Assembly: GCA_016234705.1 (NCBI GenBank)
Contig: JACRAS010000043.1
Span: forward strand, 1 to 64,000
Source: Betaproteobacteria bacterium
Lineage (GTDB): Bacteria > Pseudomonadota > Gammaproteobacteria > Burkholderiales > SG8-39
DNA length: 64,000 nucleotides
Direction of reading: 5' to 3'
Shown: positions 1 through 64,000 of the stretch, piece after piece
Layout of the letters: every line of letters starts with the position of its first letter
Position numbering within the stretch: position 1 is the stretch's first letter
The notes under the pieces: model-generated
The model's database searches: none
What the model saw: the letters and a program-made list of their open reading frames with translations, nothing else
What the model was told of the DNA's origin: nothing
Made by a program: the position numbers and the translations under genes

Positions 1-495
1 GCAGTGTCGACGCCCATGCTACTTGAGGAGGCCTATACGGCGCTGGAGCGCGGTACTATCGATGCCATGCAGACCACCCCTGGCAGTGCGATGGGTTTCA
101 AGTATTACGAACCCGCTCCCTATGTAACGCAACTCGGAGCTCCGACCGCGATCTGCGGAGTAATCATGAACAAGGCGTTCTACGACAAGCTTCCGGCGGA
201 CCTGAAGAAACTGTTCGACGAGGAACTCAATCCCGCGTTGGTGAACTTGATAACCAATAGTTATGAGAAAGTCGCCATTGGGGCTTATGACAAATTCAGG
301 GAGATTTTCAAGGCCAAAGGGAAAGGCGAGGTCATTGCCCTGTCTCCCGAGGAAAGGGCCAAGTTCGTCAAACCGACCGAACCCGAATGGGCGGCCTGGG
401 TAAAAGAAGCCAACAAACGAGGCTATGCCGGCGAGGCCATGATGGCCGACTTCAAGGCGACCTTGAAGAAGAACGGCATGGCCCCTCCGTTTTGA
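1..495 (+). CDS. TRAP transporter substrate-binding protein DctP (C-terminal part, cut by window edge)
   Basis: The reading frame is open from base 1 (A-V-S-T-P-M) and ends at 495, so the N-terminal half lies outside the window. It encodes the C-terminal lobe of a periplasmic DctP-type binding protein for a TRAP (tripartite ATP-independent periplasmic) transporter. Segments such as EEAYTALERGTID and KPTEPEWAAWVKEAN recur almost unchanged in the two following genes, so this is the first of at least three tandem paralogues. The apparent GTG start at 4 is internal to the domain and is not a real start. The ligand is probably an organic acid but cannot be read from the sequence. Confidence 0.9.
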   Translation, partial: AVSTPMLLEEAYTALERGTIDAMQTTPGSAMGFKYYEPAPYVTQLGAPTAICGVIMNKAFYDKLPADLKKLFDEELNPALVNLITNSYEKVAIGAYDKFREIFKAKGKGEVIALSPEERAKFVKPTEPEWAAWVKEANKRGYAGEAMMADFKATLKKNGMAPPF

Positions 496-584
496 TGTCA
501 AGGGTTCGCTCCCATTGATTATGGGCGGAGTGTCTGAGGGAATGGTGAATTGGATTTGCTACTTTTAGAAGAGAGGAGGTCCAA

Positions 585-1640
585 ATGTTAAAGTCAATAA
601 GCGCTTTTGCCGCGTTGGTGACAGTCCTGATTCTGGGGGCTACCCCTGGGAGCTGGGCCGCCGAGCCGATTCAATTGGAATTCGGTAATTGGTTGCCCAG
701 TACCCACCCGCAATCAGTAGGTTCCTTGGAGCCTTGGAAAAAAATGGTGGAGGAAAAAACCAAAGGCCGCGTGAAGGTGAATCTCTATCACGCCGGGGTA
801 TTGGGAACGTCCCGGGCGGTGCTGAACGATGTCAAGGGCGGCGTTTACCACCTGGGCCTGCTGGTGCCCGTCTATTACTACGACACCCCGCTTTTCAAGT
901 TTCTGATCGGGGAACTGCCGTTCGCCCTGCCCGGACCTATCGTCGGCACCCGGGTGATGAACGAGTTCGTCGAAAAGCATGGCGAGGATGTTTTCGACAA
1001 GCTCAATGTCAAGAACGTGGGCGTTTTCGTTTCCGATGCCTACGTGATGTTCGGCACCAAGCCGATTCGGAGGATCGAGGATCTGAAGGGCATGAAACTG
1101 CGTGCGCCTGGCAAGTCCTGGGTGCAGATCGCCAAGGACTGGGGGGCGGTGCCCACTCCCATGCAGCCCGAGGAGGCCTATACGGCGCTGGAACGGGGCA
1201 CCATCGACGTGATGCAGTATTCCCCCACCGGCTCCCTGGGCTGGAAGTATTTCGAGCCGGCCCCCTACGTCACCAAAATGGAGGCGCCCATCATTGTCGG
1301 CGGGATGATTATGAACAAGGCGTTCTACGACAAGCTGCCGGCCGACCTGAAGAAATTATTCGATGAGGAACTGAACCCGGCCTTGATAAAGATGATGGTG
1401 AACGTTTATGAAAAAGGTGCTGCGGAGGCCTTGGAGAAAATGAGTCAAAGCTTCAAAGCCAAAGGCAAGGGCGAGGTCATCACTCTTGCTCCCGAGGAAA
1501 AGGCCAAGTTCGTCAAACCCACCGAACCCGAGTGGGCCGCCTGGGTGAAAGAAGCCAACAAGCGGGGCTATCCCGGCGAGGCCATGATGGTAGATTTCAA
1601 GGCGATCCTGAAGAAGCACGGCCTTGCCCCGCCGTTTTGA
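585..1640 (+). CDS. TRAP transporter substrate-binding protein DctP family
   Basis: This 351-residue periplasmic binding protein has an N-terminal signal peptide (MLKSISAFAALVTVLILGA, cleavage near Ala-Glu-Pro) and the DctP fold. The conserved segment RRIEDLKGMKLRAPG and the TALERGTIDVMQ ligand-lobe segment are present. It would capture a solute in the periplasm and deliver it to the DctQM permease encoded downstream. The ATG at 585 follows a strong GAGGAGG ribosome-binding site. It is the second of three tandem paralogues, and its C-terminus (EPEWAAWVKEANKRGY...APPF) is nearly identical to the first. The ligand is unknown. Confidence 0.93.
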   Translation: MLKSISAFAALVTVLILGATPGSWAAEPIQLEFGNWLPSTHPQSVGSLEPWKKMVEEKTKGRVKVNLYHAGVLGTSRAVLNDVKGGVYHLGLLVPVYYYDTPLFKFLIGELPFALPGPIVGTRVMNEFVEKHGEDVFDKLNVKNVGVFVSDAYVMFGTKPIRRIEDLKGMKLRAPGKSWVQIAKDWGAVPTPMQPEEAYTALERGTIDVMQYSPTGSLGWKYFEPAPYVTKMEAPIIVGGMIMNKAFYDKLPADLKKLFDEELNPALIKMMVNVYEKGAAEALEKMSQSFKAKGKGEVITLAPEEKAKFVKPTEPEWAAWVKEANKRGYPGEAMMVDFKAILKKHGLAPPF

Positions 1641-1682
1641 TGCCAAGGGCGGGCTCGCCTTGGGCATCGGCGGGGTGTTTTT
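1639..1682 (+). terminator. Terminator- or attenuator-like hairpin between dctP paralogues
   Basis: An imperfect GC-rich hairpin begins on the stop codon of the preceding gene (GATGCC...GGGCATC, 1639-1668, with small bulges). A T-run at 1678-1682 follows about ten bases later. The delayed T-run makes it a poor classical terminator; partial attenuation or mRNA 3'-end protection is equally possible. Confidence 0.35.
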
Positions 1683-1854
1683 AGAAGCGGTGAGAGATTG
1701 TGAAAAAATCGTCGCGAGCATGCGAACGACAAGACGACAAAACAACAAAACATATTATGCAGAAAGGGGAGGAGAGGGCGAGTGAGCAACGAAGCAGTTG
1801 TATTCACAAGCTCTGAGAAAATTTATTATTCTAATATCGACGGAGGAGACTCAA

Positions 1855-2916
1855 ATGTTCATGTTGAAGTCAATAAGCGTTTTTGTCGCGTTGGGGGCAG
1901 CCCTGACTCTGGGGGCTGCTCCTGCGGTCCGCGCGGCCGAGCCGTTTCAATTGGATCTCGGCAATTGGACGCCCAGCACCCACCATCTGGCCGTGAATGC
2001 CTTTGAGCCCTGGAAAAAAATAGTGGAGCAAAAAACCCAGGGCCGCGTGAAGGTGAACGTCCATCACGGCGGCGTGCTGGGGACATCCCAGGCGACGCTG
2101 AACGACGTGAAGGGCGGCGTTTACCACGTGGGCTTGATCGCTGCGTCGTATTACTACGACACGCCGCTGTTCAAGCTCGTCATCGGTGAACTCCCCTTCG
2201 CCCTTTCCAATCCCATCGTTGCCGCCAAGCTGATGACCGAGTTTGCCGATAAGCACGCGAAGGATGTTTTCGACACGCTCAACGTCAAGAACATGGGGAT
2301 TCTCGCCACCGACGGCTATGTGATGTTCAGCACTAAGCCGATCCGGCGGATCGAGGATCTGAAAGGCATGAAACTACGGGCGGTGGGGAAAGGCTGGGTG
2401 CAGATCGCCAAAGAGTGGGGGGCGGTGCCGACGCCGATGAAAACAGAGGAAGGCTATACGGCGCTGGAGCGCGGTACTCTGGATATTTTTCAGGTCAGCC
2501 CTACCAGTGGGATAGGTTATAAGTATCACGAACCTGCTCCCTATGTGACGCAACTGGGAGCCCCAATCGTGATCGGCGCGATGATCATGAACAAGGCGTT
2601 CTACGCCAAGCTTCCGGCGGACTTGAAGAAACAGTTCGATGAAGAACTTAATCCGGCGTTATTGAACCTGATCAACGAGAGTTATGACAAAGGCGCCAAT
2701 GCGTCTTATGACAAGATGAGGGAGATTTTCAAGGCCAAGGGAAAGGGAGAAGTCATTGCCCTTTCTCCCGAGGAAAGGGTCAAGTTCGTCAAACCGACCG
2801 AACCCGAGTGGGCCGCTTGGGTGAACGAGGCCAACACGCGGGGCTATCCTGTCGAGCTCATGATGGCGGATTTCAAGGCGATCCTGAAGAAAAACGGTAT
2901 TGCCACGCCGTTCTGA
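1855..2916 (+). CDS. TRAP transporter substrate-binding protein DctP family
   Basis: This third tandem DctP paralogue has 353 residues from the ATG at 1855, which follows GGAGGAG. An in-frame ATG further upstream at 1798 has no ribosome-binding site and would spoil the signal peptide. A second ATG at 1861 (MLKSISVF) aligns with the start of the preceding gene and is also possible. The signal peptide (MLKSISVFVALGAALTLGAAPAVRAAEP) and DctP motifs (RRIEDLKGMKLRAVG, YTALERGTLDIFQ) are clear. It lies directly upstream of dctQ and dctM and is probably the cognate binding protein. The altered central lobe (DIFQVSPTSGIGYKY versus DVMQYSPTGSLGWKY) suggests a different ligand preference. Confidence 0.92.
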   Translation: MFMLKSISVFVALGAALTLGAAPAVRAAEPFQLDLGNWTPSTHHLAVNAFEPWKKIVEQKTQGRVKVNVHHGGVLGTSQATLNDVKGGVYHVGLIAASYYYDTPLFKLVIGELPFALSNPIVAAKLMTEFADKHAKDVFDTLNVKNMGILATDGYVMFSTKPIRRIEDLKGMKLRAVGKGWVQIAKEWGAVPTPMKTEEGYTALERGTLDIFQVSPTSGIGYKYHEPAPYVTQLGAPIVIGAMIMNKAFYAKLPADLKKQFDEELNPALLNLINESYDKGANASYDKMREIFKAKGKGEVIALSPEERVKFVKPTEPEWAAWVNEANTRGYPVELMMADFKAILKKNGIATPF

Positions 2917-2944
2917 CGTATCTTCGATTAGACCAGCGCGTCTC

Positions 2945-2974
2945 TACTGCCATGCCGATTTTGGGATGGCAGTA
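2945..2974 (+). other. Intercistronic hairpin between dctP and dctQ
   Basis: A perfect 9-bp stem (TACTGCCAT / ATGGCAGTA) encloses a 12-base interval in the 93-bp gap after the third dctP. No T-run follows. Hairpins at this position in binding-protein transporter operons commonly protect the upstream mRNA, allowing more binding protein than permease. That role is inferred. Confidence 0.5.
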
Positions 2975-3009
2975 AAGTTATTTGTGCTTGATTCCCGGGG
3001 GAGCTGAAA

Positions 3010-3516
3010 ATGCGTTTTTTGAACTGGGTCACGGAGATTTTTCGTTGGGGGGCGGTCGCCACCGTGGCGGCGATGATGTTGCTGATTGCCTATGCCGTTC
3101 TGATGCGGGCGGTGGCGGAGCCGGTGGGGGGCGAGCACGAGCTCATAGAGCTGATGATGGTGGCCATGGTGATGCTGGGACTGGCCTATACCCAGAAAGA
3201 GCAAGGCCATATCACCATCGGCCTGTTGGTGGATCGGTTTTCCCCGCGCTGGCAAGCGGCCGCGGATTTGTTGGGGGCCTTGTTGGTGTTCGCCAGTTGT
3301 GGACTGATCGGCTGGGCCAACTTGCGGATGGCGGTGGAATATGCCACCGAAAGCCCGATGTCCACGGACTTTCTTTCGGTCCCGCTTTATCCGTTCAAGA
3401 TTATCGTAGGTTTGGGTTTCTGGTTATGGGGATTGCAGGCGGTTTCCCGCATTCCGGATATTTTTAGGGCGATCGGCGATGGTCAGGCTCTGGCGAGCCA
3501 AGGGAGGCACGTATGA
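3010..3516 (+). CDS. dctQ: TRAP transporter small permease, DctQ family
   Basis: This 168-residue inner-membrane protein has about four transmembrane segments (around residues 12-32, 48-66, 88-108 and 131-150). It contains the DctQ-type segments VGGEHELIELMMVAMVMLGLAYTQKEQGHI and MSTDFLSVPLYPFKI. The small permease pairs with DctM to form the membrane part of the TRAP transporter, which is driven by ion gradients. The ATG follows GGGGGAGC, and the gene overlaps dctM by 4 bp, indicating translational coupling. Confidence 0.93.
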   Translation: MRFLNWVTEIFRWGAVATVAAMMLLIAYAVLMRAVAEPVGGEHELIELMMVAMVMLGLAYTQKEQGHITIGLLVDRFSPRWQAAADLLGALLVFASCGLIGWANLRMAVEYATESPMSTDFLSVPLYPFKIIVGLGFWLWGLQAVSRIPDIFRAIGDGQALASQGRHV

Positions 3517-4820
3517 ACCCTTCCGTGGAAACGGTCGGCCTGATCGGCATGGCGCTCATGTTCCTGCTGATGTTCCTGCGGGTGCCCATCGCCGTCGCCA
3601 TGTCCGTTCCGGGCATTCTCGGCGCCTGGTACTTGCGCGGCTGGGAGCCGATGACTACCGTGCTCAATACCGTGGTGTGGAGCCGAAGTTACAGCTACAC
3701 GCTTTCCGCCATCCCCATGTTCGTGCTGATGAGCGAGTTGATTTATCTCTCCGGGATCAGTGGTGAGCTGTTCAGCGTGTTTCGGAAATGGCTTGGGGCA
3801 CTCAGAGGCGGGTTGGCGCTGGCTACCGTGGGGGCGTCGGCCATATTCGCCGCGGCGTGCGGCTCCAGTGTCGCCAGCACCGCCACCATGGGGATTGTTG
3901 CCTCCAAGGAAATGCAGAAGGCCGGCTACTCGGATATGTTGAGTTCAGGGGCGGTGGTTGCCGGAGGGACATTGGGGATATTGATACCCCCCAGTACGGC
4001 TTTCATCATCTATGGGATGCTGACCGAGGAATCCATCGGCAAGTTGCTCATTGCCGGAATCTTGCCGGGGATAGTTCTTACGCTGCTTTACATGTTGACC
4101 GTGTATGGCGCGGTGTTGCTGCGACCCGGCCTGGGGCCGGCGGCGGAGCGCAGCTCGTGGCTTGAGCGGTTCGTATCGCTGCGGTCGATCTTGTGGATCG
4201 CTATCTTGTTCGTGGTGGTGATCGGCGGCATGTATGTCGGAATATTTAGCCCCACCGAGGCCGCCGGGGTGGGAGCTTTCGGCGCCTTCGTCATCGCGTT
4301 GATACGCCGTCGGCTGACCTGGGGCCGATTTCTGGAGAGCCTGAGCAGTACGGTGAAGGTCACGGGATTTTTGTTCGCCATCATCCTGGGAGCGTTCATC
4401 CTCAATTATTTTCTGGCGATTACCCGCTTGCCGGCCCATTTGGCGGAGTTTATCAGCGGCTTGGGCTGGCATCCAATCGCCATCATGCTGGTGATTTTGC
4501 TGATGTATGTGTTCCTGGGCGCCATCATGGATGCCCTGGCGATGGTGGTGATCACCATTCCCATCATCCTGCCGACCGTGAAAGCCCTGGGTTTCGACCT
4601 GATCTGGTTCGGGGTGATTATCGTGGTGATGATCGAAATGGCCCTTATCAGTCCCCCGGTGGGGATGGGATGCTTCGTCTTGCAGGGGGTCAATCCCAGC
4701 TTGCGCATGGAGGACATCTACAAGGGAGGCTTGCTGTTCATGCTGCCTATCTTCGTGCTGATCGCGCTGCTGATCGCTTTCCCGGACATCGCCCTGTTGC
4801 TGCCGCGCTTCATGGACTGA
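3513..4820 (+). CDS. dctM: TRAP transporter large permease, DctM family
   Basis: This 435-residue, roughly 12-transmembrane large subunit forms the solute-translocating channel of the TRAP transporter. DctM landmarks include PMFVLMSELIYLSG, GSSVASTATMGIVASKEM, GGTLGILIPPSTAFIIYGMLTEESIG, SPTEAAGVGAFGAFV and ISPPVGMGCFVLQG. It overlaps dctQ by an ATGA and is followed 72 bp later by a CoA-transferase gene. The length and the full motif set indicate an intact gene. Confidence 0.96.
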   Translation: MNPSVETVGLIGMALMFLLMFLRVPIAVAMSVPGILGAWYLRGWEPMTTVLNTVVWSRSYSYTLSAIPMFVLMSELIYLSGISGELFSVFRKWLGALRGGLALATVGASAIFAAACGSSVASTATMGIVASKEMQKAGYSDMLSSGAVVAGGTLGILIPPSTAFIIYGMLTEESIGKLLIAGILPGIVLTLLYMLTVYGAVLLRPGLGPAAERSSWLERFVSLRSILWIAILFVVVIGGMYVGIFSPTEAAGVGAFGAFVIALIRRRLTWGRFLESLSSTVKVTGFLFAIILGAFILNYFLAITRLPAHLAEFISGLGWHPIAIMLVILLMYVFLGAIMDALAMVVITIPIILPTVKALGFDLIWFGVIIVVMIEMALISPPVGMGCFVLQGVNPSLRMEDIYKGGLLFMLPIFVLIALLIAFPDIALLLPRFMD

Positions 4821-4892
4821 TCCGGAACATGCGCCCATGCGGATCTTCCCGGATCGCGGAAACCTTACTTTAATTCAGGGGAGTAGTTCAGC

Positions 4893-6122
4893 GTGCAGCA
4901 AAAAAAGAAAGCGCCCAAAGCGGAATCCGCGCCTTTAGCCGGGGTGCGGGTGGTGGACCTGACCACGGTGTTGATGGGGCCCCTGGCCACCCAGTTGATG
5001 GGGGACATGGGAGCCGACATCATCAAGATCGAACCTCCCGATGGCGACGTGACCCGCGACATCGGGCCGAGCCGCCACCCGAAAATGGCGGGAGTGTTTT
5101 TCCACGCCAACCGCAACAAGCGCAGCGTCGTGCTGGATCTCAAGAAGCCGGCGGCCAAGGCGGCTTTGCTCAAGCTGGCCGAGAGCGCCGACGTGTTCAT
5201 CTATAACGTCCGGCCCCAGGCCATGGAGCGGCTGGGGCTTACTTATGAGGTCGTATCCCGAGTCAATCCGCGGATCATCTTCTGCGGCTGCTACGGTTAC
5301 GGCCAGAATGGCCCCTATGCCGCCAAGCCCGCCTACGATGATCTCATCCAGGGGGCCACCGGGATACCGGCGTTGGTGGGCATGGTAACCGGGGAGCCCC
5401 GCTATTTGCCCACGGTGATCGCCGACAAGACCGTGGGACTCACCACCCTGTATGCGGTGCTGGCCGCCTTGTTTTTTCGCGAGCGCACCGGCCGGGGGCA
5501 GGCCATCGACGTGCCCATGTTCGAGACCATGGCCCAGTACGTTTTGCTGGAGCATTTGTACGGCAAGGTGTTTGTGCCCCCGTTGGGGAGCACGGGGTAC
5601 GTCCGCATGTTGGCCCAGGACCGCAAGCCCTACGCCACCCGCGATGGCCATATCTGCGCCCTGCCTTATACCGATGCGCACTGGCAGCGGTTTTTTGATC
5701 TGTCCGGGCGGCCGCAACTCAACACCGACCCGCGTTTCGTCGATATCGCCAATCGTACCCGGCACATCGGCGAGCTGTACGCCATTATCGGGGAGGCCAT
5801 GCGGGAAAAAACCACCGCGGAATGGCTGGATCTGCTCGAACAGGCCGATATCCCCTGCATGCCCATGCACACCCTGGATTCTCTGCTGGAGGATCCCCAT
5901 CTGCGGCAAGTCGGTTTCTTCGAGACCTTGGAACACCCCACCGAGGGTCGGATCATAAACATGGGCGTACCGGTCAACTGGTCGGTTTCCCCTGGCGGGA
6001 CGTTCCGCTACGCTCCGCGTCTGGGAGAGCATACCGAAGAAGTGTTGCGGGAAGCGGGATACTCGGAACAGCAGATAGCGGCGCTTCTCGAGGAAGGGGC
6101 CGCCGCGGCTGCGGCCCGCTGA
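4893..6122 (+). CDS. CaiB/BaiF (class III) CoA-transferase
   Basis: This 409-residue family III CoA-transferase moves CoA between carboxylic acids through an aspartyl-CoA thioester. Family hallmarks are PLAGVRVVDLTTVLMGPLATQLMGDMGADIIKIE at the N-terminus, FHANRNKRSVVLDLKKP, and AYDDLIQGATG carrying the candidate catalytic Asp near residue 149. It starts at a GTG (4893) after GGGGAG. Its position after the TRAP genes suggests that it activates the imported acid, but the substrate is unknown. The alanine-rich tail is unremarkable. Confidence 0.92.
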   Translation: MQQKKKAPKAESAPLAGVRVVDLTTVLMGPLATQLMGDMGADIIKIEPPDGDVTRDIGPSRHPKMAGVFFHANRNKRSVVLDLKKPAAKAALLKLAESADVFIYNVRPQAMERLGLTYEVVSRVNPRIIFCGCYGYGQNGPYAAKPAYDDLIQGATGIPALVGMVTGEPRYLPTVIADKTVGLTTLYAVLAALFFRERTGRGQAIDVPMFETMAQYVLLEHLYGKVFVPPLGSTGYVRMLAQDRKPYATRDGHICALPYTDAHWQRFFDLSGRPQLNTDPRFVDIANRTRHIGELYAIIGEAMREKTTAEWLDLLEQADIPCMPMHTLDSLLEDPHLRQVGFFETLEHPTEGRIINMGVPVNWSVSPGGTFRYAPRLGEHTEEVLREAGYSEQQIAALLEEGAAAAAAR

Positions 6123-6338
6123 CCCCGTTAGGCGCAAATCAAAGTGCGAACGACAACTTGTTGGTTCTGGAACGGAATTAATGGCAAGAATATTTCGGGG
6201 CGGCTGTTGGCCGAAGGCGAACCCCGTTTTTCCAGCGAAGTCTGGAAAAATGTATAGAGTTACGTCAATCAGCGGGATGAGCGCTCGCGGCGAAACGGGG
6301 CGAGACCTGTTTCCGGCGTAGAACTGCGGGGGTGCAAC

Positions 6339-9300
6339 ATGGGGACCAGGAAGAATTCGGCCAGGAATATCAATGAAGCGCTGAAGCAATGCGAAAAACG
6401 CTTCCGTACTCTTATCCATCTGTCCTCCGAACGGTACTGGGAGCAGGATGAAAACTGCCGTTTCACCTTGGTCAGCGGCGGCACTTCGGAGCACGGAATC
6501 GATCCGACGAGTTTAGTCGGCACATTCCGCTGGGACCGGGGCGCGGTTCCGGTCGGCGACAGCGGCAGCTGGGACAAGCACAAGGCCGTCCTGCAAGCGC
6601 GGCAACCTTTCGCCGATTTTCTGTTCAAGCGCCTCGATTCCAAGGGCGAGCTGCGCTACATCAGCGCCAGCGGAAAACCCGTATTCGACGACAAGCGGAG
6701 CTTCCGCGGGTACCACGGCATTGCCAAGGACGTGACCCGAGAAAAGCGCGAGGAACTGCTGCTGCGGCTGGAGCATACGGTAACCCGCTCCCTCGCCGTG
6801 GCGGAGGGCGCCTTGGCGCCCCTCAAGGCGGTAATTCAGGCCGTATGCGAGACGGAGGGTTGGGACGGCGGCGTTTATTTTCGACTGGACGCCCACGCCA
6901 ACCTGCTGCGCTTGAGTCCCGAGGAATGCTGGAGCATCGAGGACCCCGCGGTCAAGCGCTATATCGGCGGTATGCGCGTAGTTATTTCTCCAGGCGTCGG
7001 CCTGGCGGGCCGGGTGTGGCAATCGGGACAAGCGCTATGGGTCACCGATCTTGGCACCGACGCCCGCGCGACGATGTCGAAGATTGCGCGCGAAACCGGC
7101 ATGCACGGCTCATTCGTATTTCCCGTCATATCAGAGGGAAAAACCGTCGGCGTGCTCGCTTTCGTCAGCCGCGAATTGCGCCACCCCGAGGAGCGGCTGC
7201 TGGATACGATCCATGTCATCGGCAGCCAGCTCGGCCAATTCGTCCAGCGCAAGCAGGCCGAAGACATCCTGCGGGAAAGCCAGGAGGAATTGCGCCGCTT
7301 TCGCGCCGCCATGGACAGCTCGGCGGACCTGGTCCTGCTGGTCGATCGCGCCACGATGCGTTACCTGGACTTCAACCAGACCGTGTGCAGAGCGCTCGGA
7401 TATTCGCGGGAAGAGCTGCTCAAAATGGGGCCGGAGGATCTCGTTTTGCGTCAGCAGGATCTCCTGCCGATGGGCCGCGAGGAGCTGGAGCGGGCCCACG
7501 ACGAGCTGATCACGAACCCGGGCGTCCACACCGGCTTGAGGGCCGTTTATCGCTGCAAGGACGGTTCGCGGCTGCCGGTCGAGGTGACGCGCACTGCGCT
7601 GTCCTCGGGCGGCTCTTACATTACCGTCGTCATCTCACGCGACATACGCGAGCAGATTGCCGCCGAGAATGCGCTGCGCGAAAGCGAGGAACGCTTCCGT
7701 AGCCTGACCCAGTTGTCATCGGATATGTATTGGGAGCAGGACGATCAGTACCGTTTCACCTCGATTGCCGGACGCGGCTTGGAGCGGGTCAAAGCCCGCG
7801 ACTTCCAATTTATCGGCAAGAAACCGTGGGAGCTGAATTACATCAATATGTCGGCGGACGACTGGGCCGCGCATATGGCGATTCTGGAAGCGCATCGGCC
7901 GTTTCACGACCTGGAGCTGTGCCGGGAGAACGAATCCGGCAAGAAGGTGTGGGTCAACGTCAGCGGCGAGCCCGCGTTCGACGCCTCCGGCGCGTTCAAG
8001 GGCTACCGCGGCGTCGGCAAGAACATCAGCGAGCGCAAGCAGGACGAGGAGCGCATCCGGTACCTGGCGAATCACGACGCGCTGACGTCGCTGCCGAACC
8101 GGGCCATGTTCAGCGAAGTGCTCAACCTCGCGCTCCACAACGCGCGGCGCTACAACGGCACTTTCGCCGTGCTGTTCATCGATCTGGACCGCTTCAAGAT
8201 CATCAACGACACCTTGGGTCACGAGGCCGGGGACAAGCTGCTGCAGGAAATGGGCACACGCCTTTCCCAGACCGTGCGCACGAGCGACGTCGTCGCCCGG
8301 CTCGGTGGCGACGAGTTCGTGGTGCTGGTCCGGGAAGTAAGCGAACCCAAGCAGGTCGAGGCGGCCGCGCGCAAGATCCTTTCCGCCCTGATCAAGCCGA
8401 TGTTCATACGCGAGCAGGAATGCAGGGTGACGGCAAGCATCGGCATCTGCATGTATCCGGCGGACGCCCAGGACGAGCAGTCGCTGATGAAGAACGCCGA
8501 TATCGCCATGTACCGCGCGAAGGAGGAAGGCAAGAACACCTACAAGTACTACTCCGAGGAGACCAACGTTCATTCGTTCGAACGGATGGCCCTGGAGACG
8601 AGCCTGCGCCGGGGTCTGGAGCGCGAGGAATTCTTCCTTCATTACCAGCCCAAGCTGGATCTTCAATCAGGGCAGATCAGCGGCGTGGAAGCGCTGGTGC
8701 GCTGGCAGCACCCCGAGCTGGGCATGGTGCCACCCGCCCAGTTCATCCCGCTCGCCGAGGAGACTGGGCTGATCGTGCCGATCGGCAAATGGGTGCTGAC
8801 CACCGCTTGCGCGCAGAATGTCGCCTGGCAGCGCGAGGGCCTGCCGCCATTGCGCATGGCGGTCAACCTGTCGGCGCGCCAGTTCGCCGATGAAGATCTG
8901 CTCAAGCACATCGCCGGGGCGCTGGAGCAGAGCGGGATGAAGGCGGAATTGCTGGAGATGGAACTCACCGAGAACATGATGATGCAGAACGCCGAACGGG
9001 CAGGCAAGGTGCTTGCCGCGATCAAGCAGTTGGGCGTGCGGCTCGCCATCGACGATTTCGGGGTTGGCTACTCCTCGCTTGCGAACCTGAAGCGCTTTCC
9101 GATCGACACGCTCAAGGTGGACCGCTCTTTCATTCGCGACATTCCGCAGGATTCCGAGGACAAGGCGATCACCCGGGCGATCATCGCCATGGGCAAGAGT
9201 CTCAACCTCACCGTCGTCGCTGAAGGGGTGGAGACGCCGGAGCAGGAGACGTTCCTGCGCGAGCACGGCTGTGACGAAACTCAAGGCTATCATTTCAGCA

Positions 9301-9365
9301 AGCCCATCGACGGCGACGAGTTCGCCGCGCTGCTTCGCCAGCGCATCGAGCCGCCGAGGAAATAG
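6339..9365 (+). CDS. PAS/GAF sensor diguanylate cyclase-phosphodiesterase (GGDEF-EAL)
   Basis: This 1,008-residue cytoplasmic protein has no transmembrane segment. Domain order is PAS (about 18-140), GAF (150-310), PAS (318-445), PAS (450-570), GGDEF (575-740) and EAL (750-1000). The GGDEF motif is intact at residues 656-660, with an upstream RTSD inhibitory-site motif. The EAL motif is intact at 784-786, followed by ELTENMMM, IDDFGVGYSSL, LKVDRSFI and VVAEGVET, so both synthesis and hydrolysis of c-di-GMP look possible. Two of the PAS domains share a W-E-Q-D motif that also appears in the HD-GYP protein near 45 kb as W-E-S-D. It is flanked by non-coding gaps of 216 and 259 bp and is probably monocistronic. 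Confidence 0.95.
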   Translation: MGTRKNSARNINEALKQCEKRFRTLIHLSSERYWEQDENCRFTLVSGGTSEHGIDPTSLVGTFRWDRGAVPVGDSGSWDKHKAVLQARQPFADFLFKRLDSKGELRYISASGKPVFDDKRSFRGYHGIAKDVTREKREELLLRLEHTVTRSLAVAEGALAPLKAVIQAVCETEGWDGGVYFRLDAHANLLRLSPEECWSIEDPAVKRYIGGMRVVISPGVGLAGRVWQSGQALWVTDLGTDARATMSKIARETGMHGSFVFPVISEGKTVGVLAFVSRELRHPEERLLDTIHVIGSQLGQFVQRKQAEDILRESQEELRRFRAAMDSSADLVLLVDRATMRYLDFNQTVCRALGYSREELLKMGPEDLVLRQQDLLPMGREELERAHDELITNPGVHTGLRAVYRCKDGSRLPVEVTRTALSSGGSYITVVISRDIREQIAAENALRESEERFRSLTQLSSDMYWEQDDQYRFTSIAGRGLERVKARDFQFIGKKPWELNYINMSADDWAAHMAILEAHRPFHDLELCRENESGKKVWVNVSGEPAFDASGAFKGYRGVGKNISERKQDEERIRYLANHDALTSLPNRAMFSEVLNLALHNARRYNGTFAVLFIDLDRFKIINDTLGHEAGDKLLQEMGTRLSQTVRTSDVVARLGGDEFVVLVREVSEPKQVEAAARKILSALIKPMFIREQECRVTASIGICMYPADAQDEQSLMKNADIAMYRAKEEGKNTYKYYSEETNVHSFERMALETSLRRGLEREEFFLHYQPKLDLQSGQISGVEALVRWQHPELGMVPPAQFIPLAEETGLIVPIGKWVLTTACAQNVAWQREGLPPLRMAVNLSARQFADEDLLKHIAGALEQSGMKAELLEMELTENMMMQNAERAGKVLAAIKQLGVRLAIDDFGVGYSSLANLKRFPIDTLKVDRSFIRDIPQDSEDKAITRAIIAMGKSLNLTVVAEGVETPEQETFLREHGCDETQGYHFSKPIDGDEFAALLRQRIEPPRK

Positions 9366-9500
9366 AAATTCGCCGGGGTGTTCCAGCAAAAAAACAGCCA
9401 TGTGCGCGCGATCGCGCGGGCGAGGCGTTGCCGTTTCGCTCCTCGCTGCCAGCCGCTGGTGGAGCGGGAAATCAGCGTGGTGGCCATCGGGCGCTTCACT

Positions 9501-9517
9501 GCGGCTATACTAGCCGC
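9501..9517 (+). promoter_or_regulatory. Inverted repeat upstream of the amidohydrolase gene
   Basis: A perfect dyad (GCGGCTA-TAC-TAGCCGC) lies 107 bp before the amidohydrolase start, in the 259-bp gap after the GGDEF-EAL gene. It could be an operator or a small RNA hairpin. No T-run follows, so it is not a classical terminator. Confidence 0.35.
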
Positions 9518-9624
9518 AGACGTCACACCCGGATCACTCGGAGGTGGGTGCGACTCGTTACGGAGAAGTCCGGTGCGGGGGATTATTGAATTCATCGAGC
9601 AATGAGCAACAGAGGTCCGATAGC

Positions 9625-10515
9625 ATGCACAAAACACTCAACCTGCCCATAATCGACTTTCACACTCACATCATGCCCGACAAGCGGACGGCCGGTGGGA
9701 TGCGTTGGTTGCAGAATATGGCGGCCGCAGACCCGAATGGGCTTTTCCGTGAGACGGCCGTGGACGTTGATCTCACGTCGGACAAGGCTCGGAGTATGTT
9801 GATAGATGCCGGAGTCGATTACTACTTCAACATGTTCTTCCCGATCAAGGAGGGTTCCACGGACGAAGTGAACCGGTGGAACTACCGGCTGTCGCTGCAA
9901 GACCCCCGCTGCATCCCCTTCGTCTCTCTGCTGCCTGGGGACGCCGACAAGACGGGGATCCTCGATCAGGCGTTCAACGAAAACGGCTTCCTGGGGTTGA
10001 AGCTGCATCCCTATGTGCAGAGCATCTCGGTGGTGGATCCCCGGCTCTACGAGGTCTACGACTATTTGCAGGCAGTGGGAAGGCCGGCACTCATCCATAC
10101 AGGTTTCGAGGACATGTATAGAACGGATTCCAATCAAGATGGACTGAGGGCGTTGTTGCAGCAGTTCCCGCGTTTAACGCTCGTCATCCCGCATCTTTGC
10201 TATCCGGACGTGGACGCCGCCTTCCGCTTCCTGGAACAGTATCCGCGCACATACCTTGACGCGACGAACGCCCTCTGGTGTTTCAAGCTGATACCGCCGA
10301 AGGATATCTGGTGGGACATGATCGAACGACACAGCGAGCGCATGGTATTCGGAACGGATTTTTCCATGGGCATGCACTTCCCCGCCCAGCTCTACGAGCA
10401 TTTTGCTCAATTGCCCTTGAGCACCAAAGCCAAAGGTGATTTGCTCTTCAGAACAGCGGCGAGAATGGCCCGTCGGTGCGGGCGGGAATTGACGATCGGT
10501 GGAGAACCCCTTTGA
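9625..10515 (+). CDS. Amidohydrolase family 2 metal-dependent hydrolase/decarboxylase
   Basis: This 296-residue TIM-barrel amidohydrolase uses the ATG at 9625 after AGAGG; the 27-codon upstream extension lacks a ribosome-binding site. Metal-ligand features are IIDFHTH near the N-terminus, GLKLHPY, ALIHTG, VIPHLCYPD and FGTDFSMG at the C-terminus. The family includes ACMSD and resorcylate decarboxylases as well as hydrolases. It is the first gene of a probable aromatic or organic-acid catabolic island and is followed by a flavoprotein hydroxylase, so decarboxylation or ring-product hydrolysis is plausible. The substrate is not assignable. Confidence 0.88.
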   Translation: MHKTLNLPIIDFHTHIMPDKRTAGGMRWLQNMAAADPNGLFRETAVDVDLTSDKARSMLIDAGVDYYFNMFFPIKEGSTDEVNRWNYRLSLQDPRCIPFVSLLPGDADKTGILDQAFNENGFLGLKLHPYVQSISVVDPRLYEVYDYLQAVGRPALIHTGFEDMYRTDSNQDGLRALLQQFPRLTLVIPHLCYPDVDAAFRFLEQYPRTYLDATNALWCFKLIPPKDIWWDMIERHSERMVFGTDFSMGMHFPAQLYEHFAQLPLSTKAKGDLLFRTAARMARRCGRELTIGGEPL

Positions 10516-10647
10516 ATCATCCGGCAGACGCGTCCCGCGACGACGCCTGTGCCTCAAGCGGCGGCTTCTCGCTCGATGCCGGCGTGCGCAGCAGACAACC
10601 CGGCGCTTTGAGCGGAGTGTCCAGGAAAAAACGGTGAGGACACTAGC

Positions 10648-11838
10648 ATGAGCAATACAAGCGGTCGGGAAATTATCGTCGTCGGCGGCGGCATCGGCGG
10701 CGTGGCGATGGCGCTCGCGCTCGCCAAGCGCGGGCTGCGCTCGCGCGTGCTGGAAAAGGCGCCGGAGTTCGGCGAGATCGGCTACGGCATCCAGCAGGGG
10801 CCGAACGCCTACCGCATGCTCGACTGGCTCGGCGTGATGAAGGCCCTCGAGCCGCAGGCGGTATTCACCAAAAACATGATCCTGATCGACGCGCTCACCG
10901 ACAAAGAGTTGACGCGCATTTCCTGCGGCCCCGCGTTTCACCAGCGCTTCGGCGCGCCTTACACGGTGGTGCACCGGCGCGATCTGCACGGGGCGCTGCT
11001 CGATGCCTGCCGGCAGCGCGACGAAATCTCGCTGCATACCTCGAAGGAGCTGGTGGATTTCACCGACCGCGGCACGAGCGTGATCGCGCGTTTCGCCGAC
11101 GGCTCCGAATACGAGGGCGCGGCGCTCATCGGCGCCGACGGCCTGCGCTCGCGCGCGCGGGAGATCGTGATCGGCGACGGCCCGCCGCGTCCCGCCGGCC
11201 ACGTCACTTACCGCGGGGTGGTGCCGTTCGACCAGATCAAGGACCAGTCGCACTTCGACGACATGGTCATCTGGATCGGCCCCAATCTGCATTTCGTGCA
11301 ATACCGGCTGCGCGGCGGCACGGTGATGAATAACGTCGCCACTGTCGTCAGCGGGAAGTTCGCGCGCGGCGAGCGCGAGAATTACGGCGGGCCAGACGAA
11401 TTGACGGAAGTCTTCTCGCGGACGACCCCGCACGTGCAGGAAATGCTCTCCTACGTCGGCAAGGACAAGAACTGGATGCTGCACGACCGCGACCCCCTGC
11501 CGGGCTGGACGCGCGGCAACGTCACCCTGCTCGGCGACGCGGCGCATCCGACGCTGCAATACCTCGCGCAAGGGGCGTGCATGGCGATCGAGGACGCCGT
11601 CGTGCTGGCGGCGAAGCTGGAAAAGGCGGGCAAGGACGTGAACGCGGCGCTGCTCGCCTACGAAAAGGAGCGCTACCTGCGCGCCATCCGGGTGCCGATC
11701 ACCGCACGCATTTTCGGCGAAATCATCCACTGCGACGGCGGCGCGCGCGATCTGCGCAACCACTTGATGGCGCAACGCACGCCGGACACGACCTGGGAAG
11801 TGGACTGGCTCTACAAGGGCATCGAGGTGCCGGCGTAA
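10648..11838 (+). CDS. FAD-dependent monooxygenase, 3-hydroxybenzoate 6-hydroxylase-like
   Basis: This 396-residue group A flavoprotein hydroxylase has an N-terminal GGGIGG dinucleotide-binding motif, the NAD(P)H/FAD DG motif (GADGLRSRAR), and a C-terminal GDAAHP followed by LAQGACMAIEDA. The wording around GDAAHP resembles 3-hydroxybenzoate 6-hydroxylases, which make gentisate. A remnant of a fumarylacetoacetate-hydrolase-family gene follows immediately on the same strand, and gentisate pathways use such a hydrolase (fumarylpyruvate hydrolase), which supports the reading. Salicylate- or 6-hydroxynicotinate-type hydroxylases remain alternatives. Confidence 0.85.
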   Translation: MSNTSGREIIVVGGGIGGVAMALALAKRGLRSRVLEKAPEFGEIGYGIQQGPNAYRMLDWLGVMKALEPQAVFTKNMILIDALTDKELTRISCGPAFHQRFGAPYTVVHRRDLHGALLDACRQRDEISLHTSKELVDFTDRGTSVIARFADGSEYEGAALIGADGLRSRAREIVIGDGPPRPAGHVTYRGVVPFDQIKDQSHFDDMVIWIGPNLHFVQYRLRGGTVMNNVATVVSGKFARGERENYGGPDELTEVFSRTTPHVQEMLSYVGKDKNWMLHDRDPLPGWTRGNVTLLGDAAHPTLQYLAQGACMAIEDAVVLAAKLEKAGKDVNAALLAYEKERYLRAIRVPITARIFGEIIHCDGGARDLRNHLMAQRTPDTTWEVDWLYKGIEVPA

Positions 11839-11870
11839 ACGTGCCCCTGGCGAGCCCGGCGCCCTGTTCG

Positions 11871-11965
11871 CCGCGGTGCAACGATCACGAGGTCGAGCTC
11901 GCCGTGATCATCGGCAAGCGCGGCAACAATATCCCGAAGGAAAAGGCGCTGGAGTACATCTGCGC
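11871..11965 (+). pseudogene. Remnant of a fumarylacetoacetate hydrolase-family gene
   Basis: Directly after the monooxygenase, one + frame reads NDHEVELAVIIGKRG followed by NNIPKEKALEYICAY. This is the metal-binding (E-x-E) core start of fumarylacetoacetate hydrolase / fumarylpyruvate hydrolase family proteins. The family's N-terminal part, a start codon and the whole rest of the fold are missing. The similarity stops exactly where the duplicated Bug block begins (11963). This is a gene truncated at a rearrangement breakpoint and cannot make an enzyme. Confidence 0.75.
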
Positions 11966-12987
11966 CTATTCGACCTTCAGGCCGATGTCCTTCACCACTT
12001 TGCCCCATTTCACGTAATCGGACTTCATGCGCTCGGCCAGACTCTCGCGCGTGCCGCCGATGGGAATCAGCCCCTGAGAGGCAAAACGCTCGCGTATATC
12101 GTCCATCTTCAGGATGCGGTTGATTTCGGCGTTGAGCTGCATCACGATCTCGCGCGGCGTGCCGGCGGGGGCGAAATAGTTCCACGAGGCGTTCGCTTCG
12201 AATCCCGGCAGGGTCTCGGCGATGGCAGGCACCCCGGGTGCCGCATCAAGTCGCTTCGCGCTGCCCACTGCAATCGCTTTCAACTTACCGCTTCTTACGT
12301 ATGGCATGGTCTGCGAAATGCCGGCGGTGGAGAGCTGCACCTGCCCGGAGATCAGGTCCGGCAGCATCTGGCCGCTGCCTTTGTACGGCACATGCACCAT
12401 GTCGATTCCGGTCATGCTTTTCAGAAGCTCCATCGACAGATGGTGGGTGCTTCCATAGCCGGAAGAGCCGTAACTGTACTTGCCAGGATTGGCCTTGAGA
12501 TGAGCGATCAGCTCGGTCAGGTTGTTTGCCGGAATCGACGGATGCACCGTCAGCAGGAGATCGATGAAAGCGGCCTGCACCACAAATGCGAAATCCCGGT
12601 CCGGATTGTACGGGAGGGACTTGTAGACGTGAGGGTTGATCGCCATCTGGATGTCGGTGCCCAGCAGCAGCGTATAGCCGTCCGGCGCCGACTTCGCGAC
12701 GAACTCGGTGCCGATGTTTCCCCCGGCGCCGGGCTTGTTATCGATAAGGATCTGCTGGCCCCAGGCTTCGCTGAGCTTGGCGCCGATGGTGCGGCCGACA
12801 ATGTCCCCGCCGCCGCCCGCGGCATAGGGAATTACCACGCGGATCGGCTTGTTGGGGTAGGTCTGGGCCGAAAGCATCTGCGGCAGCGCGAATGCGAGCA
12901 GCGCAGCCGCGGTTGAAAGCAGTCGATTCATGGCACTCTCCTCCTGAAGGCGATGCGGTGCGGGCAAAGCCCGGCCAAACGCGGGCG
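11963..12987. repeat. Duplicated 1,025-bp Bug-gene block, copy 1
   Basis: This segment is collinear, without net insertion or deletion, with 17051-18075. Both copies are in the same orientation and exactly 5,088 bp apart. Homology starts three bases past the Bug stop codon and ends about 56 bp upstream of its start codon. The encoded mature proteins differ at about 23 of 321 positions by eye. The flanks of the two copies are unrelated. Confidence 0.85.
11966..12931 (-). CDS. Bug-family (TctC-type) tripartite tricarboxylate binding protein
   Basis: This 321-residue periplasmic binding protein starts at the ATG at 12931, preceded by GGAGGAG. The signal peptide (MNRLLSTAAALLAFALPQMLSA) is followed by family motifs YPNKPIRVVIPYAAGGGGDIVGR, NKPGAGGNIGTEFVAKSAPDGYTLLL, HVPYKGSG and LNAEINRIL. 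Bug proteins bind carboxylates or other small organic acids, and most lack a linked TctAB permease, as here. It is nearly identical to the gene at 17054-18019. It is convergent with the monooxygenase and the FAH remnant. Confidence 0.95.
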   Translation of the reverse strand: MNRLLSTAAALLAFALPQMLSAQTYPNKPIRVVIPYAAGGGGDIVGRTIGAKLSEAWGQQILIDNKPGAGGNIGTEFVAKSAPDGYTLLLGTDIQMAINPHVYKSLPYNPDRDFAFVVQAAFIDLLLTVHPSIPANNLTELIAHLKANPGKYSYGSSGYGSTHHLSMELLKSMTGIDMVHVPYKGSGQMLPDLISGQVQLSTAGISQTMPYVRSGKLKAIAVGSAKRLDAAPGVPAIAETLPGFEANASWNYFAPAGTPREIVMQLNAEINRILKMDDIRERFASQGLIPIGGTRESLAERMKSDYVKWGKVVKDIGLKVE

Positions 12988-13014
12988 CGATAGCTTACAC
13001 GGTTTGCGATTCAG

Positions 13015-13926
13015 CTAGGCCGCAGCCCGGCCTGGCGCAACCATGGAACCGCCCCGCGCAAGGATTCGAGGCAGATAGTTCGCCGGAAGACGGCCCTGTC
13101 GCTCGCTTTCCCTGCTGGCCTGGGTGAAGACAGCGTGGTCCACAAGCGGCTCTATATTCCAAAGCCCGGCTTCCCGGCGTAGCGCCGAAAGAAGTTGCGA
13201 GCCCGAAACAGGGGGCAGCGGAGCCACCACCCTTATCATCGCCTCGAGGTGGTCCCGCGCATACCGGACGGCATTGAAATAGTCGGACACCAGACCGTCC
13301 ATGATCTCGCGCTGGTCCCGCACCCATGCTTTTCGTGCATACAGCAGCAGGCAGTAGTTCGACGGCACGACCATGCGCGGATAGTCCCCGATGATCTTCC
13401 AACCGGCGGTTTGCTCCATGAAACTGACAAAGGGTTCATGCAGCACGCCGGCCTTGAATCGCTTTTCGCCGGCTCCCCTGATGAAGGCGGAGCCATATTC
13501 AGTTGAGGTTGCCGCCGCCATGACCTCGACGATGTTGAATTCGTCCTCGCCAACGCCTTCCTCATGGGCGTGCCATGAAAGCAGGCTTTCCGGGCAGGTC
13601 TTGCGTCGATTGATCGCAACGGACTCGCCACGCAAGGCCGCGAAGTTTACGATCCCCGGCTCGGCCATCAGGTAGAACGGAGGATAGTTGCATAGGCCTA
13701 CGCTGACGATTTCGTAGTTCTCGCCGGCGGCGGCCGCGGGCAGATACACCGGTGTTCCGATCTGTCCCATGTCGTACGCGCCCGCTTCAAGCCTGGCGCC
13801 GTAGTCGGCGCCGGTGGGGTGATTATGCAGGACAATCTTCAGGCCTCGTCCGAAGACGCCGCGAGCGATCGCGTACTCCAGCGGAAAGTTAAAGATTCCG
13901 CGCGGATTGATTCCCCAGTTAATCAT
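13015..13926 (-). CDS. NMT1/THI5-like substrate-binding-fold protein without a signal peptide
   Basis: The chosen ATG (13926) has GAGGT at good spacing and gives 303 residues beginning MINWGINPRGIFNFPLEYAIARGVF. This is the opening strand of NMT1/THI5-type binding proteins related to ABC nitrate/sulfonate receptors. GAYDMGQIGTPVYLPAAAAGE and RGESVAINRR also fit that fold. No signal peptide is visible, so it may act in the cytoplasm as an enzyme or sensor, as some members of this fold do. A frame extension upstream is low-complexity antisense to the next gene and is rejected. The function is unassigned. Confidence 0.75.
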   Translation of the reverse strand: MINWGINPRGIFNFPLEYAIARGVFGRGLKIVLHNHPTGADYGARLEAGAYDMGQIGTPVYLPAAAAGENYEIVSVGLCNYPPFYLMAEPGIVNFAALRGESVAINRRKTCPESLLSWHAHEEGVGEDEFNIVEVMAAATSTEYGSAFIRGAGEKRFKAGVLHEPFVSFMEQTAGWKIIGDYPRMVVPSNYCLLLYARKAWVRDQREIMDGLVSDYFNAVRYARDHLEAMIRVVAPLPPVSGSQLLSALRREAGLWNIEPLVDHAVFTQASRESERQGRLPANYLPRILARGGSMVAPGRAAA

Positions 13927-14005
13927 GTGGTTTACCTCGATTCGGTTGTGCGTGCTGTAGTTGTCTTGTTTCGTTGAACTGTCTGGCGCTCGCCGTCTTG
14001 ATGGA

Positions 14006-14983
14006 TCAGTCGACCTTGGCGCCCGACTCCTTGACGATCCGGGCCCACATCCGGGTATCGGAGGCAATCTTCTCGGCAAACTCCTGCGGCCCCGCGGCGA
14101 TGATGTCCATGCCCAGAGCGGCAAAGCGCTCGGAGATCTCCTTGGAGCGCAGCGCCTTCACCACTTCGCCATGCAGCTTGTCGATGATCGGCCGGGGCGT
14201 GCGCGCCGGGGCCATCAGCCCGAACCACGCATAGATCTCGAAGCCCGGAAAGCCGGACTCCATGAGCGTTGGCACCTGAGGTAATCCCGGGTATCGTTTC
14301 GAGCTGGTCACCGCCAGCGCCTTCAGCTTGCCGCTCTTCACAAAGCCGACCGCGGAGGACACCCCCCCGAATATGAGCTCGACCTTGCCGCCTACCGCGT
14401 CGGCGACCCCTGCGCCGAAGCCTTTGTAAGGCACGTGAACCAGGCGGATGCCGGCAAGCGTGTTGAGCAACTCGCCCGCGAGGTGGTGCATGCTGCCGGT
14501 GCCCGATGAGGCGAAATTGAATTTCTCCGGGTTCGCCCTGGCGAGCGCGATTAGCTCCTGCACCGAGTTCGGCGGGAAGCTCGGTGTCGCAAGCAGGAAC
14601 ATCGCGACAGAGGTCGCGAGCGTGACTGGCGCGAGATCCTTCACCGGGTCGAACGGCAGCTTGGCGTAGAGGCTCGGGTTGATCGTAATCGGGGGGTCCG
14701 CAGAGAGCAGCAAGGTGTAGCCGTCGGGTTCCGCCTTCGCCACCAGATCGGTAGCGATGTTGCCGCCCGCGCCGGGCCTATTCTCGACGATGAACTGCTG
14801 TCCGAGCGACTCGGAGAGCTTCGCGCCCAGCACGCGCGCCACGAGATCAGGGGCGCCTCCGGGCGGATACTGAACCAGAATCTTCACCGCCTTGGCGGGG
14901 TAATCCTTATCCCCCTCGGCAGCCAGGCCTTGCAGACATATACCGAGTAGTGCGGCAGCCGCTATCCATGCCTTGAATTTCAT
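14006..14983 (-). CDS. Bug-family (TctC-type) binding protein
   Basis: This 325-residue periplasmic receptor has a signal peptide (MKFKAWIAAAALLGICLQGLA) and the Bug motifs YPAKAVKILVQYPPGGAPDLVARVLG, RPGAGGNIATDLVAKAEPDGYTLLL and VHVPYKGFG. A purine-rich GGAGGTG lies just upstream of the ATG. It is clearly divergent from the two near-identical Bug proteins of this island and probably binds another acid. It sits 79 bp upstream of the NMT1-like gene on the same strand. Confidence 0.94.
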   Translation of the reverse strand: MKFKAWIAAAALLGICLQGLAAEGDKDYPAKAVKILVQYPPGGAPDLVARVLGAKLSESLGQQFIVENRPGAGGNIATDLVAKAEPDGYTLLLSADPPITINPSLYAKLPFDPVKDLAPVTLATSVAMFLLATPSFPPNSVQELIALARANPEKFNFASSGTGSMHHLAGELLNTLAGIRLVHVPYKGFGAGVADAVGGKVELIFGGVSSAVGFVKSGKLKALAVTSSKRYPGLPQVPTLMESGFPGFEIYAWFGLMAPARTPRPIIDKLHGEVVKALRSKEISERFAALGMDIIAAGPQEFAEKIASDTRMWARIVKESGAKVD

Positions 14984-15096
14984 TTGACACCTCCGTGAAT
15001 GGGCGCGCGTCCGAAGAGATAGAAAATTGCCCGCGTCACTATCATAACGAATTCGGTTGTGGCGTGCCAGGTATGCGGGTCAAAATTCGAACCCTC

Positions 15097-15321
15097 TCAC
15101 ACAGCAACACATCCCGGCTTGGACAAATCCACCTTGGCTGAGACATAAATGGCCTCATTGTCGCAGTTAACTAGACAATCCAGACAGAAATGGCAGGCGC
15201 TTGGGTAGCGGACGAAGGCTAGCTGGTTCTCTTCATTGATCCGTAGTACGCCGCGCTCGCAGGTCTGGATGCAGGCCGAGCAGCCGCTGCACTTGTTGGG
15301 GTCGATGGCGATTTTCCCCAT
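15097..15321 (-). CDS. Small 2[4Fe-4S] ferredoxin-like protein
   Basis: This 74-residue protein has two CxxCxxCxxxC clusters (CSGCSACIQTC near residues 11-21 and CHFCLDCLVNC near 43-53), enough for two [4Fe-4S] centres. The prolines that usually follow the fourth cysteines are absent. It lies 41 bp downstream of the flavoprotein gene on the same strand. It is probably that enzyme's electron donor or acceptor, in the manner of ferredoxin subunits of flavin reductases. That partnership is inferred from position. Confidence 0.88.
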   Translation of the reverse strand: MGKIAIDPNKCSGCSACIQTCERGVLRINEENQLAFVRYPSACHFCLDCLVNCDNEAIYVSAKVDLSKPGCVAV

Positions 15322-15362
15322 TGGGGTTCCTTTCCCGGATTAGGAGGCCGGCGCCGGCCAGC

Positions 15363-16922
15363 TTAAAGTTTCACTTCCTGAGCCGCGCACTCTCCCGCGA
15401 TTTTGCCGCTGATGACACACTCGCTGATGTTGCCGCTCAGTTGGTAGAGATGACCGTAGAACGAACCGCATTCGCCCACCGCGTAAAGCCGTGGAATCGG
15501 CCGGCTGAAGGCGTCGACTACTTGCTGTTTGGCGTTATGCTCGGGGCCACCCTGGGTATTGGTGACGACCGGCCAGACTTTTACAGCGTAATATGGGGGC
15601 CGTGAGATTGGAACCATCGTGCCGGGGAGACGGCCGAAGTCGTGGTCCTCTCCGCCCTGGCAGGATTGGTTCCAGGTGTCGATGGTCTGCCGCAGGTTTT
15701 TCGAGTTCACTCCCATGATCTGAGCTAGTTCATCGATGCTGGCGGCTTTTGAGATCCACCCCTTTTCGATTTCTTTGTTGTTATCGGGACTCCAGTCATA
15801 GGAGTCCTCGGCGGAGACGGCCAGTGGTTTGGCGATCGGCCCCATCTTCCTGCCACGCTCGTCAAAAATCATCCAGGCCGGGATGCGGGGAAAATCCTGG
15901 AGATCTGGCTCGAAATACTCGAGGGGACGGTGCATGGTGTCCTGTGGCGCCGGGTGGAACTCGTTCATGAATCGCTGCCCCTTGATCTTATCCACCAGAA
16001 TCCAGGGGAGCTTGCGCTTGGGCAGGCGGAATCCGCCCAGGATGATCCGGAAGGCGCTCGGACATTCGGGGAACTTGAAACCGTAAGATCCGTGGATATG
16101 CCACATGTGCCAGAGAGCGGCGCCTAGCTTCTGGGCCATCAGGATGCCGTCCCCGGTATTGGAGGACGGACCGATGCTGTAGATCGGCTTGGCCTCGCAG
16201 TACTGCAGTTTCATCCACTCGTTAGACTCAAAGCCTCCGCTGGCGATGATGACCGCCTGGCTGGCCCGGACAAAAATCTCCCGGCCGGCTGGATCAGTCG
16301 CTTTGACGCCGCAGACCAGGCCGTTTTCATCGGTCAGAATCTCCCGGGCCGGGGTGGAGAAGCGGGCGACGACCCCGCGGCGGTTGACGTTATCTTCCAG
16401 GACCTTCATCAGCAGACCGCCTGGGTAGGGGCTCATGAGCCAGGGATACCCGTCAAAGCCGGGAAGCTCGGTAATCAGCCCGCTGGTCAATGACTCCCCG
16501 CCGGGCAAAGGATAGCAAGAGGCCGAAACCTTCTCCCAGATCAGCTCACCGGATCCCGAGGCCCCCGGCTTGCCGACCACCTCAAACTTGGCGCCGTTGA
16601 TCGCACAAAGCTCGCGGACGTAATCGTGAACCTTGGTCAGGCCCTCGACTTGAGCCTCGATCACCTCATCGGGCGTCCGGCCGGCGCAGAGGGCTTTGAA
16701 ATAGCGCAGCATACCCTCGTAATCGGTGCCGCCGAGGACGACGCCCCCCGAAAGGATCGAGTAGCCGCCGAAATGGAGGGCCTTTTCCAGAATAATGACT
16801 TTCTCCACCCCGGCATCCCGCGCGTAAATGGCCGTGGCTGCCCCGGCATAGCCGTAACCGAGGACGACGATATCGGCCCGGTGGTCCCAAGTGAAGTTTT
16901 GGTTCCAATGTGGCTGCAACAT
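15363..16922 (-). CDS. FAD_binding_2 flavoprotein oxidoreductase (KstD / fumarate reductase-like)
   Basis: This 519-residue flavoprotein has N-terminal VVLGYGYAGAATAIYARDAGVEKVIILEK (dinucleotide fold), GGYSILSGGVVLGG, and C-terminal WPVVTNTQGGPEHNAKQQVVD followed by RLYAVGECGSFYGHLYQLSGNISECVISGK, typical of the succinate dehydrogenase/fumarate reductase/3-ketosteroid dehydrogenase superfamily. Such enzymes add or remove hydrogen across a carbon-carbon bond next to a carbonyl. No haem or membrane segment is present, and the following ferredoxin gene suggests the redox partner. A paralogue lies at 20594-22207. The substrate is unknown. Confidence 0.9.
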   Translation of the reverse strand: MLQPHWNQNFTWDHRADIVVLGYGYAGAATAIYARDAGVEKVIILEKALHFGGYSILSGGVVLGGTDYEGMLRYFKALCAGRTPDEVIEAQVEGLTKVHDYVRELCAINGAKFEVVGKPGASGSGELIWEKVSASCYPLPGGESLTSGLITELPGFDGYPWLMSPYPGGLLMKVLEDNVNRRGVVARFSTPAREILTDENGLVCGVKATDPAGREIFVRASQAVIIASGGFESNEWMKLQYCEAKPIYSIGPSSNTGDGILMAQKLGAALWHMWHIHGSYGFKFPECPSAFRIILGGFRLPKRKLPWILVDKIKGQRFMNEFHPAPQDTMHRPLEYFEPDLQDFPRIPAWMIFDERGRKMGPIAKPLAVSAEDSYDWSPDNNKEIEKGWISKAASIDELAQIMGVNSKNLRQTIDTWNQSCQGGEDHDFGRLPGTMVPISRPPYYAVKVWPVVTNTQGGPEHNAKQQVVDAFSRPIPRLYAVGECGSFYGHLYQLSGNISECVISGKIAGECAAQEVKL

Positions 16923-16946
16923 CTCTTCCCCTTATTTTCGATTAAA

Positions 16947-16992
16947 AGTTTATCAGTTCACGCGGCAGGCAATGAAACGGCCGCGAAAGGCA
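16947..16992 (+). pseudogene. Remnant of the 3' end of a LysR-type regulator gene
   Basis: About 45 bases encode YQFTRQAMKRPRKA, matching the C-terminus YQFTLQAMKKPRKA of the LysR gene at 22446-23351 with few base differences. The original stop codon is replaced, and there is no upstream LysR coding sequence, because the flavoprotein gene begins just before it on the other strand. The fragment lies next to Bug copy 2 and marks an old recombination junction. Confidence 0.65.
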
Positions 16993-17050
16993 CGCTCAAC
17001 GGCAGGACGGGCATGCTCCGCCACATCGGCGCGATCGGGCGGGGTTTTGC

Positions 17051-18075
17051 CGCCTATTCGACCTTCAGGCCGATGTCCTTCACCACCTTGCCCCATTTCA
17101 CGTAATCGGACTTCATGCGCTCGGCCAGACTCTCGCGCGTGCCGCCGATGGGAATCAGCCCCTGAGAGATAAAACGCTCGCGTATATCGTCCATCTTCAG
17201 GATGCGGTTGATTTCGGCGTTGAGCTGCATCACGATCTCGCGCGGCGTGCCGGCGGGGGCGAAATAGTTCCACGAGCCGTTCGCTTCGAATCCCGGCAAG
17301 GTCTCGGCGATGGCAGGCACCCCGGGTGCCGCATCAAGTCGCTTCGCGCTGCCCACTGCAATCGCTTTCAATTTGCCGCTTCTTACGTGTGGCATAGTCT
17401 GCGCGATGCCGGTGTAGGAGAGCTGCACCTGCCCGGCGATCAGGTCCGGCAGTATCTGGCCGCTGCCTTTGTACGGCACATGCACCATGTCGATTCCGGT
17501 CATGCTTTTCAGAAGCTCCATCGACAGATGGTGGGTGCTTCCATAGCCGGAAGAGCCGTAACTGTACTTGCCGGGATTGGCCTTGAGATGCGCGATCAGC
17601 TTGGTCAGGTTGTTTGCTGGAATCGACGGATGCACCGACAGCACGAACTCGATGAAAGCGGCCTGCACCACAAATGCGAAATCCCGGTCCGGGTTGAACG
17701 GCAGCGCCTTGTAGATATGCGGATTGATGCCCATCTGGATGTCGCTCGCCAGCAGCAGCGTATAGCCGTCCGGCGCCGACTTCGCGACGAACTCGGTGCC
17801 GATGTTCCCCCCGGCGCCCGGCTTGTTATCGATAAGGATCTGTTGGCCCCAGGCTTCGCTGAGCTTGGCGCCGACGCTGCGGCCGACGATGTCCCCGCTG
17901 CCGCCGGCCGCATAGGGAATCACCACGCGGATCGGTTTGTTGGGGTAGGTCTGGGCCGGAAGCATTTGCGGCAGGGCGAATGCGAGCAGCGCAGCCGCGG
18001 TTGAAAGCAATCGATTCATGGCACTCTCCTCCTGAAGACAATGCGGTGCGGGCAAAGCCCGGCCAAATGCGGGCG
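17051..18075. repeat. Duplicated 1,025-bp Bug-gene block, copy 2
   Basis: This is the second copy of the block at 11963-12987, in the same orientation with a constant offset of 5,088 bp and no net indel. Its left edge abuts a LysR remnant region, and its right edge runs into the tail region of the ornithine-cyclodeaminase-like gene. Substitutions cluster in stretches that alter the ligand-binding lobe. Confidence 0.85.
17054..18019 (-). CDS. Bug-family (TctC-type) binding protein, near-duplicate
   Basis: This 321-residue periplasmic receptor from the ATG at 18019, after GGAGGAG, is about 93% identical by eye to the protein at 11966-12931. Differences concentrate near residues 100-145 (LLLASDIQMGINPHIYKALPFN, FIEFVLSVH) and 215-230 (LSYTGIAQTMPHV). 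These may shift ligand specificity. The signal peptide MNRLLSTAAALLAFALPQMLPA is kept. It follows the two ornithine-cyclodeaminase-family genes on the same strand and may be co-transcribed with them. Confidence 0.95.
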   Translation of the reverse strand: MNRLLSTAAALLAFALPQMLPAQTYPNKPIRVVIPYAAGGSGDIVGRSVGAKLSEAWGQQILIDNKPGAGGNIGTEFVAKSAPDGYTLLLASDIQMGINPHIYKALPFNPDRDFAFVVQAAFIEFVLSVHPSIPANNLTKLIAHLKANPGKYSYGSSGYGSTHHLSMELLKSMTGIDMVHVPYKGSGQILPDLIAGQVQLSYTGIAQTMPHVRSGKLKAIAVGSAKRLDAAPGVPAIAETLPGFEANGSWNYFAPAGTPREIVMQLNAEINRILKMDDIRERFISQGLIPIGGTRESLAERMKSDYVKWGKVVKDIGLKVE

Positions 18076-18100
18076 TGTTGTGAGCGCGCCCGCAGGGCGC

Positions 18101-19192
18101 TCACGGTGCGTAGCGTTCGTCCTTGTTCTTGCGCCGCGTCATGAACAAATCCGCCGGCAGCTCGGTGCCGAGCTTCTTCTTCCGGGCGATCTCGATCACC
18201 CGCTTGCACACCGAGGCGAACTGGTTGCCCATGCCGACGTTATTGTGATGATAGGTGATCTGCGCCGAAGCCGTGCGGCCGGGGATTTTGCCGATGCATA
18301 GGTCGCCGACCTCGTAGATATTGTTCCAGGACACGTAACCCTTTCTCATCGGCATCATGATCTCGGGCTGCTCGTCGATCTCGATCTGCTCCTTGAGATT
18401 GGCGATGATCAGATCGGCGCGCCGCGCACACTCGTCGTCGAGCTCGCGCCGGCCGTCAAACTTGTTGGTGCCGATCATGCCGATCACGTGGCAGCCGGGC
18501 GAGAGCCATTCGCCGAACAGAATCGGATCGGCGGAGTTGGTCGCCGCGATCGCGACGTCCGAGCCGCGGATCGCCTTCTCGGCGGCGTCAACCGCGGTGG
18601 CGTCGATGTTCAGCATCTTGCCCATCTTGTCGGCAAAGGCCTTGCGGTTCTTCGGGGTCATGGAATAGACCTTGAGCTTCTTGATCGAGGGCCGCGCCGC
18701 GACCACGGCTTCGACCTGCGAGATCGCCTGCTCGCCCGAACCCAGAATGCCGATTGTCTCCGCGTCCTCGCGCACGCAGTACTTTGCCACCACGCCCGAG
18801 GTCCCGCCCACGCGCAGCGCCGACACGGCGTGGTCATGCACGATGCCGAGCAGCTCATTGGTGTACAGATCCCAAACCAGAACAAAGCCGGAGAAGTCGC
18901 CGGGAAACTCCAGGCGCTTTTGCCCGCCCTTGAGCGGGAAGCTGATATGCGCGCAGTCCAGGCGAATTGCCGCCACGCCGTGACAGGGTACCACCCCGGG
19001 GATCACGTTCATCCAGCCCCAGCGCGGCTCGGGGAAGCCTTTCAGCGGCGTATGGATGCGCCGGCGCGGCAATACCTGCGCGTTGCGGTTGCCGAGGTCG
19101 GCATAGGCCTCGTGCAGCAGTTGGATACACTCCTTCATCGTCAGCAGCCCGGTAGCTTCCTTGTTGGTCAGCACCAGCGTGGTTTTGGACAT
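18101..19192 (-). CDS. Ornithine cyclodeaminase / mu-crystallin family protein
   Basis: This 363-residue protein has the family architecture: an N-terminal dimerisation region ([29 protein letters not shown]), a middle segment [30 protein letters not shown], and a Rossmann motif [18 protein letters not shown]. Members are NAD(P)-dependent cyclodeaminases, imine reductases or amino-acid dehydrogenases. It is paired with a second family member immediately upstream (46-bp gap), so the two may form a heteromer or act in sequence. The substrate cannot be assigned; the surrounding island suggests a catabolic role. Confidence 0.88.
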
Positions 19193-19238
19193 TTCTTCTC
19201 CCAGATCGGTCGGTTGATGCGAGCGGGTCGAAATCCAA

Positions 19239-20447
19239 CTACGGGTGCAGCTCCTCCAGGAACCAGTCCGTCGGCACCTCGTGGCCGAGGCCCTTGTTGC
19301 GCGCGTTCTCCAGGATCTTTCCGCCCAGGGCCGCGAACTGCACCCCGGCGGAGCCGTTCATGTGGAAGGTAATCTGCTTCGGACTGGTGCGCCCGGTCGC
19401 CTTGCCCACCAGCAGGTCGCCCAACTCGGCCGTTGGCCACTGCGGCGAGTTCGGCATCCAGGAGGGCGAGCTTTCTTTTCGCCCTTCCGAGAAGACCTTG
19501 GCGTGCGCCTCGGGCGCCGCGGGCAGCACGTAATCGTCCACGTCAAAGTGGTCGCCGTGGCTCCACCATGTCATGACGCGGACGTCCGCCCGGCGGTGGC
19601 ATGCCTCGTCGGTCTCCCCCGGCGTGGTCGAATTGATGTGGGTGCCGGGCGCTATCCATTCGCCGCGCAGCACCGGCGTAAATGTGTTCGTCGCCCCGAT
19701 CGCGATGTCCACCTCGCGCACAGCCGCCTCGGCGCTTTCCACCGCGACGATGTCGACCCCCGTCCGCTCGCGCCAGTGTTGAACGAAGGCCTCGCGGTGC
19801 TTGGCGTTGGGGCTGAATACCTTGATGTGCTCGATCCCCGGCCGCACCACCAGGGTCGCCTCGATCGAGCCGCCCGCCATCATTCCGGAGCCGAGGATCC
19901 CCACGCGCTTGGCGTTCTGCCGCGCCAGGTGCTTGGTCCCCACCGCCCCTGTCGCCACTACCCGGTTGCGCTGGATGTAGCCGTCCGGCATGATGCACAG
20001 AAGCTGCCCCGTGCGCGCGCTGAAAAGCTGGATCAGCGAGGTGTAGCGCCCCCCCGGCCCGGTCGGGATCTTGCAGTAGCGCAGCTTGCCGTTGACGACG
20101 GGCATGCTCATCACTTCCGAACTGGTGCGCACCGCGGCGATACCCGTTTTGTGGATGGCGCCGAACATCGTCTTGAACATGTAGATGAGCGGGGCGCCGA
20201 ACGCCTCCGGCTCGACGTAAGCGTCCTTGGCGATTCGCTCGTTCAGGATCTTGTGCTCGAGCTGGTCCACCGGAATGCCCAGCTCCTGGGCGATCGCCTC
20301 CTTGGAGGTCGGCATGTGGCGATCGATGCGCGGATCGCTCATCGCCCAGCCGCGCCCCACCTCCTTGAAGGCGTCCTCGATGGCGTCCACGCACTCGGCC
20401 ATCGTCACCGCCTTGGCTACCTCCGTGTTGTTTAGAATCAACGTCAT
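19239..20447 (-). CDS. Ornithine cyclodeaminase / mu-crystallin family protein (long form)
   Basis: This 402-residue family member contains [60 protein letters not shown] and the Rossmann motif [19 protein letters not shown]. It is longer than its downstream neighbour because of insertions in the N-terminal domain (a segment around [22 protein letters not shown]) and near residue 325. GGAGGG precedes the ATG. It appears to be the first gene of a short operon with the 18101 gene and Bug copy 2. Confidence 0.86.
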
Positions 20448-20593
20448 TGGGATTACCCTCCTCGTTTCGTCCGGCGCCAGTGGCTGCTCAATGTGCGCGC
20501 CCGTTTATAATACGACGAACCATTTGTTATGGATCGACTCCCGGCGGTCCGGCAACTTAAGTGGGATTCCGTTACCCCAGCTTTCGCTAATCG

Positions 20594-22207
20594 TCACCCA
20601 AGACCACTAATGTGTTTAACTGCATTTCTTCCGGAAACGAAGCATTCTGCAATGTTGCCGCCCGCGCTGTAAAGGTGTCCAAACGTGCTACCGAGCTCGC
20701 CCACGACGTACAGGCGCGACAATGCCTCTCCGTAGACGTTGATGACCTGTTGATATTCGTCGTGTACGAGCCCTCCCTGGGTATTGGAAACCAACGGCCA
20801 TATTTCTGCGCCGTAGTATGGGGGCGTATCGATAGGAAGCATGGTTCCGCCTGGACGCCCAAACTCTGCATCAGATCCGCTATGACAGGCCGCATTCCAC
20901 CGGTCCACGCTCGCCTCAACTGCATCCGGGTCTTTCATCTTGAACTGAGCTGCAAGCTCTCGAATGCTGTCGGCTTTCTTGAGTATGCCTAGGTCAACCT
21001 CTTTCAGATTGTCCGGGCTCCAGACGTAGTGAAGAATGTCCGGATCGTTATAAGTTGGCTGGCCCAGTGGGTAGAGTCGTCGACCGTTGTCGTCGCAAAT
21101 CAGCAAAGAGGGTATGCGCGGATAACTCTGGGTGACTGGGTCAAGGTGCTGCATAGGTCGGTGGTTGGTATCCTGAACATACGGATGGTATTCATTCATG
21201 TAGCGTTTGCCAAACTGATCGACGAGTATCCAAGCCATCTTCACCTGGGCTGTTTGTTCGCGTCCTGGCTTCCAATTGGGCACCCGTTTGGTTCTTATCA
21301 AGTATGGATAGTCGGGTGACGGATGCCTGAATCCGTATGAGCCGTGGAAGTGCCACATATGCCACAATGCCGCCCCCAACTCTTGTGCCATCAGGATGCC
21401 ATCGCCGGTGTTATTCTTAGCCATTGCGGTGCCGATCGGCATACCCTCCCAATACTGCTCCTGCATCGTGGGATTTCCTTCGAAGCCCCCACAGGCCAGT
21501 ATCAGCGCCCGCGCTTTTACATTAGTGAGTTTCCCGTTTTTGCCCTTGATCGTGATTCCCCGGACTTCCCGTTGCTCCGTACCGCGAATCAAACGAACCG
21601 CCGCGCTGTTATATCGTACCTGGACGTTGCGCCGTCTGAGCACATTGTCATAGACGACTTTGAACACCCGGACCCCCCCACCAAAGGTGCTGCTTTTTTG
21701 CGCAGAACTGCTGCTTTGCGCGGGAAACTCCTTCTCTGGAAAAAACTCCGGAACTGACTTTATCGAGGTATAGTAGAAAGTCTCAAAACCGGGCAGCATG
21801 TATGAACCACCGCCCAGAAATTCGTCCGGTACCGTTCCGTCCGGATTAAGACCGATGCCATCGATGCCACCGGGGCCGAGTCTTCCCCGGCCAACGACTT
21901 CAGCGCCATTGATCTTCGCGAGCTTCGTGACATAATCTTCAAGATCGGTCATGCCGTCCGCAAGAGCGCGAAGAACCTCGATTGGCGTCCTGCCCTTGCC
22001 TAGAGCCTGCAGATAGGCAAACGCTTTGTCTCGGTCCGCAGCACATAGCACTCCTCCACCAGCGCAGATCGATATGCCTCCGGGGACCGAGGCTTTCTCT
22101 ATCAACAAAACCCTTGCGCCTCCGTCCGCGGCTTCGATCGCCGAGATAGCACCGGCGAAACCGAAGCCAACCACTACAACATCGAATTCCTCATCGAAGG
22201 CCAGCAT
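20594..22207 (-). CDS. FAD_binding_2 flavoprotein oxidoreductase
   Basis: This 537-residue flavoprotein begins FDVVVVGFGFAGAISAIEAADGGARVLLIEK and contains GGISICAGGGVLCA, ALILACGGFEGN and the C-terminal WPLVSNTQGGLVHDEYQQVIN with RLYVVGELGSTFGHLYSAGGNIAECFVSGR. It is a clear paralogue of the 15363-16922 protein and belongs to the KstD/fumarate-reductase-like superfamily. GAGGAG precedes the ATG. It is divergent from the LysR gene at 22446 and is the likely target of that regulator. Confidence 0.9.
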   Translation of the reverse strand: MLAFDEEFDVVVVGFGFAGAISAIEAADGGARVLLIEKASVPGGISICAGGGVLCAADRDKAFAYLQALGKGRTPIEVLRALADGMTDLEDYVTKLAKINGAEVVGRGRLGPGGIDGIGLNPDGTVPDEFLGGGSYMLPGFETFYYTSIKSVPEFFPEKEFPAQSSSSAQKSSTFGGGVRVFKVVYDNVLRRRNVQVRYNSAAVRLIRGTEQREVRGITIKGKNGKLTNVKARALILACGGFEGNPTMQEQYWEGMPIGTAMAKNNTGDGILMAQELGAALWHMWHFHGSYGFRHPSPDYPYLIRTKRVPNWKPGREQTAQVKMAWILVDQFGKRYMNEYHPYVQDTNHRPMQHLDPVTQSYPRIPSLLICDDNGRRLYPLGQPTYNDPDILHYVWSPDNLKEVDLGILKKADSIRELAAQFKMKDPDAVEASVDRWNAACHSGSDAEFGRPGGTMLPIDTPPYYGAEIWPLVSNTQGGLVHDEYQQVINVYGEALSRLYVVGELGSTFGHLYSAGGNIAECFVSGRNAVKHISGLG

Positions 22208-22337
22208 AACTCACTCCTCTCATCTCTCATTTCCTCATGGTTTACCCGGCAGACGCGAGTCGCGCCCCCTACCCGGTCATTGCTTTCAGCGCTCGGCTAG
22301 TCAAAGTGCGAGTGCATTCTGAGCAAGATAAGTTTCT

Positions 22338-22384
22338 TTGACAAGATATCAATATTGATCGGTTACTATTATCAATGGTATAAG
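22338..22384 (+). promoter_or_regulatory. Probable LysR promoter and operator in the divergent intergenic region
   Basis: The 238-bp gap between the flavoprotein and LysR genes holds an AT-rich island in GC-rich surroundings. A perfect dyad ATCAATATTGAT lies at 22348-22359, with the T-N11-A character of LysR sites, and a further ATCAAT half-site at 22371. A + strand promoter TTGATC (22355) with an 18-bp spacer to TATAAG (22379) reads toward lysR and overlaps the dyad, consistent with autoregulation. Confidence 0.55.
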
Positions 22385-22445
22385 CTAGGTTTCACGCTGC
22401 GGCAGCGACGTTTTTTGTTGCTCCGTCGCCGGTAGGAAGAACACA

Positions 22446-23351
22446 TTGACCCTCTCGCTATCGAAAATCCGCGGGTTTCTCGCGGTGGCCGAGCATCTCC
22501 ACTTCCGCCGCGCGGCCAGTGCGCTCGACATCAGTCAACCTGCGCTCAGCGCGCAGATACGGGCACTCGAGCAGACGCTCGGCGTGCGGCTGGTGGCACG
22601 CACGACGCGCCACGTTCAGCTCACGCCCGACGGGGAGCGTTTCCTGACGCGGACGCGTCGTCTGTTCGAGGAGATGGAAACCGTTGTGAGCGAGATCCGC
22701 GATCCGCGCATGCTCGAACGGGGCCGGGTGGCTTTCTCCTGCATTCCAACGGTGGCTGCGCACGTATTCCCGGATATCATCGAGAAGTTCAAGCGGCGCT
22801 ATCCGGGCATGGCGATCAAGATAATCGATGAGCCGACTCTGGCGCTGGAGCGCCGTATCATCAGCCGCGAGGTCGATTTCGGCATCGGCGCCATGCCTCG
22901 CTGGCGCGAGGAACTCGAATTCACCCCCATCATCGATGATCCGTTCGTCGCCGTGTTTCGAAGGGATCATGCGCTCGCCAAGCGCGCCAAGGTCTCGATC
23001 GACCAAGTCCTTCAGTATCCGGTCATATCGCTCAGCAAGGGCTCGAATGTCCGAGCAACCATCGAGGCGTATTTCGAGCGGACGAAACGACCGTTCGTCC
23101 CGGCTTACGACTTGATTCATCACTACACCATCGGCGCGATGGTCGAGGCGGGCCTCGGCATCACGCTGCTTCCGTCCATGGCGACTGCGATGATGCAGCA
23201 CTCGTCGCGACTGAAGATCGCCGTACTGAACGAGCCGAAGTTCTCGCGGCACATCGGCTTGATCAAGCGAACGGGAGAGACGCTGTCACCCGCTGCCTTT
23301 GAGTTTTATCAGTTCACGTTGCAGGCAATGAAAAAGCCGCGGAAAGCATAG
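22446..23351 (+). CDS. LysR-family transcriptional regulator
   Basis: This 301-residue regulator starts at a TTG (22446) preceded by AGGAAG. The N-terminal winged helix-turn-helix is textbook: KIRGFLAVAEHLHFRRAASALDISQPALSAQIRALEQTLGVRL. A LysR substrate-binding domain follows (FSCIPTVAAHVFPDIIEKFKRRYPGMAIKI, VEAGLGITLLPSMA). It is divergent from the 20594 flavoprotein, which it probably controls with an aromatic or organic-acid co-inducer. Its 3' end is mirrored by a remnant at 16947-16992. It is convergent with the CoA-ligase gene. Confidence 0.95.
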   Translation: MTLSLSKIRGFLAVAEHLHFRRAASALDISQPALSAQIRALEQTLGVRLVARTTRHVQLTPDGERFLTRTRRLFEEMETVVSEIRDPRMLERGRVAFSCIPTVAAHVFPDIIEKFKRRYPGMAIKIIDEPTLALERRIISREVDFGIGAMPRWREELEFTPIIDDPFVAVFRRDHALAKRAKVSIDQVLQYPVISLSKGSNVRATIEAYFERTKRPFVPAYDLIHHYTIGAMVEAGLGITLLPSMATAMMQHSSRLKIAVLNEPKFSRHIGLIKRTGETLSPAAFEFYQFTLQAMKKPRKA

Positions 23352-23513
23352 TAAATTTTGTTCTCAAAATGCGCGCGACGCGGTTACTGAGTTCTTCGTC
23401 ATGCGCAAGTAGTCGAAGACGGAACGAATATCCCGTGCCAAGCCGGTTGGAATGAACCGTACTGGGCCGGAATGGGGTTGAAGCCGATGTCTATCGGCGA
23501 AACTTACACCTGT

Positions 23514-24938
23514 CTAGGCCAGTTTCCTCTGGTCGAATACGCGCTTGGCCTTGATTTCGGTCTTGGGAAGAGTACCGTAGGGCTTCAGGTCCACATGGGG
23601 ACGTATCTCGACCATGAGCCTCACTGCGTCCTGGATTCGCTTGGCCAGCTTCGGATACTCCTTCTCGGGGACTTCCGGCCTCGGCTCGGCCACGATGGTC
23701 AGGACGTCGAGCATTTTCTCCTGGGAGACGACGATCTGGAACTCGTCACCGACCTCGGCGAAGCCGCGGATCGCTTCCTCTATGGCGCTGGGGAACATGG
23801 TGATACCGCGGATGTTCAGCATATCATCCGCGCGACCGTAGAAGCCGCCCACGGCCAGCGCGTGAGTGCGTCCGCAGGGACATGGGTCGTAGTTCAACAC
23901 GGTGTAGTCGCCGATCAGGAACCGGGCGAGCGGCGCCGCCTCCGAGAACAGGTTGGTCACTACGGAGAGTCCCGGTTGTCCGAGTGGCACGGGCTCCATG
24001 GTCACCGGGTCCACCGTCTCCCAAATCTGGATATCCTCGGTCAGGTGGTCGCAGACCGGGCCGTCTTTCCGGGTCACCTGGTACTGACAGGTGTATCCGC
24101 CTGCGGTCGGGGAGGCTTCGGTGCAGCCGTAGAACTCATGCAGCTCGCAATTCCATAGGGTTTCCGTGCGGCGCTTGGTGGCGGCGATGGTGGCTCCAGG
24201 CTCTCCCCCGGTGATGATAACGCGGATGGAGCTCTGGGCCGGGTCGTAGCCCATCTCCTTCATCACGTCTCCGAGATAGAGGGCATAGGACGGCGTGGCC
24301 CCGAGGATGGTCGGCTTGAACGTATTGATGAACATGCAGGTCCGGCGGGTGTCCAGGCTGCCGCGCGGTATGATCGGAACGCCCATCAGGTTCAGGGCGT
24401 AGTGCACTCCCCAGAGGAAGACGTGAGGGGCGTAACCAAAGGCGATGAGGGCGATATCGCCGGGCCTGATGCCCATGGCCCACATGGCGCGAGCGTCATT
24501 CCAGGCCCAGATATCTCTGTCGTGCAGCGTGTGGCGGAAGGCCCTCGGGGCTGCCGTGGTGCCCGACGTGGCGAACATCATCCAGCCCCGCCGAGACCAG
24601 ATCTCGTCGTTCACCGTGGTATAGGTTCCCCACGGGGGATTGACCTTGACGTCCTCCACCATCTCCGTCTTGGTGGTGATCGGTATCTTGGGCAGGTCCT
24701 TCAGAGACTTGATATCGGACGGATGCAGCTTGGCTTTTTTGAATTTCTCCCGATAGAAGGGGCTGCACTCATAGAGAAACTTGACGCAAAGCAGAAGCTT
24801 CTCTTCCTGGATATCCTTTATCCTGTCCCTGGAGCAGGTCTCCAGCTCCGGCACCCAGAACCTGTCGTTGGCGGGCCCATCAGGTTGAAGCATGTACTTG
24901 TTGACCAGATCTAGCCATTGCTTTCGCACGTCTGCCAT
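23514..24938 (-). CDS. Phenylacetate-CoA ligase (PaaK)-like AMP-forming acyl-CoA ligase
   Basis: This 474-residue ligase starts at the ATG at 24938 with a strong GAGGAGAAG site; the in-frame extension to 25040 lacks one. PaaK-type features are CSPFYREKFKKAKLHPSDIKSLKDLPKIPITTK near the N-terminus, the phosphate loop FATSGTTAAPRAF, HEFYGCTEASP and GDYTVLNYDPCPCGRTHA. It would activate an aromatic or other carboxylic acid to its CoA thioester using ATP. Its location beside the catabolic island suggests that it primes the island's substrate. The exact acid is unknown. Confidence 0.9.
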   Translation of the reverse strand: MADVRKQWLDLVNKYMLQPDGPANDRFWVPELETCSRDRIKDIQEEKLLLCVKFLYECSPFYREKFKKAKLHPSDIKSLKDLPKIPITTKTEMVEDVKVNPPWGTYTTVNDEIWSRRGWMMFATSGTTAAPRAFRHTLHDRDIWAWNDARAMWAMGIRPGDIALIAFGYAPHVFLWGVHYALNLMGVPIIPRGSLDTRRTCMFINTFKPTILGATPSYALYLGDVMKEMGYDPAQSSIRVIITGGEPGATIAATKRRTETLWNCELHEFYGCTEASPTAGGYTCQYQVTRKDGPVCDHLTEDIQIWETVDPVTMEPVPLGQPGLSVVTNLFSEAAPLARFLIGDYTVLNYDPCPCGRTHALAVGGFYGRADDMLNIRGITMFPSAIEEAIRGFAEVGDEFQIVVSQEKMLDVLTIVAEPRPEVPEKEYPKLAKRIQDAVRLMVEIRPHVDLKPYGTLPKTEIKAKRVFDQRKLA

Positions 24939-25037
24939 TTTCTTCTCCTCGCTCCTTAATAAAGGTTGTCTCCAAAGGCTTATTCTATCGCGGAATATGG
25001 GCTTCTCTGCGAGTCGTGCAGTGTTTTTTCTCGGCGG

Positions 25038-25058
25038 CATCTTGGGAGTCCCAAGATG
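25038..25058. promoter_or_regulatory. Inverted repeat upstream of the PaaK-like gene
   Basis: A perfect 10-bp inverted repeat (CATCTTGGGA / TCCCAAGATG) around a single central base lies 100 bp upstream of the ligase start. It is too tight for a good RNA hairpin and has no downstream T-run on the coding strand. A DNA operator is the more likely reading. Confidence 0.35.
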
Positions 25059-25085
25059 AAGATGCGATACATGCCGGGCTGTTGA

Positions 25086-25286
25086 TTAACTCCGCCGGAG
25101 GAGCAAGCCATTCACAGCTTCAGACAATGCCGTCGCCGCGGCTTCGATTTCCTCCGGCGTCGACATCCGTCCCAGCGAGAGCCTGACTGCGCCTAGCGCT
25201 CGATTCGCGTCGCAGCCCATCGCCGCCAGCACTTCGGGCGCGACCGGTGTAGTGGCGTTATAGTCGAGGTAGACGGGTTTACTCAT
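25086..25286 (-). pseudogene. Internally deleted cysteine desulfurase (NifS/IscS family) remnant
   Basis: The 66-codon frame joins a true NifS-type N-terminus (MSKPVYLDYNATTPVAPEVLAAM) directly to a true C-terminus (MGCDANRALGAVRLSLG then RMSTPEEIEAAATALSEAV). About 300 residues are missing, including the PLP-binding lysine and the catalytic cysteine loop. The deletion is in frame, so a short peptide could still be made, but no desulfurase activity is possible. It lies upstream of sulfur-related genes at 25.4-28.6 kb. Confidence 0.85.
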
Positions 25287-25371
25287 CGCATTGCTTGCGT
25301 GATGTCGGCGATCGGGTTATCAGGATTTTAGAGGCCGATGGACAAGCCGTTATTGCGTTCCATGCTCGAAG

Positions 25372-25455
25372 TTAGAATTCGTAACGAACCTGGAGATAGA
25401 CGTTGTCGCCGCGCGAGAGAGCTGCCCGAACTGGCCCCACGGTTGTGGTGATGCG
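25372..25455 (-). pseudogene. C-terminal remnant of an outer-membrane beta-barrel protein gene
   Basis: In frame after the stop of the SQR-like gene, the minus strand reads ITTTVGPVRAALSRG then DNVYLQVRYEF and a stop. The alternating hydrophobic pattern ending in a C-terminal Phe is the signature of a last beta-strand of an outer-membrane protein. No start codon or upstream barrel sequence exists, so only the tail of the gene survives. Confidence 0.5.
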
Positions 25456-26607
25456 TCAGAAGCGTCGATAGAGCCAGTACTTCTCGTACAGGATCTTGCC
25501 CGCGTGCCAGAAGAGATTCGGTCCGTGCATCTCGACTTGCGGCGTCGGCTCGGCGTAGAAATTGCCCTTGCCGATGCCGGCTCGCCCGCCACCGGCCTCG
25601 ATGAAGCACATGCCCTCGCCGGCAAATTGACGCGGCGTACCCTTGCCGGTCCAGGCGCGGGCGATGTTGTGCGCCACGACCTCGGCCTGGCCATGGGCGA
25701 AGACGCCGGCCTTGGGCAAGGGACGACCCATCTTGAGGGGAATGGTGGTGATATCGCCGAGCGCAAACACGTTCTCGAATTGCGTTTGCAGCGTATGACG
25801 GTCGACGGGTATCCAGCCGGTTTCGTTGGTCAGGCCCGCCTCCCGCGCCACCGCCGGCGCGCGGTGCGGTGGAACGTAGAGCAGCAGGTCGTAATCGGCC
25901 GAGGCGCCATTGGCGAAGCCGATGCGGTGGGCTGCCGGATCGATTTCCTTGACCTGGTGCTCGGGGTGATAGGCGATGCCGCGTGCCTCGATCATGCCGC
26001 GCACGGCCGCGCCCAGTTCGGGACCGGTAACGACCATCGGCCGCGGCTCGGCGGCGAAGAATTCGATCGTCGCCTGGTCGCGCACGCCGCGCTTGCGCAG
26101 GTGTGATTCCAGCAACAGGGCCGCCTCGTAGGGCGCCGCCGGGCACTTGTACATAGGCGCGGCGGTGAGCACGACGATGCGCCCGCCTTCGAAACGGGCG
26201 AGAGCGTCGCGGATGGCGGTCGCGCCTTCCATGGTGTAGAGGTTGAGGCCGGCTTGCGCCAGCCCCGGGATCGCCTCCGCTGCGTACTCGGCTCCCAGCG
26301 CAATCACCAGCGCGTCGGCCGCGAGCGATTCGCCGGCGATCGCGACTTCGCGGCGCTGCGGATCGATGCGGGTGACATCGCCGTGGCGAAATTCCACGCC
26401 TCGGCCGATCAATCGGTCGAGAGAACGGGTGAAATCCTCCGGCTTGCGCGCGCCGACCATCAACCACAACAAGGACGGCGGAAAAAAGTGCCGCTCGGCG
26501 CGATCAACCGCAATCACGCGATCGGATGTGGGCAAAAGTTTTCTCAAGGTCTCCGCGGCGACCAGCCCGCCGAGACCCGCCCCGAGAATCAGCGCGGTTC
26601 GGCTCAT
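25456..26607 (-). CDS. Sulfide:quinone oxidoreductase-like FAD-dependent oxidoreductase
   Basis: From the ATG at 26607 this gives 383 residues: TALILGAGLGGLVAAETLRKLL (FAD fold), FFPPSLLWLMVGARKPEDFTRSLDRL, ALVIALGAEYAAEAIPG, a CPAAPYEAALLLE segment, and the FAD-contacting NVFALGDITTIPLKMGRPLPKAGVFAHGQAEVVAHNI. These fit the SQR / flavocytochrome c sulfide dehydrogenase group, which oxidises sulfide. The K-C-P-A-A-P segment retains one family cysteine; whether all redox cysteines are kept needs alignment. It lies 2 bp downstream of the dsrE-like gene, in an operon with it. Confidence 0.85.
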   Translation of the reverse strand: MSRTALILGAGLGGLVAAETLRKLLPTSDRVIAVDRAERHFFPPSLLWLMVGARKPEDFTRSLDRLIGRGVEFRHGDVTRIDPQRREVAIAGESLAADALVIALGAEYAAEAIPGLAQAGLNLYTMEGATAIRDALARFEGGRIVVLTAAPMYKCPAAPYEAALLLESHLRKRGVRDQATIEFFAAEPRPMVVTGPELGAAVRGMIEARGIAYHPEHQVKEIDPAAHRIGFANGASADYDLLLYVPPHRAPAVAREAGLTNETGWIPVDRHTLQTQFENVFALGDITTIPLKMGRPLPKAGVFAHGQAEVVAHNIARAWTGKGTPRQFAGEGMCFIEAGGGRAGIGKGNFYAEPTPQVEMHGPNLFWHAGKILYEKYWLYRRF

Positions 26608-26609
26608 GA

Positions 26610-26960
26610 TCAAAACACCATCACTTTGTCGGCCCACTGCGTCCAGGACGTCAGCTCGGCGAGCGTGCTTTTGCGCGCTCCGTCCGCAAGTTCGGGATCC
26701 GCGATCCCGCGAGCATCCATGCAGGTTCCGCAAACGCCCACTTCGGCCTTGTTGCGCAGAACGCGGCCGAGCATGAGCTGGATATTGTAGAAACCTTCGG
26801 GAACCTTTTGCCCGCCTTTGGCGCAGGACGCCGCGTCGCCGATCAAGAACAGTTTTACTTCCTCGCCTTCGGCCTTCGACAGGGCTCCTGCGAGGCGCAA
26901 GCCGTTGTAGCTGCGCTCACTGCCATACGGAGCGTCGTTCAGGATGAATAGAGTCTTCAT
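26610..26960 (-). CDS. DsrE/DsrF-like sulfur-relay family protein
   Basis: This 116-residue protein starts at the ATG at 26960 after GGAGAAC. It begins MKTLFILNDAPYGSERSYNGLRLAGAL and contains LFLIGDAASCAKGGQ and VGVCGTCMDARGI, the cysteine-bearing loops of DsrE-fold proteins. Such proteins carry persulfide sulfur in sulfide oxidation or tRNA thiolation. Its tight linkage to the SQR-like gene (2-bp gap) and to a rhodanese-fused regulator supports a persulfide role here. Confidence 0.88.
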   Translation of the reverse strand: MKTLFILNDAPYGSERSYNGLRLAGALSKAEGEEVKLFLIGDAASCAKGGQKVPEGFYNIQLMLGRVLRNKAEVGVCGTCMDARGIADPELADGARKSTLAELTSWTQWADKVMVF

Positions 26961-26993
26961 GGTGTCGTTCTCCTTTTGTGTCATTGGATCGAT

Positions 26994-27827
26994 TCACGCG
27001 CGATCGCGAACCCTTCCCGGTTCCATAAAGGGAATAGCAAGCAAGTCGGTGAGCTTGACCGCCGCGTCGCTGCCGGTGAGCCCGCGCACGCCGATCGCCA
27101 TGCTCTCCTGCGGCAGGCGCGCGCGGTCGCGATAGGTGCCGCACAGCCGGTCCCACCAGGGCAGATTGAAACCGAAGTTGCTGTTCGTCTCGACCGCCTC
27201 CATCGAATGGTGGATGCGATGCATCTCGGGTGTCACCAGCATCCGGCGCAGCCATCGGTCGGCCGGCTGGCGCAGCCGGAGATTGGCGTGATTGAACATC
27301 GCGGTGGCGTTCAGCATTACCTCGAACACCAGCACCGCAGCCGCCGGCGCCCCGAGCACCGCGATGGCCGTGAACTTGATCAGCATCGACAGCAGGATCT
27401 CGAGCGGATGAAAACGCGCGCCGGTAGTTACGTCGATGTCCGCGTCGGCGTGATGAACCCGGTGCAGGCGCCACAGCAGGGGTAGCGCGTGGAACATGAC
27501 ATGCTGCAAATAGATGGCAAAGTCGAGCGCGATCAGCGAAAGCGCAAAGGCCCACCAGAACGGAACATCAAAGGCGTTCAGCAATCCCCAGCCGCGTTCG
27601 GCCGCAAGCAGGGCGAATCCGACCGCCGCGACTGGAAACAAGAGGCGCAGGATCAGGCTGTTCAGCACCACCAGCGCCAGGTTGTGCAGCCAGCGCACCC
27701 GTCGCGGCAACAGCCGCGCCCGCCTGGGCGCCAGCGCCTCCCAGACCGCCATCAGCGTGAACATGCCGAAGAATGCGCCCAGCCGGACCGCCGGCTCGTG
27801 GCCTAGCGCCCATTCGTTAAATGTCAT
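26994..27827 (-). CDS. Sterol desaturase / fatty acid hydroxylase family membrane protein
   Basis: This 277-residue protein has four or more transmembrane segments and the di-iron histidine boxes HVMFH, HRVHH and HRIHH, plus HANLR. Members hydroxylate or desaturate lipids at the membrane. It is the first gene of the leftward operon with the DsrE-like and SQR-like genes (33-bp gap). The same linkage to SQR occurs in some sulfide-responsive operons, but the lipid substrate is unknown. Its start at 27827 lies 58 bp from the operator shared with the ArsR-rhodanese gene. Confidence 0.9.
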   Translation of the reverse strand: MTFNEWALGHEPAVRLGAFFGMFTLMAVWEALAPRRARLLPRRVRWLHNLALVVLNSLILRLLFPVAAVGFALLAAERGWGLLNAFDVPFWWAFALSLIALDFAIYLQHVMFHALPLLWRLHRVHHADADIDVTTGARFHPLEILLSMLIKFTAIAVLGAPAAAVLVFEVMLNATAMFNHANLRLRQPADRWLRRMLVTPEMHRIHHSMEAVETNSNFGFNLPWWDRLCGTYRDRARLPQESMAIGVRGLTGSDAAVKLTDLLAIPFMEPGRVRDRA

Positions 27828-27851
27828 AATTGCTCTTCGTCCGCATGGACC

Positions 27852-27907
27852 TTGGCCTGACCTCGCAGGTCAGGTATAATTCAAGTATTCAACTAATTAG
27901 TTGAATA
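27852..27907 (+). promoter_or_regulatory. Promoter with two perfect dyads for the ArsR-rhodanese regulator and divergent operon
   Basis: A sigma70-type promoter TTGGCC (27852-27857), 17-bp spacer, TATAAT (27875-27880) reads toward the regulator gene. A perfect 19-bp dyad CCTGACCTCGCAGGTCAGG (27856-27874) overlaps the last two bases of the -35 hexamer and fills the spacer. A perfect 22-bp AT-rich dyad (27886-27907, half-site TATTCAACTAA) covers the expected transcription start. The AT-rich dyad resembles ArsR/BigR-type operators (ATTCAA-N-TTGAAT). The divergent operon begins 58 bp away and probably shares control. Confidence 0.8.
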
Positions 27908-27926
27908 ATAGGAGACTACGGCCGCG

Positions 27927-28586
27927 ATGTCAACAGCTAATTTCAAACAGGACGTGCATGCCCAGCTCGCACGGGTGGGGAAAGCCCTGTCACACGGCAA
28001 CAGGCTGGAGTTGCTCGATTTCGTCGCGCAGGGGCCGCGCAGCGTGGACGAGCTTGCGAGCATGACGCGGCTCTCGGTCGCAAACGCGTCGAAGCATCTG
28101 CAGGAACTGCGCCGCGCCGGGCTGGTACGGGCGCGCAAGCAGGGCCTGCGGGTGTACTACGAGCTGGCGGGAGCGGACGTGGTGGCTTTGATCGCGGCGC
28201 TGGGACGAGTCGCCGAGACGCGGCTCGCCGAAATGGAGCAACTGGTGCGCACCTACATCACCGCCCGCGACGACCTGGAGCCGATTCCCGCCGCTGAACT
28301 GGTCAAGCGCTCGAAGCTCGGGCTCGTGACCGTGCTCGACGTCCGCCCCGCCAAAGAGTTCGCCGCCGGGCATTTGCCCGGCGCGATCAACGTCCCGGTC
28401 GAAGACCTCGCCAAACGCTTGAGAAAATTGCCCAAGGGACGCGAAGTCATCGCCTATTGCCGCGGTCCGTACTGCCTGCTTTCGGTGGACGCGGTAGCGC
28501 TGCTGCGCACGAAAGGCTTCAAGGCGCGCCGGCTGGAGGACGGTTTTCCGGAGTGGAAAGCGTCCGGACTGCCGGTCGAGGCCTGA
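27927..28586 (+). CDS. ArsR-family regulator fused to a rhodanese domain
   Basis: This 219-residue two-domain protein has an ArsR/SmtB winged helix at about residues 8-95 (LARVGKALSHGNRLELLDFV, LASMTRLSVANASKHLQELRRAGLVRARKQGLRVYYEL). A rhodanese domain follows at about 125-215 with VLDVRPAKEFAAGHLPGAINVPV and the active-site loop AYCRGPYCLLS. The rhodanese cysteine could accept or sense persulfide sulfur. No metal-binding CxC is seen in the ArsR part. It probably represses its own gene and the divergent SQR operon until sulfide or persulfide appears. GGAG lies 12 bases before the ATG. Confidence 0.95.
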   Translation: MSTANFKQDVHAQLARVGKALSHGNRLELLDFVAQGPRSVDELASMTRLSVANASKHLQELRRAGLVRARKQGLRVYYELAGADVVALIAALGRVAETRLAEMEQLVRTYITARDDLEPIPAAELVKRSKLGLVTVLDVRPAKEFAAGHLPGAINVPVEDLAKRLRKLPKGREVIAYCRGPYCLLSVDAVALLRTKGFKARRLEDGFPEWKASGLPVEA

Positions 28587-28711
28587 GCGGTTCGAAACGT
28601 CATGCCGTTCGCGCTCCCGCGGGACGCGGCGATGGTGCCGCCGGACTTGACGGAAACGCTGCGCCATTGCCCCGTGCTGTCAGCGGCGGGGACTCGCTGT
28701 CCTGCCGCCGC

Positions 28712-29962
28712 CTAGCCGTAGTTGATTTCATCCGCCGCGTCCGCCTCGGGGGCGTCGGCCGCGTAATCGCGCCCGCCGCGTCCGGCGCGCGCCGCGGCCG
28801 CCTCGCGGTACCACTCATGGGCGACTATGGTAGCCATGACCTCGTTGGTGCCGGTCCAGATGGAAGCCAGCCTGATGTCGCGATAGATGCGCTCCAGCGG
28901 CAATACGTTGGTATAACCGATGCCGCCCACCACCTGCATCGAATTGTGCACCACCTTCTGACACGACTCGGTGACGAACTTCTTGGTTTCGGAGACCATG
29001 CGCCGCACCCGGTTCATTTCCATTCCGCCATCCACCGCGCGCGCGGTGGCATAGACCAGAGCGCGGCAGGCATCGAGCAGCATCGCCCCCTCGGCCACCT
29101 GAAAACTCACGCCCTGGAAACGGTTGATGGTCTCGCCGAAGGCTTTGCGCTTCGAACTGTAGCGAGTGGCGATATCCAAAGCGGAACGCGCGGGGCCGAT
29201 GGTCATGGCGGCGGTTCCCAGGCGCTCCGGGATCATCATGGTGGTGAATACCGGGTAGGCGCCGTTGACCTCGCCGATCACGTTCTCCCGCGGAATCCTC
29301 ACGTCCTTGAATACCAGCCGGCCGGTGCCGCCGCCGCGGCATCCCATCAGGCCGTAGAGGTATTCGACTTCCACGCCGGGGCCGCGATCGACGATGAAGC
29401 AGGTGATGCGCCTTTGCGGCGCGGCAGCCGGATCCGGGTCGGTGCGGGCATAGACGAGGAAGTAGTCGGCGCCTTCCGCCCCGACGATAAAGCGCTTCTG
29501 GCCGTTCAGCCGGAAGTAGTCACCCTTGTCTTCCGCCGTCGAAGTGGCGCCGAAAAAATCCGATCCGCCGCGCGGTTCGGTGAGGCATTCGGCGGCGAAG
29601 ATGTCGCCGCGGAGCAGAGGCTTGACGTAGCGCTCCTTCTGTTTGTCGGTGCCATGCAGGACTATGGCGTCGCAGACCAGATCCGCGCCCACGCCAAAAA
29701 CGCAGGCGAGTTCATAGCTGAGGCTGCCGATTTCCTCGCTGATTGCGCAGGAAGCCACCCAGTCCAATCCTTGGCCGCCCCATTTCACCGGTTGGCGCAC
29801 GCCCAGCAGCTCGCGCCGTCCGGCCTCCCGCAGCCACTCCCTGGGGAAGCGTATTTTTTCATCGTCCATGTCCAGAATCAGTTGGCGCGGCGTCGATTTC
29901 ACGAAATCTTGCGCTGCATCCCGGACGCGGCGTTGTTCTTCATTGAGCAAATGGTCGAGCAT
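28712..29962 (-). CDS. Acyl-CoA dehydrogenase
   Basis: This 416-residue flavoprotein has the acyl-CoA dehydrogenase fold: ECLTEPRGGSDFFGATSTAE (FAD/substrate loop), NGQKRFIVGAEGADYFLVYAR, and C-terminal MQVVGGIGYTNVLPLERIYRDIRLASIWTGTNEVM, with EVM the usual adenine-contact motif. It introduces the alpha,beta double bond in CoA thioesters and passes electrons to ETF. It is isolated from other beta-oxidation genes. A 541-codon open frame on the opposite strand is an antisense shadow caused by high GC. Confidence 0.93.
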   Translation of the reverse strand: MLDHLLNEEQRRVRDAAQDFVKSTPRQLILDMDDEKIRFPREWLREAGRRELLGVRQPVKWGGQGLDWVASCAISEEIGSLSYELACVFGVGADLVCDAIVLHGTDKQKERYVKPLLRGDIFAAECLTEPRGGSDFFGATSTAEDKGDYFRLNGQKRFIVGAEGADYFLVYARTDPDPAAAPQRRITCFIVDRGPGVEVEYLYGLMGCRGGGTGRLVFKDVRIPRENVIGEVNGAYPVFTTMMIPERLGTAAMTIGPARSALDIATRYSSKRKAFGETINRFQGVSFQVAEGAMLLDACRALVYATARAVDGGMEMNRVRRMVSETKKFVTESCQKVVHNSMQVVGGIGYTNVLPLERIYRDIRLASIWTGTNEVMATIVAHEWYREAAAARAGRGGRDYAADAPEADAADEINYG

Positions 29963-30101
29963 GAGGTCCTCTTCCCAAGTTCATTACAGTATATTGGCAG
30001 TATAAATCGCTTCGCTGCCGCGGGTGCGCTCGATCTCCGTCAGCGTGGCAACAATGCCCAGGGCCGGGCGAGACCCGCCTGAATCCAGTCGCTCGCAGAA
30101 G

Positions 30102-30138
30102 TTGCGCCCGCGCCGCGATGCGCATACACTATGCGCAT
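30102..30138 (+). promoter_or_regulatory. ccdAB promoter overlapped by a 21-bp perfect operator dyad
   Basis: A promoter TTGCGC (30102-30107), 17-bp spacer, TACACT (30125-30130) lies just before ccdA. The -10 box sits inside a perfect dyad at 30118-30138 (ATGCGCATA-CAC-TATGCGCAT). This is the layout expected for autorepression by a CcdA-CcdB complex. The dyad also contains the upstream in-frame ATG at 30131, arguing that translation starts at 30158. Confidence 0.75.
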
Positions 30139-30157
30139 ACAGCAACAGGAAGACTTC

Positions 30158-30406
30158 ATGCTTACCCGGACCGGCGCCGTGCGCACGCGGAAAAAAGCGG
30201 CCAATCTCAGCGTCGATGGCGAGTTGCTCGATAGCGCAAAGCGCCTCAAGCTCAACTTGTCCCAGGTGTTCGAGGCCGGACTGAGTGCAGCGGTCCGCGA
30301 GAAGCAGCGCGAGCAATGGCTGAACAAGAATCGCGCCGCGCTCGAAGCGTACAATGATCACGTCGAAAGGGACGGGGTATTCAGCGACGGCATGCGCTCG
30401 TTCTGA
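30158..30406 (+). CDS. ccdA: CcdA-family antitoxin
   Basis: This 82-residue antitoxin starts at the ATG at 30158 with AGGAAG before it. The N-terminal ribbon-helix-helix segment (KKAANLSVDGELLDSAKRLKLNLSQVFEAGL) is DNA-binding, and the C-terminal part (REQWLNKNRAALEAYNDHVERDGVFSDGMRSF) is the CcdB-binding tail, with the W-x-x-x-N-x-x-A-L-x-x-Y-N pattern of CcdA. It neutralises the gyrase toxin encoded next and with it represses the promoter. The stop overlaps the ccdB start by one base. Confidence 0.93.
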   Translation: MLTRTGAVRTRKKAANLSVDGELLDSAKRLKLNLSQVFEAGLSAAVREKQREQWLNKNRAALEAYNDHVERDGVFSDGMRSF

Positions 30407-30723
30407 TGGCGCAGTTCGACGTCTATCGCAACGCCAATTCAGCCACGCGTACGCGCATTCCCTATTTGCTCGACGTCCAGTCGGACCTTCTCGATTCCCT
30501 GGCGACGCGCGTGGTAGTCCCATTGTGCAAACCAGGGATACTCAAGGGCAGACTGGCCGAAAGGCTCAATCCGGTGTTTGAAGTCGAAGGCAGGGAAGTG
30601 GCCATGCTGACGCCTGAACTCGCGGGTGTGCCGGCAAAGGCGCTGGGCGAGCCGATCGCCAACTTGTCGAGTCAGCGTGGCGCCATTATCGCCGCGCTCG
30701 ACCTGGTTATCACCGGAATCTGA
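30406..30723 (+). CDS. ccdB: CcdB-family gyrase-inhibitor toxin
   Basis: This 105-residue toxin matches CcdB along its length: FDVYRN, IPYLLDVQSDLLDSLATRVVVPL, LNPVFEVEGREVAMLTPELAGVP and the C-terminal LDLVITGI. In F-plasmid CcdB the last residues W-G-I contact and poison GyrA; here the end is T-G-I, so the terminal Gly-Ile is kept but the Trp is replaced. It is coupled to ccdA by a one-base overlap. The pair is chromosomal, sitting between an acyl-CoA dehydrogenase gene and the gcv operon. Confidence 0.93.
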   Translation: MAQFDVYRNANSATRTRIPYLLDVQSDLLDSLATRVVVPLCKPGILKGRLAERLNPVFEVEGREVAMLTPELAGVPAKALGEPIANLSSQRGAIIAALDLVITGI

Positions 30724-30778
30724 CGGTTCGGCCTCGCATCTGGACAAGGTGTGACTAGCCTAGATTTGACTTTTCGCA

Positions 30779-30807
30779 TTGACAAAACCGGTGTCGGAGC
30801 CTAAAGT
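30779..30807 (+). promoter_or_regulatory. Probable promoter of the gcv operon
   Basis: TTGACA (30779-30784) is followed after 17 bp by TAAAGT (30802-30807), placing transcription start near 30814, immediately before the first glycine aptamer. The fit to consensus and the position are both good. Confidence 0.65.
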
Positions 30808-30814
30808 CCGCTCA

Positions 30815-31014
30815 ATCCGACCGGGAGAGCGCCGCTGTTGCAGGGCGGCCGCCGAAGGCGCAATACCCAGAAACTCTCAGGCAAAAGGGACCGGTCGGGC
30901 GGAAGCGGTGCTTCCGTCACTCTGGAGAGCAGCCGCGGAATAAGCGGCCACCGAAGGGGCGCACAGCCGACTGCATGAGGCTGTAATCTCTCAGGTATCA
31001 AGGACAGAGGGGTA
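30815..31014 (+). ncRNA. Tandem glycine riboswitch (gcvT leader)
   Basis: Two glycine aptamers lie head to tail. The first spans about 30815-30897, with ACCGGGAGAGC, ACCCAGAAACTCTCAGGCAAAAGGGACCGGT pieces. The second spans about 30918-31012, with CTCTGGAGAGC, CACCGAAGGGGC and ATCTCTCAGGTATCAAGGACAGAGG pieces. The short linker and repeated GGAGAGC/CTCTCAGG cores are diagnostic. It leads into gcvT 52 bp later and should switch the glycine cleavage operon on when glycine is plentiful. The short CCTTTTTC-type sequence near 31039 could belong to the expression platform. Confidence 0.95.
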
Positions 31015-31065
31015 ACGAAGACCTAAGGTCGGCGTTGCCCCTTTTTCATTGCTATCGAGGCGAAC

Positions 31066-32151
31066 GTGCTCAAGACTACTCCGCTCAACGCCGCTCACCG
31101 TGCCCTGGGGGCGCGCATGGTCGATTTCGGCGGCTGGGACATGCCGGTCAACTACGGCTCCCAGATCGAGGAACATCACGCGGTGCGGCGCGACGCCGGG
31201 ATGTTCGATGTCTCGCATATGCTCGCAATCGATCTGCACGGCGCCGGCGCGCGAGATTTTCTGCGCCGCGCATTGGCCAACGACACGGACAAGCTGCGCG
31301 AACCGGGCCGCGCGCTCTATTCCTGCCTGCTCAACGACGCGGGCGGCATCATCGACGACCTGATTGTGTATTTTTTTACCGATGAATATTTTCGCCTGGT
31401 GGTGAATGCCGGTAGAGCCGAGACGGACCTCATCTGGCTCGAGTCGCTCAAGCAACGCTTCGGTGCCGCGCTCGATCTGCTGCCGCGGCGCGATCTCGCC
31501 CTGATCGCGGTGCAGGGTCCCAACGCGCGCGAGCGGGTGTGGCAGGCGCTGCCCGAGACACGCGCGACAACCGCAGCGATGCAGCCATTCCACGCGGTGC
31601 AGGCAGGCGAGTTGATGCTGGCGCGCACCGGCTATACCGGCGAAGACGGTTTCGAAATTATGCTGCCGGCAGCTCGCGCGGAGGGGTTGTGGCAGCAACT
31701 CATAGCCTGCGGCGTGAAACCCTGCGGCCTGGGCGCGCGCGACACGCTGCGCCTGGAAGCGGGCATGAATCTATGGGGCCAGGAGATGGACGAGAGCGTG
31801 TCGCCGCTGGACGCGGGGCTCGCCTGGACCGTCGATCTGGACAGTGCCCGCGATTTCATCGGCAAGGCGGCTCTGCTCGCCCGTCCGCAGGGCCGGCAGT
31901 TGCTGGGACTTGTACTCGCCGAACCGGGCGGCGTGCTGCGCAGCCACCAGAAAGTCGCCACGCCGCCAGGCGAGGGCGAGATCACCAGCGGCACGTTTTC
32001 GCCGTCCCTGAACCGCTCGATCGCGCTGGCCCGCATCCCCTTGGGCGTGGAGGTCGGCGCGCTGGTGCAGGTGTCGGTGCGCGATAGGCAGCTCGCGGCA
32101 AAGGTGGTGAAACCGCCTTTCGTTCGCAACGGCAGAATCTTGGTCAACTAA
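31066..32151 (+). CDS. gcvT: Aminomethyltransferase (glycine cleavage T protein)
   Basis: This 361-residue T protein starts at a GTG (31066) after GAGGCG. It contains [56 protein letters not shown] and [23 protein letters not shown], covering the folate-binding and C-terminal barrel domains. It transfers the methylene of the lipoyl-bound aminomethyl group to tetrahydrofolate and releases ammonia. It is the first gene of the riboswitch-controlled gcvTHP operon. Confidence 0.97.
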
Positions 32152-32167
32152 CGGTGGAAGAAAAATC

Positions 32168-32548
32168 ATGAAAACTCCCGAACACCTGAAATACACCGAA
32201 ACGCACGAGTGGATCAAAACCGAAGCCGGCGGCACGTTCGCGGTGGGGATCACCGACCACGCGCAGGAAGTGCTGGGCGACATCGTGTTTCTCGAGCTGC
32301 CGCCGGTCGGGAAGCGGTTTGCGCAGGGCGAGGCCTGCGCGGTGATCGAGTCGGTCAAAGCGGCTTCCGACATCAACATGCCGGTGGCAGGCGTCGTGAT
32401 CGCCGCAAACGAGGATCTGCCAAAATCGCCGGAGCAGATCAACGCCGACGCCTACGGTGCGTGGATGTTCCGGATCAAGCCAGACAATGCAGCCGACATC
32501 GGCAGCCTGATGGACGCCGCCGCCTACGCCGGCCATGCCGCGAAATGA
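32168..32548 (+). CDS. gcvH: Glycine cleavage system H protein
   Basis: This 126-residue lipoyl carrier protein has the sequence [37 protein letters not shown] and the lipoylation motif [12 protein letters not shown] with the target lysine at residue 64. The C-terminal [15 protein letters not shown] is typical. It shuttles the aminomethyl group between the P and T proteins. It lies 16 bp after gcvT, with the ATG after GGTGGAAG, and overlaps the gcvP frame. Confidence 0.98.
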
Positions 32549-35465
32549 CGGGGGTGCCGTGCAAGACACACTGACGCAAGCCGCGGTGACGCCGCCGCGC
32601 ATATCGCTGGCCGAGCTGGAGCAGCGCGATGCATTCGTCCGGCGCCACATCGGCCCGAATGCCGGGGAGCAGGCGACCATGTTGTCCGAGCTCGGCTACG
32701 CTACGCGCGCTGCTTTAATCGACGCCATTGTCCCGGCCGGGATTCGCAACCAGGAGGCACTCGAAACAGGGGATGCCCGCAGCGAAGCCGGCGCGCTCGC
32801 CGAACTAAAGGAAATTGCCGCGCAGAACCGGGTATTGCGATCGTTCATCGGCCAGGGCTATTACGACACCGAGCTGCCCGGCGTGATCCTGCGCAACCTA
32901 CTCGAGAGTCCCGCCTGGTACACGGCTTACACGCCCTACCAGCCCGAAATCTCGCAAGGCCGGCTGGAAGCGCTGGTCAATTTCCAGACCATGGTCTGCG
33001 ATCTGACCGGCATGGCGATCGCCAATGCGTCCATGCTCGACGAAGGCACGGCCGCGGCCGAAGCCATGACGCTGTGCCGGCGCAGTGGCAACAATCCGAG
33101 CCAGACTTTCTATGTCGCCGACTCCGTACTGCCGCAGACCATAGACGTGGTGCGCACGCGCGCCGAACCGCTCGCGCTCGAGGTGAAGACCGGGCCGGCC
33201 ACAGCCGCGGCAACGGCCGATTGTTTCGGCGTGCTGCTCCAATATCCCGCGGCCAACGGCGATGTCGACGACCATCGCGCCCTGGTGCAGGCGGTGCATG
33301 AGCGCGGTGGCCTGGTCGTGGTCGCCGCCGACCTGCTCGCGCTCACGCTGCTCAGCCCCCCGGGAGAGTGGGACGCCGATGTGGTGGTAGGCTCGGCGCA
33401 GCGCTTCGGCGTGCCACTCGCGTTCGGCGGTCCGCATGCGGCTTATTTCGCGACCAGGGACGAGCTCAAGCGCAGCATGCCCGGGCGTCTGGTGGGGGCG
33501 ACGCTGGACAGCCAGGGCAATCCGGCCTATAGGCTCGCGCTGCAGACGCGCGAGCAGCACATAAGGCGCGAAAAGGCGACCAGCAATATCTGCACGGCGC
33601 AGGTGCTGCTGGCGGTGATCGCGAGCATGTATGCGGTGTATCACGGCCCGCGCGGTCTGACCCGCATCGCACAGCGCATTCATCGCCTTAGCGGCGTGCT
33701 GGCTGCGGGTCTGAAGCAAATGGACGTAGCCATCGAGAACGCATCCTGGTTCGACACGCTCACCATCGTTGCGCCAAAGGGGGCGGCGGCGACGCACGCC
33801 AGGGCGGAGGCCCTCGGCGCCAACCTGCGCCGGATCGACGAGCGCCGAGTCGGCGTATCGCTCGACGAAACCAGCACCGGCGCTGAGGTGCGGCTGCTGT
33901 GGCAGATCCTCGCCCCTGTCGGCGCTGCGGCGCCCGATTTCGATGCGATCGAGGCGGGCGTGGGAGAAGCATATCCTCAGGCCTTGAGGCGCAGCAGCGG
34001 TTTTCTCGCGCATCCGGTATTCAACGCTCACCACTCCGAAACCGGGATGTTGCGCTATCTGAGACAACTCGCGGACCGGGACATCGCGCTCGACCGCTCG
34101 ATGATAGCGCTCGGTTCCTGCACCATGAAGCTGAACGCGACGAGCGAGATGATCCCCATCAGTTGGCCCGAGTTCGCGCGTGTCCATCCGTTTGCGCCGG
34201 CGGCGCAGACCGCCGGTTATCGCCGGCTGATCGCGGAACTCGAGCGCATGCTGTGCGCGATCACCGGCTATGCCGCGGTATCACTGCAGCCCAACGCCGG
34301 ATCGCAGGGCGAATACGCCGGATTGCTGGTGATCCGCGCCTGGCACCGTTCGCGCGGGGAGGGCCAGCGCAACGTGTGCCTGATTCCGGCTTCGGCGCAC
34401 GGCACCAATCCGGCTTCCGCGCATATGGCGGGGATGCAGGTGGTCGTCGTCGCCTGCGATGCCGGCGGCAACGTCGATCTCGCCGATCTGCGTGCCAAGG
34501 CCGCAGAGCACAGCCGCAACCTGGCCGCGCTCATGGTGACCTATCCTTCCACCCACGGCGTGTTCGAGGCCGGCATCAGCGAAATCTGCGACATCGTGCA
34601 TGGTCACGGCGGCCAGGTGTATATTGACGGCGCCAATTTAAACGCGATGGTCGGCCTGTGCGCGCCGGGGCGTTTCGGCGGCGACCTGTCGCATCTGAAC
34701 CTGCACAAGACCTTCGGCATTCCGCATGGCGGCGGCGGGCCGGGCGTGGGCCCGCTAGCGGTAGCGGCGCATCTGGTTCCGTTCCTGCCCGGACATGGTG
34801 AGTTGCCGCACGGCGCGCAGAACATCGGCGCGGTGGCGGCGGCGCCCCACGGCAGCGCCGGCATCCTGCCGGTCGCGTGGATGTACATCACCCTGCTCGG
34901 GCGCGAGGGCCTCTCCGCGGCGAGCGAAGTGGCAATCCTGAATGCTAACTATGTCGCCAGGCGCCTGGCGCCGCATTATCCGGTGCTCTACAGCGGACCG
35001 GGCGGATTGGTCGCGCACGAATGCATTCTCGATCTGCGCCCGCTGAAGGAGGCGAGCGGCATAGTCGTCGAAGACGTGGCCAAGCGGCTCATGGACTACG
35101 GCTTTCACGCACCCACCATGTCGTTTCCGGTTGCCGGCACGCTGATGGTCGAGCCCACCGAAAGCGAATCCAAGGTTGAACTCGATCGCTTCATCGACGC
35201 CATGATCGCCATTCGCGCAGAAATCCGGGCAGTGGAGGAGGGCAGGCTGGATCGCCAGGACAACCCGCTCAGGCATGCGCCGCATACCGCCGCCATGGTG
35301 TCGGCGGATGAATGGCCGCACGCTTATTCGCGCGAGCTGGCGGCTTATCCCGTCGCCGGGCTGCGCGCGCGCAAGTACTGGCCGCCGGTGGGACGCGCGG
35401 ACAACGCCTATGGAGATCGCAAGCTGTTCTGCACCTGCGTGCCGGAACCGACACAGCGGCACTGA
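32535..35465 (+). CDS. gcvP: Glycine dehydrogenase (decarboxylating), P protein
   Basis: This single-chain P protein of up to 976 residues combines the two half-domains found as separate subunits in some bacteria. [17 protein letters not shown] opens the fold, and [16 protein letters not shown]-like text ([22 protein letters not shown]) is conserved. The PLP lysine is in [16 protein letters not shown] at residue 725. It decarboxylates glycine and loads GcvH. The ATG at 32535 overlaps gcvH by 14 bp; a GTG at 32559 with an upstream GGGGG is an equally good start. The C-terminal part is complete. Confidence 0.97.
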
Positions 35466-35507
35466 AGGCTGTCTACAGCGCTCGCATTGGGCGGCAACTC
35501 GAACAGC

Positions 35508-37460
35508 TCAGCCGATGGGCACGGGCCGTCCGTTCGCGTACCCCTGGTATCCGGCAAATCCTATTTCCCCAAGCAGCAGAATCAGGGATTCGGACTCGAC
35601 CGCCTGGGCAATGATCCGGATTTCGAGCGGCTGCGCGATGCGCATGAGCGAGGACACGATGAAGCGGCTGTCCTCGTTTTCCGCAAGTGCGTTCGTGTAT
35701 GCCGGCGCAAGCTTGATGTAATGCGGCAGCAGCTCGCGTAACAGCCTGAGCGAATCGCGGTGCAGATTGAAGTTGTCTATCGCGAACTGCGCCCCAAGCC
35801 GTCTGATCTCCGCGGCGAAGCCGAGGCTTTGCGCGGGGGCCCGGATCACGCCGAACTCGGTCATTTCGAACACCAGGCGCGCGGCGATATCGCGCCGGCC
35901 CCGCAGGGCATCGATCAGGCGGCGACGCGAGGCGGCATCGGCCACGGTCTGCGCCGAAATGTTGACGGCAATCACCGGCGCAAGGCTCGCGCCGGCGTCG
36001 ATCCGGGCGATCAGCATCTCGAGCACGCGGCAATCGAGCCGCGGCATCAGGCCGTGGCGCGCGGCCATCGGCAGGAACTGTGCCGCGGGCACGGGGTTGC
36101 TGCCGTCTTCCAGAATGCGCGTGACCACCTCGCTTTGCATCAGCGCGCGTCCGGGCAGGCTGAGGACGGTTTGCGTGTAGAGCGCCAGTTTGCCGGTTTC
36201 GATCGCACCCTCGAGGTGCTCGCGCCAGGCGAGCGAACCGCGCCCGCGCCGGTCGAGCTCGGCGAGTTCGACGAGATCGAAGGTGTCGGGTCCTTTTTCC
36301 TGCGCCCGGGTCAAGGCCAGATCCGCCGCGGCCAGCAACTCGGGCAACGCCGGCGCGCCCGCGTCGAAATGCGCCGCGCCGCAATGGAATTGGATCTCCC
36401 CGGTCAGCGCCTGCTCGGCAAGGGCTGATTCGACGCGGGAGCTGATCGCGGCGGTCAGAACGCCGGCAGCGCTCGCATCGATGTTGACCGCTGCTACGGC
36501 GAAGCTCGCCCCGCCGAAGCGCGAACGAACCGTTGCCTGGTCCGCGCAAGCGCTGGTGATGGTCTGCGCGACCAGGGCCAGCAGTTCATCGGCGCGCTGA
36601 TAGCCATGATGCAGGTTGTATTCCTTGAAGCGCTCCAGCTCCAGCAGCACGAACACCCCGGAGAAGACGTCGCGCTCGGCGCGAAACAGGCCCTGCAGTT
36701 GATGTTCGAGGCCGCGGCGATTGAATAAATCGGTGACCGGATCGCGGTAGGCCTCGCGCTGCAGTTGTTCCGCACGCGCCGATTCGTCCTCGATGAAGCG
36801 TCTGACTTTTCCCGATAGGCTGTTCATGGCGGCGACTACCCGTCCGAGTTCGCGCGCTTTGGGCGCGAGCGCTATCGTCCTGAAATCGCGTTCGCCGATG
36901 GCCGTTGCCGCCCGCTCGATCTCGGCGAGAGGCCGCAGTATGGTGGTGAGGAAGGCGCGCAGGGCGACGAGGGCGAGCGCGTATACCAGCAGCAGCAGTG
37001 CCAGCGTTTGCAGACCGGTGTGCCACAACTGCAGATAGGCGAAATTCGGATGGCTGCTCACCAGCACGCGCCCGAGCTGGCGCCATCCGGAGCTGATCAG
37101 GGATTCGGCAGCGGGCGGGCGCAGCGGAAAAAACCGCGTAAACCACACCGGCACCTCGCCCTGCGCGGGCGCCAGTTGCTTCGCCACCAGGGTTTCGCCG
37201 CTTACCGAAACCACGCGTATGGACTGATAGTAGCCGCGATCGAAGGTGGAATTGACCACCGTCTCGATCAGCGCGCGGTCCTCGAACGGATGCACCGTCG
37301 CCAGCCATAGCGAAAGCGAAGTCGCGGCATCCTGGGAATGCGATTCGAGTTGCTGTTGCACATAGAGCCGGGCGTTTGAGAGATAGATCGCCTCCACGCC
37401 CGCCAATACCAGCAGGAACAGCAGGGACGCGCCGAAAAACAATTGCTTGAAAAGAGTCAT
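35508..37460 (-). CDS. lapD: LapD-like c-di-GMP receptor (degenerate GGDEF-EAL)
   Basis: This 650-residue inner-membrane protein has a first helix (residues 5-25), a periplasmic LapD/MoxY-type domain (about 26-150), a second helix (about 151-173), a HAMP segment, then GGDEF and EAL domains. Both catalytic motifs are lost: GGASF at 316-320 replaces GGDEF, and S-E-V-V-T-R near 443-448 replaces the EAL region, with IDNF replacing DDFG. That is the LapD pattern: it binds c-di-GMP and holds the LapG protease at the periplasmic face. The lapG-like gene lies 30 bp upstream on the same strand. Confidence 0.9.
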   Translation of the reverse strand: MTLFKQLFFGASLLFLLVLAGVEAIYLSNARLYVQQQLESHSQDAATSLSLWLATVHPFEDRALIETVVNSTFDRGYYQSIRVVSVSGETLVAKQLAPAQGEVPVWFTRFFPLRPPAAESLISSGWRQLGRVLVSSHPNFAYLQLWHTGLQTLALLLLVYALALVALRAFLTTILRPLAEIERAATAIGERDFRTIALAPKARELGRVVAAMNSLSGKVRRFIEDESARAEQLQREAYRDPVTDLFNRRGLEHQLQGLFRAERDVFSGVFVLLELERFKEYNLHHGYQRADELLALVAQTITSACADQATVRSRFGGASFAVAAVNIDASAAGVLTAAISSRVESALAEQALTGEIQFHCGAAHFDAGAPALPELLAAADLALTRAQEKGPDTFDLVELAELDRRGRGSLAWREHLEGAIETGKLALYTQTVLSLPGRALMQSEVVTRILEDGSNPVPAAQFLPMAARHGLMPRLDCRVLEMLIARIDAGASLAPVIAVNISAQTVADAASRRRLIDALRGRRDIAARLVFEMTEFGVIRAPAQSLGFAAEIRRLGAQFAIDNFNLHRDSLRLLRELLPHYIKLAPAYTNALAENEDSRFIVSSLMRIAQPLEIRIIAQAVESESLILLLGEIGFAGYQGYANGRPVPIG

Positions 37461-37490
37461 GATCCGATCCCGAGAAGCATAGCATTCACG

Positions 37491-38252
37491 TCAGTACAGC
37501 AATTCCTTTTCCAATTTCTCCAGCAAACCGCGCCACAACCTGATCTGTGACGAGCTGCCCGCACTGGCGTCGCGCTGGCCCTGGCGCACCAGCAGCAGAT
37601 CCTCGTCGTTGAAGCTGTACACCGGAATCAGGTCGGTTCGCTCCGATGCCGGCCTAACCGCGTCTTCCAGATTGTCCAGAACCAAGGGAACGGCTCCGGG
37701 CGCAGGATAGTACGCCAGCACCATGTGTGCCTGGTTGAGGCGCACCGCCTTGACGTAAGTGATCCTGAGGCGCTCGATCGGCACGCCCAGCTCTTTCAGG
37801 GCGAAGTACTTGGCGATGGAAAAGTCCTCGCAGTCCCCGCCGTTGCTGCCGAGCATTTCTGCCGGCGAGGCCCAATAATCTTCGACCCCCCAATGTGCCA
37901 GATCGGTGAGGAAGGGCAAGCGGTTGAAAAAAGTATTGACCGAGCCGAGCAGCTCCAGATCGTTGCCGGAGGGTTGCCGCTGCTCGGCTGCAATGGAGCG
38001 CACGAATTTTTGCCAGCCGCCGATGCGGGTTCCGCTGTCCGGTCCGAATTTGGCCGCGAAACGCTCCACCAGTCCCGCTGTCACGCTGCGCGAAAAGCCA
38101 AGTCCCTGCGTCGCCGCCAGCGCCACGCCCACACCGAGCGCGAACAGCGCAAGATGCCCGAGCCAGCCCTGGCCGCGCCGCCGCTCGGTGCCAGCGCAGA
38201 TTCGATCCGGTTTTGCGCGGAGGCCTGTCGGTAGTGCGTGACGTGCGGACAT
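37491..38252 (-). CDS. lapG: LapG-like periplasmic transglutaminase-fold cysteine protease
   Basis: With the ATG at 38252 this is 253 residues: one membrane/signal helix (GWLGHLALFALGVGVALAATQG) then a bacterial transglutaminase-like protease domain. The catalytic triad is visible as Cys141 (NGGDCEDFSIAKY), His176 (NQAHMVLAYY) and Asp193 (LVLDNLED). LapG cleaves large adhesins at the cell surface unless sequestered by c-di-GMP-bound LapD. It precedes the lapD-like gene in a two-gene operon. Upstream in-frame ATGs at 38279 and 38336 are possible but lie within the divergent promoter region. No LapA-type adhesin is in the window. Confidence 0.88.
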   Translation of the reverse strand: MSARHALPTGLRAKPDRICAGTERRRGQGWLGHLALFALGVGVALAATQGLGFSRSVTAGLVERFAAKFGPDSGTRIGGWQKFVRSIAAEQRQPSGNDLELLGSVNTFFNRLPFLTDLAHWGVEDYWASPAEMLGSNGGDCEDFSIAKYFALKELGVPIERLRITYVKAVRLNQAHMVLAYYPAPGAVPLVLDNLEDAVRPASERTDLIPVYSFNDEDLLLVRQGQRDASAGSSSQIRLWRGLLEKLEKELLY

Positions 38253-38351
38253 CGCCTGATTGTACTCAATCGTGGGCATCGGAGCGCCACCGCCGGGCGC
38301 AAGCTCGGGTACAATCGAATTTGGCTCACTATCCAAGGGAGACGGTTCGCC

Positions 38352-39005
38352 ATGAATACAAAGGTTACGCCAAAGCTTACGCAGGAAAAAGCGCTGCGCT
38401 GGGCGGCTCAGGGGCTGACGGTTCTGCTGGTGCTGGTTGCCGCGGTTGCGGTGATTCTATACTTCAAGATCGACGAACTGGAGGCCACGCTGTCTCAGGC
38501 GCGAGCCGAGGCCGACAAGGCAAGTCAGGCGGCGGCGGCGGCACGCAAGAAGCTGCAGGATGAGTTCAATGCGGCAAAGACCAAATCCGCGGCGCTGGAG
38601 CAGCGGCAGCGCGAGGCGGACAACATGAAGGCCTTGCTCGCCAAGATGGAACCACGACTCGCGGCGGTGCTGGAGGCCGTCGTCAACGCCAAGACCAGCA
38701 AGCCGGATGCGCGAGCCGCCGCGCTCACAAGTCTAGGCGTGATCGGCCAGATCGCCCGCGGAACGAATAACGAGGCCGCGCTCGCGGCGTTGGAGCGCGC
38801 GCTCGGCATCGACAAAGCCAATTGCGTCGCCGGCCTCGCCGTCAATCTCGGCGGCGCCAAGAAAATCGACGTCGCGCCCGATTGCCAGGCCTTGCTGCCC
38901 GGCGCGCCCGCGGCGAGCGAAGCCAAGCCCGCGGCCGCGGCGAAGCCGGATGCAGCGCCCGCGGGCGGGGCCGCCAAAGCCGCTCCGCCGGCAGCCAAGG
39001 GCTGA
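38352..39005 (+). CDS. Hypothetical membrane-anchored coiled-coil protein with Ala/Pro-rich tail
   Basis: From the ATG at 38352 (after AAGGGAGA) this gives 217 residues. There is one transmembrane helix (about 20-38, GLTVLLVLVAAVAVILYF), an alanine/glutamate-rich coiled coil (42-100), a short helical domain (105-165) with two cysteines (residues about 156 and 176), and a low-complexity AAAKPDAAPAGG-type tail. It resembles cell-envelope scaffolding proteins but matches no family I recognise. It is divergent from the lapG-lapD pair, 99 bp away, and may be functionally linked. Confidence 0.75.
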   Translation: MNTKVTPKLTQEKALRWAAQGLTVLLVLVAAVAVILYFKIDELEATLSQARAEADKASQAAAAARKKLQDEFNAAKTKSAALEQRQREADNMKALLAKMEPRLAAVLEAVVNAKTSKPDARAAALTSLGVIGQIARGTNNEAALAALERALGIDKANCVAGLAVNLGGAKKIDVAPDCQALLPGAPAASEAKPAAAAKPDAAPAGGAAKAAPPAAKG

Positions 39006-39157
39006 CGGCCGAATCGGGCGGCAAGCCGAATGAATACCCGGAGTCCGCCGGAAAAACGGATCCGCGAAGTTGCCTGGCCGGCGCGCGCGCGCGCCGGCCT
39101 ACGTCGGTCGCAAGCGTTGCAGCAAACCGAATCCGCACTTCGGTCCGAGACCCAAGC

Positions 39158-39886
39158 ATGATCTACGAACTCTATTACTGGCCCGGCATACAGGGCCGCG
39201 GCGAATTCGTGCGCCTTGCGCTGGAGGAATCCGGAGCCGAATACCTTGATATCGCGCTCTTGCCCGAGAAGCAGGGCGGCGGCGTGCCGGCGATGATGAA
39301 ATTCCTCGACGGCGCCGAGGTCGCGCGTCCCCCGTTTGCGCCGCCTTTTCTGAAAGCGGGCCGCAGGCTCATCGGGCAAACCGCGAACATCCTCCTGTTT
39401 CTTGGGCCGCGGCTAGCGCTCGCGCCGCGCGATCCCGGCGGCAGACTGTGGACGCATCAGTTGCAACTCACCCTTGCCGACTTCGTGCTCGAGATTCACG
39501 ACACCCATCACCCCATCGGCGGCGGCTTCTACTACGAAGAGCAGAAGCCGGAAGCCAAGCGCCGCAGCCGCGATTTTCTTGCGCACCGGCTGCCGAAGTT
39601 CCTCGGCTATTTCGAACGCGTCATCGAGCGCAACCCGGACAGCGACAAATGGCTGGCGGGCAAGCGTCTGACCTATGTCGATCTGTCGATGGCCCAGGTG
39701 GTCGCCGGACTGCGTTATGCGTTTCCGGCGGCAAGCAGAAAAGCGCTGCGCGCCTGCCCCCGGCTGCGAACGCTGCACGACGAGGTTTTTGCGCGGTCGC
39801 GGATCAAGCGCTACGTCGCATCGGGGCGGCGGCCGGCTTTCAACAACGATGACATTTTCCGGCGCTATACCGAGCTGGACGCGTAA
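39158..39886 (+). CDS. Glutathione S-transferase family protein
   Basis: This 242-residue protein from the ATG at 39158 opens with the thioredoxin-fold strand YELYYWPGIQGRGEFVRLALEESGAEYLD, the sigma/alpha-type GST N-terminus with a candidate catalytic Tyr. An all-helical C-terminal domain follows (WLAGKRLTYVDLSMAQVVAGLRYAFP). The frame extends far upstream (to 38822), but that part overlaps the previous gene and has no ribosome-binding site. Its substrate is unknown; it probably conjugates glutathione to electrophiles. Confidence 0.9.
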   Translation: MIYELYYWPGIQGRGEFVRLALEESGAEYLDIALLPEKQGGGVPAMMKFLDGAEVARPPFAPPFLKAGRRLIGQTANILLFLGPRLALAPRDPGGRLWTHQLQLTLADFVLEIHDTHHPIGGGFYYEEQKPEAKRRSRDFLAHRLPKFLGYFERVIERNPDSDKWLAGKRLTYVDLSMAQVVAGLRYAFPAASRKALRACPRLRTLHDEVFARSRIKRYVASGRRPAFNNDDIFRRYTELDA

Positions 39887-40011
39887 CCGGCGCAAGCGAC
39901 AGCGCTGCTCAACTCTTCAAGCGGGCTTGATTCTTGCATCACTCATAGGTTGCGCAACTGATAATTGAGTGGTCCGGACTCGCGACGTGGTCACATGCCA
40001 GAAGAGGATGA

Positions 40012-43000
40012 ATGCGTAACTTCTTGTTTAGCCTAAGAACCAGGGCTCTGCTGCTGGCTGGCGTGGCATTTGCGGTTTTCCTTGGAACAATGGGGTTTCA
40101 TGCGGCGGCTGAACGCCAGATGCGTCTGAAATTCGTCAGAGAGCACCTGCAGGACACGGCAAAGCTGATTGCGGCCCAGCACAGCCATGTCATCGAATAC
40201 GCGCAGCAGCTTCTCGACTCCCTGATTCGGGCCCAGAACGGGCGCCAGACTATCTTGTCAGAGGACTGCCAGCGCACACTCGCGCAGCGGCTCCGGGAAG
40301 AGCCTCGAATCGCCAATATCATCATGGCGCTGCCTGACGGAAGCGTGGTTTGCAGTGCACTGCCGAGCGCTCGGCGGATCAATATTGCCGACCACCAGCC
40401 CCATTTCCGCCAGGCGCTCGCGTCGCCGGGCGTGGTTATCGGGGAAGCGGTTGACAGTCCGATAACCGGCAAACGGAGTCTTCCGTTCTTTAAAGCTGTC
40501 CGGGACTCAAGCGGGCGCACGCTTGCGCTATTTGCGGTTACGCTTGACCTGGCCGGACTCGCAACAGAGTTCGCTAACGCCAAGTACCCCGATGGCGCCA
40601 GGATTGGTTTAATCGACGCCCAGGGAAGGGTGCTTGCGAGGTACCCCGACGCCGAGGGATGGGTGGGGAAGGATGCCTCGGGCACGTCATTCTTCAAGGC
40701 CGTCGCGGCACGCGGCGGCGAGGGTGCGTTCGAGGAACTTGGATTCGACGGCGTGCCGCGTATCTACGGGCTGGCGCGCTTTGCCGAGACCGCGTCCGGG
40801 TCGATATCGCTTTGGTTCGGATTCGAGAAGAAGACGGTTACCGCGGACGTGGAGCGTGACTTCGCATGGACTGTCCTCGCCGTAGCGGGCCTGCTGTTGG
40901 TGACATTTGTTGTGATCTGGGCCGGAGCCGAACGCTTGCTCCTGCGCCCGCTCTCGGTCCTATCGGCAGCCGCGCGCCGAATGGGCCGGGGCGATTTGAA
41001 CGCCCGTACCGGGCTCGAACACGCTCGCGACGAATTGGGGAGGCTGGCGCAATCGTTCGACGAAATGGCGATGTCGATCGAGGCCAAGGACCGACACATC
41101 GTCCTTGCCAATCGCGCGGTCAGGGTGCTCTCGACGTGGAATCAGGCACTCCTCACGCCACGTAATGAAACGTTGCTGATTGAATACCTGTGCCGGGCCA
41201 TTGTCGAGGCCGGCGGCTACGGGGGCGCATGGGTGGGCTTCGCCAGGTCCGACCAGAACAAAACCGTCGAGCCGGTCGCGTGGTGGGGCCTGGATTCCGA
41301 GTTCGTTGCCGGCTTGGGAGTCACCTGGGCGGATACCCCACGCGGTCGCGGCCCGGCCGGTAGCGCGATTCGTCGTGGCACCGCGGTAATTGTGAACGAC
41401 GTCATGACAAACCCCGACATCGCGCCGTGGCGCGAAGACCCGCTGCAGCGTCAGCTCAACGCGATAATCGCCCTTCCGCTGAAGGTGGATGGCGCGGTCA
41501 TTGGTGCGCTCTCGATTCACGCGGCGGAGTCCGAATCGTTCGGTGAGCAGGAGGCCGTGCTGCTCACCGAAGTGGCGGCGGCGCTCTCCTCCGGGATAGC
41601 CGCGGTCCGCACGCGCGAGGCGCACACTCAGCTTGAAGTGTCACTGCAAACCAGCGAGGAACGATTCCGTGCCGCTGCCGAGGCGAGCCTGGATGCGCTC
41701 CTGGTGCTGAAGAGCGTGCGCGATGCGGCCGGCAATATCGTCGACTTTGAAGTTGCGGATATGAACGGCCGCGCCGCGCGCGAGCTCGGCCTGGCGAAAG
41801 ACCAGGTCATCGGCAAGACCTTTTTTCAACTGATTCCAGTCTACAGAACCGCGGAATTTTTCAACAAGTACGTTCATGTCGTTGCGACCAGGATGCCTTT
41901 GGAAGAGGAATTTCCGTTTGACCTGCCCAGAGCGGAAAGGAAGTGGTTCAGGCAGCAGGTGGTCGCAGTTGGCGACGGCATTGCAGTTTCGCTGCGCGAC
42001 ATTACGGTTTGGAAGACAGCGGGTGACAAGATTAGGGAAGGCGAGGAGCGGCTACGGCTGGCGATGGCCGGCGCCCATATGGGGGCGTGGAGCGTGGATA
42101 TGGAGAGCAAAACGTACTCCATATCGGAGGACGTTGGACCGATATTCGGCTTGTCCAAGGAAGCGGGACCCCGGAGAACCCGGGCCCTGATGGAAGCTGT
42201 ATACCCGGACGACCGCGAGGCACTGGCAAAGGCGATGCAGCGAGACCGGGAGACGGCGAAACCGGCACACAGGGAATTCAGGGTGTTGTGGCCGGACGGT
42301 ACGGTCCATTGGGTGGAAGCGCGTAGCAACGTCATTTGCGATAAGGCCGGTAAGCCCGCGCGCAGCGTCGGCGTGCTTACCGACATTACGCAGCGCAAGC
42401 TGGATGTAGTGGCCCTGCAACGCGCCAACCGGGCACTCAAGACGCTGTCGGCGTGCAACGACGCGCTGGTGCATGCGAGCAGCGAATCCGGGCTTTTGCA
42501 TGAAGTGTGCCGCGTCATCGCGGACAAGGGGGGATATCGGATGGCATGGGTGGGTTACCCACGAAATGACGAGGAAAAAACTATCGTCCCCATGGCCTGG
42601 GCGGGCGTGGAGGACGGGTATCTCGCCGCGGTGAAGCACACCTGGGCCGATACCGAGCAAGGCCAAAGACCCATTGCCAGAGCTCTTCGGAGCGGCAAAG
42701 CGGAAACTACCCGGGATGTCCGGGACAACCCCGCGTTTGCATCCGTCGTAGAGTTGGTGGCAAGGCCAGGCTACGTTTCCAACCTCGCGTTGCCCTTACT
42801 CGACGGGAACAGCGTCATCGGCGCAATGAGTATTTTCGCGTCGGAGGCCGACGCGTTTGATGATGCGGAAGTACTGCTGTTACAGGAACTCGCCGAGGAC
42901 CTCGCCTATGGAATTGCCACATTGCGTACGCGGGAGGAGCGCGACCGTATTGCGCATGCGCACCAGCACCACGAGGCAATTCTGCGTAAGAGTCTCGAGG

Positions 43001-43563
43001 ACAGCATTCAGGCTATTGCCTCAACCGTGGAAATGCGCGACCCGTATACCTCGGGCCATCAGGAACGCGTGGCCGAGTTGGCTGTGGCGCTCGCGCGGGA
43101 AATGGGTCTTCCCGAGGAACGGATTCATGGGCTACACCTCGCCGGTGTCGTCCACGACCTCGGAAAAATCAGCATTCCGGCTGAAATTCTTGCCAAGCCG
43201 GGGAAGCTGACGCCTATCGAGTTCCTGCTGATTAAGGGTCATGCCCAAGCGGGGTACGAGATTCTCAAGGACATTGACTTCCCCTGGCCTATCGCAACCA
43301 TTGTTCGGCAACACCATGAGCGGCTCGATGGCTCCGGCTACCCCCAGGGACTCAAAGGGGGGGACATTATCTTGGAGTCCCGAATTATGGCGGTGGCGGA
43401 CGTGGTCGAAGCCATGGGCTCGCACCGGCCCTACCGACCCACATTAGGAATCGACGTCGCGTTGCGGGAAATCGAGCGGGGCCGTGGTATCCAATATGAC
43501 CCGGCGGTCGCCGACGCGTGTTTAAAGTTGTTTCGGGAAAGCCATTACACTCTGGTGACCTAG
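40012..43563 (+). CDS. Membrane sensor HD-GYP c-di-GMP phosphodiesterase (Cache-HAMP-GAF-PAS-PAS-GAF-HD-GYP)
   Basis: This 1,183-residue protein has a signal-anchor (about 8-28), a periplasmic dCache-type sensor (30-280, with FRQALASPGVVIGEAVDSPITGKRSLPFFKAVRD), a second helix (283-305), HAMP, GAF (370-530), PAS (545-670), PAS (680-800), GAF (815-975) and HD-GYP (990-1183). The HD dyad is at 1048-1049 (VVHDLGKISIP) and GYP at 1109-1111 (HHERLDGSGYPQGLKG), so it should hydrolyse c-di-GMP. It is convergent with another HD-GYP gene whose catalytic domain is closely similar. Confidence 0.94.
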   Translation: MRNFLFSLRTRALLLAGVAFAVFLGTMGFHAAAERQMRLKFVREHLQDTAKLIAAQHSHVIEYAQQLLDSLIRAQNGRQTILSEDCQRTLAQRLREEPRIANIIMALPDGSVVCSALPSARRINIADHQPHFRQALASPGVVIGEAVDSPITGKRSLPFFKAVRDSSGRTLALFAVTLDLAGLATEFANAKYPDGARIGLIDAQGRVLARYPDAEGWVGKDASGTSFFKAVAARGGEGAFEELGFDGVPRIYGLARFAETASGSISLWFGFEKKTVTADVERDFAWTVLAVAGLLLVTFVVIWAGAERLLLRPLSVLSAAARRMGRGDLNARTGLEHARDELGRLAQSFDEMAMSIEAKDRHIVLANRAVRVLSTWNQALLTPRNETLLIEYLCRAIVEAGGYGGAWVGFARSDQNKTVEPVAWWGLDSEFVAGLGVTWADTPRGRGPAGSAIRRGTAVIVNDVMTNPDIAPWREDPLQRQLNAIIALPLKVDGAVIGALSIHAAESESFGEQEAVLLTEVAAALSSGIAAVRTREAHTQLEVSLQTSEERFRAAAEASLDALLVLKSVRDAAGNIVDFEVADMNGRAARELGLAKDQVIGKTFFQLIPVYRTAEFFNKYVHVVATRMPLEEEFPFDLPRAERKWFRQQVVAVGDGIAVSLRDITVWKTAGDKIREGEERLRLAMAGAHMGAWSVDMESKTYSISEDVGPIFGLSKEAGPRRTRALMEAVYPDDREALAKAMQRDRETAKPAHREFRVLWPDGTVHWVEARSNVICDKAGKPARSVGVLTDITQRKLDVVALQRANRALKTLSACNDALVHASSESGLLHEVCRVIADKGGYRMAWVGYPRNDEEKTIVPMAWAGVEDGYLAAVKHTWADTEQGQRPIARALRSGKAETTRDVRDNPAFASVVELVARPGYVSNLALPLLDGNSVIGAMSIFASEADAFDDAEVLLLQELAEDLAYGIATLRTREERDRIAHAHQHHEAILRKSLEDSIQAIASTVEMRDPYTSGHQERVAELAVALAREMGLPEERIHGLHLAGVVHDLGKISIPAEILAKPGKLTPIEFLLIKGHAQAGYEILKDIDFPWPIATIVRQHHERLDGSGYPQGLKGGDIILESRIMAVADVVEAMGSHRPYRPTLGIDVALREIERGRGIQYDPAVADACLKLFRESHYTLVT

Positions 43564-43660
43564 ACCCTGCACGTTCGGCGACTTGCTTGCGGAACGGAGG
43601 TGAGGTGTTCCCCCATTTTGAAGGCACTAATCAGAGCTTGCCGTCCCTACTTGCTTCCCG

Positions 43661-43780
43661 CTACGCGTAAAGCTCCTCCCCGCGCCGGATTATCGTTGCC
43701 GCCGCAACGGCGGCGAGCAGATAAACGACGAACGCCACGACCGGCGGGCGGAGTGGGCGATCGAGAACGAAATGGGACAT
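43661..43780 (-). CDS. Possible small single-helix membrane protein
   Basis: In the 251-bp gap between the two convergent HD-GYP genes, a 39-codon minus-strand frame encodes MSHFVLDRPLRPPVV then AFVVYLLAAVAAATII and a charged end (RRGEELYA). The single strong hydrophobic helix is suggestive. There is no good ribosome-binding site and no homologue that I recognise. It may be a chance frame. Confidence 0.25.
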   Translation of the reverse strand: MSHFVLDRPLRPPVVAFVVYLLAAVAAATIIRRGEELYA

Positions 43781-43814
43781 CGTGGTCAGACCGTTCTCAT
43801 GGCCGGCGCCGGCG

Positions 43815-46469
43815 CTATGCGGGAATCGCGTAGCCCTTCTCCCGGAACAGCCTCAGGCAGGCGTCGGCAACGACAGGATCGTATTTGCTTCCGCGACCGC
43901 GCTCGATCTCGGCCAGCGCCGCTTCGATTCCGAGCCCAGGGCGGTAGGGCCGGTGCGAGGACATCGCCTCGATCACGTCCGCCACCGCCATGATGCGCGC
44001 CTCGAACAAGATCGCCTCGCCCTTGAGGCCCTGCGGATAGCCGCTGCCGTCCATGCGCTCGTGATGCTGCAGCGCGACCTCGGCCACCGGCCAGGGAAAC
44101 TCAACGTCCTTCAGCACGTCGTGGCTCGCCTGCGGATGGGCCTGAATCAAGCGGAACTCGAGCGGGCTGAGCTTGCCGGGCTTGGACAGAATCTCCGCGG
44201 GAATGGTGATCTTGCCGATATCGTGCAGATAGCCGGCGACCCGCAAGCCCTCGATCCGCCGCCCGTCGAATCCGAGCTCGGCGCCGATCGCGACGGCAAT
44301 CTTGCCCACCCGCCGCTCGTGGCCGGCGGTGTACGGATCGCGCATCTCGCTCAAGGTCGTCGCCACTTCGACGGTGCTCGTGAACGCGGTTTCCAGTTGC
44401 GCGACATAGCGCTGGATCTGCTCCTCGGCGCGTTTTTTGTCGGAGATGTCCTGCATCAGCCCGATGATCGCCGGCCGGCCGTTACGAGTCACGCGGGCAC
44501 CGTGCACGCCGACCTCGATCGTGGCGCCGTCCTTGCGCACGGCGGTGAAGCCGTAGCTGATGCTCGGCACATTGTCTTCGAGCCGCAGGCGTATGTTCTC
44601 GGTGACCATGCCGCGGTGCTCCTCGGCGATGATCGACAGCGGGTGGCGGCCGATCAATTCGTCGGCGGAGGCGTAACCGAGGATCTCGGCGAAGCGGGGA
44701 TTCACATAGGTGAGCTTATCGTCCTGGATGATGTAGATGCCGGCGATCGACTGCTCCACCAGGCCGCGGAACTGTTGTTCCGCCGCGCGCAGGGCTTGCT
44801 CCGATCGCTTGCGCTCGGTGATGTCGGCGCCGACACCGTGATAGCCTTTGAATGCGCCTGAAGCATCGAACACCGGATCGCCGCTGATCCACATAAAGTG
44901 TTCGGCGCCGTCAGTGCCCACGCGCGAAAGTTCGAAATCGCGGAACGGACGGTGTGCGTCGAGCACCGCCCGGTGCGCCAGCCAGCCCGCCTCGTCGGGC
45001 GAAAGATAGGGCACTTCCCAACGGCGCTTGCCGATTTTCGCGCCCTCCCGGAACACCGACAGCGTGCTCGGCTTGCTGCCGGAGCTGCGCCGCGTCAGCC
45101 GGTGCTCGGCGTCGCTCTCCCAATAAAAATCGGAGGACATCTCGGTCAGGCTGCGAAAGCGCGCCTCGCTCTCGCCCAGCGCTTGTTCTGCGTTCTTGCG
45201 CTCGGTAATGTCGCGCATGAAGCCGGTGAAAAACTGGTCCTCTCCGACGGTCCACTCCGCCAGCGAAAGTTCCAGCGGAAATTCGCTTGTGTCCTTGCGC
45301 CGTCCTACCAGTTCAACAATAGTGCCGATAATGCGCCGCTCGCCGCCGGATTGCACCCGCTTCATGCCGTCGAGATGCCGGTCCTGGAATCGTTGCGGCA
45401 TCAGCAGCGTCAGCGGCTGCCCGATGACCTCGGTTTCCGCGTAGCCGAATATGCGCTCGGCACTCGGGTTCCAGCCCACGATGCGCCCGGCGGCGTCGCC
45501 GGTTACAAATGCATCGATGGCTGACGCTGCCACTGCCGCGTAGCGCAGTTCCCTGGCGCGCATGTCCTTCTCCGCCCTCTTGCGCTCGGTAATGTGGGTG
45601 CCCACGCCGCGGTATCCCTGGAATGTGCCGGCGGCATGGAATACCGGATCGCCGCTGACCGCGATATGAAGCTCGACGCCATCGGCGCGCAGGCGCGAGA
45701 ATTCGAAATCGCGGAATGGCAGGTGCGCGTCGAGCACCGCCCGGTGCGCCTCCCAGCCGGCTTCGTCCGGCGTAAGATACGGCGCCTGCCAGCGGCGTTT
45801 GCCGAGCACCTGGCCGTGCGGCAACACCTGCGCCGCATCTTCTCCCCTGCTGGTGCTGAACTGCGTCAGCCGGTGCTCGGCGTCGCTCTCCCAATAAAAA
45901 TCGGAGGACATCTCGGTCAGGCTGCGAAAGCGCGCCTCGCTCTCGCGCAAAGCGTTGCTCGCCGTCTCAAGTTCCGCCGTGCGCTCGGCAACGCGGCGCT
46001 CCAGGGCCTCGTTTGCCGCGAGCAAGGCGCTTTCTGCTTGCTCTCGGCGCGTCACTTCCCCTTGCAACGCCCGATTCGCGTTTTCGAGCTGCACGTGGCT
46101 GGGGATCGTGAGCGCTTTGGGTACCAGTGGCCAAAGCAGGAACGCGGTCGCGGCGGACACGCTCGCGGTGAGCGCCTTGAGCCCCGCATCAGCCCAGTAA
46201 TCGGCATGCCATATATTCCAGATCGCGAACAGGTGCGTGGCGCCGCACGCCAGCACGAATGCGCCGAACATCAGGAACATCCAGCGAAAAGGAACATCCG
46301 GCCGTTTTTGGACGAAGTACCAGAGCGCGAACGGAATCGAAAAATAGGACGCTGCGATGATAAAATCCGATACGACATAGATCCACAGCAGCGACGGCGT
46401 CCAAAAGAAACAATGACCATGCGGCATGAAACCGGTGGTTCCGAAGTAATTCGCAAGGTTGTCGAGCAT
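43815..46469 (-). CDS. ETR1-like membrane sensor, multi-PAS HD-GYP phosphodiesterase
   Basis: From the ATG at 46469 (GGAGG at good spacing) this is 884 residues. Residues 1-125 form a three-helix membrane domain like plant/cyanobacterial ethylene receptors: SDFIIAASYFSIPFALWYFV and FGAFVLACGATHLFAIW. D35, Y42, I45, P46, C75 and H79 match ETR1 D25, Y32, I35, P36, C65 and H69 with a constant offset of ten. A coiled coil (about 140-185), four PAS domains (about 190-690) and HD-GYP follow (HD at 749-750, GYP at 810-812). It probably hydrolyses c-di-GMP in response to a membrane-domain ligand, perhaps via Cu(I). Confidence 0.93.
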   Translation of the reverse strand: MLDNLANYFGTTGFMPHGHCFFWTPSLLWIYVVSDFIIAASYFSIPFALWYFVQKRPDVPFRWMFLMFGAFVLACGATHLFAIWNIWHADYWADAGLKALTASVSAATAFLLWPLVPKALTIPSHVQLENANRALQGEVTRREQAESALLAANEALERRVAERTAELETASNALRESEARFRSLTEMSSDFYWESDAEHRLTQFSTSRGEDAAQVLPHGQVLGKRRWQAPYLTPDEAGWEAHRAVLDAHLPFRDFEFSRLRADGVELHIAVSGDPVFHAAGTFQGYRGVGTHITERKRAEKDMRARELRYAAVAASAIDAFVTGDAAGRIVGWNPSAERIFGYAETEVIGQPLTLLMPQRFQDRHLDGMKRVQSGGERRIIGTIVELVGRRKDTSEFPLELSLAEWTVGEDQFFTGFMRDITERKNAEQALGESEARFRSLTEMSSDFYWESDAEHRLTRRSSGSKPSTLSVFREGAKIGKRRWEVPYLSPDEAGWLAHRAVLDAHRPFRDFELSRVGTDGAEHFMWISGDPVFDASGAFKGYHGVGADITERKRSEQALRAAEQQFRGLVEQSIAGIYIIQDDKLTYVNPRFAEILGYASADELIGRHPLSIIAEEHRGMVTENIRLRLEDNVPSISYGFTAVRKDGATIEVGVHGARVTRNGRPAIIGLMQDISDKKRAEEQIQRYVAQLETAFTSTVEVATTLSEMRDPYTAGHERRVGKIAVAIGAELGFDGRRIEGLRVAGYLHDIGKITIPAEILSKPGKLSPLEFRLIQAHPQASHDVLKDVEFPWPVAEVALQHHERMDGSGYPQGLKGEAILFEARIMAVADVIEAMSSHRPYRPGLGIEAALAEIERGRGSKYDPVVADACLRLFREKGYAIPA
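45092..45175. repeat. 84-bp exact direct repeat inside the ETR1-like gene, copy 1
   Basis: These 84 bases are identical to 45863-45946. They encode the start of PAS domain 3 (ESEARFRSLTEMSSDFYWESD-type text). The 771-bp spacing is a whole number of codons, consistent with an in-gene module duplication or recent gene conversion. Confidence 0.9.
45863..45946. repeat. 84-bp exact direct repeat inside the ETR1-like gene, copy 2
   Basis: This is the copy encoding the start of PAS domain 1. The surrounding PAS1 and PAS3 sequences are similar but not identical, so the exact identity is confined to this block. Confidence 0.9.
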
Positions 46470-46585
46470 CGCATGCCTCCGGTAGGTCGCGAGGTCGCTT
46501 GATTGTAATCCAACAATCACGCGGGTTGTGGCGTGGCCACTAATTCCGACGATTTGAAAATGGAAACGGTTCTTGCGCCGTATCT

Positions 46586-46615
46586 TTGCCAATGTTCAAT
46601 AAAATGACGCATAAT
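46586..46615 (+). promoter_or_regulatory. Possible promoter of the DUF349 gene
   Basis: TTGCCA (46586-46591), an 18-bp spacer and CATAAT (46610-46615) precede the DUF349 gene. Transcription would start about five bases before the ATG at 46627, and no Shine-Dalgarno sequence is visible. The mRNA may therefore be nearly leaderless, or the true start lies downstream. Confidence 0.35.
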
Positions 46616-46626
46616 TAACCGATACC

Positions 46627-49431
46627 ATGATCAGCAGCCTGTTCTCACTTACTCCCTTGCATCAACACGCCGAACCTGCGCAACGCACTCTTGGCATTGC
46701 CGCGCTGCCACCGGATTCGGGCGAGCTTGCGCAACTGCTGGTCACCGACCCGGCGCCGGAGGTGCGCATTGCCGCCGCGCAGCGTTGTACCGATCTGGCT
46801 GCGCTAGGCTCTGCCCGGGAAACGGAAGCCGATGCCGCCGTGCGGCTTGCGCTCGCCTCCGCGCTGGGCGATGTGCTTGCGCGAACGCAGGACGGCGCGG
46901 GCGCGCAGGCGCTGCTCGCGGCGGATCGGTGCACGGATGCAATCCGGATCGAAGTGGCGCGCCGCGCCAAGGACGCGGAGCGCCGCCGCAGCGCGATCGC
47001 CTCGATCCGAGATGAAGCCGCGCTGGTCGAGCTCGCCCTTCTCGCCGGGCATGCGGAGACGCGCATGGCGGCGGCGGAGCGCGTGCGCACGCCAGAGGGC
47101 TTGCGCAAGCTCGCCGATGCGGCAAAGGACAAGGATCACGGCGTGGCCAGGCTCGCCCGGAAGCGGACCGACGCGATCAAGCAACGCCAGGAACAGGACG
47201 CCGAAGCCGACGCCATCATCGCGCAATTGGAAGCGCTGGCGTCCGAGCCCGGTCCGATACTTACCGCGGTGATCGAACTCAACCGCCGCTGGCAGGCGCT
47301 GGACATGAGCGGCGAGACTACGCGCCTCGCGCGCTGCGAGATTGCGCGCCAGGCCATTCAGGCGCGCTTCGAGCGCGAGCAAAATGAACAACGGGCGCGG
47401 GTGCAGTTCGAACGCAGGCTAAGCGCATGGTTCGAAGCACTGGGAACCACGGCACCCGCCGCGCCGGATGCGCTCACCGCGATGCGCGCCGAGCTCGCCA
47501 CGCTACGCGCCGAAGCACGCGAGCGCAGCGATGATGCTGCGTTCGCGCGCCTCGACCAGGCGGAGGGCCGCATCGCGCGATGGGAGGAAGAGCTCCAGGC
47601 GCTCGCCGGCACGCTGGCGCTGGTGCTCGAAGCCGAGCAGCTTGCCGCGGGCACGTCGATCGACCACGCGGAACTGCCGGCGCGCTGGCAGGCGCTCAGC
47701 CGGACGATTCGCACGCCGGAGTTGACGCGGCGCTTCGAAGCCGCGATGACGACGGTGGAGCAGCGGCGGCTGGCGCAGATCCAAGCTGTGCAGCAGGAAG
47801 CGAACGCGGCGCGGCAGCATGTCCATGCCCTGTTGCACACGGCCGAGCAGGCGCTCGCCGCGGGCCAGGTGCAGGCGGCGCGCGCGGCTGCCGACGAAAT
47901 CAAGGCCCTCAAGACCGGGGCGGGCCTGCTGCCGAAGCCGAGCACGCAGCGGCTGGGCCGCCTGGTGCAGCAGTTGGTCGAACTCGAACGCTGGGAATCG
48001 TTCGGCCAGCAAAACGCGCGCGTGCAGTTGTGCGAGCGCGCCGAAGCCGCGGCGAAGCAGACCGTGGATGCGCCGCAACTCGCGCTCGAAGTGCAGAAGC
48101 TGCGCGGCGAATGGAAAGCGCTGGACCAGCAGCACGCGGGCGTGCCCAAGGCGCTGTGGGAGCGCTTCGACGGCGCCTGCGAAAAAGCTTACGCCCCTGC
48201 GGCCAGATATTTTGCCGAGCTCGGGGCGCAAAGAAAGGAAGCGCGCAAGCGGCGCGAGGAGTTCATCGCGGCGGCGACGGCGCAGGCGCCGACCCTGCTC
48301 GCGCAGCCCGTCGACTGGCGCGCGCTCGAGCGCTGGCTGCGCGAAATTGACCAAGGATGGCGCGAAGGCGATCTGGGCAGCGTCGATCCGGGCGCATGGA
48401 AAAAGCTCGATTTGCGCTTCAAGGCGGCGCTCGCGCCGGCGCGCGAGGCTTTGTCAGAGGCGCGCGCTCGCGCCAGGGCGGGGCGCCAGGCCCTGATCGA
48501 CGAGGCCACGGCGCTGGTAGCCAAAGCGATGGAGCGCGAGGTGCCCTCGCAAGTCAAGGCGATCCAGGCCCGCTGGCAGGCCGAGGCCAAGGAGTTGCCG
48601 CTGGCGCAGCGCGACGAGCGCGCGCTGTGGACCAAGTTTCGCGCGGCCTGTGACGCCGTGTTCGAGGCGCGCCAGAGCAAGCGCAAGGAAGAGGACGGCC
48701 GCAAGAACGAGCATCGCCACGCGCTGCAGGAACTGTGCGCGCAACTCGAGCAACTCGCGCGCGATGCAGGCAAGGAGGACCAGGAACTGCGCCGCGCGCT
48801 GCGCGATCTGCAGGAGCAGTGGAAACAGAAGGCCGGCGCATCCAGTCCCGATCTGCGCGAGTTTGAATCCCGCTTCACCAAAGGGAAAGCCGCGCTGGAG
48901 GCGATGCTGTCGGCGCGGGTGCGTTCCCGCGAAGCGGCGGTATGGCAGACCCTGGCGGCGAAACAGCGCTTGTGCGAGGAACTGGACGCTTTGGTGCGCT
49001 CGGGCGGCGCTGCCGCCGATTTCGAGGCGCAGTCGGCGGCGGCACAGGAACGATGGGCGGCTTTGCCCGCCCTGCCGGCTGCCTGGGAGAAAAAAATGCT
49101 GGCGCGGCGCGACGCCGCGCTAGTCGCGCTCACCGAGGCGGCCGCGGCCGGAAAATACCTGACGCGGATGGAGCAGGGCGCTGGATCGCGCCGCGAAGGC
49201 CTGCTCGAACTCGAGTTGCTGCTGGGCATGGACAGCCCGGTTGAATTTCAGCAGCAACGGCTGGCGCTTCAGGTAAAGAAGCTAAAGGAGCGTTTCAGCA
49301 GCGCGGCAAGCACCGGTCCCGTCACTGCTGCCGAGCGCCTGCTTGCATGGTGCGCCCAAGCGGGCGTGGCCGATGCGCTCGACCGGCAGCGCTGCGAACG
49401 AATTCTGTCGAGAGTCGAGCAGGCGCGCTGA
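46627..49431 (+). CDS. DUF349 domain-containing coiled-coil protein
   Basis: This 934-residue alanine- and arginine-rich helical protein has an N-terminal HEAT-like region (about 20-175, with LLVTDPAPEVRIAAAQRCTDL and RMAAAERVRTPEGLRKLADAAKDKDHGVARLARKR). Several DUF349 three-helix repeats follow (KALDQQHAGVPKALWERFDGACEKAYAPAARYFAELGAQRKEARKRREEF is the clearest, with others near 600-740). No signal peptide or membrane segment is present. The function of DUF349 proteins is not established. It is divergent from the ETR1-like gene. Confidence 0.85.
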   Translation: MISSLFSLTPLHQHAEPAQRTLGIAALPPDSGELAQLLVTDPAPEVRIAAAQRCTDLAALGSARETEADAAVRLALASALGDVLARTQDGAGAQALLAADRCTDAIRIEVARRAKDAERRRSAIASIRDEAALVELALLAGHAETRMAAAERVRTPEGLRKLADAAKDKDHGVARLARKRTDAIKQRQEQDAEADAIIAQLEALASEPGPILTAVIELNRRWQALDMSGETTRLARCEIARQAIQARFEREQNEQRARVQFERRLSAWFEALGTTAPAAPDALTAMRAELATLRAEARERSDDAAFARLDQAEGRIARWEEELQALAGTLALVLEAEQLAAGTSIDHAELPARWQALSRTIRTPELTRRFEAAMTTVEQRRLAQIQAVQQEANAARQHVHALLHTAEQALAAGQVQAARAAADEIKALKTGAGLLPKPSTQRLGRLVQQLVELERWESFGQQNARVQLCERAEAAAKQTVDAPQLALEVQKLRGEWKALDQQHAGVPKALWERFDGACEKAYAPAARYFAELGAQRKEARKRREEFIAAATAQAPTLLAQPVDWRALERWLREIDQGWREGDLGSVDPGAWKKLDLRFKAALAPAREALSEARARARAGRQALIDEATALVAKAMEREVPSQVKAIQARWQAEAKELPLAQRDERALWTKFRAACDAVFEARQSKRKEEDGRKNEHRHALQELCAQLEQLARDAGKEDQELRRALRDLQEQWKQKAGASSPDLREFESRFTKGKAALEAMLSARVRSREAAVWQTLAAKQRLCEELDALVRSGGAAADFEAQSAAAQERWAALPALPAAWEKKMLARRDAALVALTEAAAAGKYLTRMEQGAGSRREGLLELELLLGMDSPVEFQQQRLALQVKKLKERFSSAASTGPVTAAERLLAWCAQAGVADALDRQRCERILSRVEQAR

Positions 49432-49462
49432 GACAGGTACCGCTCGGGCGAAGCGGCACGCT

Positions 49463-50197
49463 ATGTTCGCGACGCGCACTTTTCTGCTGGTCCTGTCCCT
49501 GGCGCTCGCGGCTTGCGCGCCGGTGCCGCAGCGCGCGGGTATTCCGACCACCTGGCAGGGATCGCCGAACTTCAGCGAAAGGAAGCCCAACTTCGTCGTC
49601 ATTCATCACACCGGCGATGACAGCGTCGATCAGGCGCTGCGCGCGCTGGCCGACCCGGCGCGAAGCGTGAGCGCGCATTACCTGATCGGGCGCGACGGGA
49701 CCATCATCCAGCTGGTCGATGAACGCGCGCGGGCATGGCACTCGGGCGAATCGAAATGGGGCGCCGATACGGATCTCAACTCGGCGTCCCTGGGTGTCGA
49801 ACTCGACAACAACGGACGCGAACCGTTTTCCGACGTCCAGATTTCAGCCTTGCTGCGCCTCCTGGCCGACATCAGGGAGCGCTATCACATTCCCGTCGCG
49901 AATTTCCTCGGTCACGCCGATGTTGCGCCCAGGAGAAAGACCGATCCCAGCCGCTACTTCCCCTGGAAGGCGCTGGCGGATCACGGTTTCGGCCTATGGT
50001 GCGATCCGCCTTTTCCGCAGCCGCCGCTGGCGTTCGACGCTACAGCGACATTGCGCGCGCTGGGCTATGACACCGGCGATGTCGGTGCGGCCATCCGGGC
50101 TTTCAATTTACATTTTTTGCCGGACGAACTCTCTTCCGCGCTGACCGAGCGCAGCCGTGGCCTGCTTTACTGTCTGTACCAGAAAGCAGACCGCTGA
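49463..50197 (+). CDS. N-acetylmuramoyl-L-alanine amidase (AmiD-like lipoprotein)
   Basis: From the ATG at 49463 this gives 244 residues with a lipoprotein signal (FLLVLSLALAAC, lipobox L-A-A-C). An Amidase_2 domain follows: FVVIHHTGDD with the first zinc histidine, SAHYLIGRDGTIIQLVDE, and LGHADVAPRRKTDPSRYFPW with the later zinc ligand and catalytic region. A C-terminal helical segment after about residue 200 resembles a peptidoglycan-binding domain. It should cleave the amide linking muramic acid to the stem peptide, from the outer membrane. Confidence 0.92.
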   Translation: MFATRTFLLVLSLALAACAPVPQRAGIPTTWQGSPNFSERKPNFVVIHHTGDDSVDQALRALADPARSVSAHYLIGRDGTIIQLVDERARAWHSGESKWGADTDLNSASLGVELDNNGREPFSDVQISALLRLLADIRERYHIPVANFLGHADVAPRRKTDPSRYFPWKALADHGFGLWCDPPFPQPPLAFDATATLRALGYDTGDVGAAIRAFNLHFLPDELSSALTERSRGLLYCLYQKADR

Positions 50198-50213
50198 GCT
50201 TCGCAACAGCGTC

Positions 50214-51011
50214 CTAACGACCCTCAAATTTGGGTTTGCGTTTTTCCGTGAAGGCGAGAACGGCCTCGTGCTGATCCTTGGTGTGTTGCGCCAGCGCCTG
50301 CATCGACGAGGCCATCTCCAGGGCGATCGGCAGGCTGACCTGCTGCGAATCGCGCAACAGGCGCTTGGTCAGGCGCAGCGAATGCACCGGCTGGGCGGCA
50401 ATGCGGCGGGCGAGTGCCCTGGCTTCGTCCATTAATTTGCCGTCGTCGACCACCTTCGACACCAGGCCGATGCGCAGCGCTTCGTCGGCCTCGATGAAAT
50501 CGCCGGTGAACGTCATTTCGCAGGCTTTCGACATCCCCACCGCGCGCGGCAGGAACCAGGCGCCGCCATCGCCGGAAACCAGGCCGACGCGAAGAAAGCT
50601 TTCGGCGAAAGTCGCGCTGCGTCCGGCGATGCGTACGTCGCACATGCAGGCGAGGTCGCAGCCGACGCCCACCGCCGCGCCGTTGACCGCGGCGATTGAC
50701 GGCGCTTCCAGCGCGTACATCGCCAGTGGCAGGCGTTGAATGCCGTGCAGGTAGCCGCGGCGAATCTCCGCCGGGCTTCCGCTGAACAAGCCGGTACGCT
50801 CCTTCATCACCTTGACGTTGCCGCCGGAGGAAAAACCCGCGCCCGCGCCGGCAACGATGACGCAGCCGACGCTCAAGTCGGCATTGACGCGATTGATGCA
50901 TTCGACCATCGCCTCGACGATGGCGGGCGAGATGGCGTTGCGCGTGGCGGGTTCATTCAAGGTGAGGATGACGATACCGCCGTCCTGTTCGTATCGCACT
51001 GGGTCGCTCAT
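50214..51011 (-). CDS. Enoyl-CoA hydratase/isomerase family protein
   Basis: This 265-residue crotonase-fold enzyme contains VIVAGAGAGFSSGGNVKVMKER (oxyanion loop), SIAAVNGAAVGVGCDLACMCDVRIAGRSATFAESFLRVGLVSGDGGAWFLPRAVG, where the GGAWFLPR loop carries the second oxyanion Gly, and AHSLR-type C-terminal text. The catalytic glutamates of true hydratases are not clearly both present: E at FAESFLR is seen, but the second position reads GDGGAWF. Isomerase or other crotonase chemistry is possible. It is divergent from two acyl-CoA dehydrogenase genes. Confidence 0.9.
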   Translation of the reverse strand: MSDPVRYEQDGGIVILTLNEPATRNAISPAIVEAMVECINRVNADLSVGCVIVAGAGAGFSSGGNVKVMKERTGLFSGSPAEIRRGYLHGIQRLPLAMYALEAPSIAAVNGAAVGVGCDLACMCDVRIAGRSATFAESFLRVGLVSGDGGAWFLPRAVGMSKACEMTFTGDFIEADEALRIGLVSKVVDDGKLMDEARALARRIAAQPVHSLRLTKRLLRDSQQVSLPIALEMASSMQALAQHTKDQHEAVLAFTEKRKPKFEGR

Positions 51012-51199
51012 GTTTGAGTTGCCTTTCTGGGTATGGGCGGTCTGGAATTAAAATGCGGTAAAATGTCAGCCGCCAAGGACGCGCTTCATTCCGCAATTGA
51101 ATTTTACCTTTTGCATGGCCGGCGTGTCTCGGATATATTGGCCGGGTTTGGTTTTGCCGGCGGCCTGTTGATCGCTGCAACAATTCAGTTGGGGGAAAA

Positions 51200-52348
51200 A
51201 TGCACGAATTCAGGTTCGAGCCGGTCCGCCTGCCGGCGGCAGCGGAGGCCTTGCGCGGCGAAGTGCGCGCATTTATCGCGGCGGAGGTAGCCCAGGGGGC
51301 GTTCACGCCGAGCCGCAATTCCTGGTCTTCCTTCGACCCGGACTTCAGCCGCAAATGCGGCGAGCGCGGCTATATCGGCATGAGGTGGCCGAAACAGTAC
51401 GGCGGCCATGACCGCTCGGCGCTGGAGCGTTACGTCGTGACCGAGGAAATGCTCGCCGGGGGCGCGCCCGTGGGCGCGCATTGGATCGCCGACCGGCAAA
51501 GCGGCCAGCAGATTCTGCGCTACGGCAGCGACCGGGCGAAGCGAACCATCCTGCCGAAGATCGCCGCCGGAGCGTGCTTTTTCAGCATCGGCATGAGCGA
51601 GCCCGACTCCGGTTCCGACCTTGCCGCGGTGCGCACGCGCGCTGCAAGAGTCGAAGGCGGCTGGAACATCAGCGGAACCAAGGTCTGGACTAGCGGCGCC
51701 CACCAGGCAAATTACCTGATCGCGCTCGCCCGGACCTCGGCCAAAGAGGAAGACCGCCACGCTGGCATGACCCAGTTCATTGTCGATCTTTCGCACCCCG
51801 GCGTGAGCGTGCGGCCGATCTACAATCTCTACGGCGGCCACGACTTCAATGAAGTGGTATTCGACGAGTTCTTCGTCGCCGACGACATGGTCATGGGCGA
51901 AGCCGGCACGGGATGGAAGCTGGTGACGGGTGAGCTGGCATTCGAGCGCTCCGGTCCGGATCGCTTCCTCAGCACCTACCAACTACTGGTCGAATCCATC
52001 CGCATGATCGGGCCGGATCCGGACGAGCGCTGCGCCAACGAGATCGGCCGCTTTGTCGCGCATCTGGCGACCTTGAGGCGGATGTCGGTTTCGGTCGCGG
52101 GCATGCTCGAGCGCGGCGCGCAGCCGATCGTCGAGGCGGCATTGGTGAAGGACGTCGGTACCGCGTTCGAGCGCGAAATTCCCGAAACCTTTCGCCACCT
52201 GATTCCGACCGAGCCGACCTTGGGCGAGGGCGCCGGCTATGCGGAACTGCTGGGCATGACCATCCTGCGCGCGCCGGGGTTCACCATACGCGGCGGCACG
52301 CGCGAGATCTTGCGCGGCATGATTGCACGGGGGCTGGGACTGCGATGA
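51200..52348 (+). CDS. Acyl-CoA dehydrogenase (subunit 1 of a tandem pair)
   Basis: This 382-residue protein has the acyl-CoA dehydrogenase signature FFSIGMSEPDSGSDLAAVRTRAARVEGGWNISGTKVWTSGAHQANYL, and a C-terminal ILRAPGFTIRGGTREILRGMIARGLGLR with the R-G-G-T-x-E-I adenine-contact motif. ATG follows GGGGGAAAAA. It overlaps the next gene by 4 bp. Such adjacent long/short pairs often form heteromeric dehydrogenases for branched, steroid side-chain or aromatic acyl-CoAs. Confidence 0.94.
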   Translation: MHEFRFEPVRLPAAAEALRGEVRAFIAAEVAQGAFTPSRNSWSSFDPDFSRKCGERGYIGMRWPKQYGGHDRSALERYVVTEEMLAGGAPVGAHWIADRQSGQQILRYGSDRAKRTILPKIAAGACFFSIGMSEPDSGSDLAAVRTRAARVEGGWNISGTKVWTSGAHQANYLIALARTSAKEEDRHAGMTQFIVDLSHPGVSVRPIYNLYGGHDFNEVVFDEFFVADDMVMGEAGTGWKLVTGELAFERSGPDRFLSTYQLLVESIRMIGPDPDERCANEIGRFVAHLATLRRMSVSVAGMLERGAQPIVEAALVKDVGTAFEREIPETFRHLIPTEPTLGEGAGYAELLGMTILRAPGFTIRGGTREILRGMIARGLGLR

Positions 52349-53397
52349 GCGAAATGCGCAATGATCTTCTGAAAACCGTCGACCGGATCTTCGACGAGCA
52401 TTGCCCGAAGCCGGCGCGGGAATCCGCCGAAGCGGGCGAGTGGCCGGTCGCCTTGTGGCGGGCACTGGAGGAGGTTGGCCTCGATCGGGCCGCGTTGCCG
52501 GAACAGGCGGGCGGCTCCGGGCTCGATTTCGAGGATGCGATGCTGGCGCTGCGCCGCAGCGCTTATCACGGCGCGCCGGTGCCGCTGGCGGAGACCATGC
52601 TTGCCGGACGGCTGCTTGCTGCCGCGGGGCTGGCGGTTCCGCAAGGCGCCCTGACCGTGGCTCCGGTTCAGACCGGCGACCGGCTCAGGTTCGTGCGGGG
52701 CGCGTCGGGTGCGACGGTGTCGGGCGCGGCGCAGCGCGTGCCCTGGGGCAACCTGTGCGCGCATGCGGTCGTGGCGGGCGACATCGACGGCAAAGGCATG
52801 GTGGGCCTGGTTTCGACATCCGGCGCCGCGCGTGGCGTCGACAAGAACCTCGCCGGCGAGCCGCGCGCGCTGCTCGAGTTCGATGCAACTGCGCTGATCG
52901 CGCTTGCGCCATTGAAGGACGCGCTCGCGCGCCTCGAAGCCGAGGGCGCGCTCTACCGCAGCGTGCAGATGACCGGCGCGCTCGAGCGCGCGCTCGAATA
53001 TTCCTTGCAGTACGCCAACGAACGCGTTCAGTTCGGCCGCCCGATCGCCAAATTTCAGGCGATTCAGCACATGCTGGCGGTGCTGGCCGGGCAAGCGGCG
53101 GCCTCGAGTGCCGCGGCCGACGCGGCAGTCGAGGCATCGCGCCTCGTGCCGGACGAGTTTGCGGTATCGGTGGCGAAGTCGCGCGTGGGCGAAGCGGCCG
53201 GCAAGGGCGCCGAAATCGCGCATCAGGTGCATGGGGCGATGGGCTACACACGCGAGCACAATCTTCACTACAGCACGCGCCGCCTGTGGTCGTGGCGCGA
53301 CGAGTTCGGCAACGAAAGCTACTGGCAGAGCCGTCTCGGCCGTGCCGTCGCGGCCAACGGCGCCGATGCGCTCTGGCCGATGCTTAGCCGGCGTTGA
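52345..53397 (+). CDS. Acyl-CoA dehydrogenase (subunit 2 of a tandem pair)
   Basis: This 350-residue acyl-CoA dehydrogenase-fold protein is shorter and more divergent than its partner. It has LPEQAGGSGLDFEDAMLALRRSAYHGAPVPLAETMLA, ANERVQFGRPIAKFQAIQHMLAVLAGQ and QVHGAMGYTREHNLHYSTRRLWSWRDEFGNESYW. The middle beta-domain substrate loop is eroded, and the adenine motif G-N-E-x-Y differs from the partner. It is translationally coupled through ATGA and probably forms a heteromer with the 51200 product. Confidence 0.92.
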   Translation: MSEMRNDLLKTVDRIFDEHCPKPARESAEAGEWPVALWRALEEVGLDRAALPEQAGGSGLDFEDAMLALRRSAYHGAPVPLAETMLAGRLLAAAGLAVPQGALTVAPVQTGDRLRFVRGASGATVSGAAQRVPWGNLCAHAVVAGDIDGKGMVGLVSTSGAARGVDKNLAGEPRALLEFDATALIALAPLKDALARLEAEGALYRSVQMTGALERALEYSLQYANERVQFGRPIAKFQAIQHMLAVLAGQAAASSAAADAAVEASRLVPDEFAVSVAKSRVGEAAGKGAEIAHQVHGAMGYTREHNLHYSTRRLWSWRDEFGNESYWQSRLGRAVAANGADALWPMLSRR

Positions 53398-53404
53398 GCA
53401 ATAT

Positions 53405-53567
53405 TATACGTGGCGACTTGAATCGCCCCCCGTTGTTGCGGAGTTGCGATCTTGTATCTTGTATAAAGGCAACCCCAAGCCGCTGTTGCTTTTATCCATA
53501 ACCGTGATTTTGGTACGGATGCGTTTTTCATCCGTACCAAAATCACGGTTGGCGCGCGTAGCGCGCA
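53405..53567 (+). repeat. Hairpin-bearing intergenic repeat, family 1 copy 1
   Basis: This 163-bp non-coding segment is homologous in the same orientation to 54429-54580. Shared landmarks are TATACGTGGCG, GTTGTTGC and GTTGCGATCTTG near the left end. At the right end, a perfect 22-bp stem (53500-53521 with 53529-53550, arm core GGTACGGATG) encloses a 7-base loop CGTTTTT, and a second hairpin GCGCGC-GTA-GCGCGC lies at 53554-53566. It fills the convergent gap between an acyl-CoA dehydrogenase and the enoyl-CoA hydratase gene. Confidence 0.8.
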
Positions 53568-53596
53568 GGAATTCAGGCGCCGTACAATAATAGATA

Positions 53597-54385
53597 TCAG
53601 CGCCCCTTGAACACCGGCGCGCGCTTCTCGACGAACGCGCGCGCGGCCTCCAGATGATCCTCGGTTCCGGCGGTCCGGATCTGGTGCAAGGCCTCAAGGT
53701 CCAGGAATTCGGACAGGGTGCAGTTTTCGGCGGCATTGAAGTTCAGCTTCATCAGACCCAGCGCGATGCTCGGTCCGCCGGCAAGGCGCCTGGCCAGCGC
53801 CATCGTCGCGTCCGCGAGTTCAAAATCGGGCACCACCGCGTTCACCAAGCCGAGTGCGAGCGCCTGGCCGGCATCCACGGGGTCGCCGGTGTAGTACAGT
53901 TCGCGCGCCTTGCCGGTGCCGACCAGCTTGGACAGAAAGTAGCTGCCGCCGAAGTCGCCGGAGAACCCGACCTTGACGAAAGCGGTGATGAAGCGCGCCG
54001 ACTCCGACGCGATGCGCAGGTCGCAGGCGAGCGCCATGGCGAGTCCGGCACCGGCTGCAGGTCCGTTCACCATGGCAATGGTCGGCTTCGGAATCTCGTG
54101 CAGCAGGCGTGAAACCTCCATCCAGCCGCGCAAGCGCTGTACTGGGTCTTCCGCGCCTAATTGGCTCGAACCTTCGGCCATGCCCTTGACGTCGCCGCCG
54201 GCACAGAAGGCGCGACCGGCGCCGGTCAATATCACCACGGCGATTTCCGCATCGGCCCCGAGCCGCGCCAAGGTCTCGAGCAGGTTGTCGAAGGTGGAAG
54301 AGGAGAGCGCGTTGAGTCGGTCGGGGCGATTGAGCGTAAGCGTTGCGACGCGATCGGTCACGGTCTCGAGCAGTTCATGCGGCAT
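53597..54385 (-). CDS. Enoyl-CoA hydratase/isomerase family protein
   Basis: This 262-residue crotonase starts at the ATG at 54385 after AAGGAG. Motifs include VVILTGAGRAFCAGGDVKGMAEG (first oxyanion segment) and PTIAMVNGPAAGAGLAMALACDLRIASESARFITAFVKVGFSGDFGGSYFLSKLVG (second). The position of one classical catalytic Glu reads F-V-K-V-G-F-S-G-D-F, so isomerase or thioesterase chemistry is possible. It is bracketed by two direct copies of a hairpin-bearing repeat. Confidence 0.9.
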   Translation of the reverse strand: MPHELLETVTDRVATLTLNRPDRLNALSSSTFDNLLETLARLGADAEIAVVILTGAGRAFCAGGDVKGMAEGSSQLGAEDPVQRLRGWMEVSRLLHEIPKPTIAMVNGPAAGAGLAMALACDLRIASESARFITAFVKVGFSGDFGGSYFLSKLVGTGKARELYYTGDPVDAGQALALGLVNAVVPDFELADATMALARRLAGGPSIALGLMKLNFNAAENCTLSEFLDLEALHQIRTAGTEDHLEAARAFVEKRAPVFKGR

Positions 54386-54428
54386 GGAGGAGCTCCTTGG
54401 GTATTTGACAGGCAAGTCGGCGGTATTC

Positions 54429-54580
54429 TATACGTGGCGGCATAAATTGTCCCACGGTTGTTGCAGCGTTGCGATCTTGGATAAAACCCCCAGGCTGCGT
54501 TTGATGTTAACCAGAACCGTGTTTCTGGTACGGATGGTTTTTATCCGTACCAAAAACGCGGTTGGCGCGCGCAGCGCGCA
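54429..54580 (+). repeat. Hairpin-bearing intergenic repeat, family 1 copy 2
   Basis: This 152-bp copy has the same order of blocks as the repeat at 53405-53567. The main hairpin (54515-54535 with 54543-54563) keeps the GGTACGGAT/ATCCGTACC core but has one G-U and one mismatched pair. The adjacent GCGCGC-AGCGCGC hairpin is also kept. It lies between the enoyl-CoA hydratase start and the end of glgC. Confidence 0.8.
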
Positions 54581-54601
54581 ACATATGCATGGCACCTGGC
54601 A

Positions 54602-55867
54602 TCAGCCCAGGCGGGCGAGCATCTCCGGCGTGACGAGTGTGACGCCGTTGTCGGTGCGCTCGAACCGCCTGGCATCCTCGAGCGGATCCGCGCCGATCAC
54701 CATCCCCTCGGGAATGCGGCAGCCGTGGTCGATCACCACGCGCGTGAGGCGGGCGTGGCGGCCGACGACGACCTCGGGCAAAAGCACGGCTTCCTGCAAT
54801 TTGCAGTAGGAGTTGACGCGGCACCTGGAGAACAGCAGCGAGTTTTCGATCGTCGCCCCGGAGATGATGCAGCCGCCCGATACCAGCGAATCGAGGGCCA
54901 TTCCCCGGCGGCCGTCCTGATTGAAAACAAATTTGGCGGGAGGGAGCTGCTCCTGATAGGTCAAAATGGGCCAGGTCCTGTCGTACATGTCGAGCGAGGG
55001 CTCGACCGCGGTCAGGTCGATGTTGGCCTCCCAATAGGCATCGATCGTGCCCACGTCGCGCCAGTAGGGTTCCTTGGTGGCGCCGCCCATGACGCAACTA
55101 CCGGCAAAGGGATGCGCCACCGCCTCGCCGCTGCGAACCGCCTGCGGGATGATGTCCTTGCCGAAATCGTGACTCGAGGCGGGATCGGCGAGATCGCGCG
55201 CCAGCGCGTCATACAGGTATTGGGCGTTGAACACGTAAATACCCATGCTGGCGAGCGCGCGCTCGGAATTGCCCGGCATCGGCGGCGGATTGGGTGGTTT
55301 CTCGACGAAGTCGGTGATGCGGCGCGACTTGTTGATCGCCATCACGCCGAAGCCGCTCGCATCGGCGATGGGCACTTCGATGCAGGCGACTGTGCATTGA
55401 GCGCCTCTTTCGACGTGATCGGTGAGGAGCAGGGAATAGTCCATCTTGTAGACGTGGTCGCCCGCCAGCACAACGATGAATTGCGGCCTTCTGTCGCGAA
55501 TGATATCGAGGTTCTGGAACACCGCGTCCGCCGTGCCGCGGTACCAGGATTCTTCGCTAACGCGCTGCTGCGCCGGCATCAGGTCGATGAATTCGTTCAT
55601 TTCGGTCTTCAGAAACGACCAGCCCCTTTGCAAATGCCGCAGCAGGCTGTGCGACTTGTATTGGGTGGCGATGCCGATCTGCCTGATTCCGGAATTCAGG
55701 CAATTGGACAGGGCAAAATCGACGATGCGGAATTTGCCGCCGAAATACACGGCGGGTTTGGCCCTGCGGTCGGTGAGCTGTTTCAGGCGGGCTCCGCGTC
55801 CGCCGGCGAGCACGATGGCAAACGCGCGCTTGGGAAGCTGCAATCTGGCAAGCGTATCGGTGGGCAT
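54602..55867 (-). CDS. glgC: Glucose-1-phosphate adenylyltransferase
   Basis: This 421-residue ADP-glucose pyrophosphorylase has [41 protein letters not shown] (nucleotide-binding loop), [29 protein letters not shown], and a C-terminal left-handed beta-helix ending near [26 protein letters not shown]. It makes ADP-glucose for glycogen synthesis. Its length is normal. No other glycogen genes are next to it in this window. Confidence 0.97.
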
Positions 55868-55926
55868 GGTCTTGCTCCTGTTGCATCAGGACAGGGGGTC
55901 GAGAACACGGCTACACCACTATACTA

Positions 55927-56034
55927 CCGCTGCCGCTTGAATTCGGAAAAGCGCCGATCCGTTCGGCGCGAATCGACCGGAGATCATGAGAGCGACAAAA
56001 GAAACAGACGAGACAGGAAAAGTATAAGATAACC
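55927..56034 (+). repeat. Intergenic repeat family 2, copy 1 (possible promoter-carrying element)
   Basis: This 108-bp segment is homologous in the same orientation and length to 58802-58909. Conserved blocks are CCGCTGCCGCTTG, ATTCGG, TTCGGCGCGAATCGACCG and GAAACAGACG, ending in a TATAAGATAACC / GATAAAATAGCC block that resembles a -10 region. It ends 45 bp before the YHS-protein gene. Confidence 0.75.
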
Positions 56035-56078
56035 GCTCGTTCGCGGCATAATAAGGACCACTACAACATGGGGGGGTT

Positions 56079-56528
56079 ATGAAACTAAAGCGCACCGTCT
56101 TTCGTCGATGGCTTTCCGTGCTCGTGCTCGTCGGGTTGCCGGCTGCGGCAAGCTTCGCACAAAGCAAGGCCCCAGTTGCGGCGGCTGTGGCGCTCAAGGG
56201 GCACGACACAGTGGCGTATTTCACGGAGAAACGTCCGGTAATGGGCTCGGCCCAGAACGGCTACGTTTGGGACGGCTCGCGCTACCTGTTCTCCAGCGTC
56301 AAGAACCGGGAGGCGTTTGCGGCGAACCCAGACCGTTATGCGCCGCAGTTCAGCGGCTTGTGCGCGACAGGCCTATCCATGGGAATGAAAACGGCTGCCG
56401 ACCCGAACGTGTGGAAGATCGTGGACGGTAAGCTCTACGTGTTCTCCTCAGTCGAAGCGAAGCAGATGGTGGACAAGGATCCGGCGCTGCTCGCGCGCTC
56501 GCACCAGACCTGGAAGGGAGCGAAGTAG
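56079..56528 (+). CDS. Secreted YHS-domain protein
   Basis: This 149-residue exported protein has a signal peptide (RRWLSVLVLVGLPAAASFA) and a YHS domain: VALKGHDTVAYFTEKRPVMGSAQNGYVWDGSRYLFSSVKNREAFAANPDRYAPQFSGLCATGLSMG. The core tyrosines and the cysteine (FSGLCATG) are kept. YHS proteins of this type are linked with metal handling or tetrathionate-like stress, but the function is not settled. The gene sits behind the family 2 repeat, which may supply its promoter. Confidence 0.88.
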   Translation: MKLKRTVFRRWLSVLVLVGLPAAASFAQSKAPVAAAVALKGHDTVAYFTEKRPVMGSAQNGYVWDGSRYLFSSVKNREAFAANPDRYAPQFSGLCATGLSMGMKTAADPNVWKIVDGKLYVFSSVEAKQMVDKDPALLARSHQTWKGAK

Positions 56529-56538
56529 CGCTCCAGGC

Positions 56539-58446
56539 TCACAATCCGGCCTTGCGCAGGCCGTCCTGGGCCTTGGCCTTGAGCTCGGCATCGACGAAAC
56601 GCGTGCCAAACAATTCGATGCGGAAAAACGGATCGCGCCGGCGCAATTGATCCGCCGCGTTACGCGCTTCCTCCACGTTTCCCATCTGCCCGAGAGTGGC
56701 GGCGCGCACGGCGTGCAGGTATACGTATTCCGGCGCAAGCGCCAGTGCCGTGTCAGCCGCGGCGAGCGCCTCCTTATAGCGCACCGCGGTGTAATACGCC
56801 ATCGCCAGAGTGAAGCCAGAATCCGGGTCGATGCGAGGGTCGAACCGGTGCGCGGCCTCGCTCGCGGCGATCGACTCGTCGAGCCGGCCCAACCACAGCA
56901 AGGCCTCACCGCGCAGCGCGTCGGCAAATGCGTCGCTGACGTTCTGCTCGATGGCGCGGTCGGCCTCCACCAGCGCCCGGTCGAATTGCCCGTTAGAGGA
57001 GTAGACCCGGGCGAGCAGCGCGTGCGCGCGCGCGTTCGCCCCGGGTTCCTCCAGCGCGAGTGCTTGCCTGGCGAGTTCCTCTCCGCGTCTCAGTCCTGCC
57101 TCGGGATTTTCCGTCCATCCCAGTCCGGTGCGCTGCAATTCGGCTGCCGCGAGCTGGACGTAGGCCTCGGCGTACTTCGGTGAGAGCTTGAGCGCCTGTT
57201 CGATCATCTCGCGCGCTTCGCGGTTGGCGCTGCGCTCCGAGCGGCTGATCAGCTCGCGCGCGCGCAGCACCAGGTCATAGGCCTGCAGGCTCTCGGTCGG
57301 TTTGGCGAACACGCGCTGCTGCTCCAGGCGCGTGAGTTTCACCGCGAGCGCGCCGACGATGTTCTTCACGATCCGGTCCTGGATCTCGAACACCTGCTTG
57401 CCCTCGCCCTCGTAGCGCTCGGACCACAGCAGCGTGCCCGACGCCGCATCGCTGAGTTCGACCGCGACGCGCAGCCTCCCGTCCGCCTCGCGCACGCTGC
57501 CCTGAACAACGTAGCGCACGCCGAGTTCCCGGCTGATTTCCTCTCCGGTGGCGTTGCGACTCTTGTATTCCTGCACGGCGTTGCGCGCGATCACCATGAC
57601 GCCGGAAAATCGTCCGAGCGCGTTAATGATGTCCTCGGTGATGCCGTCGCTGAAGTAGTCGCGTTTCTCGCCGCCGCTCTGGTTGGCAAACGGCAGCACG
57701 GCGATGGCGGCGCGCGAGTCGGAAATCCCGGCCGGCTTGCCGGCGACGAGCGCCGCGGCCGAGGAGCGCACCCGTTTGGCAAACTCCGGCGGCGCGAAGA
57801 ACAAGCCCGCGACGGCGGCGACGAGCAAGACGGCGATGCCGGCGGATGCGCGCCGCCACGCGCCGCGCCGCTCCGGCAAGCTCAGCTTGCCCGGCGCCGC
57901 GGCGGCGCTGCCGGGGCCGCTCAGGTCGAGCGCGTACACGTGCACCGGCCGGGCGATGTTTTTCACCGCGTGCTCGCCACGGTCGACGCAGCGGTACGCG
58001 ATCTTGTCGCGCACCTGCTCGTAGGCGCTCGCCGAAATCGCGACCCCGCCCGGCTCGCAGATGCCCTCCAGCCGGGCGGCGATGTTGACGCCGTCGCCGT
58101 AGACGTCGTCGCCTTCGATGATGATATCGCCGAGGTTGATGCCGATCCGCAGCACGATGCGGCGCTCCGCCGGGTCGGCGGCGCCACGCGACGCCATTTC
58201 GATCTGTATCTTCGCAGCGCATTGCGCCGCCGCGACGACGCTGGTGAACTCCGCCAGCAATCCGTCGCCGGTGGTCTTGAAGATGCGGCCGTGGTGCGAC
58301 GCGATGGCCGGATCGATCACTTCCGTACGCAGCGCCTTGAGCCGCGCCAACGTCGCCTCTTCGTCAGCCCCCATCAGCCGGCTGAAGCCGACGATATCCG
58401 CGGCGAAAATAGCGGCGAGCCGGCGCTGGACGATTTCCGGGGTCAT
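56539..58446 (-). CDS. Class III adenylate/guanylate cyclase with TPR repeats
   Basis: This 635-residue protein has a class III nucleotidyl cyclase domain (about 8-170: LAAIFAADIVGFSRLMGADEEATL with the metal-binding Asp, KTTGDGLLAEFTSVVAA, RIGINLGDIIIEGDDVYGDGVNIAARLEGI). One transmembrane helix follows (about 201-218), then a TolB/FlgO-like beta-domain (AIAVLPFANQSGGEKRDYFSDGITEDIINALGRF) and TPR repeats (about 400-610). This arrangement is common in proteobacteria; the ligand and whether it makes cAMP or cGMP cannot be told. The start at 58446 is the first of the frame. Confidence 0.93.
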   Translation of the reverse strand: MTPEIVQRRLAAIFAADIVGFSRLMGADEEATLARLKALRTEVIDPAIASHHGRIFKTTGDGLLAEFTSVVAAAQCAAKIQIEMASRGAADPAERRIVLRIGINLGDIIIEGDDVYGDGVNIAARLEGICEPGGVAISASAYEQVRDKIAYRCVDRGEHAVKNIARPVHVYALDLSGPGSAAAAPGKLSLPERRGAWRRASAGIAVLLVAAVAGLFFAPPEFAKRVRSSAAALVAGKPAGISDSRAAIAVLPFANQSGGEKRDYFSDGITEDIINALGRFSGVMVIARNAVQEYKSRNATGEEISRELGVRYVVQGSVREADGRLRVAVELSDAASGTLLWSERYEGEGKQVFEIQDRIVKNIVGALAVKLTRLEQQRVFAKPTESLQAYDLVLRARELISRSERSANREAREMIEQALKLSPKYAEAYVQLAAAELQRTGLGWTENPEAGLRRGEELARQALALEEPGANARAHALLARVYSSNGQFDRALVEADRAIEQNVSDAFADALRGEALLWLGRLDESIAASEAAHRFDPRIDPDSGFTLAMAYYTAVRYKEALAAADTALALAPEYVYLHAVRAATLGQMGNVEEARNAADQLRRRDPFFRIELFGTRFVDAELKAKAQDGLRKAGL

Positions 58447-58801
58447 ATTATTGGCGGAAAGCGCAAGTCGGCAGCAGCTCAGTCACGATCACGCCATCTT
58501 TCCAAGCAGTTCACGCTTGCGCATCCCGATCGCTCTCCCCGTCTTTGGCATATCCCAAGAGGGATAGGAAAATCAACGGTACCCCCGAAAGTATCTCCGG
58601 GTGTTGCAGTCACAGTCTATCGCAGATTTCGTGCGGGAAGGCCCTGTGAAAGTGCCCTGAACAACGGTCAGCATCGCGACGCGGTCACTGCCTGTGGTCG
58701 TAGGCACGAGTCGCCCCACGATGAGCGACGGCGGCTCGTCTTGCTTTGGCAGCTACCGGGCGCAGGACAGGATGGTGGGAACGCGGGTGCGCCCCTATTC
58801 G
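58447..58801. other. Non-coding gap upstream of the cyclase gene
   Basis: This stretch, the first part of a 584-bp gap, holds no convincing gene on either strand and no strong hairpin that I could find. It presumably contains the cyclase promoter, reading left. Confidence 0.5.
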
Positions 58802-58909
58802 CCGCTGCCGCTTGCATTCGGAAAATCGCCGGTCAATTCGGCGCGAATCGACCGTAGAATATGAGCGCGGCAAACGAAACAGACGGCGCGGGAAAGGGAT
58901 AAAATAGCC
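58802..58909 (+). repeat. Intergenic repeat family 2, copy 2
   Basis: This is the second 108-bp copy of the element at 55927-56034, in the same orientation. The most conserved parts are CCGCTGCCGCTTG, TTCGGCGCGAATCGACCG and GAAACAGACG. The terminal GGATAAAATAGCC is -10-like and would read toward the small CxxC-protein gene at 59031. Confidence 0.75.
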
Positions 58910-58940
58910 AACTATGAGATCGTTGAAGTGCCGAACAATA

Positions 58941-59003
58941 CGAGGGGACACGTCCCCTCGTGCTCCCCTAAATCAGGCGCCTAACGGAAATTCCGTTAAG
59001 CGC
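58941..59003 (+). other. Two perfect hairpins upstream of a small zinc-ribbon gene
   Basis: The first hairpin (58941-58960) pairs CGAGGGGAC with GTCCCCTCG around two bases. The second (58977-59003) pairs TAACGGAA with TTCCGTTA around one base, extended by outer GCGC/GCGC arms across a C-A mismatch. Neither has a T-run. They lie 28-90 bp before the gene at 59031 and may be RNA structures in its leader or mobile palindromic repeats. Confidence 0.6.
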
Positions 59004-59030
59004 ACTTAGTCGACGCATCGGGGCGTAGCG

Positions 59031-59210
59031 ATGGGTAAGGACCCCTCAAAAATCAAGGTGTGCCCGGAGTGCCGGCGCCTGGTTGAATCTGCGACCATGC
59101 GCCCGTTATCCCGCAACCAGCTCGGCAGCGGCATTCGCTACGTCTGTCCGGACTGTTTCAAGCGCGTCCTGGCCTTGAGAAAGGTCGTGCGCGACGCACG
59201 CGGCAAATAG
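59031..59210 (+). CDS. Small zinc-ribbon-like protein (CxxC...CxxC)
   Basis: This 59-residue protein reads MGKDPSKIKVCPECRRLV, then ESATMRPLSRNQLGSGIRYV, then CPDCFKRVLALRKVVRDARGK. Two CPxC knuckles about 30 residues apart form a likely zinc ribbon, and the basic C-terminal helix suggests nucleic-acid or protein contact. No clear Shine-Dalgarno sequence is visible. It is 59 bp upstream of an FmdB-type zinc-ribbon gene on the same strand. I do not recognise a named family. Confidence 0.7.
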   Translation: MGKDPSKIKVCPECRRLVESATMRPLSRNQLGSGIRYVCPDCFKRVLALRKVVRDARGK

Positions 59211-59269
59211 TGTGCGTCACCGTGTTACAATTTTCACTGATCAGGTCATTTCACCGGAGCCTAAACATC

Positions 59270-59509
59270 ATGCCCATCTATGAGTACGCATGCGTCTCTT
59301 GCGGAAGGGAATTCGAAACCCTGGTGCGCAAGTCATCTCCTGCGCCACAGTGTCCGGGCTGCAGCGGCACCGAGTTGCGCAAGAAACTGTCCGCCTTCGC
59401 GACGATCACGGGCGCCGCATCGGCCCACGCGGAGCTTCCCGCGCCGTGCCGGGGTTGCGCCAACCCGGGCGGTCCCGGCGTTTGCGGATTTGGCGCGAGC
59501 CAGCAATGA
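59270..59509 (+). CDS. FmdB-family zinc-ribbon protein
   Basis: This 79-residue protein starts MPIYEYACVSCGREFETLVRKSSPAPQCPGCSG, the canonical FmdB putative regulatory zinc ribbon with CxxC pairs at residues 8-11 and 28-31. A C-terminal CRGCANPGGPGVCGF adds further cysteines. The ATG at 59270 follows CCGGAGCC; a longer frame upstream lacks a ribosome-binding site. The stop overlaps the start of the next gene (ATGA), suggesting co-expression. Confidence 0.9.
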   Translation: MPIYEYACVSCGREFETLVRKSSPAPQCPGCSGTELRKKLSAFATITGAASAHAELPAPCRGCANPGGPGVCGFGASQQ

Positions 59510-60456
59510 GCGCAGGTACCAGACTTGCGGGAACACCCGAGCCGATGTATTTCTGGAACGGCGTTGGCGGGATCAGGATAGCCGGCGATTCGTGGGGCGA
59601 CCCGGGCGGGCCGCTGGTGTTGCTGCAACACGGCGGCGGACAGACCCGCCATGCCTGGAAGGAGGCGGGTGTTACACTGGGAGCCGCCGGTTATTGCGCC
59701 GTCGCCTTCGATGCGCGCGGCCACGGGGATTCGGACTGGTCGCCAGATGGACTCTACGGGCAGGATGTCATGGTCGAGGATCTCAAGTGCGTCGTCGCCG
59801 CGCTCGGCAAGCGGCGCCCGGTGCTCGTCGGCGCATCCATGGGAGGCGGGACCAGCCTGGTCGCCATCGGTGAGGATCACGTGGATGCCACCGCGCTGGT
59901 CATGGTCGATATCGCCCCCCGGATCGAGATCGAAGGCGTCAACAAGATTCAGGCGTTCATGAACCAGAAGCCGGACGGATTCAGTTCTCTGGAAGAGGTG
60001 GCGGAGGCCATCGGCAATTACCAGCCTCACCGCAAACGCCCGAAGAGTCTGGATGGTTTGGTCAAGAACGTGCGTCTCGGCGCGGATGGTAAATACCGAT
60101 GGCACTGGGACCCCCGCTTTCGTGGCATGAGACGCGAGCTCGACAAACGCCTGGAACGTCTCGAAGCCTGCGCGAGAAATCTGGCGTTGCCCACTCTGCT
60201 GGTGCGGGGCGGTCTCTCGGATGTGCTAAGCGAAGAAGGCGCTCAGGCTTTTCTGAAGCTGTGTCCTCACAGCGAGTATGTCAATGTCGCCGGCGCGGCT
60301 CACATGGTGGCGGGAGACCGCAACGACGTCTTCGGCAACGCGGTGATTGAATTCCTGGCGCGCGCGGTGCCTGTCGGCGGCGAGCCGGTTCAGCCGGCGC
60401 ATGAACCGCACGCCCACCACGAGGGCCCTGCGGGCGATATCAACGACGTACCCTGA
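59506..60456 (+). CDS. Alpha/beta hydrolase family protein
   Basis: This 316-residue hydrolase starts at the ATG at 59506, overlapping the FmdB stop by 4 bp. It has LLQHGGGQTRHAWKEAG (oxyanion region), FDARGHGDSDWSPDG, the nucleophile elbow VGASMGGGTSL (Ser), LLVRGGLSDVLSEEG with the likely acid Asp, and GAAHMVAGDRND with the catalytic His. A histidine-rich tail (HEPHAHHEG) is unusual. The substrate is unknown; epoxide-hydrolase, esterase or haloalkane-dehalogenase-like roles are all compatible with the fold. Confidence 0.92.
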   Translation: MSAGTRLAGTPEPMYFWNGVGGIRIAGDSWGDPGGPLVLLQHGGGQTRHAWKEAGVTLGAAGYCAVAFDARGHGDSDWSPDGLYGQDVMVEDLKCVVAALGKRRPVLVGASMGGGTSLVAIGEDHVDATALVMVDIAPRIEIEGVNKIQAFMNQKPDGFSSLEEVAEAIGNYQPHRKRPKSLDGLVKNVRLGADGKYRWHWDPRFRGMRRELDKRLERLEACARNLALPTLLVRGGLSDVLSEEGAQAFLKLCPHSEYVNVAGAAHMVAGDRNDVFGNAVIEFLARAVPVGGEPVQPAHEPHAHHEGPAGDINDVP

Positions 60457-60475
60457 CCGCTTCCACCTTGAACAT

Positions 60476-60619
60476 TCAAGCTGGCGGCCGGGCGATCATG
60501 TCCTCGTACTTGTGGCGCTTGGTGATCAGGCCCGCGTACTGGAACACATCCAGGGTTACCTTGAACGCGGGGCGCGTGATTTCCATGATTTCGTCAAGTC
60601 CGGCGACGGCCAAAGACAT
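60476..60619 (-). CDS. Unrecognised short frame, possible gene remnant
   Basis: In the 318-bp gap 60457-60774, a minus-strand frame of 47 codons reads MSLAVAGLDEIMEITRPAFK then VTLDVFQYAGLITKRHKYED and MIARPPA. The composition looks protein-like, but there is no ribosome-binding site, a stop codon directly precedes the ATG, and I recognise no family. It may be the C-terminal tail of a lost gene. The remainder of the gap shows no gene that I can support. Confidence 0.3.
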   Translation of the reverse strand: MSLAVAGLDEIMEITRPAFKVTLDVFQYAGLITKRHKYEDMIARPPA

Positions 60620-60774
60620 TCAGTTGGTGAGTGTTTCTTCGGCCAGCGCCGAGAGCGGCGCTGGCCGGGACGCATCGCAGAAGCGCACGCTGGTAGTGCA
60701 GCAGCGTTGCTCCAACGCCTACGGCGTCGCCATGGTGACGGTCGAAGAAGTGAACTGACTCGGGGGCGGCATCG

Positions 60775-61344
60775 ATGCCTGGCATTCGGTTTGGCGGCGT
60801 CTGCACCGGCCTTAGCCTGAGTCCGGGCAGTAGCTGCCAGCTCGTCGTCGGCTCGCCCGCGCACAAACCTGCGATACTCGACAGCCTGCTGAGCCAGGTC
60901 AAAGGTTACATTGTCGCGCCCGACGGTGGGCTGATCAGCAATCTGCCGCTGCTCGAGAACATTACGCTGCCGGCGGAGTTTCATCGCGTCGGCAGCGCCG
61001 CGGACAGGGAGAGTCGGTTGCGCGAAGTGACGCGGCATTTCGGCGAAGACGGGACGCTGCTGCGCGCGCTCGACGTCGCGCGCCCCGCGAGCCTGAGCCC
61101 GTGGCAGAAGCGTTTGGCCGGTTTCGTGCGTGCAATGCTGATGGAGCCGGAACTGATCGTGTTCGACTCGCTGTTTGGCGGCATCGGCCGCGCCGACGCA
61201 TCCAAGCTGCGCGAGTTCAAGCGTATTTTCCATCTGCATTTTCCGTTTCGTCAGGTGGTCTTCGTGAACTATGCGGAGGAACCGCTGCTGCGAGGCCTGG
61301 TCGATCAGACCGTCCACCTGCAGGAACCGGCTGCAAGCGTCTAG
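60775..61344 (+). CDS. Degenerate ABC ATPase-like protein linked to an MCE protein
   Basis: This 189-residue protein follows the ABC ATPase plan, but the nucleotide site is eroded. The Walker A position reads VVGSPAHKPAIL, without G-K-S/T. A Q-loop-like PDGGLISNLPLLENITLP is kept. The signature is LSPWQKRLAGFVRAMLMEPE instead of L-S-G-G-Q, and Walker B is LIVFDSLFGGI without the catalytic Glu. The order resembles MlaF-type lipid-transport ATPases, and an MCE (MlaD-type) gene follows 9 bp later. No MlaE permease gene is seen. It probably cannot hydrolyse ATP. GGGGGC precedes the ATG. Confidence 0.75.
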   Translation: MPGIRFGGVCTGLSLSPGSSCQLVVGSPAHKPAILDSLLSQVKGYIVAPDGGLISNLPLLENITLPAEFHRVGSAADRESRLREVTRHFGEDGTLLRALDVARPASLSPWQKRLAGFVRAMLMEPELIVFDSLFGGIGRADASKLREFKRIFHLHFPFRQVVFVNYAEEPLLRGLVDQTVHLQEPAASV

Positions 61345-61353
61345 CGGATCGCC

Positions 61354-62322
61354 ATGGATGCCGACGTCTCCTCTCAACGCAAGCTGCAGCGACCGGTGCT
61401 CTGGTTCGCGCTGATCGCGCTGTTGCTGCTGCTTGCCCTGATCGGCGGCGTCGCCTGGAAGCAGGGCGCGTTCGCCAAGACCACGCAGTTGTATTTCTTT
61501 GCGAAGACGGCCTATGGGATGAACAAGGGCATGGCGGTGAAATTCAGCGGTTTTCGCATCGGTTCCGTGGTGGAGGTGTCGCTCGAACCCAATGGCAGCG
61601 TGAAAGTGCGCATGGTGATCGACAACGCCTACACTCGTTTCGTTCCCAAGGATTCCAAGGCTCACCTGAGCAAGGAGGGATTGATCGGGGCGAGCATCAT
61701 CGAGATCGAACCTGGCGAGAGCGGTGCGCGCCAAGTGGCGGACAACGACGTGCTCGCGTTCGCGCGCCTGCGCGACTTCAACGACCTTGCGGAGGATCTG
61801 GCCGATCAGGTTCAGCCCATTCTGGCAGACGTAAAAAAGATCACCGAATTCATCAATGACCCGGACAGCGATCTGCGCCAGACCGTCAAGAACATCAACA
61901 GGGCTTCCGCCGCACTGGTGGAGACCACGCAGGAGATCAAGCGCCTGGTACAGAACAGCGACCAGCGCGTGGGCGTGGTATCCGGACAGGTCAACACCTT
62001 GCTGGAGAAGGCGGGCGAGCGCCTGGATCAGGTCGGCGCGAGCCTCAAGACCCTGGACGAGAAGATTCCCACCCTGATGCTCAGGGCGGACAAGACCCTG
62101 GAAGACATCCGGGCCGCGAGCGCCAACATCAAGAAAATCACCGACGAGAGCGTCGAACAGGTGCCGGGCCTATTGCGCGACGGCAAAGCCGTCGCCGAGG
62201 ACGCGCGCGAGATCGTGGAAGGAGCGAAGAAGGCTTGGCCGGTGCGCAATTTCGTGACGCCGCAACGAGAAACCCTGATTCCCCTGGATAGCCATGAGAG
62301 CGGCAGCGCCCGGCGCAAGTGA
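61354..62322 (+). CDS. MCE/MlaD-family lipid-transport protein
   Basis: This 322-residue inner-membrane protein has one N-terminal helix (about 15-33) and an MCE domain (about 40-125: QLYFFAKTAYGMNKGMAVKFSGFRIGSVVEVSLEPNGSVKVRMVID, HLSKEGLIGASIIEI). A long periplasmic helical region follows with repeats of polar heptads (residues 135-285). MCE proteins form hexameric rings or tubes that move phospholipids between membranes. It follows the eroded ATPase gene by 9 bp and overlaps the next frame. Confidence 0.93.
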   Translation: MDADVSSQRKLQRPVLWFALIALLLLLALIGGVAWKQGAFAKTTQLYFFAKTAYGMNKGMAVKFSGFRIGSVVEVSLEPNGSVKVRMVIDNAYTRFVPKDSKAHLSKEGLIGASIIEIEPGESGARQVADNDVLAFARLRDFNDLAEDLADQVQPILADVKKITEFINDPDSDLRQTVKNINRASAALVETTQEIKRLVQNSDQRVGVVSGQVNTLLEKAGERLDQVGASLKTLDEKIPTLMLRADKTLEDIRAASANIKKITDESVEQVPGLLRDGKAVAEDAREIVEGAKKAWPVRNFVTPQRETLIPLDSHESGSARRK

Positions 62323-63169
62323 GGTTCGCGCCCCTTCCGGCGCAAGCCGGGCTGGAGGCGTGGCGTGCTTGCAGCCCCTGATCATGCTGTTCGCGCTGAT
62401 CCTGGTTGCCTGCGCCAGCGTGCCGCCCGGACCGCAGAACGCGCGCCTGGCGCAGGCGGCCGACTACAACCGTCGCGGCGAGGCTGCGCTCAAGCAGGGC
62501 GATTATCGCCGCGCGCTGGCCTACTATAGGGAAGCGTTGCGCATCGATTTGTCGGTGGAGCATGCCGAGGGTATCGCCATCAACAGCATCAATCTGGCGC
62601 GGGCGCACCAGCTCGCCGGCGAAAGCGCGCTCGCCCACCAGGCACTGGACAGCCTGCTTGGTGCGAGCGCCTTGCGTCTTGCGCCCGAGTTCGTCGCCGC
62701 CGCGCGGCTGCGCAAAGCCCTGCTTTATCAAGGCGAAGGCAAGCTTGCCGATGCAAACGTCTGGGCAGAGCGCAGCGAGGCGCTGTGCCAGGATGCCGTC
62801 TGCGCATGGCGTGGCACGCTGCTCAATCTGCGTGCGCGCCTCGCCTTGGCGCGCGCGGATGCGGCCGCGGCTCAGGCGCTCGCCGGGCAGGCGCTTGCCG
62901 TCAACCGCGCGCGTGCGGCAGGCGAGGAAATCGCGAACTCATTGCGCCTGCAAGCGGAGGCGAGCATCCGGCAGCAACAGTTCGCGGCGGCGCTCGCGCC
63001 ACTCGATGAAGCTCTGGCGCTGGACAAGGGCTTGGGCCTGACCGGGCGCATCGAGGCCGACCTCGCCTTCATGGGCGAAGCGCATGCCGGCGCGGGAAAT
63101 GCCGAACAGGCGCGCGAGTTTCGGTTGCGTGCCGCAAGCGTGAGCAAACAGCGCCTGCCGGCCGAATAG
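62294..63169 (+). CDS. Hypothetical TPR lipoprotein
   Basis: The frame gives 291 residues from 62294, overlapping the MCE gene by 29 bp. A GTG at 62360 or an ATG at 62384 are alternative starts. Starting at 62360 gives a convincing lipoprotein signal (LIMLFALILVAC, lipobox L-V-A-C). TPR repeats follow: AADYNRRGEAALKQGDYRRALAYYREALRID, INLARAHQLAGESALAHQALD and later helices. It probably works at the outer membrane with the MCE protein, as its position suggests. The start is uncertain. Confidence 0.75.
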   Translation: MRAAAPGASEVRAPSGASRAGGVACLQPLIMLFALILVACASVPPGPQNARLAQAADYNRRGEAALKQGDYRRALAYYREALRIDLSVEHAEGIAINSINLARAHQLAGESALAHQALDSLLGASALRLAPEFVAAARLRKALLYQGEGKLADANVWAERSEALCQDAVCAWRGTLLNLRARLALARADAAAAQALAGQALAVNRARAAGEEIANSLRLQAEASIRQQQFAAALAPLDEALALDKGLGLTGRIEADLAFMGEAHAGAGNAEQAREFRLRAASVSKQRLPAE

Positions 63170-63196
63170 GCTGCGTTAGGGCAAACAGGGAAAGTC

Positions 63197-63361
63197 ATGC
63201 GATTCGGTACCCGCGTAAGTATCCTCCTGGTCGCGAGCCTGCTCGTCTCGCCGCGTCCCTGGGCGCGGGCAATTTCCGGCGACGTTTCCTGCCGGCCGGT
63301 GGTTCCCGTTGATGCGGGTGAGCCAAGTGGACGTGGCTGCACATGCGCGCGCTCGATTTAA
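63197..63361 (+). CDS. Short exported peptide frame, possible truncated gene
   Basis: A 54-codon frame starts at the ATG at 63197 after AGGGAAAG. It encodes a signal-peptide-like MRFGTRVSILLVASLLVSPRPWARA, then a short tail with three cysteines. Its end overlaps the start of the CHASE2 gene by 19 bp. In similar loci a FecR-type exported protein often precedes a CHASE2 protein, so this may be the truncated stub of one. That is conjecture. Confidence 0.35.
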   Translation: MRFGTRVSILLVASLLVSPRPWARAISGDVSCRPVVPVDAGEPSGRGCTCARSI

Positions 63362-64000
63362 TCAAATTCAGGCTGCTGGCCGGCTTCCTGCTGGTGCTCG
63401 GCGTCGGCCTGGCGGTGCAGCAGACAGAGTTGGCGCAGCCGCAGGAGCAATTCCTGCTCGACCGGGAGTTCGGGCTGCTGCGCGCGTTCCGGCCGCAGCC
63501 CGCGCGCAACGATGTAGTCATTATCGGCATAGACGAAGCGAGCCTTGCCGCCGTCCCCGAGCCTTTCGCGCTGTGGCACCCGCATTTGGGCCGGTTTCTC
63601 GCCGCCCTGGGCGAGGCGAGGCCGTCGGTGCTGGGCGTCGATATTGTTCTGCCTTCACGGTCTTTCCATGAACTCATCCCGATGTACGACCAGAAATTGC
63701 TTGCGGGACTGGCGGCGATTCGCGGCAAGGTGCCGCTGGTGCTCGCGCAAACGGTCGATGAGCAAGGCGCATTTCGCAAGATCTTCCCGCCCTTTATTTC
63801 CATGGCCGGCGCAGACCCCCTGGGCTCGGTGGTGGTTTGCCCCGATGCCGACGGCGTGGTGCGCCGCTACGGCGAGACGCGTTGCCACGACAGCGGCAAA
63901 CTCGGCCTGTTCGCCGCGAAAATCGCGAGGAATCTGGGCCTGGAAAACCGATGGGAGGGCTGGATCGATTACACCCTGGGCGATGCATTCACCTATGTGC
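63343..64000 (+). CDS. CHASE2-domain transmembrane signalling protein (N-terminal part, runs off window)
   Basis: The frame is open from the ATG at 63343 to the end of the window (219 codons). It has a first transmembrane helix (about 10-28, LLAGFLLVLGVGLAVQ) and a periplasmic CHASE2 domain: LLDREFGLLRAFRPQ, NDVVIIGIDEASLAAV, HLGRFLAALGEARPSVLGVDIVLP, VVVCPDADGVVRRY. CHASE2 domains precede adenylate cyclase, GGDEF/EAL or kinase outputs. The output lies beyond the window, so the enzyme type cannot be stated. Confidence 0.88.
   Translation, partial: MRALDLIKFRLLAGFLLVLGVGLAVQQTELAQPQEQFLLDREFGLLRAFRPQPARNDVVIIGIDEASLAAVPEPFALWHPHLGRFLAALGEARPSVLGVDIVLPSRSFHELIPMYDQKLLAGLAAIRGKVPLVLAQTVDEQGAFRKIFPPFISMAGADPLGSVVVCPDADGVVRRYGETRCHDSGKLGLFAAKIARNLGLENRWEGWIDYTLGDAFTYV

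Follow-up and report, generated by a model that had tools for sequence, protein, structure and literature searches.

The 99-bp intergenic region between an ArsR-rhodanese regulator gene and a divergently transcribed gene of the fatty acid hydroxylase superfamily contains two perfect dyads, one GC-rich and one AT-rich, which raises the question of which of them serves as a control site, for which protein and for which promoters. A sequence-only reading had placed both dyads in one promoter, explained them by two regulators or by an induced shift of a single regulator between them, and suggested that the rhodanese domain of the regulator could sense persulfide directly. Both dyads are present, with the sequences and at the positions that had been given for them. 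The reading that we consider probable from the sequence comparisons is that of an autoregulated ArsR-rhodanese repressor of sulfide genes, which would act at one operator, the AT-rich dyad, between two facing promoters and would respond to sulfane sulfur through its rhodanese domain. Coordinates are collected in Table 1, counted from the first letter of the window, which is the whole 64-kb stretch that was analysed and is part of a genome of 4.49 Mb.

Table 1. Genes and putative control elements of the ArsR-rhodanese locus (window positions)
Feature	Position	Strand	Remarks
Sulfide:quinone oxidoreductase (SQR)-like flavoprotein	25456..26733	-	PF07992; ORF as listed from TTG
DsrE-family sulfurtransferase-like protein	26610..26984	-	PF02635, E 1.3e-23; ORF as listed
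Fatty acid hydroxylase / sterol desaturase superfamily protein	26994..27827	-	PF04116, E 5.6e-30; first gene of the divergent set
Regulator promoter TTGGCC-17-TATAAT	27852..27880	+	10/12 consensus bases
GC-rich dyad CCTGACCT-CGC-AGGTCAGG	27856..27874		8-bp arms; within the spacer of the regulator promoter
Operator ATTCAA-N8-TTGAAT	27887..27906		core of the 22-bp dyad 27886-27907
Divergent-gene promoter TTGACA-17-TATTAT	27905..27933	-	-35 at 27933-27928, -10 at 27910-27905; 11/12 consensus bases
Regulator start ATGTCAA	27927..27933	+	last six bases, read in reverse complement, give the divergent -35 TTGACA
ArsR-rhodanese regulator, 219 aa	27927..28586	+	PF01022, PF12840 and PF00581 above Pfam gathering thresholds

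The proposed tie between this module and sulfide genes (DsrE and SQR) is supported. The real start of the DsrE gene may lie further downstream than listed, and for the SQR-like gene an ATG at the DsrE stop (about 26607) is a likelier start than the listed TTG; the best NCBIfam match of its product is type III SQR (E 1.5e-68, 231 bits, under the cut-off of 525). The regulator has a single full-length homolog in its own genome, namely the window's own copy, and the remaining five matches are partial (E 1e-7 or weaker). For comparison, homologous loci were taken from two sources. A search of the family at E up to 1e-30 found the regulator in 30 of 98 genomes. A species genome collection contributed the 80 best of 263 related stretches, which come mostly from beta- and gammaproteobacterial metagenome-assembled genomes, in part from alphaproteobacterial ones and in a few cases from genomes with the label Nitrospinota or Nitrospirae. 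The 112 upstream regions comprised 101 distinct sequences after removal of 11 duplicates, and 99 were usable once one that was too short (L134) and one without an upstream start (L153) had been left out before counting. The loci are related and were picked by similarity, so counts over them are non-independent.

The AT-rich dyad (TATTCAACTAATTAGTTGAATA, 27886-27907) has perfect 11-bp arms and is far beyond chance, since no dyad with arms of at least 11 arose when the 99-bp intergenic sequence was dinucleotide-shuffled 20,000 times. Its core was found with at most two mismatches at 85 of the 99 usable loci (55 perfect, 23 with one mismatch and 7 with two), which bears out the suggestion that the AT-rich dyad is a control site of the module. 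The half-site columns are 84-100% conserved and the central eight columns 39-87%; because the center varies while the 6-bp half-sites are near-invariant, the perfect 22-bp symmetry in the window appears to be partly accidental. The palindrome is conserved beside the ArsR-rhodanese gene and would be bound by a dimer of its product. A search for further copies, which the sequence-only reading had recommended, found the operator to be unique at zero mismatches in the 4.49-Mb genome. Three matches with one mismatch (C6, C125 and C134) were rejected as regulon sites, as inspection by eye revealed no recognizable promoter unit at them, and the center of C134 is of the TetR type.

Duplicated pieces of the regulator gene were observed in two other genomes. 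One (G017) contains a truncated second copy encoding residues 88-212 (L043, 8545-8919), approximately 3.7 kb from the intact copy and with a one-mismatch operator approximately 0.5 kb ahead of it. In the other (G010), the 5' end of the regulator gene, with operator and start (L160, 1840-2023), has been copied beside methyltransferase-like and MMPL-type genes.

The earlier assignment of the region to one promoter was right in that a promoter for the regulator is present on the plus strand, and incomplete in that a second, stronger one faces it on the minus strand. From shuffled sequence, 0.1 promoters would be expected in the 401-bp region around the locus. A TATAAT-like hexamer (5 or 6 of 6 bases) precedes the operator at 23 of 26 betaproteobacterial loci, most commonly by 12 nt. 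The minus-strand promoter shares bases of its -10 with the edge of the operator, and by its position it would serve the fatty acid hydroxylase, DsrE and SQR genes. The pattern TTGACA-N16..18-TAnTATTCAA occurs once in the window and in none of 100 shuffles. Upstream of the operator, TTGAC[AT] is found at 78 of 85 operator loci and is missing from seven (L038, L100, L121, L139, L147, L148 and L151), while the exact TAnTATTCAA is matched at 46 of 85, the -10 being more variable outside the window's group. Similarity to the -10 is a weak argument for this promoter when used by itself and was dropped as such: because the operator is itself AT-rich, spacings other than 17 nt (22 nt, for example) give an average TATAAT match that is just as high, and there is no unique peak. 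By sequence, two opposed promoters overlap here, and the operator separates them. Their start sites are predicted at approximately 27887 (plus, the left edge of the operator) and 27898 (minus), positions that both fall within the operator.

The -35 hexamer of the minus promoter coincides with the start of the regulator gene. TGTCAA spans the start codon at 70 of 85 operator loci and at 3 of 14 operator-less loci (Fisher p 1.3e-5, from non-independent loci). Where the second residue of the regulator is serine, its codon is TCA at 71 of 76 operator loci, compared with 74 of 738 serine codons elsewhere in the same ORFs (a 10% background); in the betaproteobacterial subset the figures are 25 of 25 and 9 of 187. 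ATGTCAA might be kept solely for translation initiation, by way of an AT-rich second codon, with the minus promoter located elsewhere. A/T is generally enriched in early codons, selection for unstructured starts may account in part for TCA after ATG, and the three operator-less loci in which TGTCAA also spans the start codon (L131, L132 and L137) are in line with such an explanation. However, at six loci whose regulator has its start at a distance of 51-84 nt from the operator (L027, L039, L133, L136, L145 and L149), TTGACA or TTGACT is retained in non-coding DNA beside the operator, followed at a spacing of 16-18 nt by a -10, and a TTGAC-type -35 is also kept at six sites ahead of other genes. 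Because promoter spacing is preserved at these sites, TTGACA is not merely a coding sequence, and the difference between loci with and without the operator likewise counts against a purely translational constraint, which we regard as unlikely. If it is kept as a -35, the odd coding constraint ATG-TCA-A, which is widely shared, would instead reflect a promoter element of the neighboring operon.

The GC-rich dyad fills the whole 17-nt spacer of the regulator promoter (27858-27874) and extends 2 bp into its -35. On its own it is only mildly unusual: arms of at least 8, with a gap of up to 12, arose in 1.2% of the same 20,000 shuffles, and the 64-kb window contains 35 perfect dyads with arms of at least 8. 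Were it a second genuine operator, bound by another regulator or by one that shifts between sites, its perfect arms within a promoter spacer and the retention of the outer CCTGA...TCAGG in three (L080, L082 and L090) of the 10 close relatives would find an explanation, although these outer arms touch the -35 and the -10, which is enough by itself to account for their retention. At the same offset in the 10 close relatives, the dyad has decayed in every case to between 3 and 7 of its 8 pairs, and 30 of the 34 changed pairs break complementarity while 4 keep it. It is absent from other genera, and at four loci (L022-L024 and L036) there is no room for it because the divergent gene begins beside the operator, with its start codon 12-18 nt from the operator center. 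Matches in the window's own genome with at most 3 mismatches number 20, against 22 for a reversed control, so the recommended search for other copies yielded nothing above background. Absence of the GC-rich dyad from conserved loci of relatives had been named beforehand as the observation that would speak against the proposal, and because the dyad is unconserved there, the idea of two regulators or of an induced shift fails; a second operator in the spacer is highly improbable.

A role for the GC-rich dyad as an RNA hairpin was also considered. It lies inside the predicted leader of the divergent operon (minus-strand transcript from approximately 27898 to 27827), where it could act in attenuation or stability, and the fold z-score is -2.17 for the window's leader and -2.48 for that of one other locus (L088). 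Over 68 leaders of the divergent gene, however, the mean z-score is -0.22, no terminator-like site occurs in 27700-28100 and no Rfam family matches the leader. The dyad was therefore rejected as a conserved mRNA hairpin, and we give a leader function very little credence. The GC-rich dyad is probably a lineage-local near-coincidence within a promoter spacer, with no visible role, and the AT-rich dyad would be the sole operator. Structured elements were noted elsewhere in the window as well. A tandem glycine riboswitch, with two RF00504 aptamers of 63.8 and 51.4 bits, occupies 30812-31017 upstream of a gcvT ORF at 31066, and two related long hairpins at 53500-53550 and 54526-54552 have common TGGTACGGATG arms that are perfect over 22 bp and 10 bp, respectively.

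In related genomes the combination of promoter and operator recurs ahead of other genes, without a start codon in the -35, at six sites (L161, where the -35 is TTGACG, L162, L163, L168, L169 and L170). These precede genes for a small protein, DsrE and SQR (L161), an MMPL-family transporter (L162, and L163 on the evidence of the initial residues), an MBL-fold protein that resembles persulfide dioxygenases by a partial match, below cut-off, to the dioxygenase part of Blh (L168 and L169), and DsrE and TauE (L170). The MMPL genes of G005 and G008 and the SQR gene of G022 are candidate targets supported by one site each. A pattern search through 399 genomes of the order found the exact unit in 9, compared with 0 for a control pattern. 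All eight of these genomes other than the window's own encode an ArsR-rhodanese protein, against 30 in a sample of 100 from the order. These units mark a candidate regulon that includes sulfide- and persulfide-related genes and that the regulator may control. The most constant neighbor of this sulfur-linked regulator is a lipid enzyme: of the 79 operator loci with 1 kb or more of upstream sequence, 69 have a gene of the fatty acid hydroxylase superfamily divergent to it.

The operator might instead belong to another regulator, such as a TetR-family protein, since look-alike TTCAAACG-N2-CGTTTGAAT sites are common in genomes of the family and stand beside TetR genes at the four loci that were checked (L062, L072, L074 and L076). 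The look-alikes have a different center (AAACG..CGTTT) and adjoin TetR and acyl-CoA-dehydrogenase genes. Furthermore, zero-mismatch sites without the TetR-type center, as read by eye, occur in 15 family genomes, all of which are among the 30 of 98 that encode an ArsR-rhodanese protein. Ownership of the operator by another regulator is hence scarcely credible, and its assignment to the ArsR-rhodanese protein is preferred. Sites of the TTCAAACGAACGTTTGAATnnTAG type in the family genomes were discarded as regulon members, as their flanking genes form a TetR system at the four loci checked by Pfam, which covered the TetR genes only. At these loci the palindrome lies between TetR-family and ABC-transporter-like genes, and an acyl-CoA-dehydrogenase-like gene follows the TetR gene.

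The regulator combines an ArsR-type winged helix-turn-helix (HTH; residues 21-70) with a rhodanese domain (122-212). The former is matched by PF01022 at 41.1 bits (cut-off 22), PF12840 at 40 bits (27) and NF033788 at 72.8 bits (55), and the latter by PF00581 at 64.2 bits (22.2). An AlphaFold model (mean pLDDT 86.4, pTM 0.54) contains the helices and two wing strands at 67-72 and 75-80; it does not fix the relative placing of the two domains. Cys178 and Cys183, both in the active-site loop of the rhodanese, are part of a CRGPYC motif (CRGPxC across the family) and are invariant in 57 of 57 aligned homologs. None of the 57 has two or more cysteines in residues 1-110, although 19 have some cysteine there; the window's protein has none. 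The pair of HTH cysteines typical of SqrR and BigR is thus lacking in these homologs, as is a cysteine-based metal site in the HTH, where no column exceeds 12 cysteines in 57 homologs (position 69), and with a score of 40.8 the protein stays below the cut-off of the BigR equivalog model, which is 155. In the ArsR proteins known to sense persulfide, two cysteines of the HTH serve this purpose (PMC12423496; PMC10451225). Here that pair is absent and the loop pair invariant, from which we infer, by exclusion and conservation, that sulfane sulfur is sensed through the rhodanese loop. The earlier suggestion of a rhodanese persulfide sensor is accordingly plausible.

In the model that we favor, the plus promoter makes the regulator and the minus promoter the fatty acid hydroxylase/DsrE/SQR transcript, and a repressor dimer on the operator would block both; a single dimer could shut both because the two predicted start sites fall inside the operator. 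Each transcript would pass through the opposite promoter, and polymerases would be unable to use both together. Sulfane sulfur would load Cys178/Cys183, release the repressor from DNA and thereby switch on sulfide oxidation and synthesis of the regulator itself. A further-reaching possibility, which we advance tentatively and with somewhat more doubt than conviction, is that these proteins constitute a separate class of sulfane-sulfur sensors, in which the HTH thiol switch was lost and its place taken by the invariant CRGPxC dithiol of a fused rhodanese, and which operate a mutual-exclusion switch with a -35 in the start codon. If so, the active site of a sulfurtransferase serves as the signal input, and the translation start of the regulator is inseparable from the promoter of the sulfide operon. 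Our literature search found no paper on the operator or regulon of ArsR-rhodanese regulators. Such regulators are common in the sampled order, and the analysis supplies an operator open to experimental test, a map of the two promoters, a set of candidate regulon genes and a specific candidate site for sensing.

Several known systems invite comparison. The best solved relative of the N-terminal domain is Rv0324/Mb0332 (PDB 2kko, which we take to be Mb0332, and 3gw2; E 1.1e-20, residues 10-100), and Rv0324 presumably carries a C-terminal rhodanese domain. The likeness to this mycobacterial protein lies in the ArsR-type N-terminal domain, by which alone the two were compared here. Rv0324, the Mycobacterium tuberculosis protein, is reported to bind the promoter of its own gene in EMSA (PMC9953421), which speaks for the model favored here.

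Persulfide-sensing ArsR proteins of the SqrR/BigR class are described as having two conserved cysteines in the HTH domain and targets that include sqr, pdo, rhd, RND pumps and TauE (PMC12423496). A palindrome over the promoter of the regulator's own gene is known from the footprint of YgaV and from the site deduced for SqrR, ATTC-N8-GAAT (PMC9774250). The present system resembles SqrR, BigR, SoxR and YgaV in its ArsR-type protein and the ATTC...GAAT palindrome at its own promoter, and its candidate targets would overlap in kind with those of that class. Unlike the SqrR/BigR class, it has its invariant cysteine pair in a fused rhodanese, with none of the 57 homologs possessing the HTH pair, and the half-sites are spaced as ATTC-N12-GAAT rather than N8.

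In E. coli, bioA-bioB and argE-argCBH each have one operator between overlapping face-to-face promoters, and the regulator gene is located elsewhere. The arrangement read here from the sequence likewise places a single operator between two overlapping, facing promoters. In contrast to bioA-bioB and argE-argCBH, one of the facing promoters would make the regulator itself, and the -35 of the other lies in the regulator's start codon.

Follow-up and report, generated by a model that had tools for sequence, protein, structure and literature searches.

A candidate ethylene sensor with an HD-GYP output domain in an uncultured betaproteobacterial family

Overview of the gene and its product

In this study, we describe a betaproteobacterial gene whose product joins an ETR1-type ethylene-binding domain (EBD) to four PAS domains and a C-terminal HD-GYP domain. 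We propose that this protein is a one-component membrane ethylene sensor, which couples the Cu(I) site of the EBD to the hydrolysis of c-di-GMP by the HD-GYP domain, and we put the probability of this reading at roughly 0.6. To our knowledge, signalling by the ethylene receptors characterised to date runs via proteins of the histidine-kinase type. In the openly accessible literature, as far as titles and abstracts tell, no fusion of an ethylene receptor with an HD-GYP domain was found. The HD-GYP output of an EBD is the new part here; that bacterial ethylene receptors affect biofilm is already known.

The window (the whole 64,000-nucleotide stretch of DNA that was analysed) carries the gene with the following parts:

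43815..46469, minus strand: EBD-PAS4-HD-GYP gene (884 amino acids plus stop on translation; Pfam)
46476..46480, minus strand: ribosome-binding site GGAGG, 6 nt before the ATG, read from the sequence
46098..46469, minus strand: ETR1-type EBD, residues 1-124 (Pfam ETR1_N, E 1.1e-38; AzoEtr1 alignment)
45960..46097, minus strand: helical signalling linker, residues 125-170 (residues 125-139 modelled as helix, the remainder deduced from sequence)
45570..45959, minus strand: PAS1, residues ~171-300 (PAC-end motif ITERKRAE at 293; duplicate of PAS3)
45195..45569, minus strand: PAS2, residues ~301-425 (Pfam PAS_9 and PAS; PAC-end motif ITERKNAE at 421)
44802..45194, minus strand: PAS3, residues ~426-556 (PAC-end motif ITERKRSE at 550; 68% identical to PAS1)
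44415..44801, minus strand: PAS4, residues ~557-685 (Pfam PAS_8 and PAS_3; PAC-end motif ISDKKRAE at 675)
43818..44414, minus strand: HD-GYP domain, residues 686-884 (Pfam HD_5, E 1.8e-42; PDB chains 5z7c, 9rbz, 4mcw and 4r8z)

Translation yields 884 amino acids and a stop from 46469 to 43815 on the minus strand, so the coordinates, frame and stop given by the first-pass annotation are correct. The ATG at 46469 is backed by the ribosome-binding site and also by homologues that begin at the same methionine; the listed open reading frame reaches an upstream TTG at 46592, for which neither kind of support exists. A chimeric contig as the origin of the fusion is ruled out by the synteny of the gene and its neighbours in G010, a genome of the same genus.

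The ethylene-binding domain

The first-pass annotation had recognised an ETR1 fold in residues 1-125. The Pfam profile ETR1_N (PF25487) indeed scores 131.8 bits (cut-off 27) and covers positions 2-96 of its 97, and the first 127 residues align without a gap with AzoEtr1 of Azospirillum brasilense (60/127 identical), so that D35, C75, H79 and K98 have the same residue numbers in both proteins. A chance likeness of a few residues is ruled out by the Pfam E-values within the same ORF.

In plants, the Cys and His of the ETR1 EBD are the Cu(I) ligands. Both putative ligands and the helix-1 Asp are present here (C75, H79 and D35): in an alignment with ETR1, C75 and H79 fall at C65 and H69, and the annotated equivalence of D35, Y42, I45, P46, C75 and H79 with ETR1 D25, Y32, I35, P36, C65 and H69 holds at a constant offset of ten. 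Ethylene binding by ETR1 needs D25, Y32, I35, P36, I62, C65 and H69. Six of these seven residues are identical in the window protein, and the seventh, I62, is replaced by V72, on which the earlier annotation was silent. Among 90 aligned EBDs this position holds Ile in 79/90 and Val in 10/90, the latter including members from the window's own family. V72 is a conservative change but the one weak point among the key residues, and with it ethylene binding by this domain is an inference.

The predicted structure is in line with this assignment:

46305..46397, minus strand: predicted membrane helix 1, residues 25-55 (AlphaFold2), carrying D35, Y42, I45 and P46
46209..46286, minus strand: predicted membrane helix 2, residues 62-87 (AlphaFold2), carrying V72, C75 and H79
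46110..46199, minus strand: predicted membrane helix 3, residues 91-120 (AlphaFold2), carrying K98 (ETR1 K91)

AlphaFold2, supplied with 50 aligned EBDs from the window and the collected loci (mean pLDDT 86), models three long helices with pLDDT mostly 90-95, the number for which the first-pass annotation had proposed a structure prediction. C75 and H79 lie on the second predicted membrane helix, separated by one turn. A solved structure of the EBD was not found by PDB sequence search (weak matches only, best E 0.011), by Foldseek with the model (no match at E <= 0.001) or by VIA-align of the model (Z < 9, usual for helical bundles).

We identified AzoEtr1 by its published cloning primer, which has exact matches where the plasmid loci L008 and L009 begin (PMC11819568); the open frame of L009 has 525 residues, the published length. 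Residues 1-130 of AzoEtr1 bind 14C-ethylene saturably in yeast, and D35A and C75A are regarded as predicted non-binding mutants (PMC11819568). The AzoEtr1 frame of A. brasilense MTCC4038 (L008:2501-3130) ends after ~207 residues, unlike that of MTCC4039, owing to a frameshift or a sequencing error.

The membrane domain might instead have kept the ETR1-type metal site for another purpose and would then signal the presence of copper or of some other small ligand, or the redox state, to the HD-GYP domain. A copper sensor could use C75 and H79 as its Cu(I) ligands just as well, V72 stands in place of the prevailing Ile at a site needed for ethylene binding in ETR1, and the closest relatives are MAGs from groundwater rather than plant-associated bacteria. 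We nevertheless regard a sensor of this kind as unlikely, given the ungapped similarity to the ethylene-binding AzoEtr1 and a scan of the neighbours of the EBD gene in which no copper-resistance gene was found.

Distribution and modular origin of the architecture

A profile search places an EBD above the cut-off in six of the 98 genomes of the window's family. The orthologue in G010 is 92.5% identical, with the neighbourhood kept from gcvP to the DUF349 gene. G049 (L011) encodes, at another locus, an EBD-PAS-HD-GYP protein of 751 amino acids. In G046 (L012), EBD and PAS are followed by masked runs of N and, in a different frame, by PAS and HD-GYP; since the masked N break this gene, it is counted as a probable EBD-HD-GYP case. 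In G050 (L010), an EBD belonging to the same clade is joined to a histidine kinase output. Thus, four EBD-HD-GYP cases, the interrupted one of G046 included, all occur in one uncultured family. Among named relatives, groundwater and RIFCS betaproteobacterial MAGs stand closest, and given this, the link of the EBD-HD-GYP architecture to plants is weak. Soil microbes also make ethylene.

The rarity of this output became apparent in a survey that covered a GTDB scan, proteobacterial samples, cyanobacteria, Verrucomicrobiota and plasmids. Among 222 distinct EBD proteins, including the best 80 of 433 GTDB loci and classified with profiles built in this analysis with some long frames read in part, the output is a histidine kinase in 178/222, a c-di-GMP synthase-type domain in 26 further proteins (GGDEF+EAL 14/222, GGDEF 12/222) and HD-GYP in 3/222, the last only in the window's family; 15/222, among them the interrupted G046 protein, received no output class. 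EBD-GGDEF-EAL proteins occur in Methylobacter, Methylotenera and other methylotrophs (L017, L032, L062, L063, L064, L083 and others), and between seven and nine EBD matches were counted in each of the cyanobacterial genomes G1331, G1199 and G1301.

The locus itself varies between sister species:

46627..49431, plus strand: DUF349 gene, divergent (Pfam; locus marker across the genus)
L336:1732-4143 and L338:865-3363: EBD-less PAS-GAF-PAS-HD-GYP genes of two sister species, same locus as the window gene

In the sister species G011 and G014, a homologous PAS-PAS-GAF-PAS-HD-GYP gene that lacks the EBD lies between the DUF349 and GST genes. In G009, G012, G013, G017, G020 and G021 the gap between GST and DUF349 is ~0.8-1.3 kb and contains no HD-GYP gene. 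A tree of the PAS4-HD-GYP part groups the window and G010 proteins with the EBD-less pair (68% support). The presence of EBD-less homologues at the same locus indicates that the EBD was either gained by or lost from the HD-GYP gene at this site, and that the enzyme can also operate when controlled in another way. The same locus with and without an EBD in sister species also provides a natural comparison. Within the window's genome, a search with the HD-GYP domain returns six matches, its own included; two of these paralogues share 85% and 79% identity with it and have, judged by eye, a Cache-like sensor with HAMP and a receiver domain, respectively, at their N-termini.

This modularity also bears on the idea that the EBD, taken over from a histidine-kinase receptor, serves above all to anchor the protein in the membrane or to dimerise it, with sensing left to the PAS domains and the HD-GYP domain answering to them. 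The EBD-less homologues of G011 and G014 would fit such a role, as would the paralogues with dCache or REC where the EBD sits. However, the EBD ligand residues are kept in the alignment across the family clade, and between the window and G010 the EBD is under stronger constraint than either PAS1 or PAS3 (dN/dS, calculated from few changes: EBD 0.17, HD-GYP 0.23, PAS1 0.62, PAS3 0.35). These values are consistent with purifying selection on both the EBD and the HD-GYP domain, i.e., with constraint at both ends of the protein, and we consider a mainly structural EBD improbable.

PAS domains and HD-GYP output

The annotated composition of four PAS domains and an intact HD-GYP domain without a histidine kinase agrees with our analysis. 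Four PAC-end motifs (293, 421, 550 and 675) and the Pfam PAS models support the PAS domains, of which PAS1 and PAS3 arose by duplication (68% identical), and the Pfam scan finds no kinase family. In the HD-GYP region, which also matches the Pfam family HD (E 1.7e-19), the signature HD...HDxGK...HHExxDGxGYP...D is complete: H717, H749-D750, K753, H778, H802-H803, G810-Y811-P812 and D831 are present. The metal-ligand motifs of solved HD-GYP phosphodiesterases are thereby kept, and the PDB matches are 5z7c (V-cGAP3, E 2.5e-38), 9rbz (9.2e-35), 4mcw (PmGH, 3.3e-32) and 4r8z (4.1e-26). The Glu of the PmGH motif 'ETQNH' is replaced by Tyr in the window protein ('YTAGH'), a change that points to a site with two metals instead of three.

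The substrate is not certain, as the best PDB match is a 3'3'-cGAMP phosphodiesterase. The window's genome has ~19 GGDEF genes (from 20 matches, two of which apparently fall in one gene) and four PilZ matches, which implies that c-di-GMP signalling exists in this bacterium, and together with a LapD-like receptor these genes make c-di-GMP the likely substrate. That 3'3'-cGAMP or some other cyclic dinucleotide is the substrate, or that the domain serves in protein interaction, is quite improbable in spite of the match to the cGAMP-specific V-cGAP3, because the c-di-GMP enzyme PmGH matches almost as well and the genome is rich in c-di-GMP genes.

Genomic neighbourhood

Several c-di-GMP related genes lie close to the EBD gene:

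40012..43563, plus strand: dCache-HAMP-GAF/PAS-HD-GYP sensor, convergent neighbour (Pfam; syntenic in G010)
37491..38336, minus strand: LapG-like periplasmic cysteine protease, Peptidase_C93 (Pfam)
35508..37460, minus strand: LapD-like receptor, LapD_MoxY_N-HAMP-GGDEF-EAL (Pfam)

The LapD- and LapG-like pair is located ~5.5-8 kb from the EBD gene on the same strand, with the GST gene and the second HD-GYP sensor (40012-43563) in between. In the LapD/LapG systems that are known, LapG is set free when c-di-GMP is low and then cuts a surface adhesin. Since lapD and lapG are also present in G011, where the HD-GYP gene lacks the EBD, and in G017, where the site has no HD-GYP gene, the tie between this pair and the function of the EBD gene is suggestive only. 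Elsewhere, the window encodes a PAS-GAF-GGDEF-EAL protein (6339-9365), and in all at least four of its proteins are related to c-di-GMP; a further protein (56539-58446) combines an adenylate/guanylate cyclase domain with TPR repeats.

Proposed mechanism

For the ethylene sensor that we favour, we envisage the following steps. The three N-terminal helices would form an ETR1-type Cu(I) site, with copper held by C75 and H79 on helix 2 and D35 on helix 1 assisting. Binding of ethylene at Cu(I) would shift the arrangement of the helices, and the helical linker and the four PAS domains, which probably add a second input, would relay this change to the HD-GYP domain. This domain would hydrolyse c-di-GMP, and ethylene, as either an activator or an inhibitor of this activity, would thus shift the c-di-GMP pool. 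The pool may be read by the nearby LapD/LapG-like adhesion switch, by which surface attachment would be changed without a phosphorelay. An ethylene- or copper-to-c-di-GMP signal, as read in the first-pass annotation, is plausible. More tentatively, and with somewhat less than an even chance in our estimation, ethylene would directly alter c-di-GMP breakdown through a single protein encoded near a LapD/LapG-like switch, governing surface release or commitment in subsurface bacteria without a phosphorelay.

If true, ethylene would be connected directly to c-di-GMP, and its binding could be read out by a simple enzymatic assay, which would help in studies of signal transmission by an EBD. An ethylene sensor in subsurface bacteria would, in addition, widen the role of ethylene beyond plants.

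Comparison with known systems

A close characterised counterpart is AzoEtr1, in which PAS likewise comes after the EBD and which affects biofilm (PMC11819568). Unlike AzoEtr1, which combines a histidine kinase with a response regulator, the window protein consists of an EBD, four PAS domains and HD-GYP, with no phosphorelay. Arabidopsis ETR1 shares an EBD that is 42% identical, with the ligand residues at an offset of ten, but differs by its GAF-histidine kinase-receiver output, its location in the ER membrane and I62 in place of V72. SynEtr1 and GeiEtr1/2 of cyanobacteria are bacterial EBD receptors as well, yet with histidine-kinase outputs; SynEtr1 acts on biofilm and phototaxis and is also a photoreceptor (PMC6682694, PMC6508509). 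The EBD-GGDEF(-EAL) proteins of Methylobacter, Methylotenera and others resemble the window protein in carrying an EBD and a c-di-GMP enzyme in one chain, but there the enzyme comprises synthase or synthase/EAL domains instead of HD-GYP. PmGH (4mcw) and V-cGAP3 (5z7c), in turn, share all HD-GYP motifs with the window protein but are without an EBD. With an HD-GYP output and no histidine kinase, the window protein is therefore not a two-component ethylene receptor.
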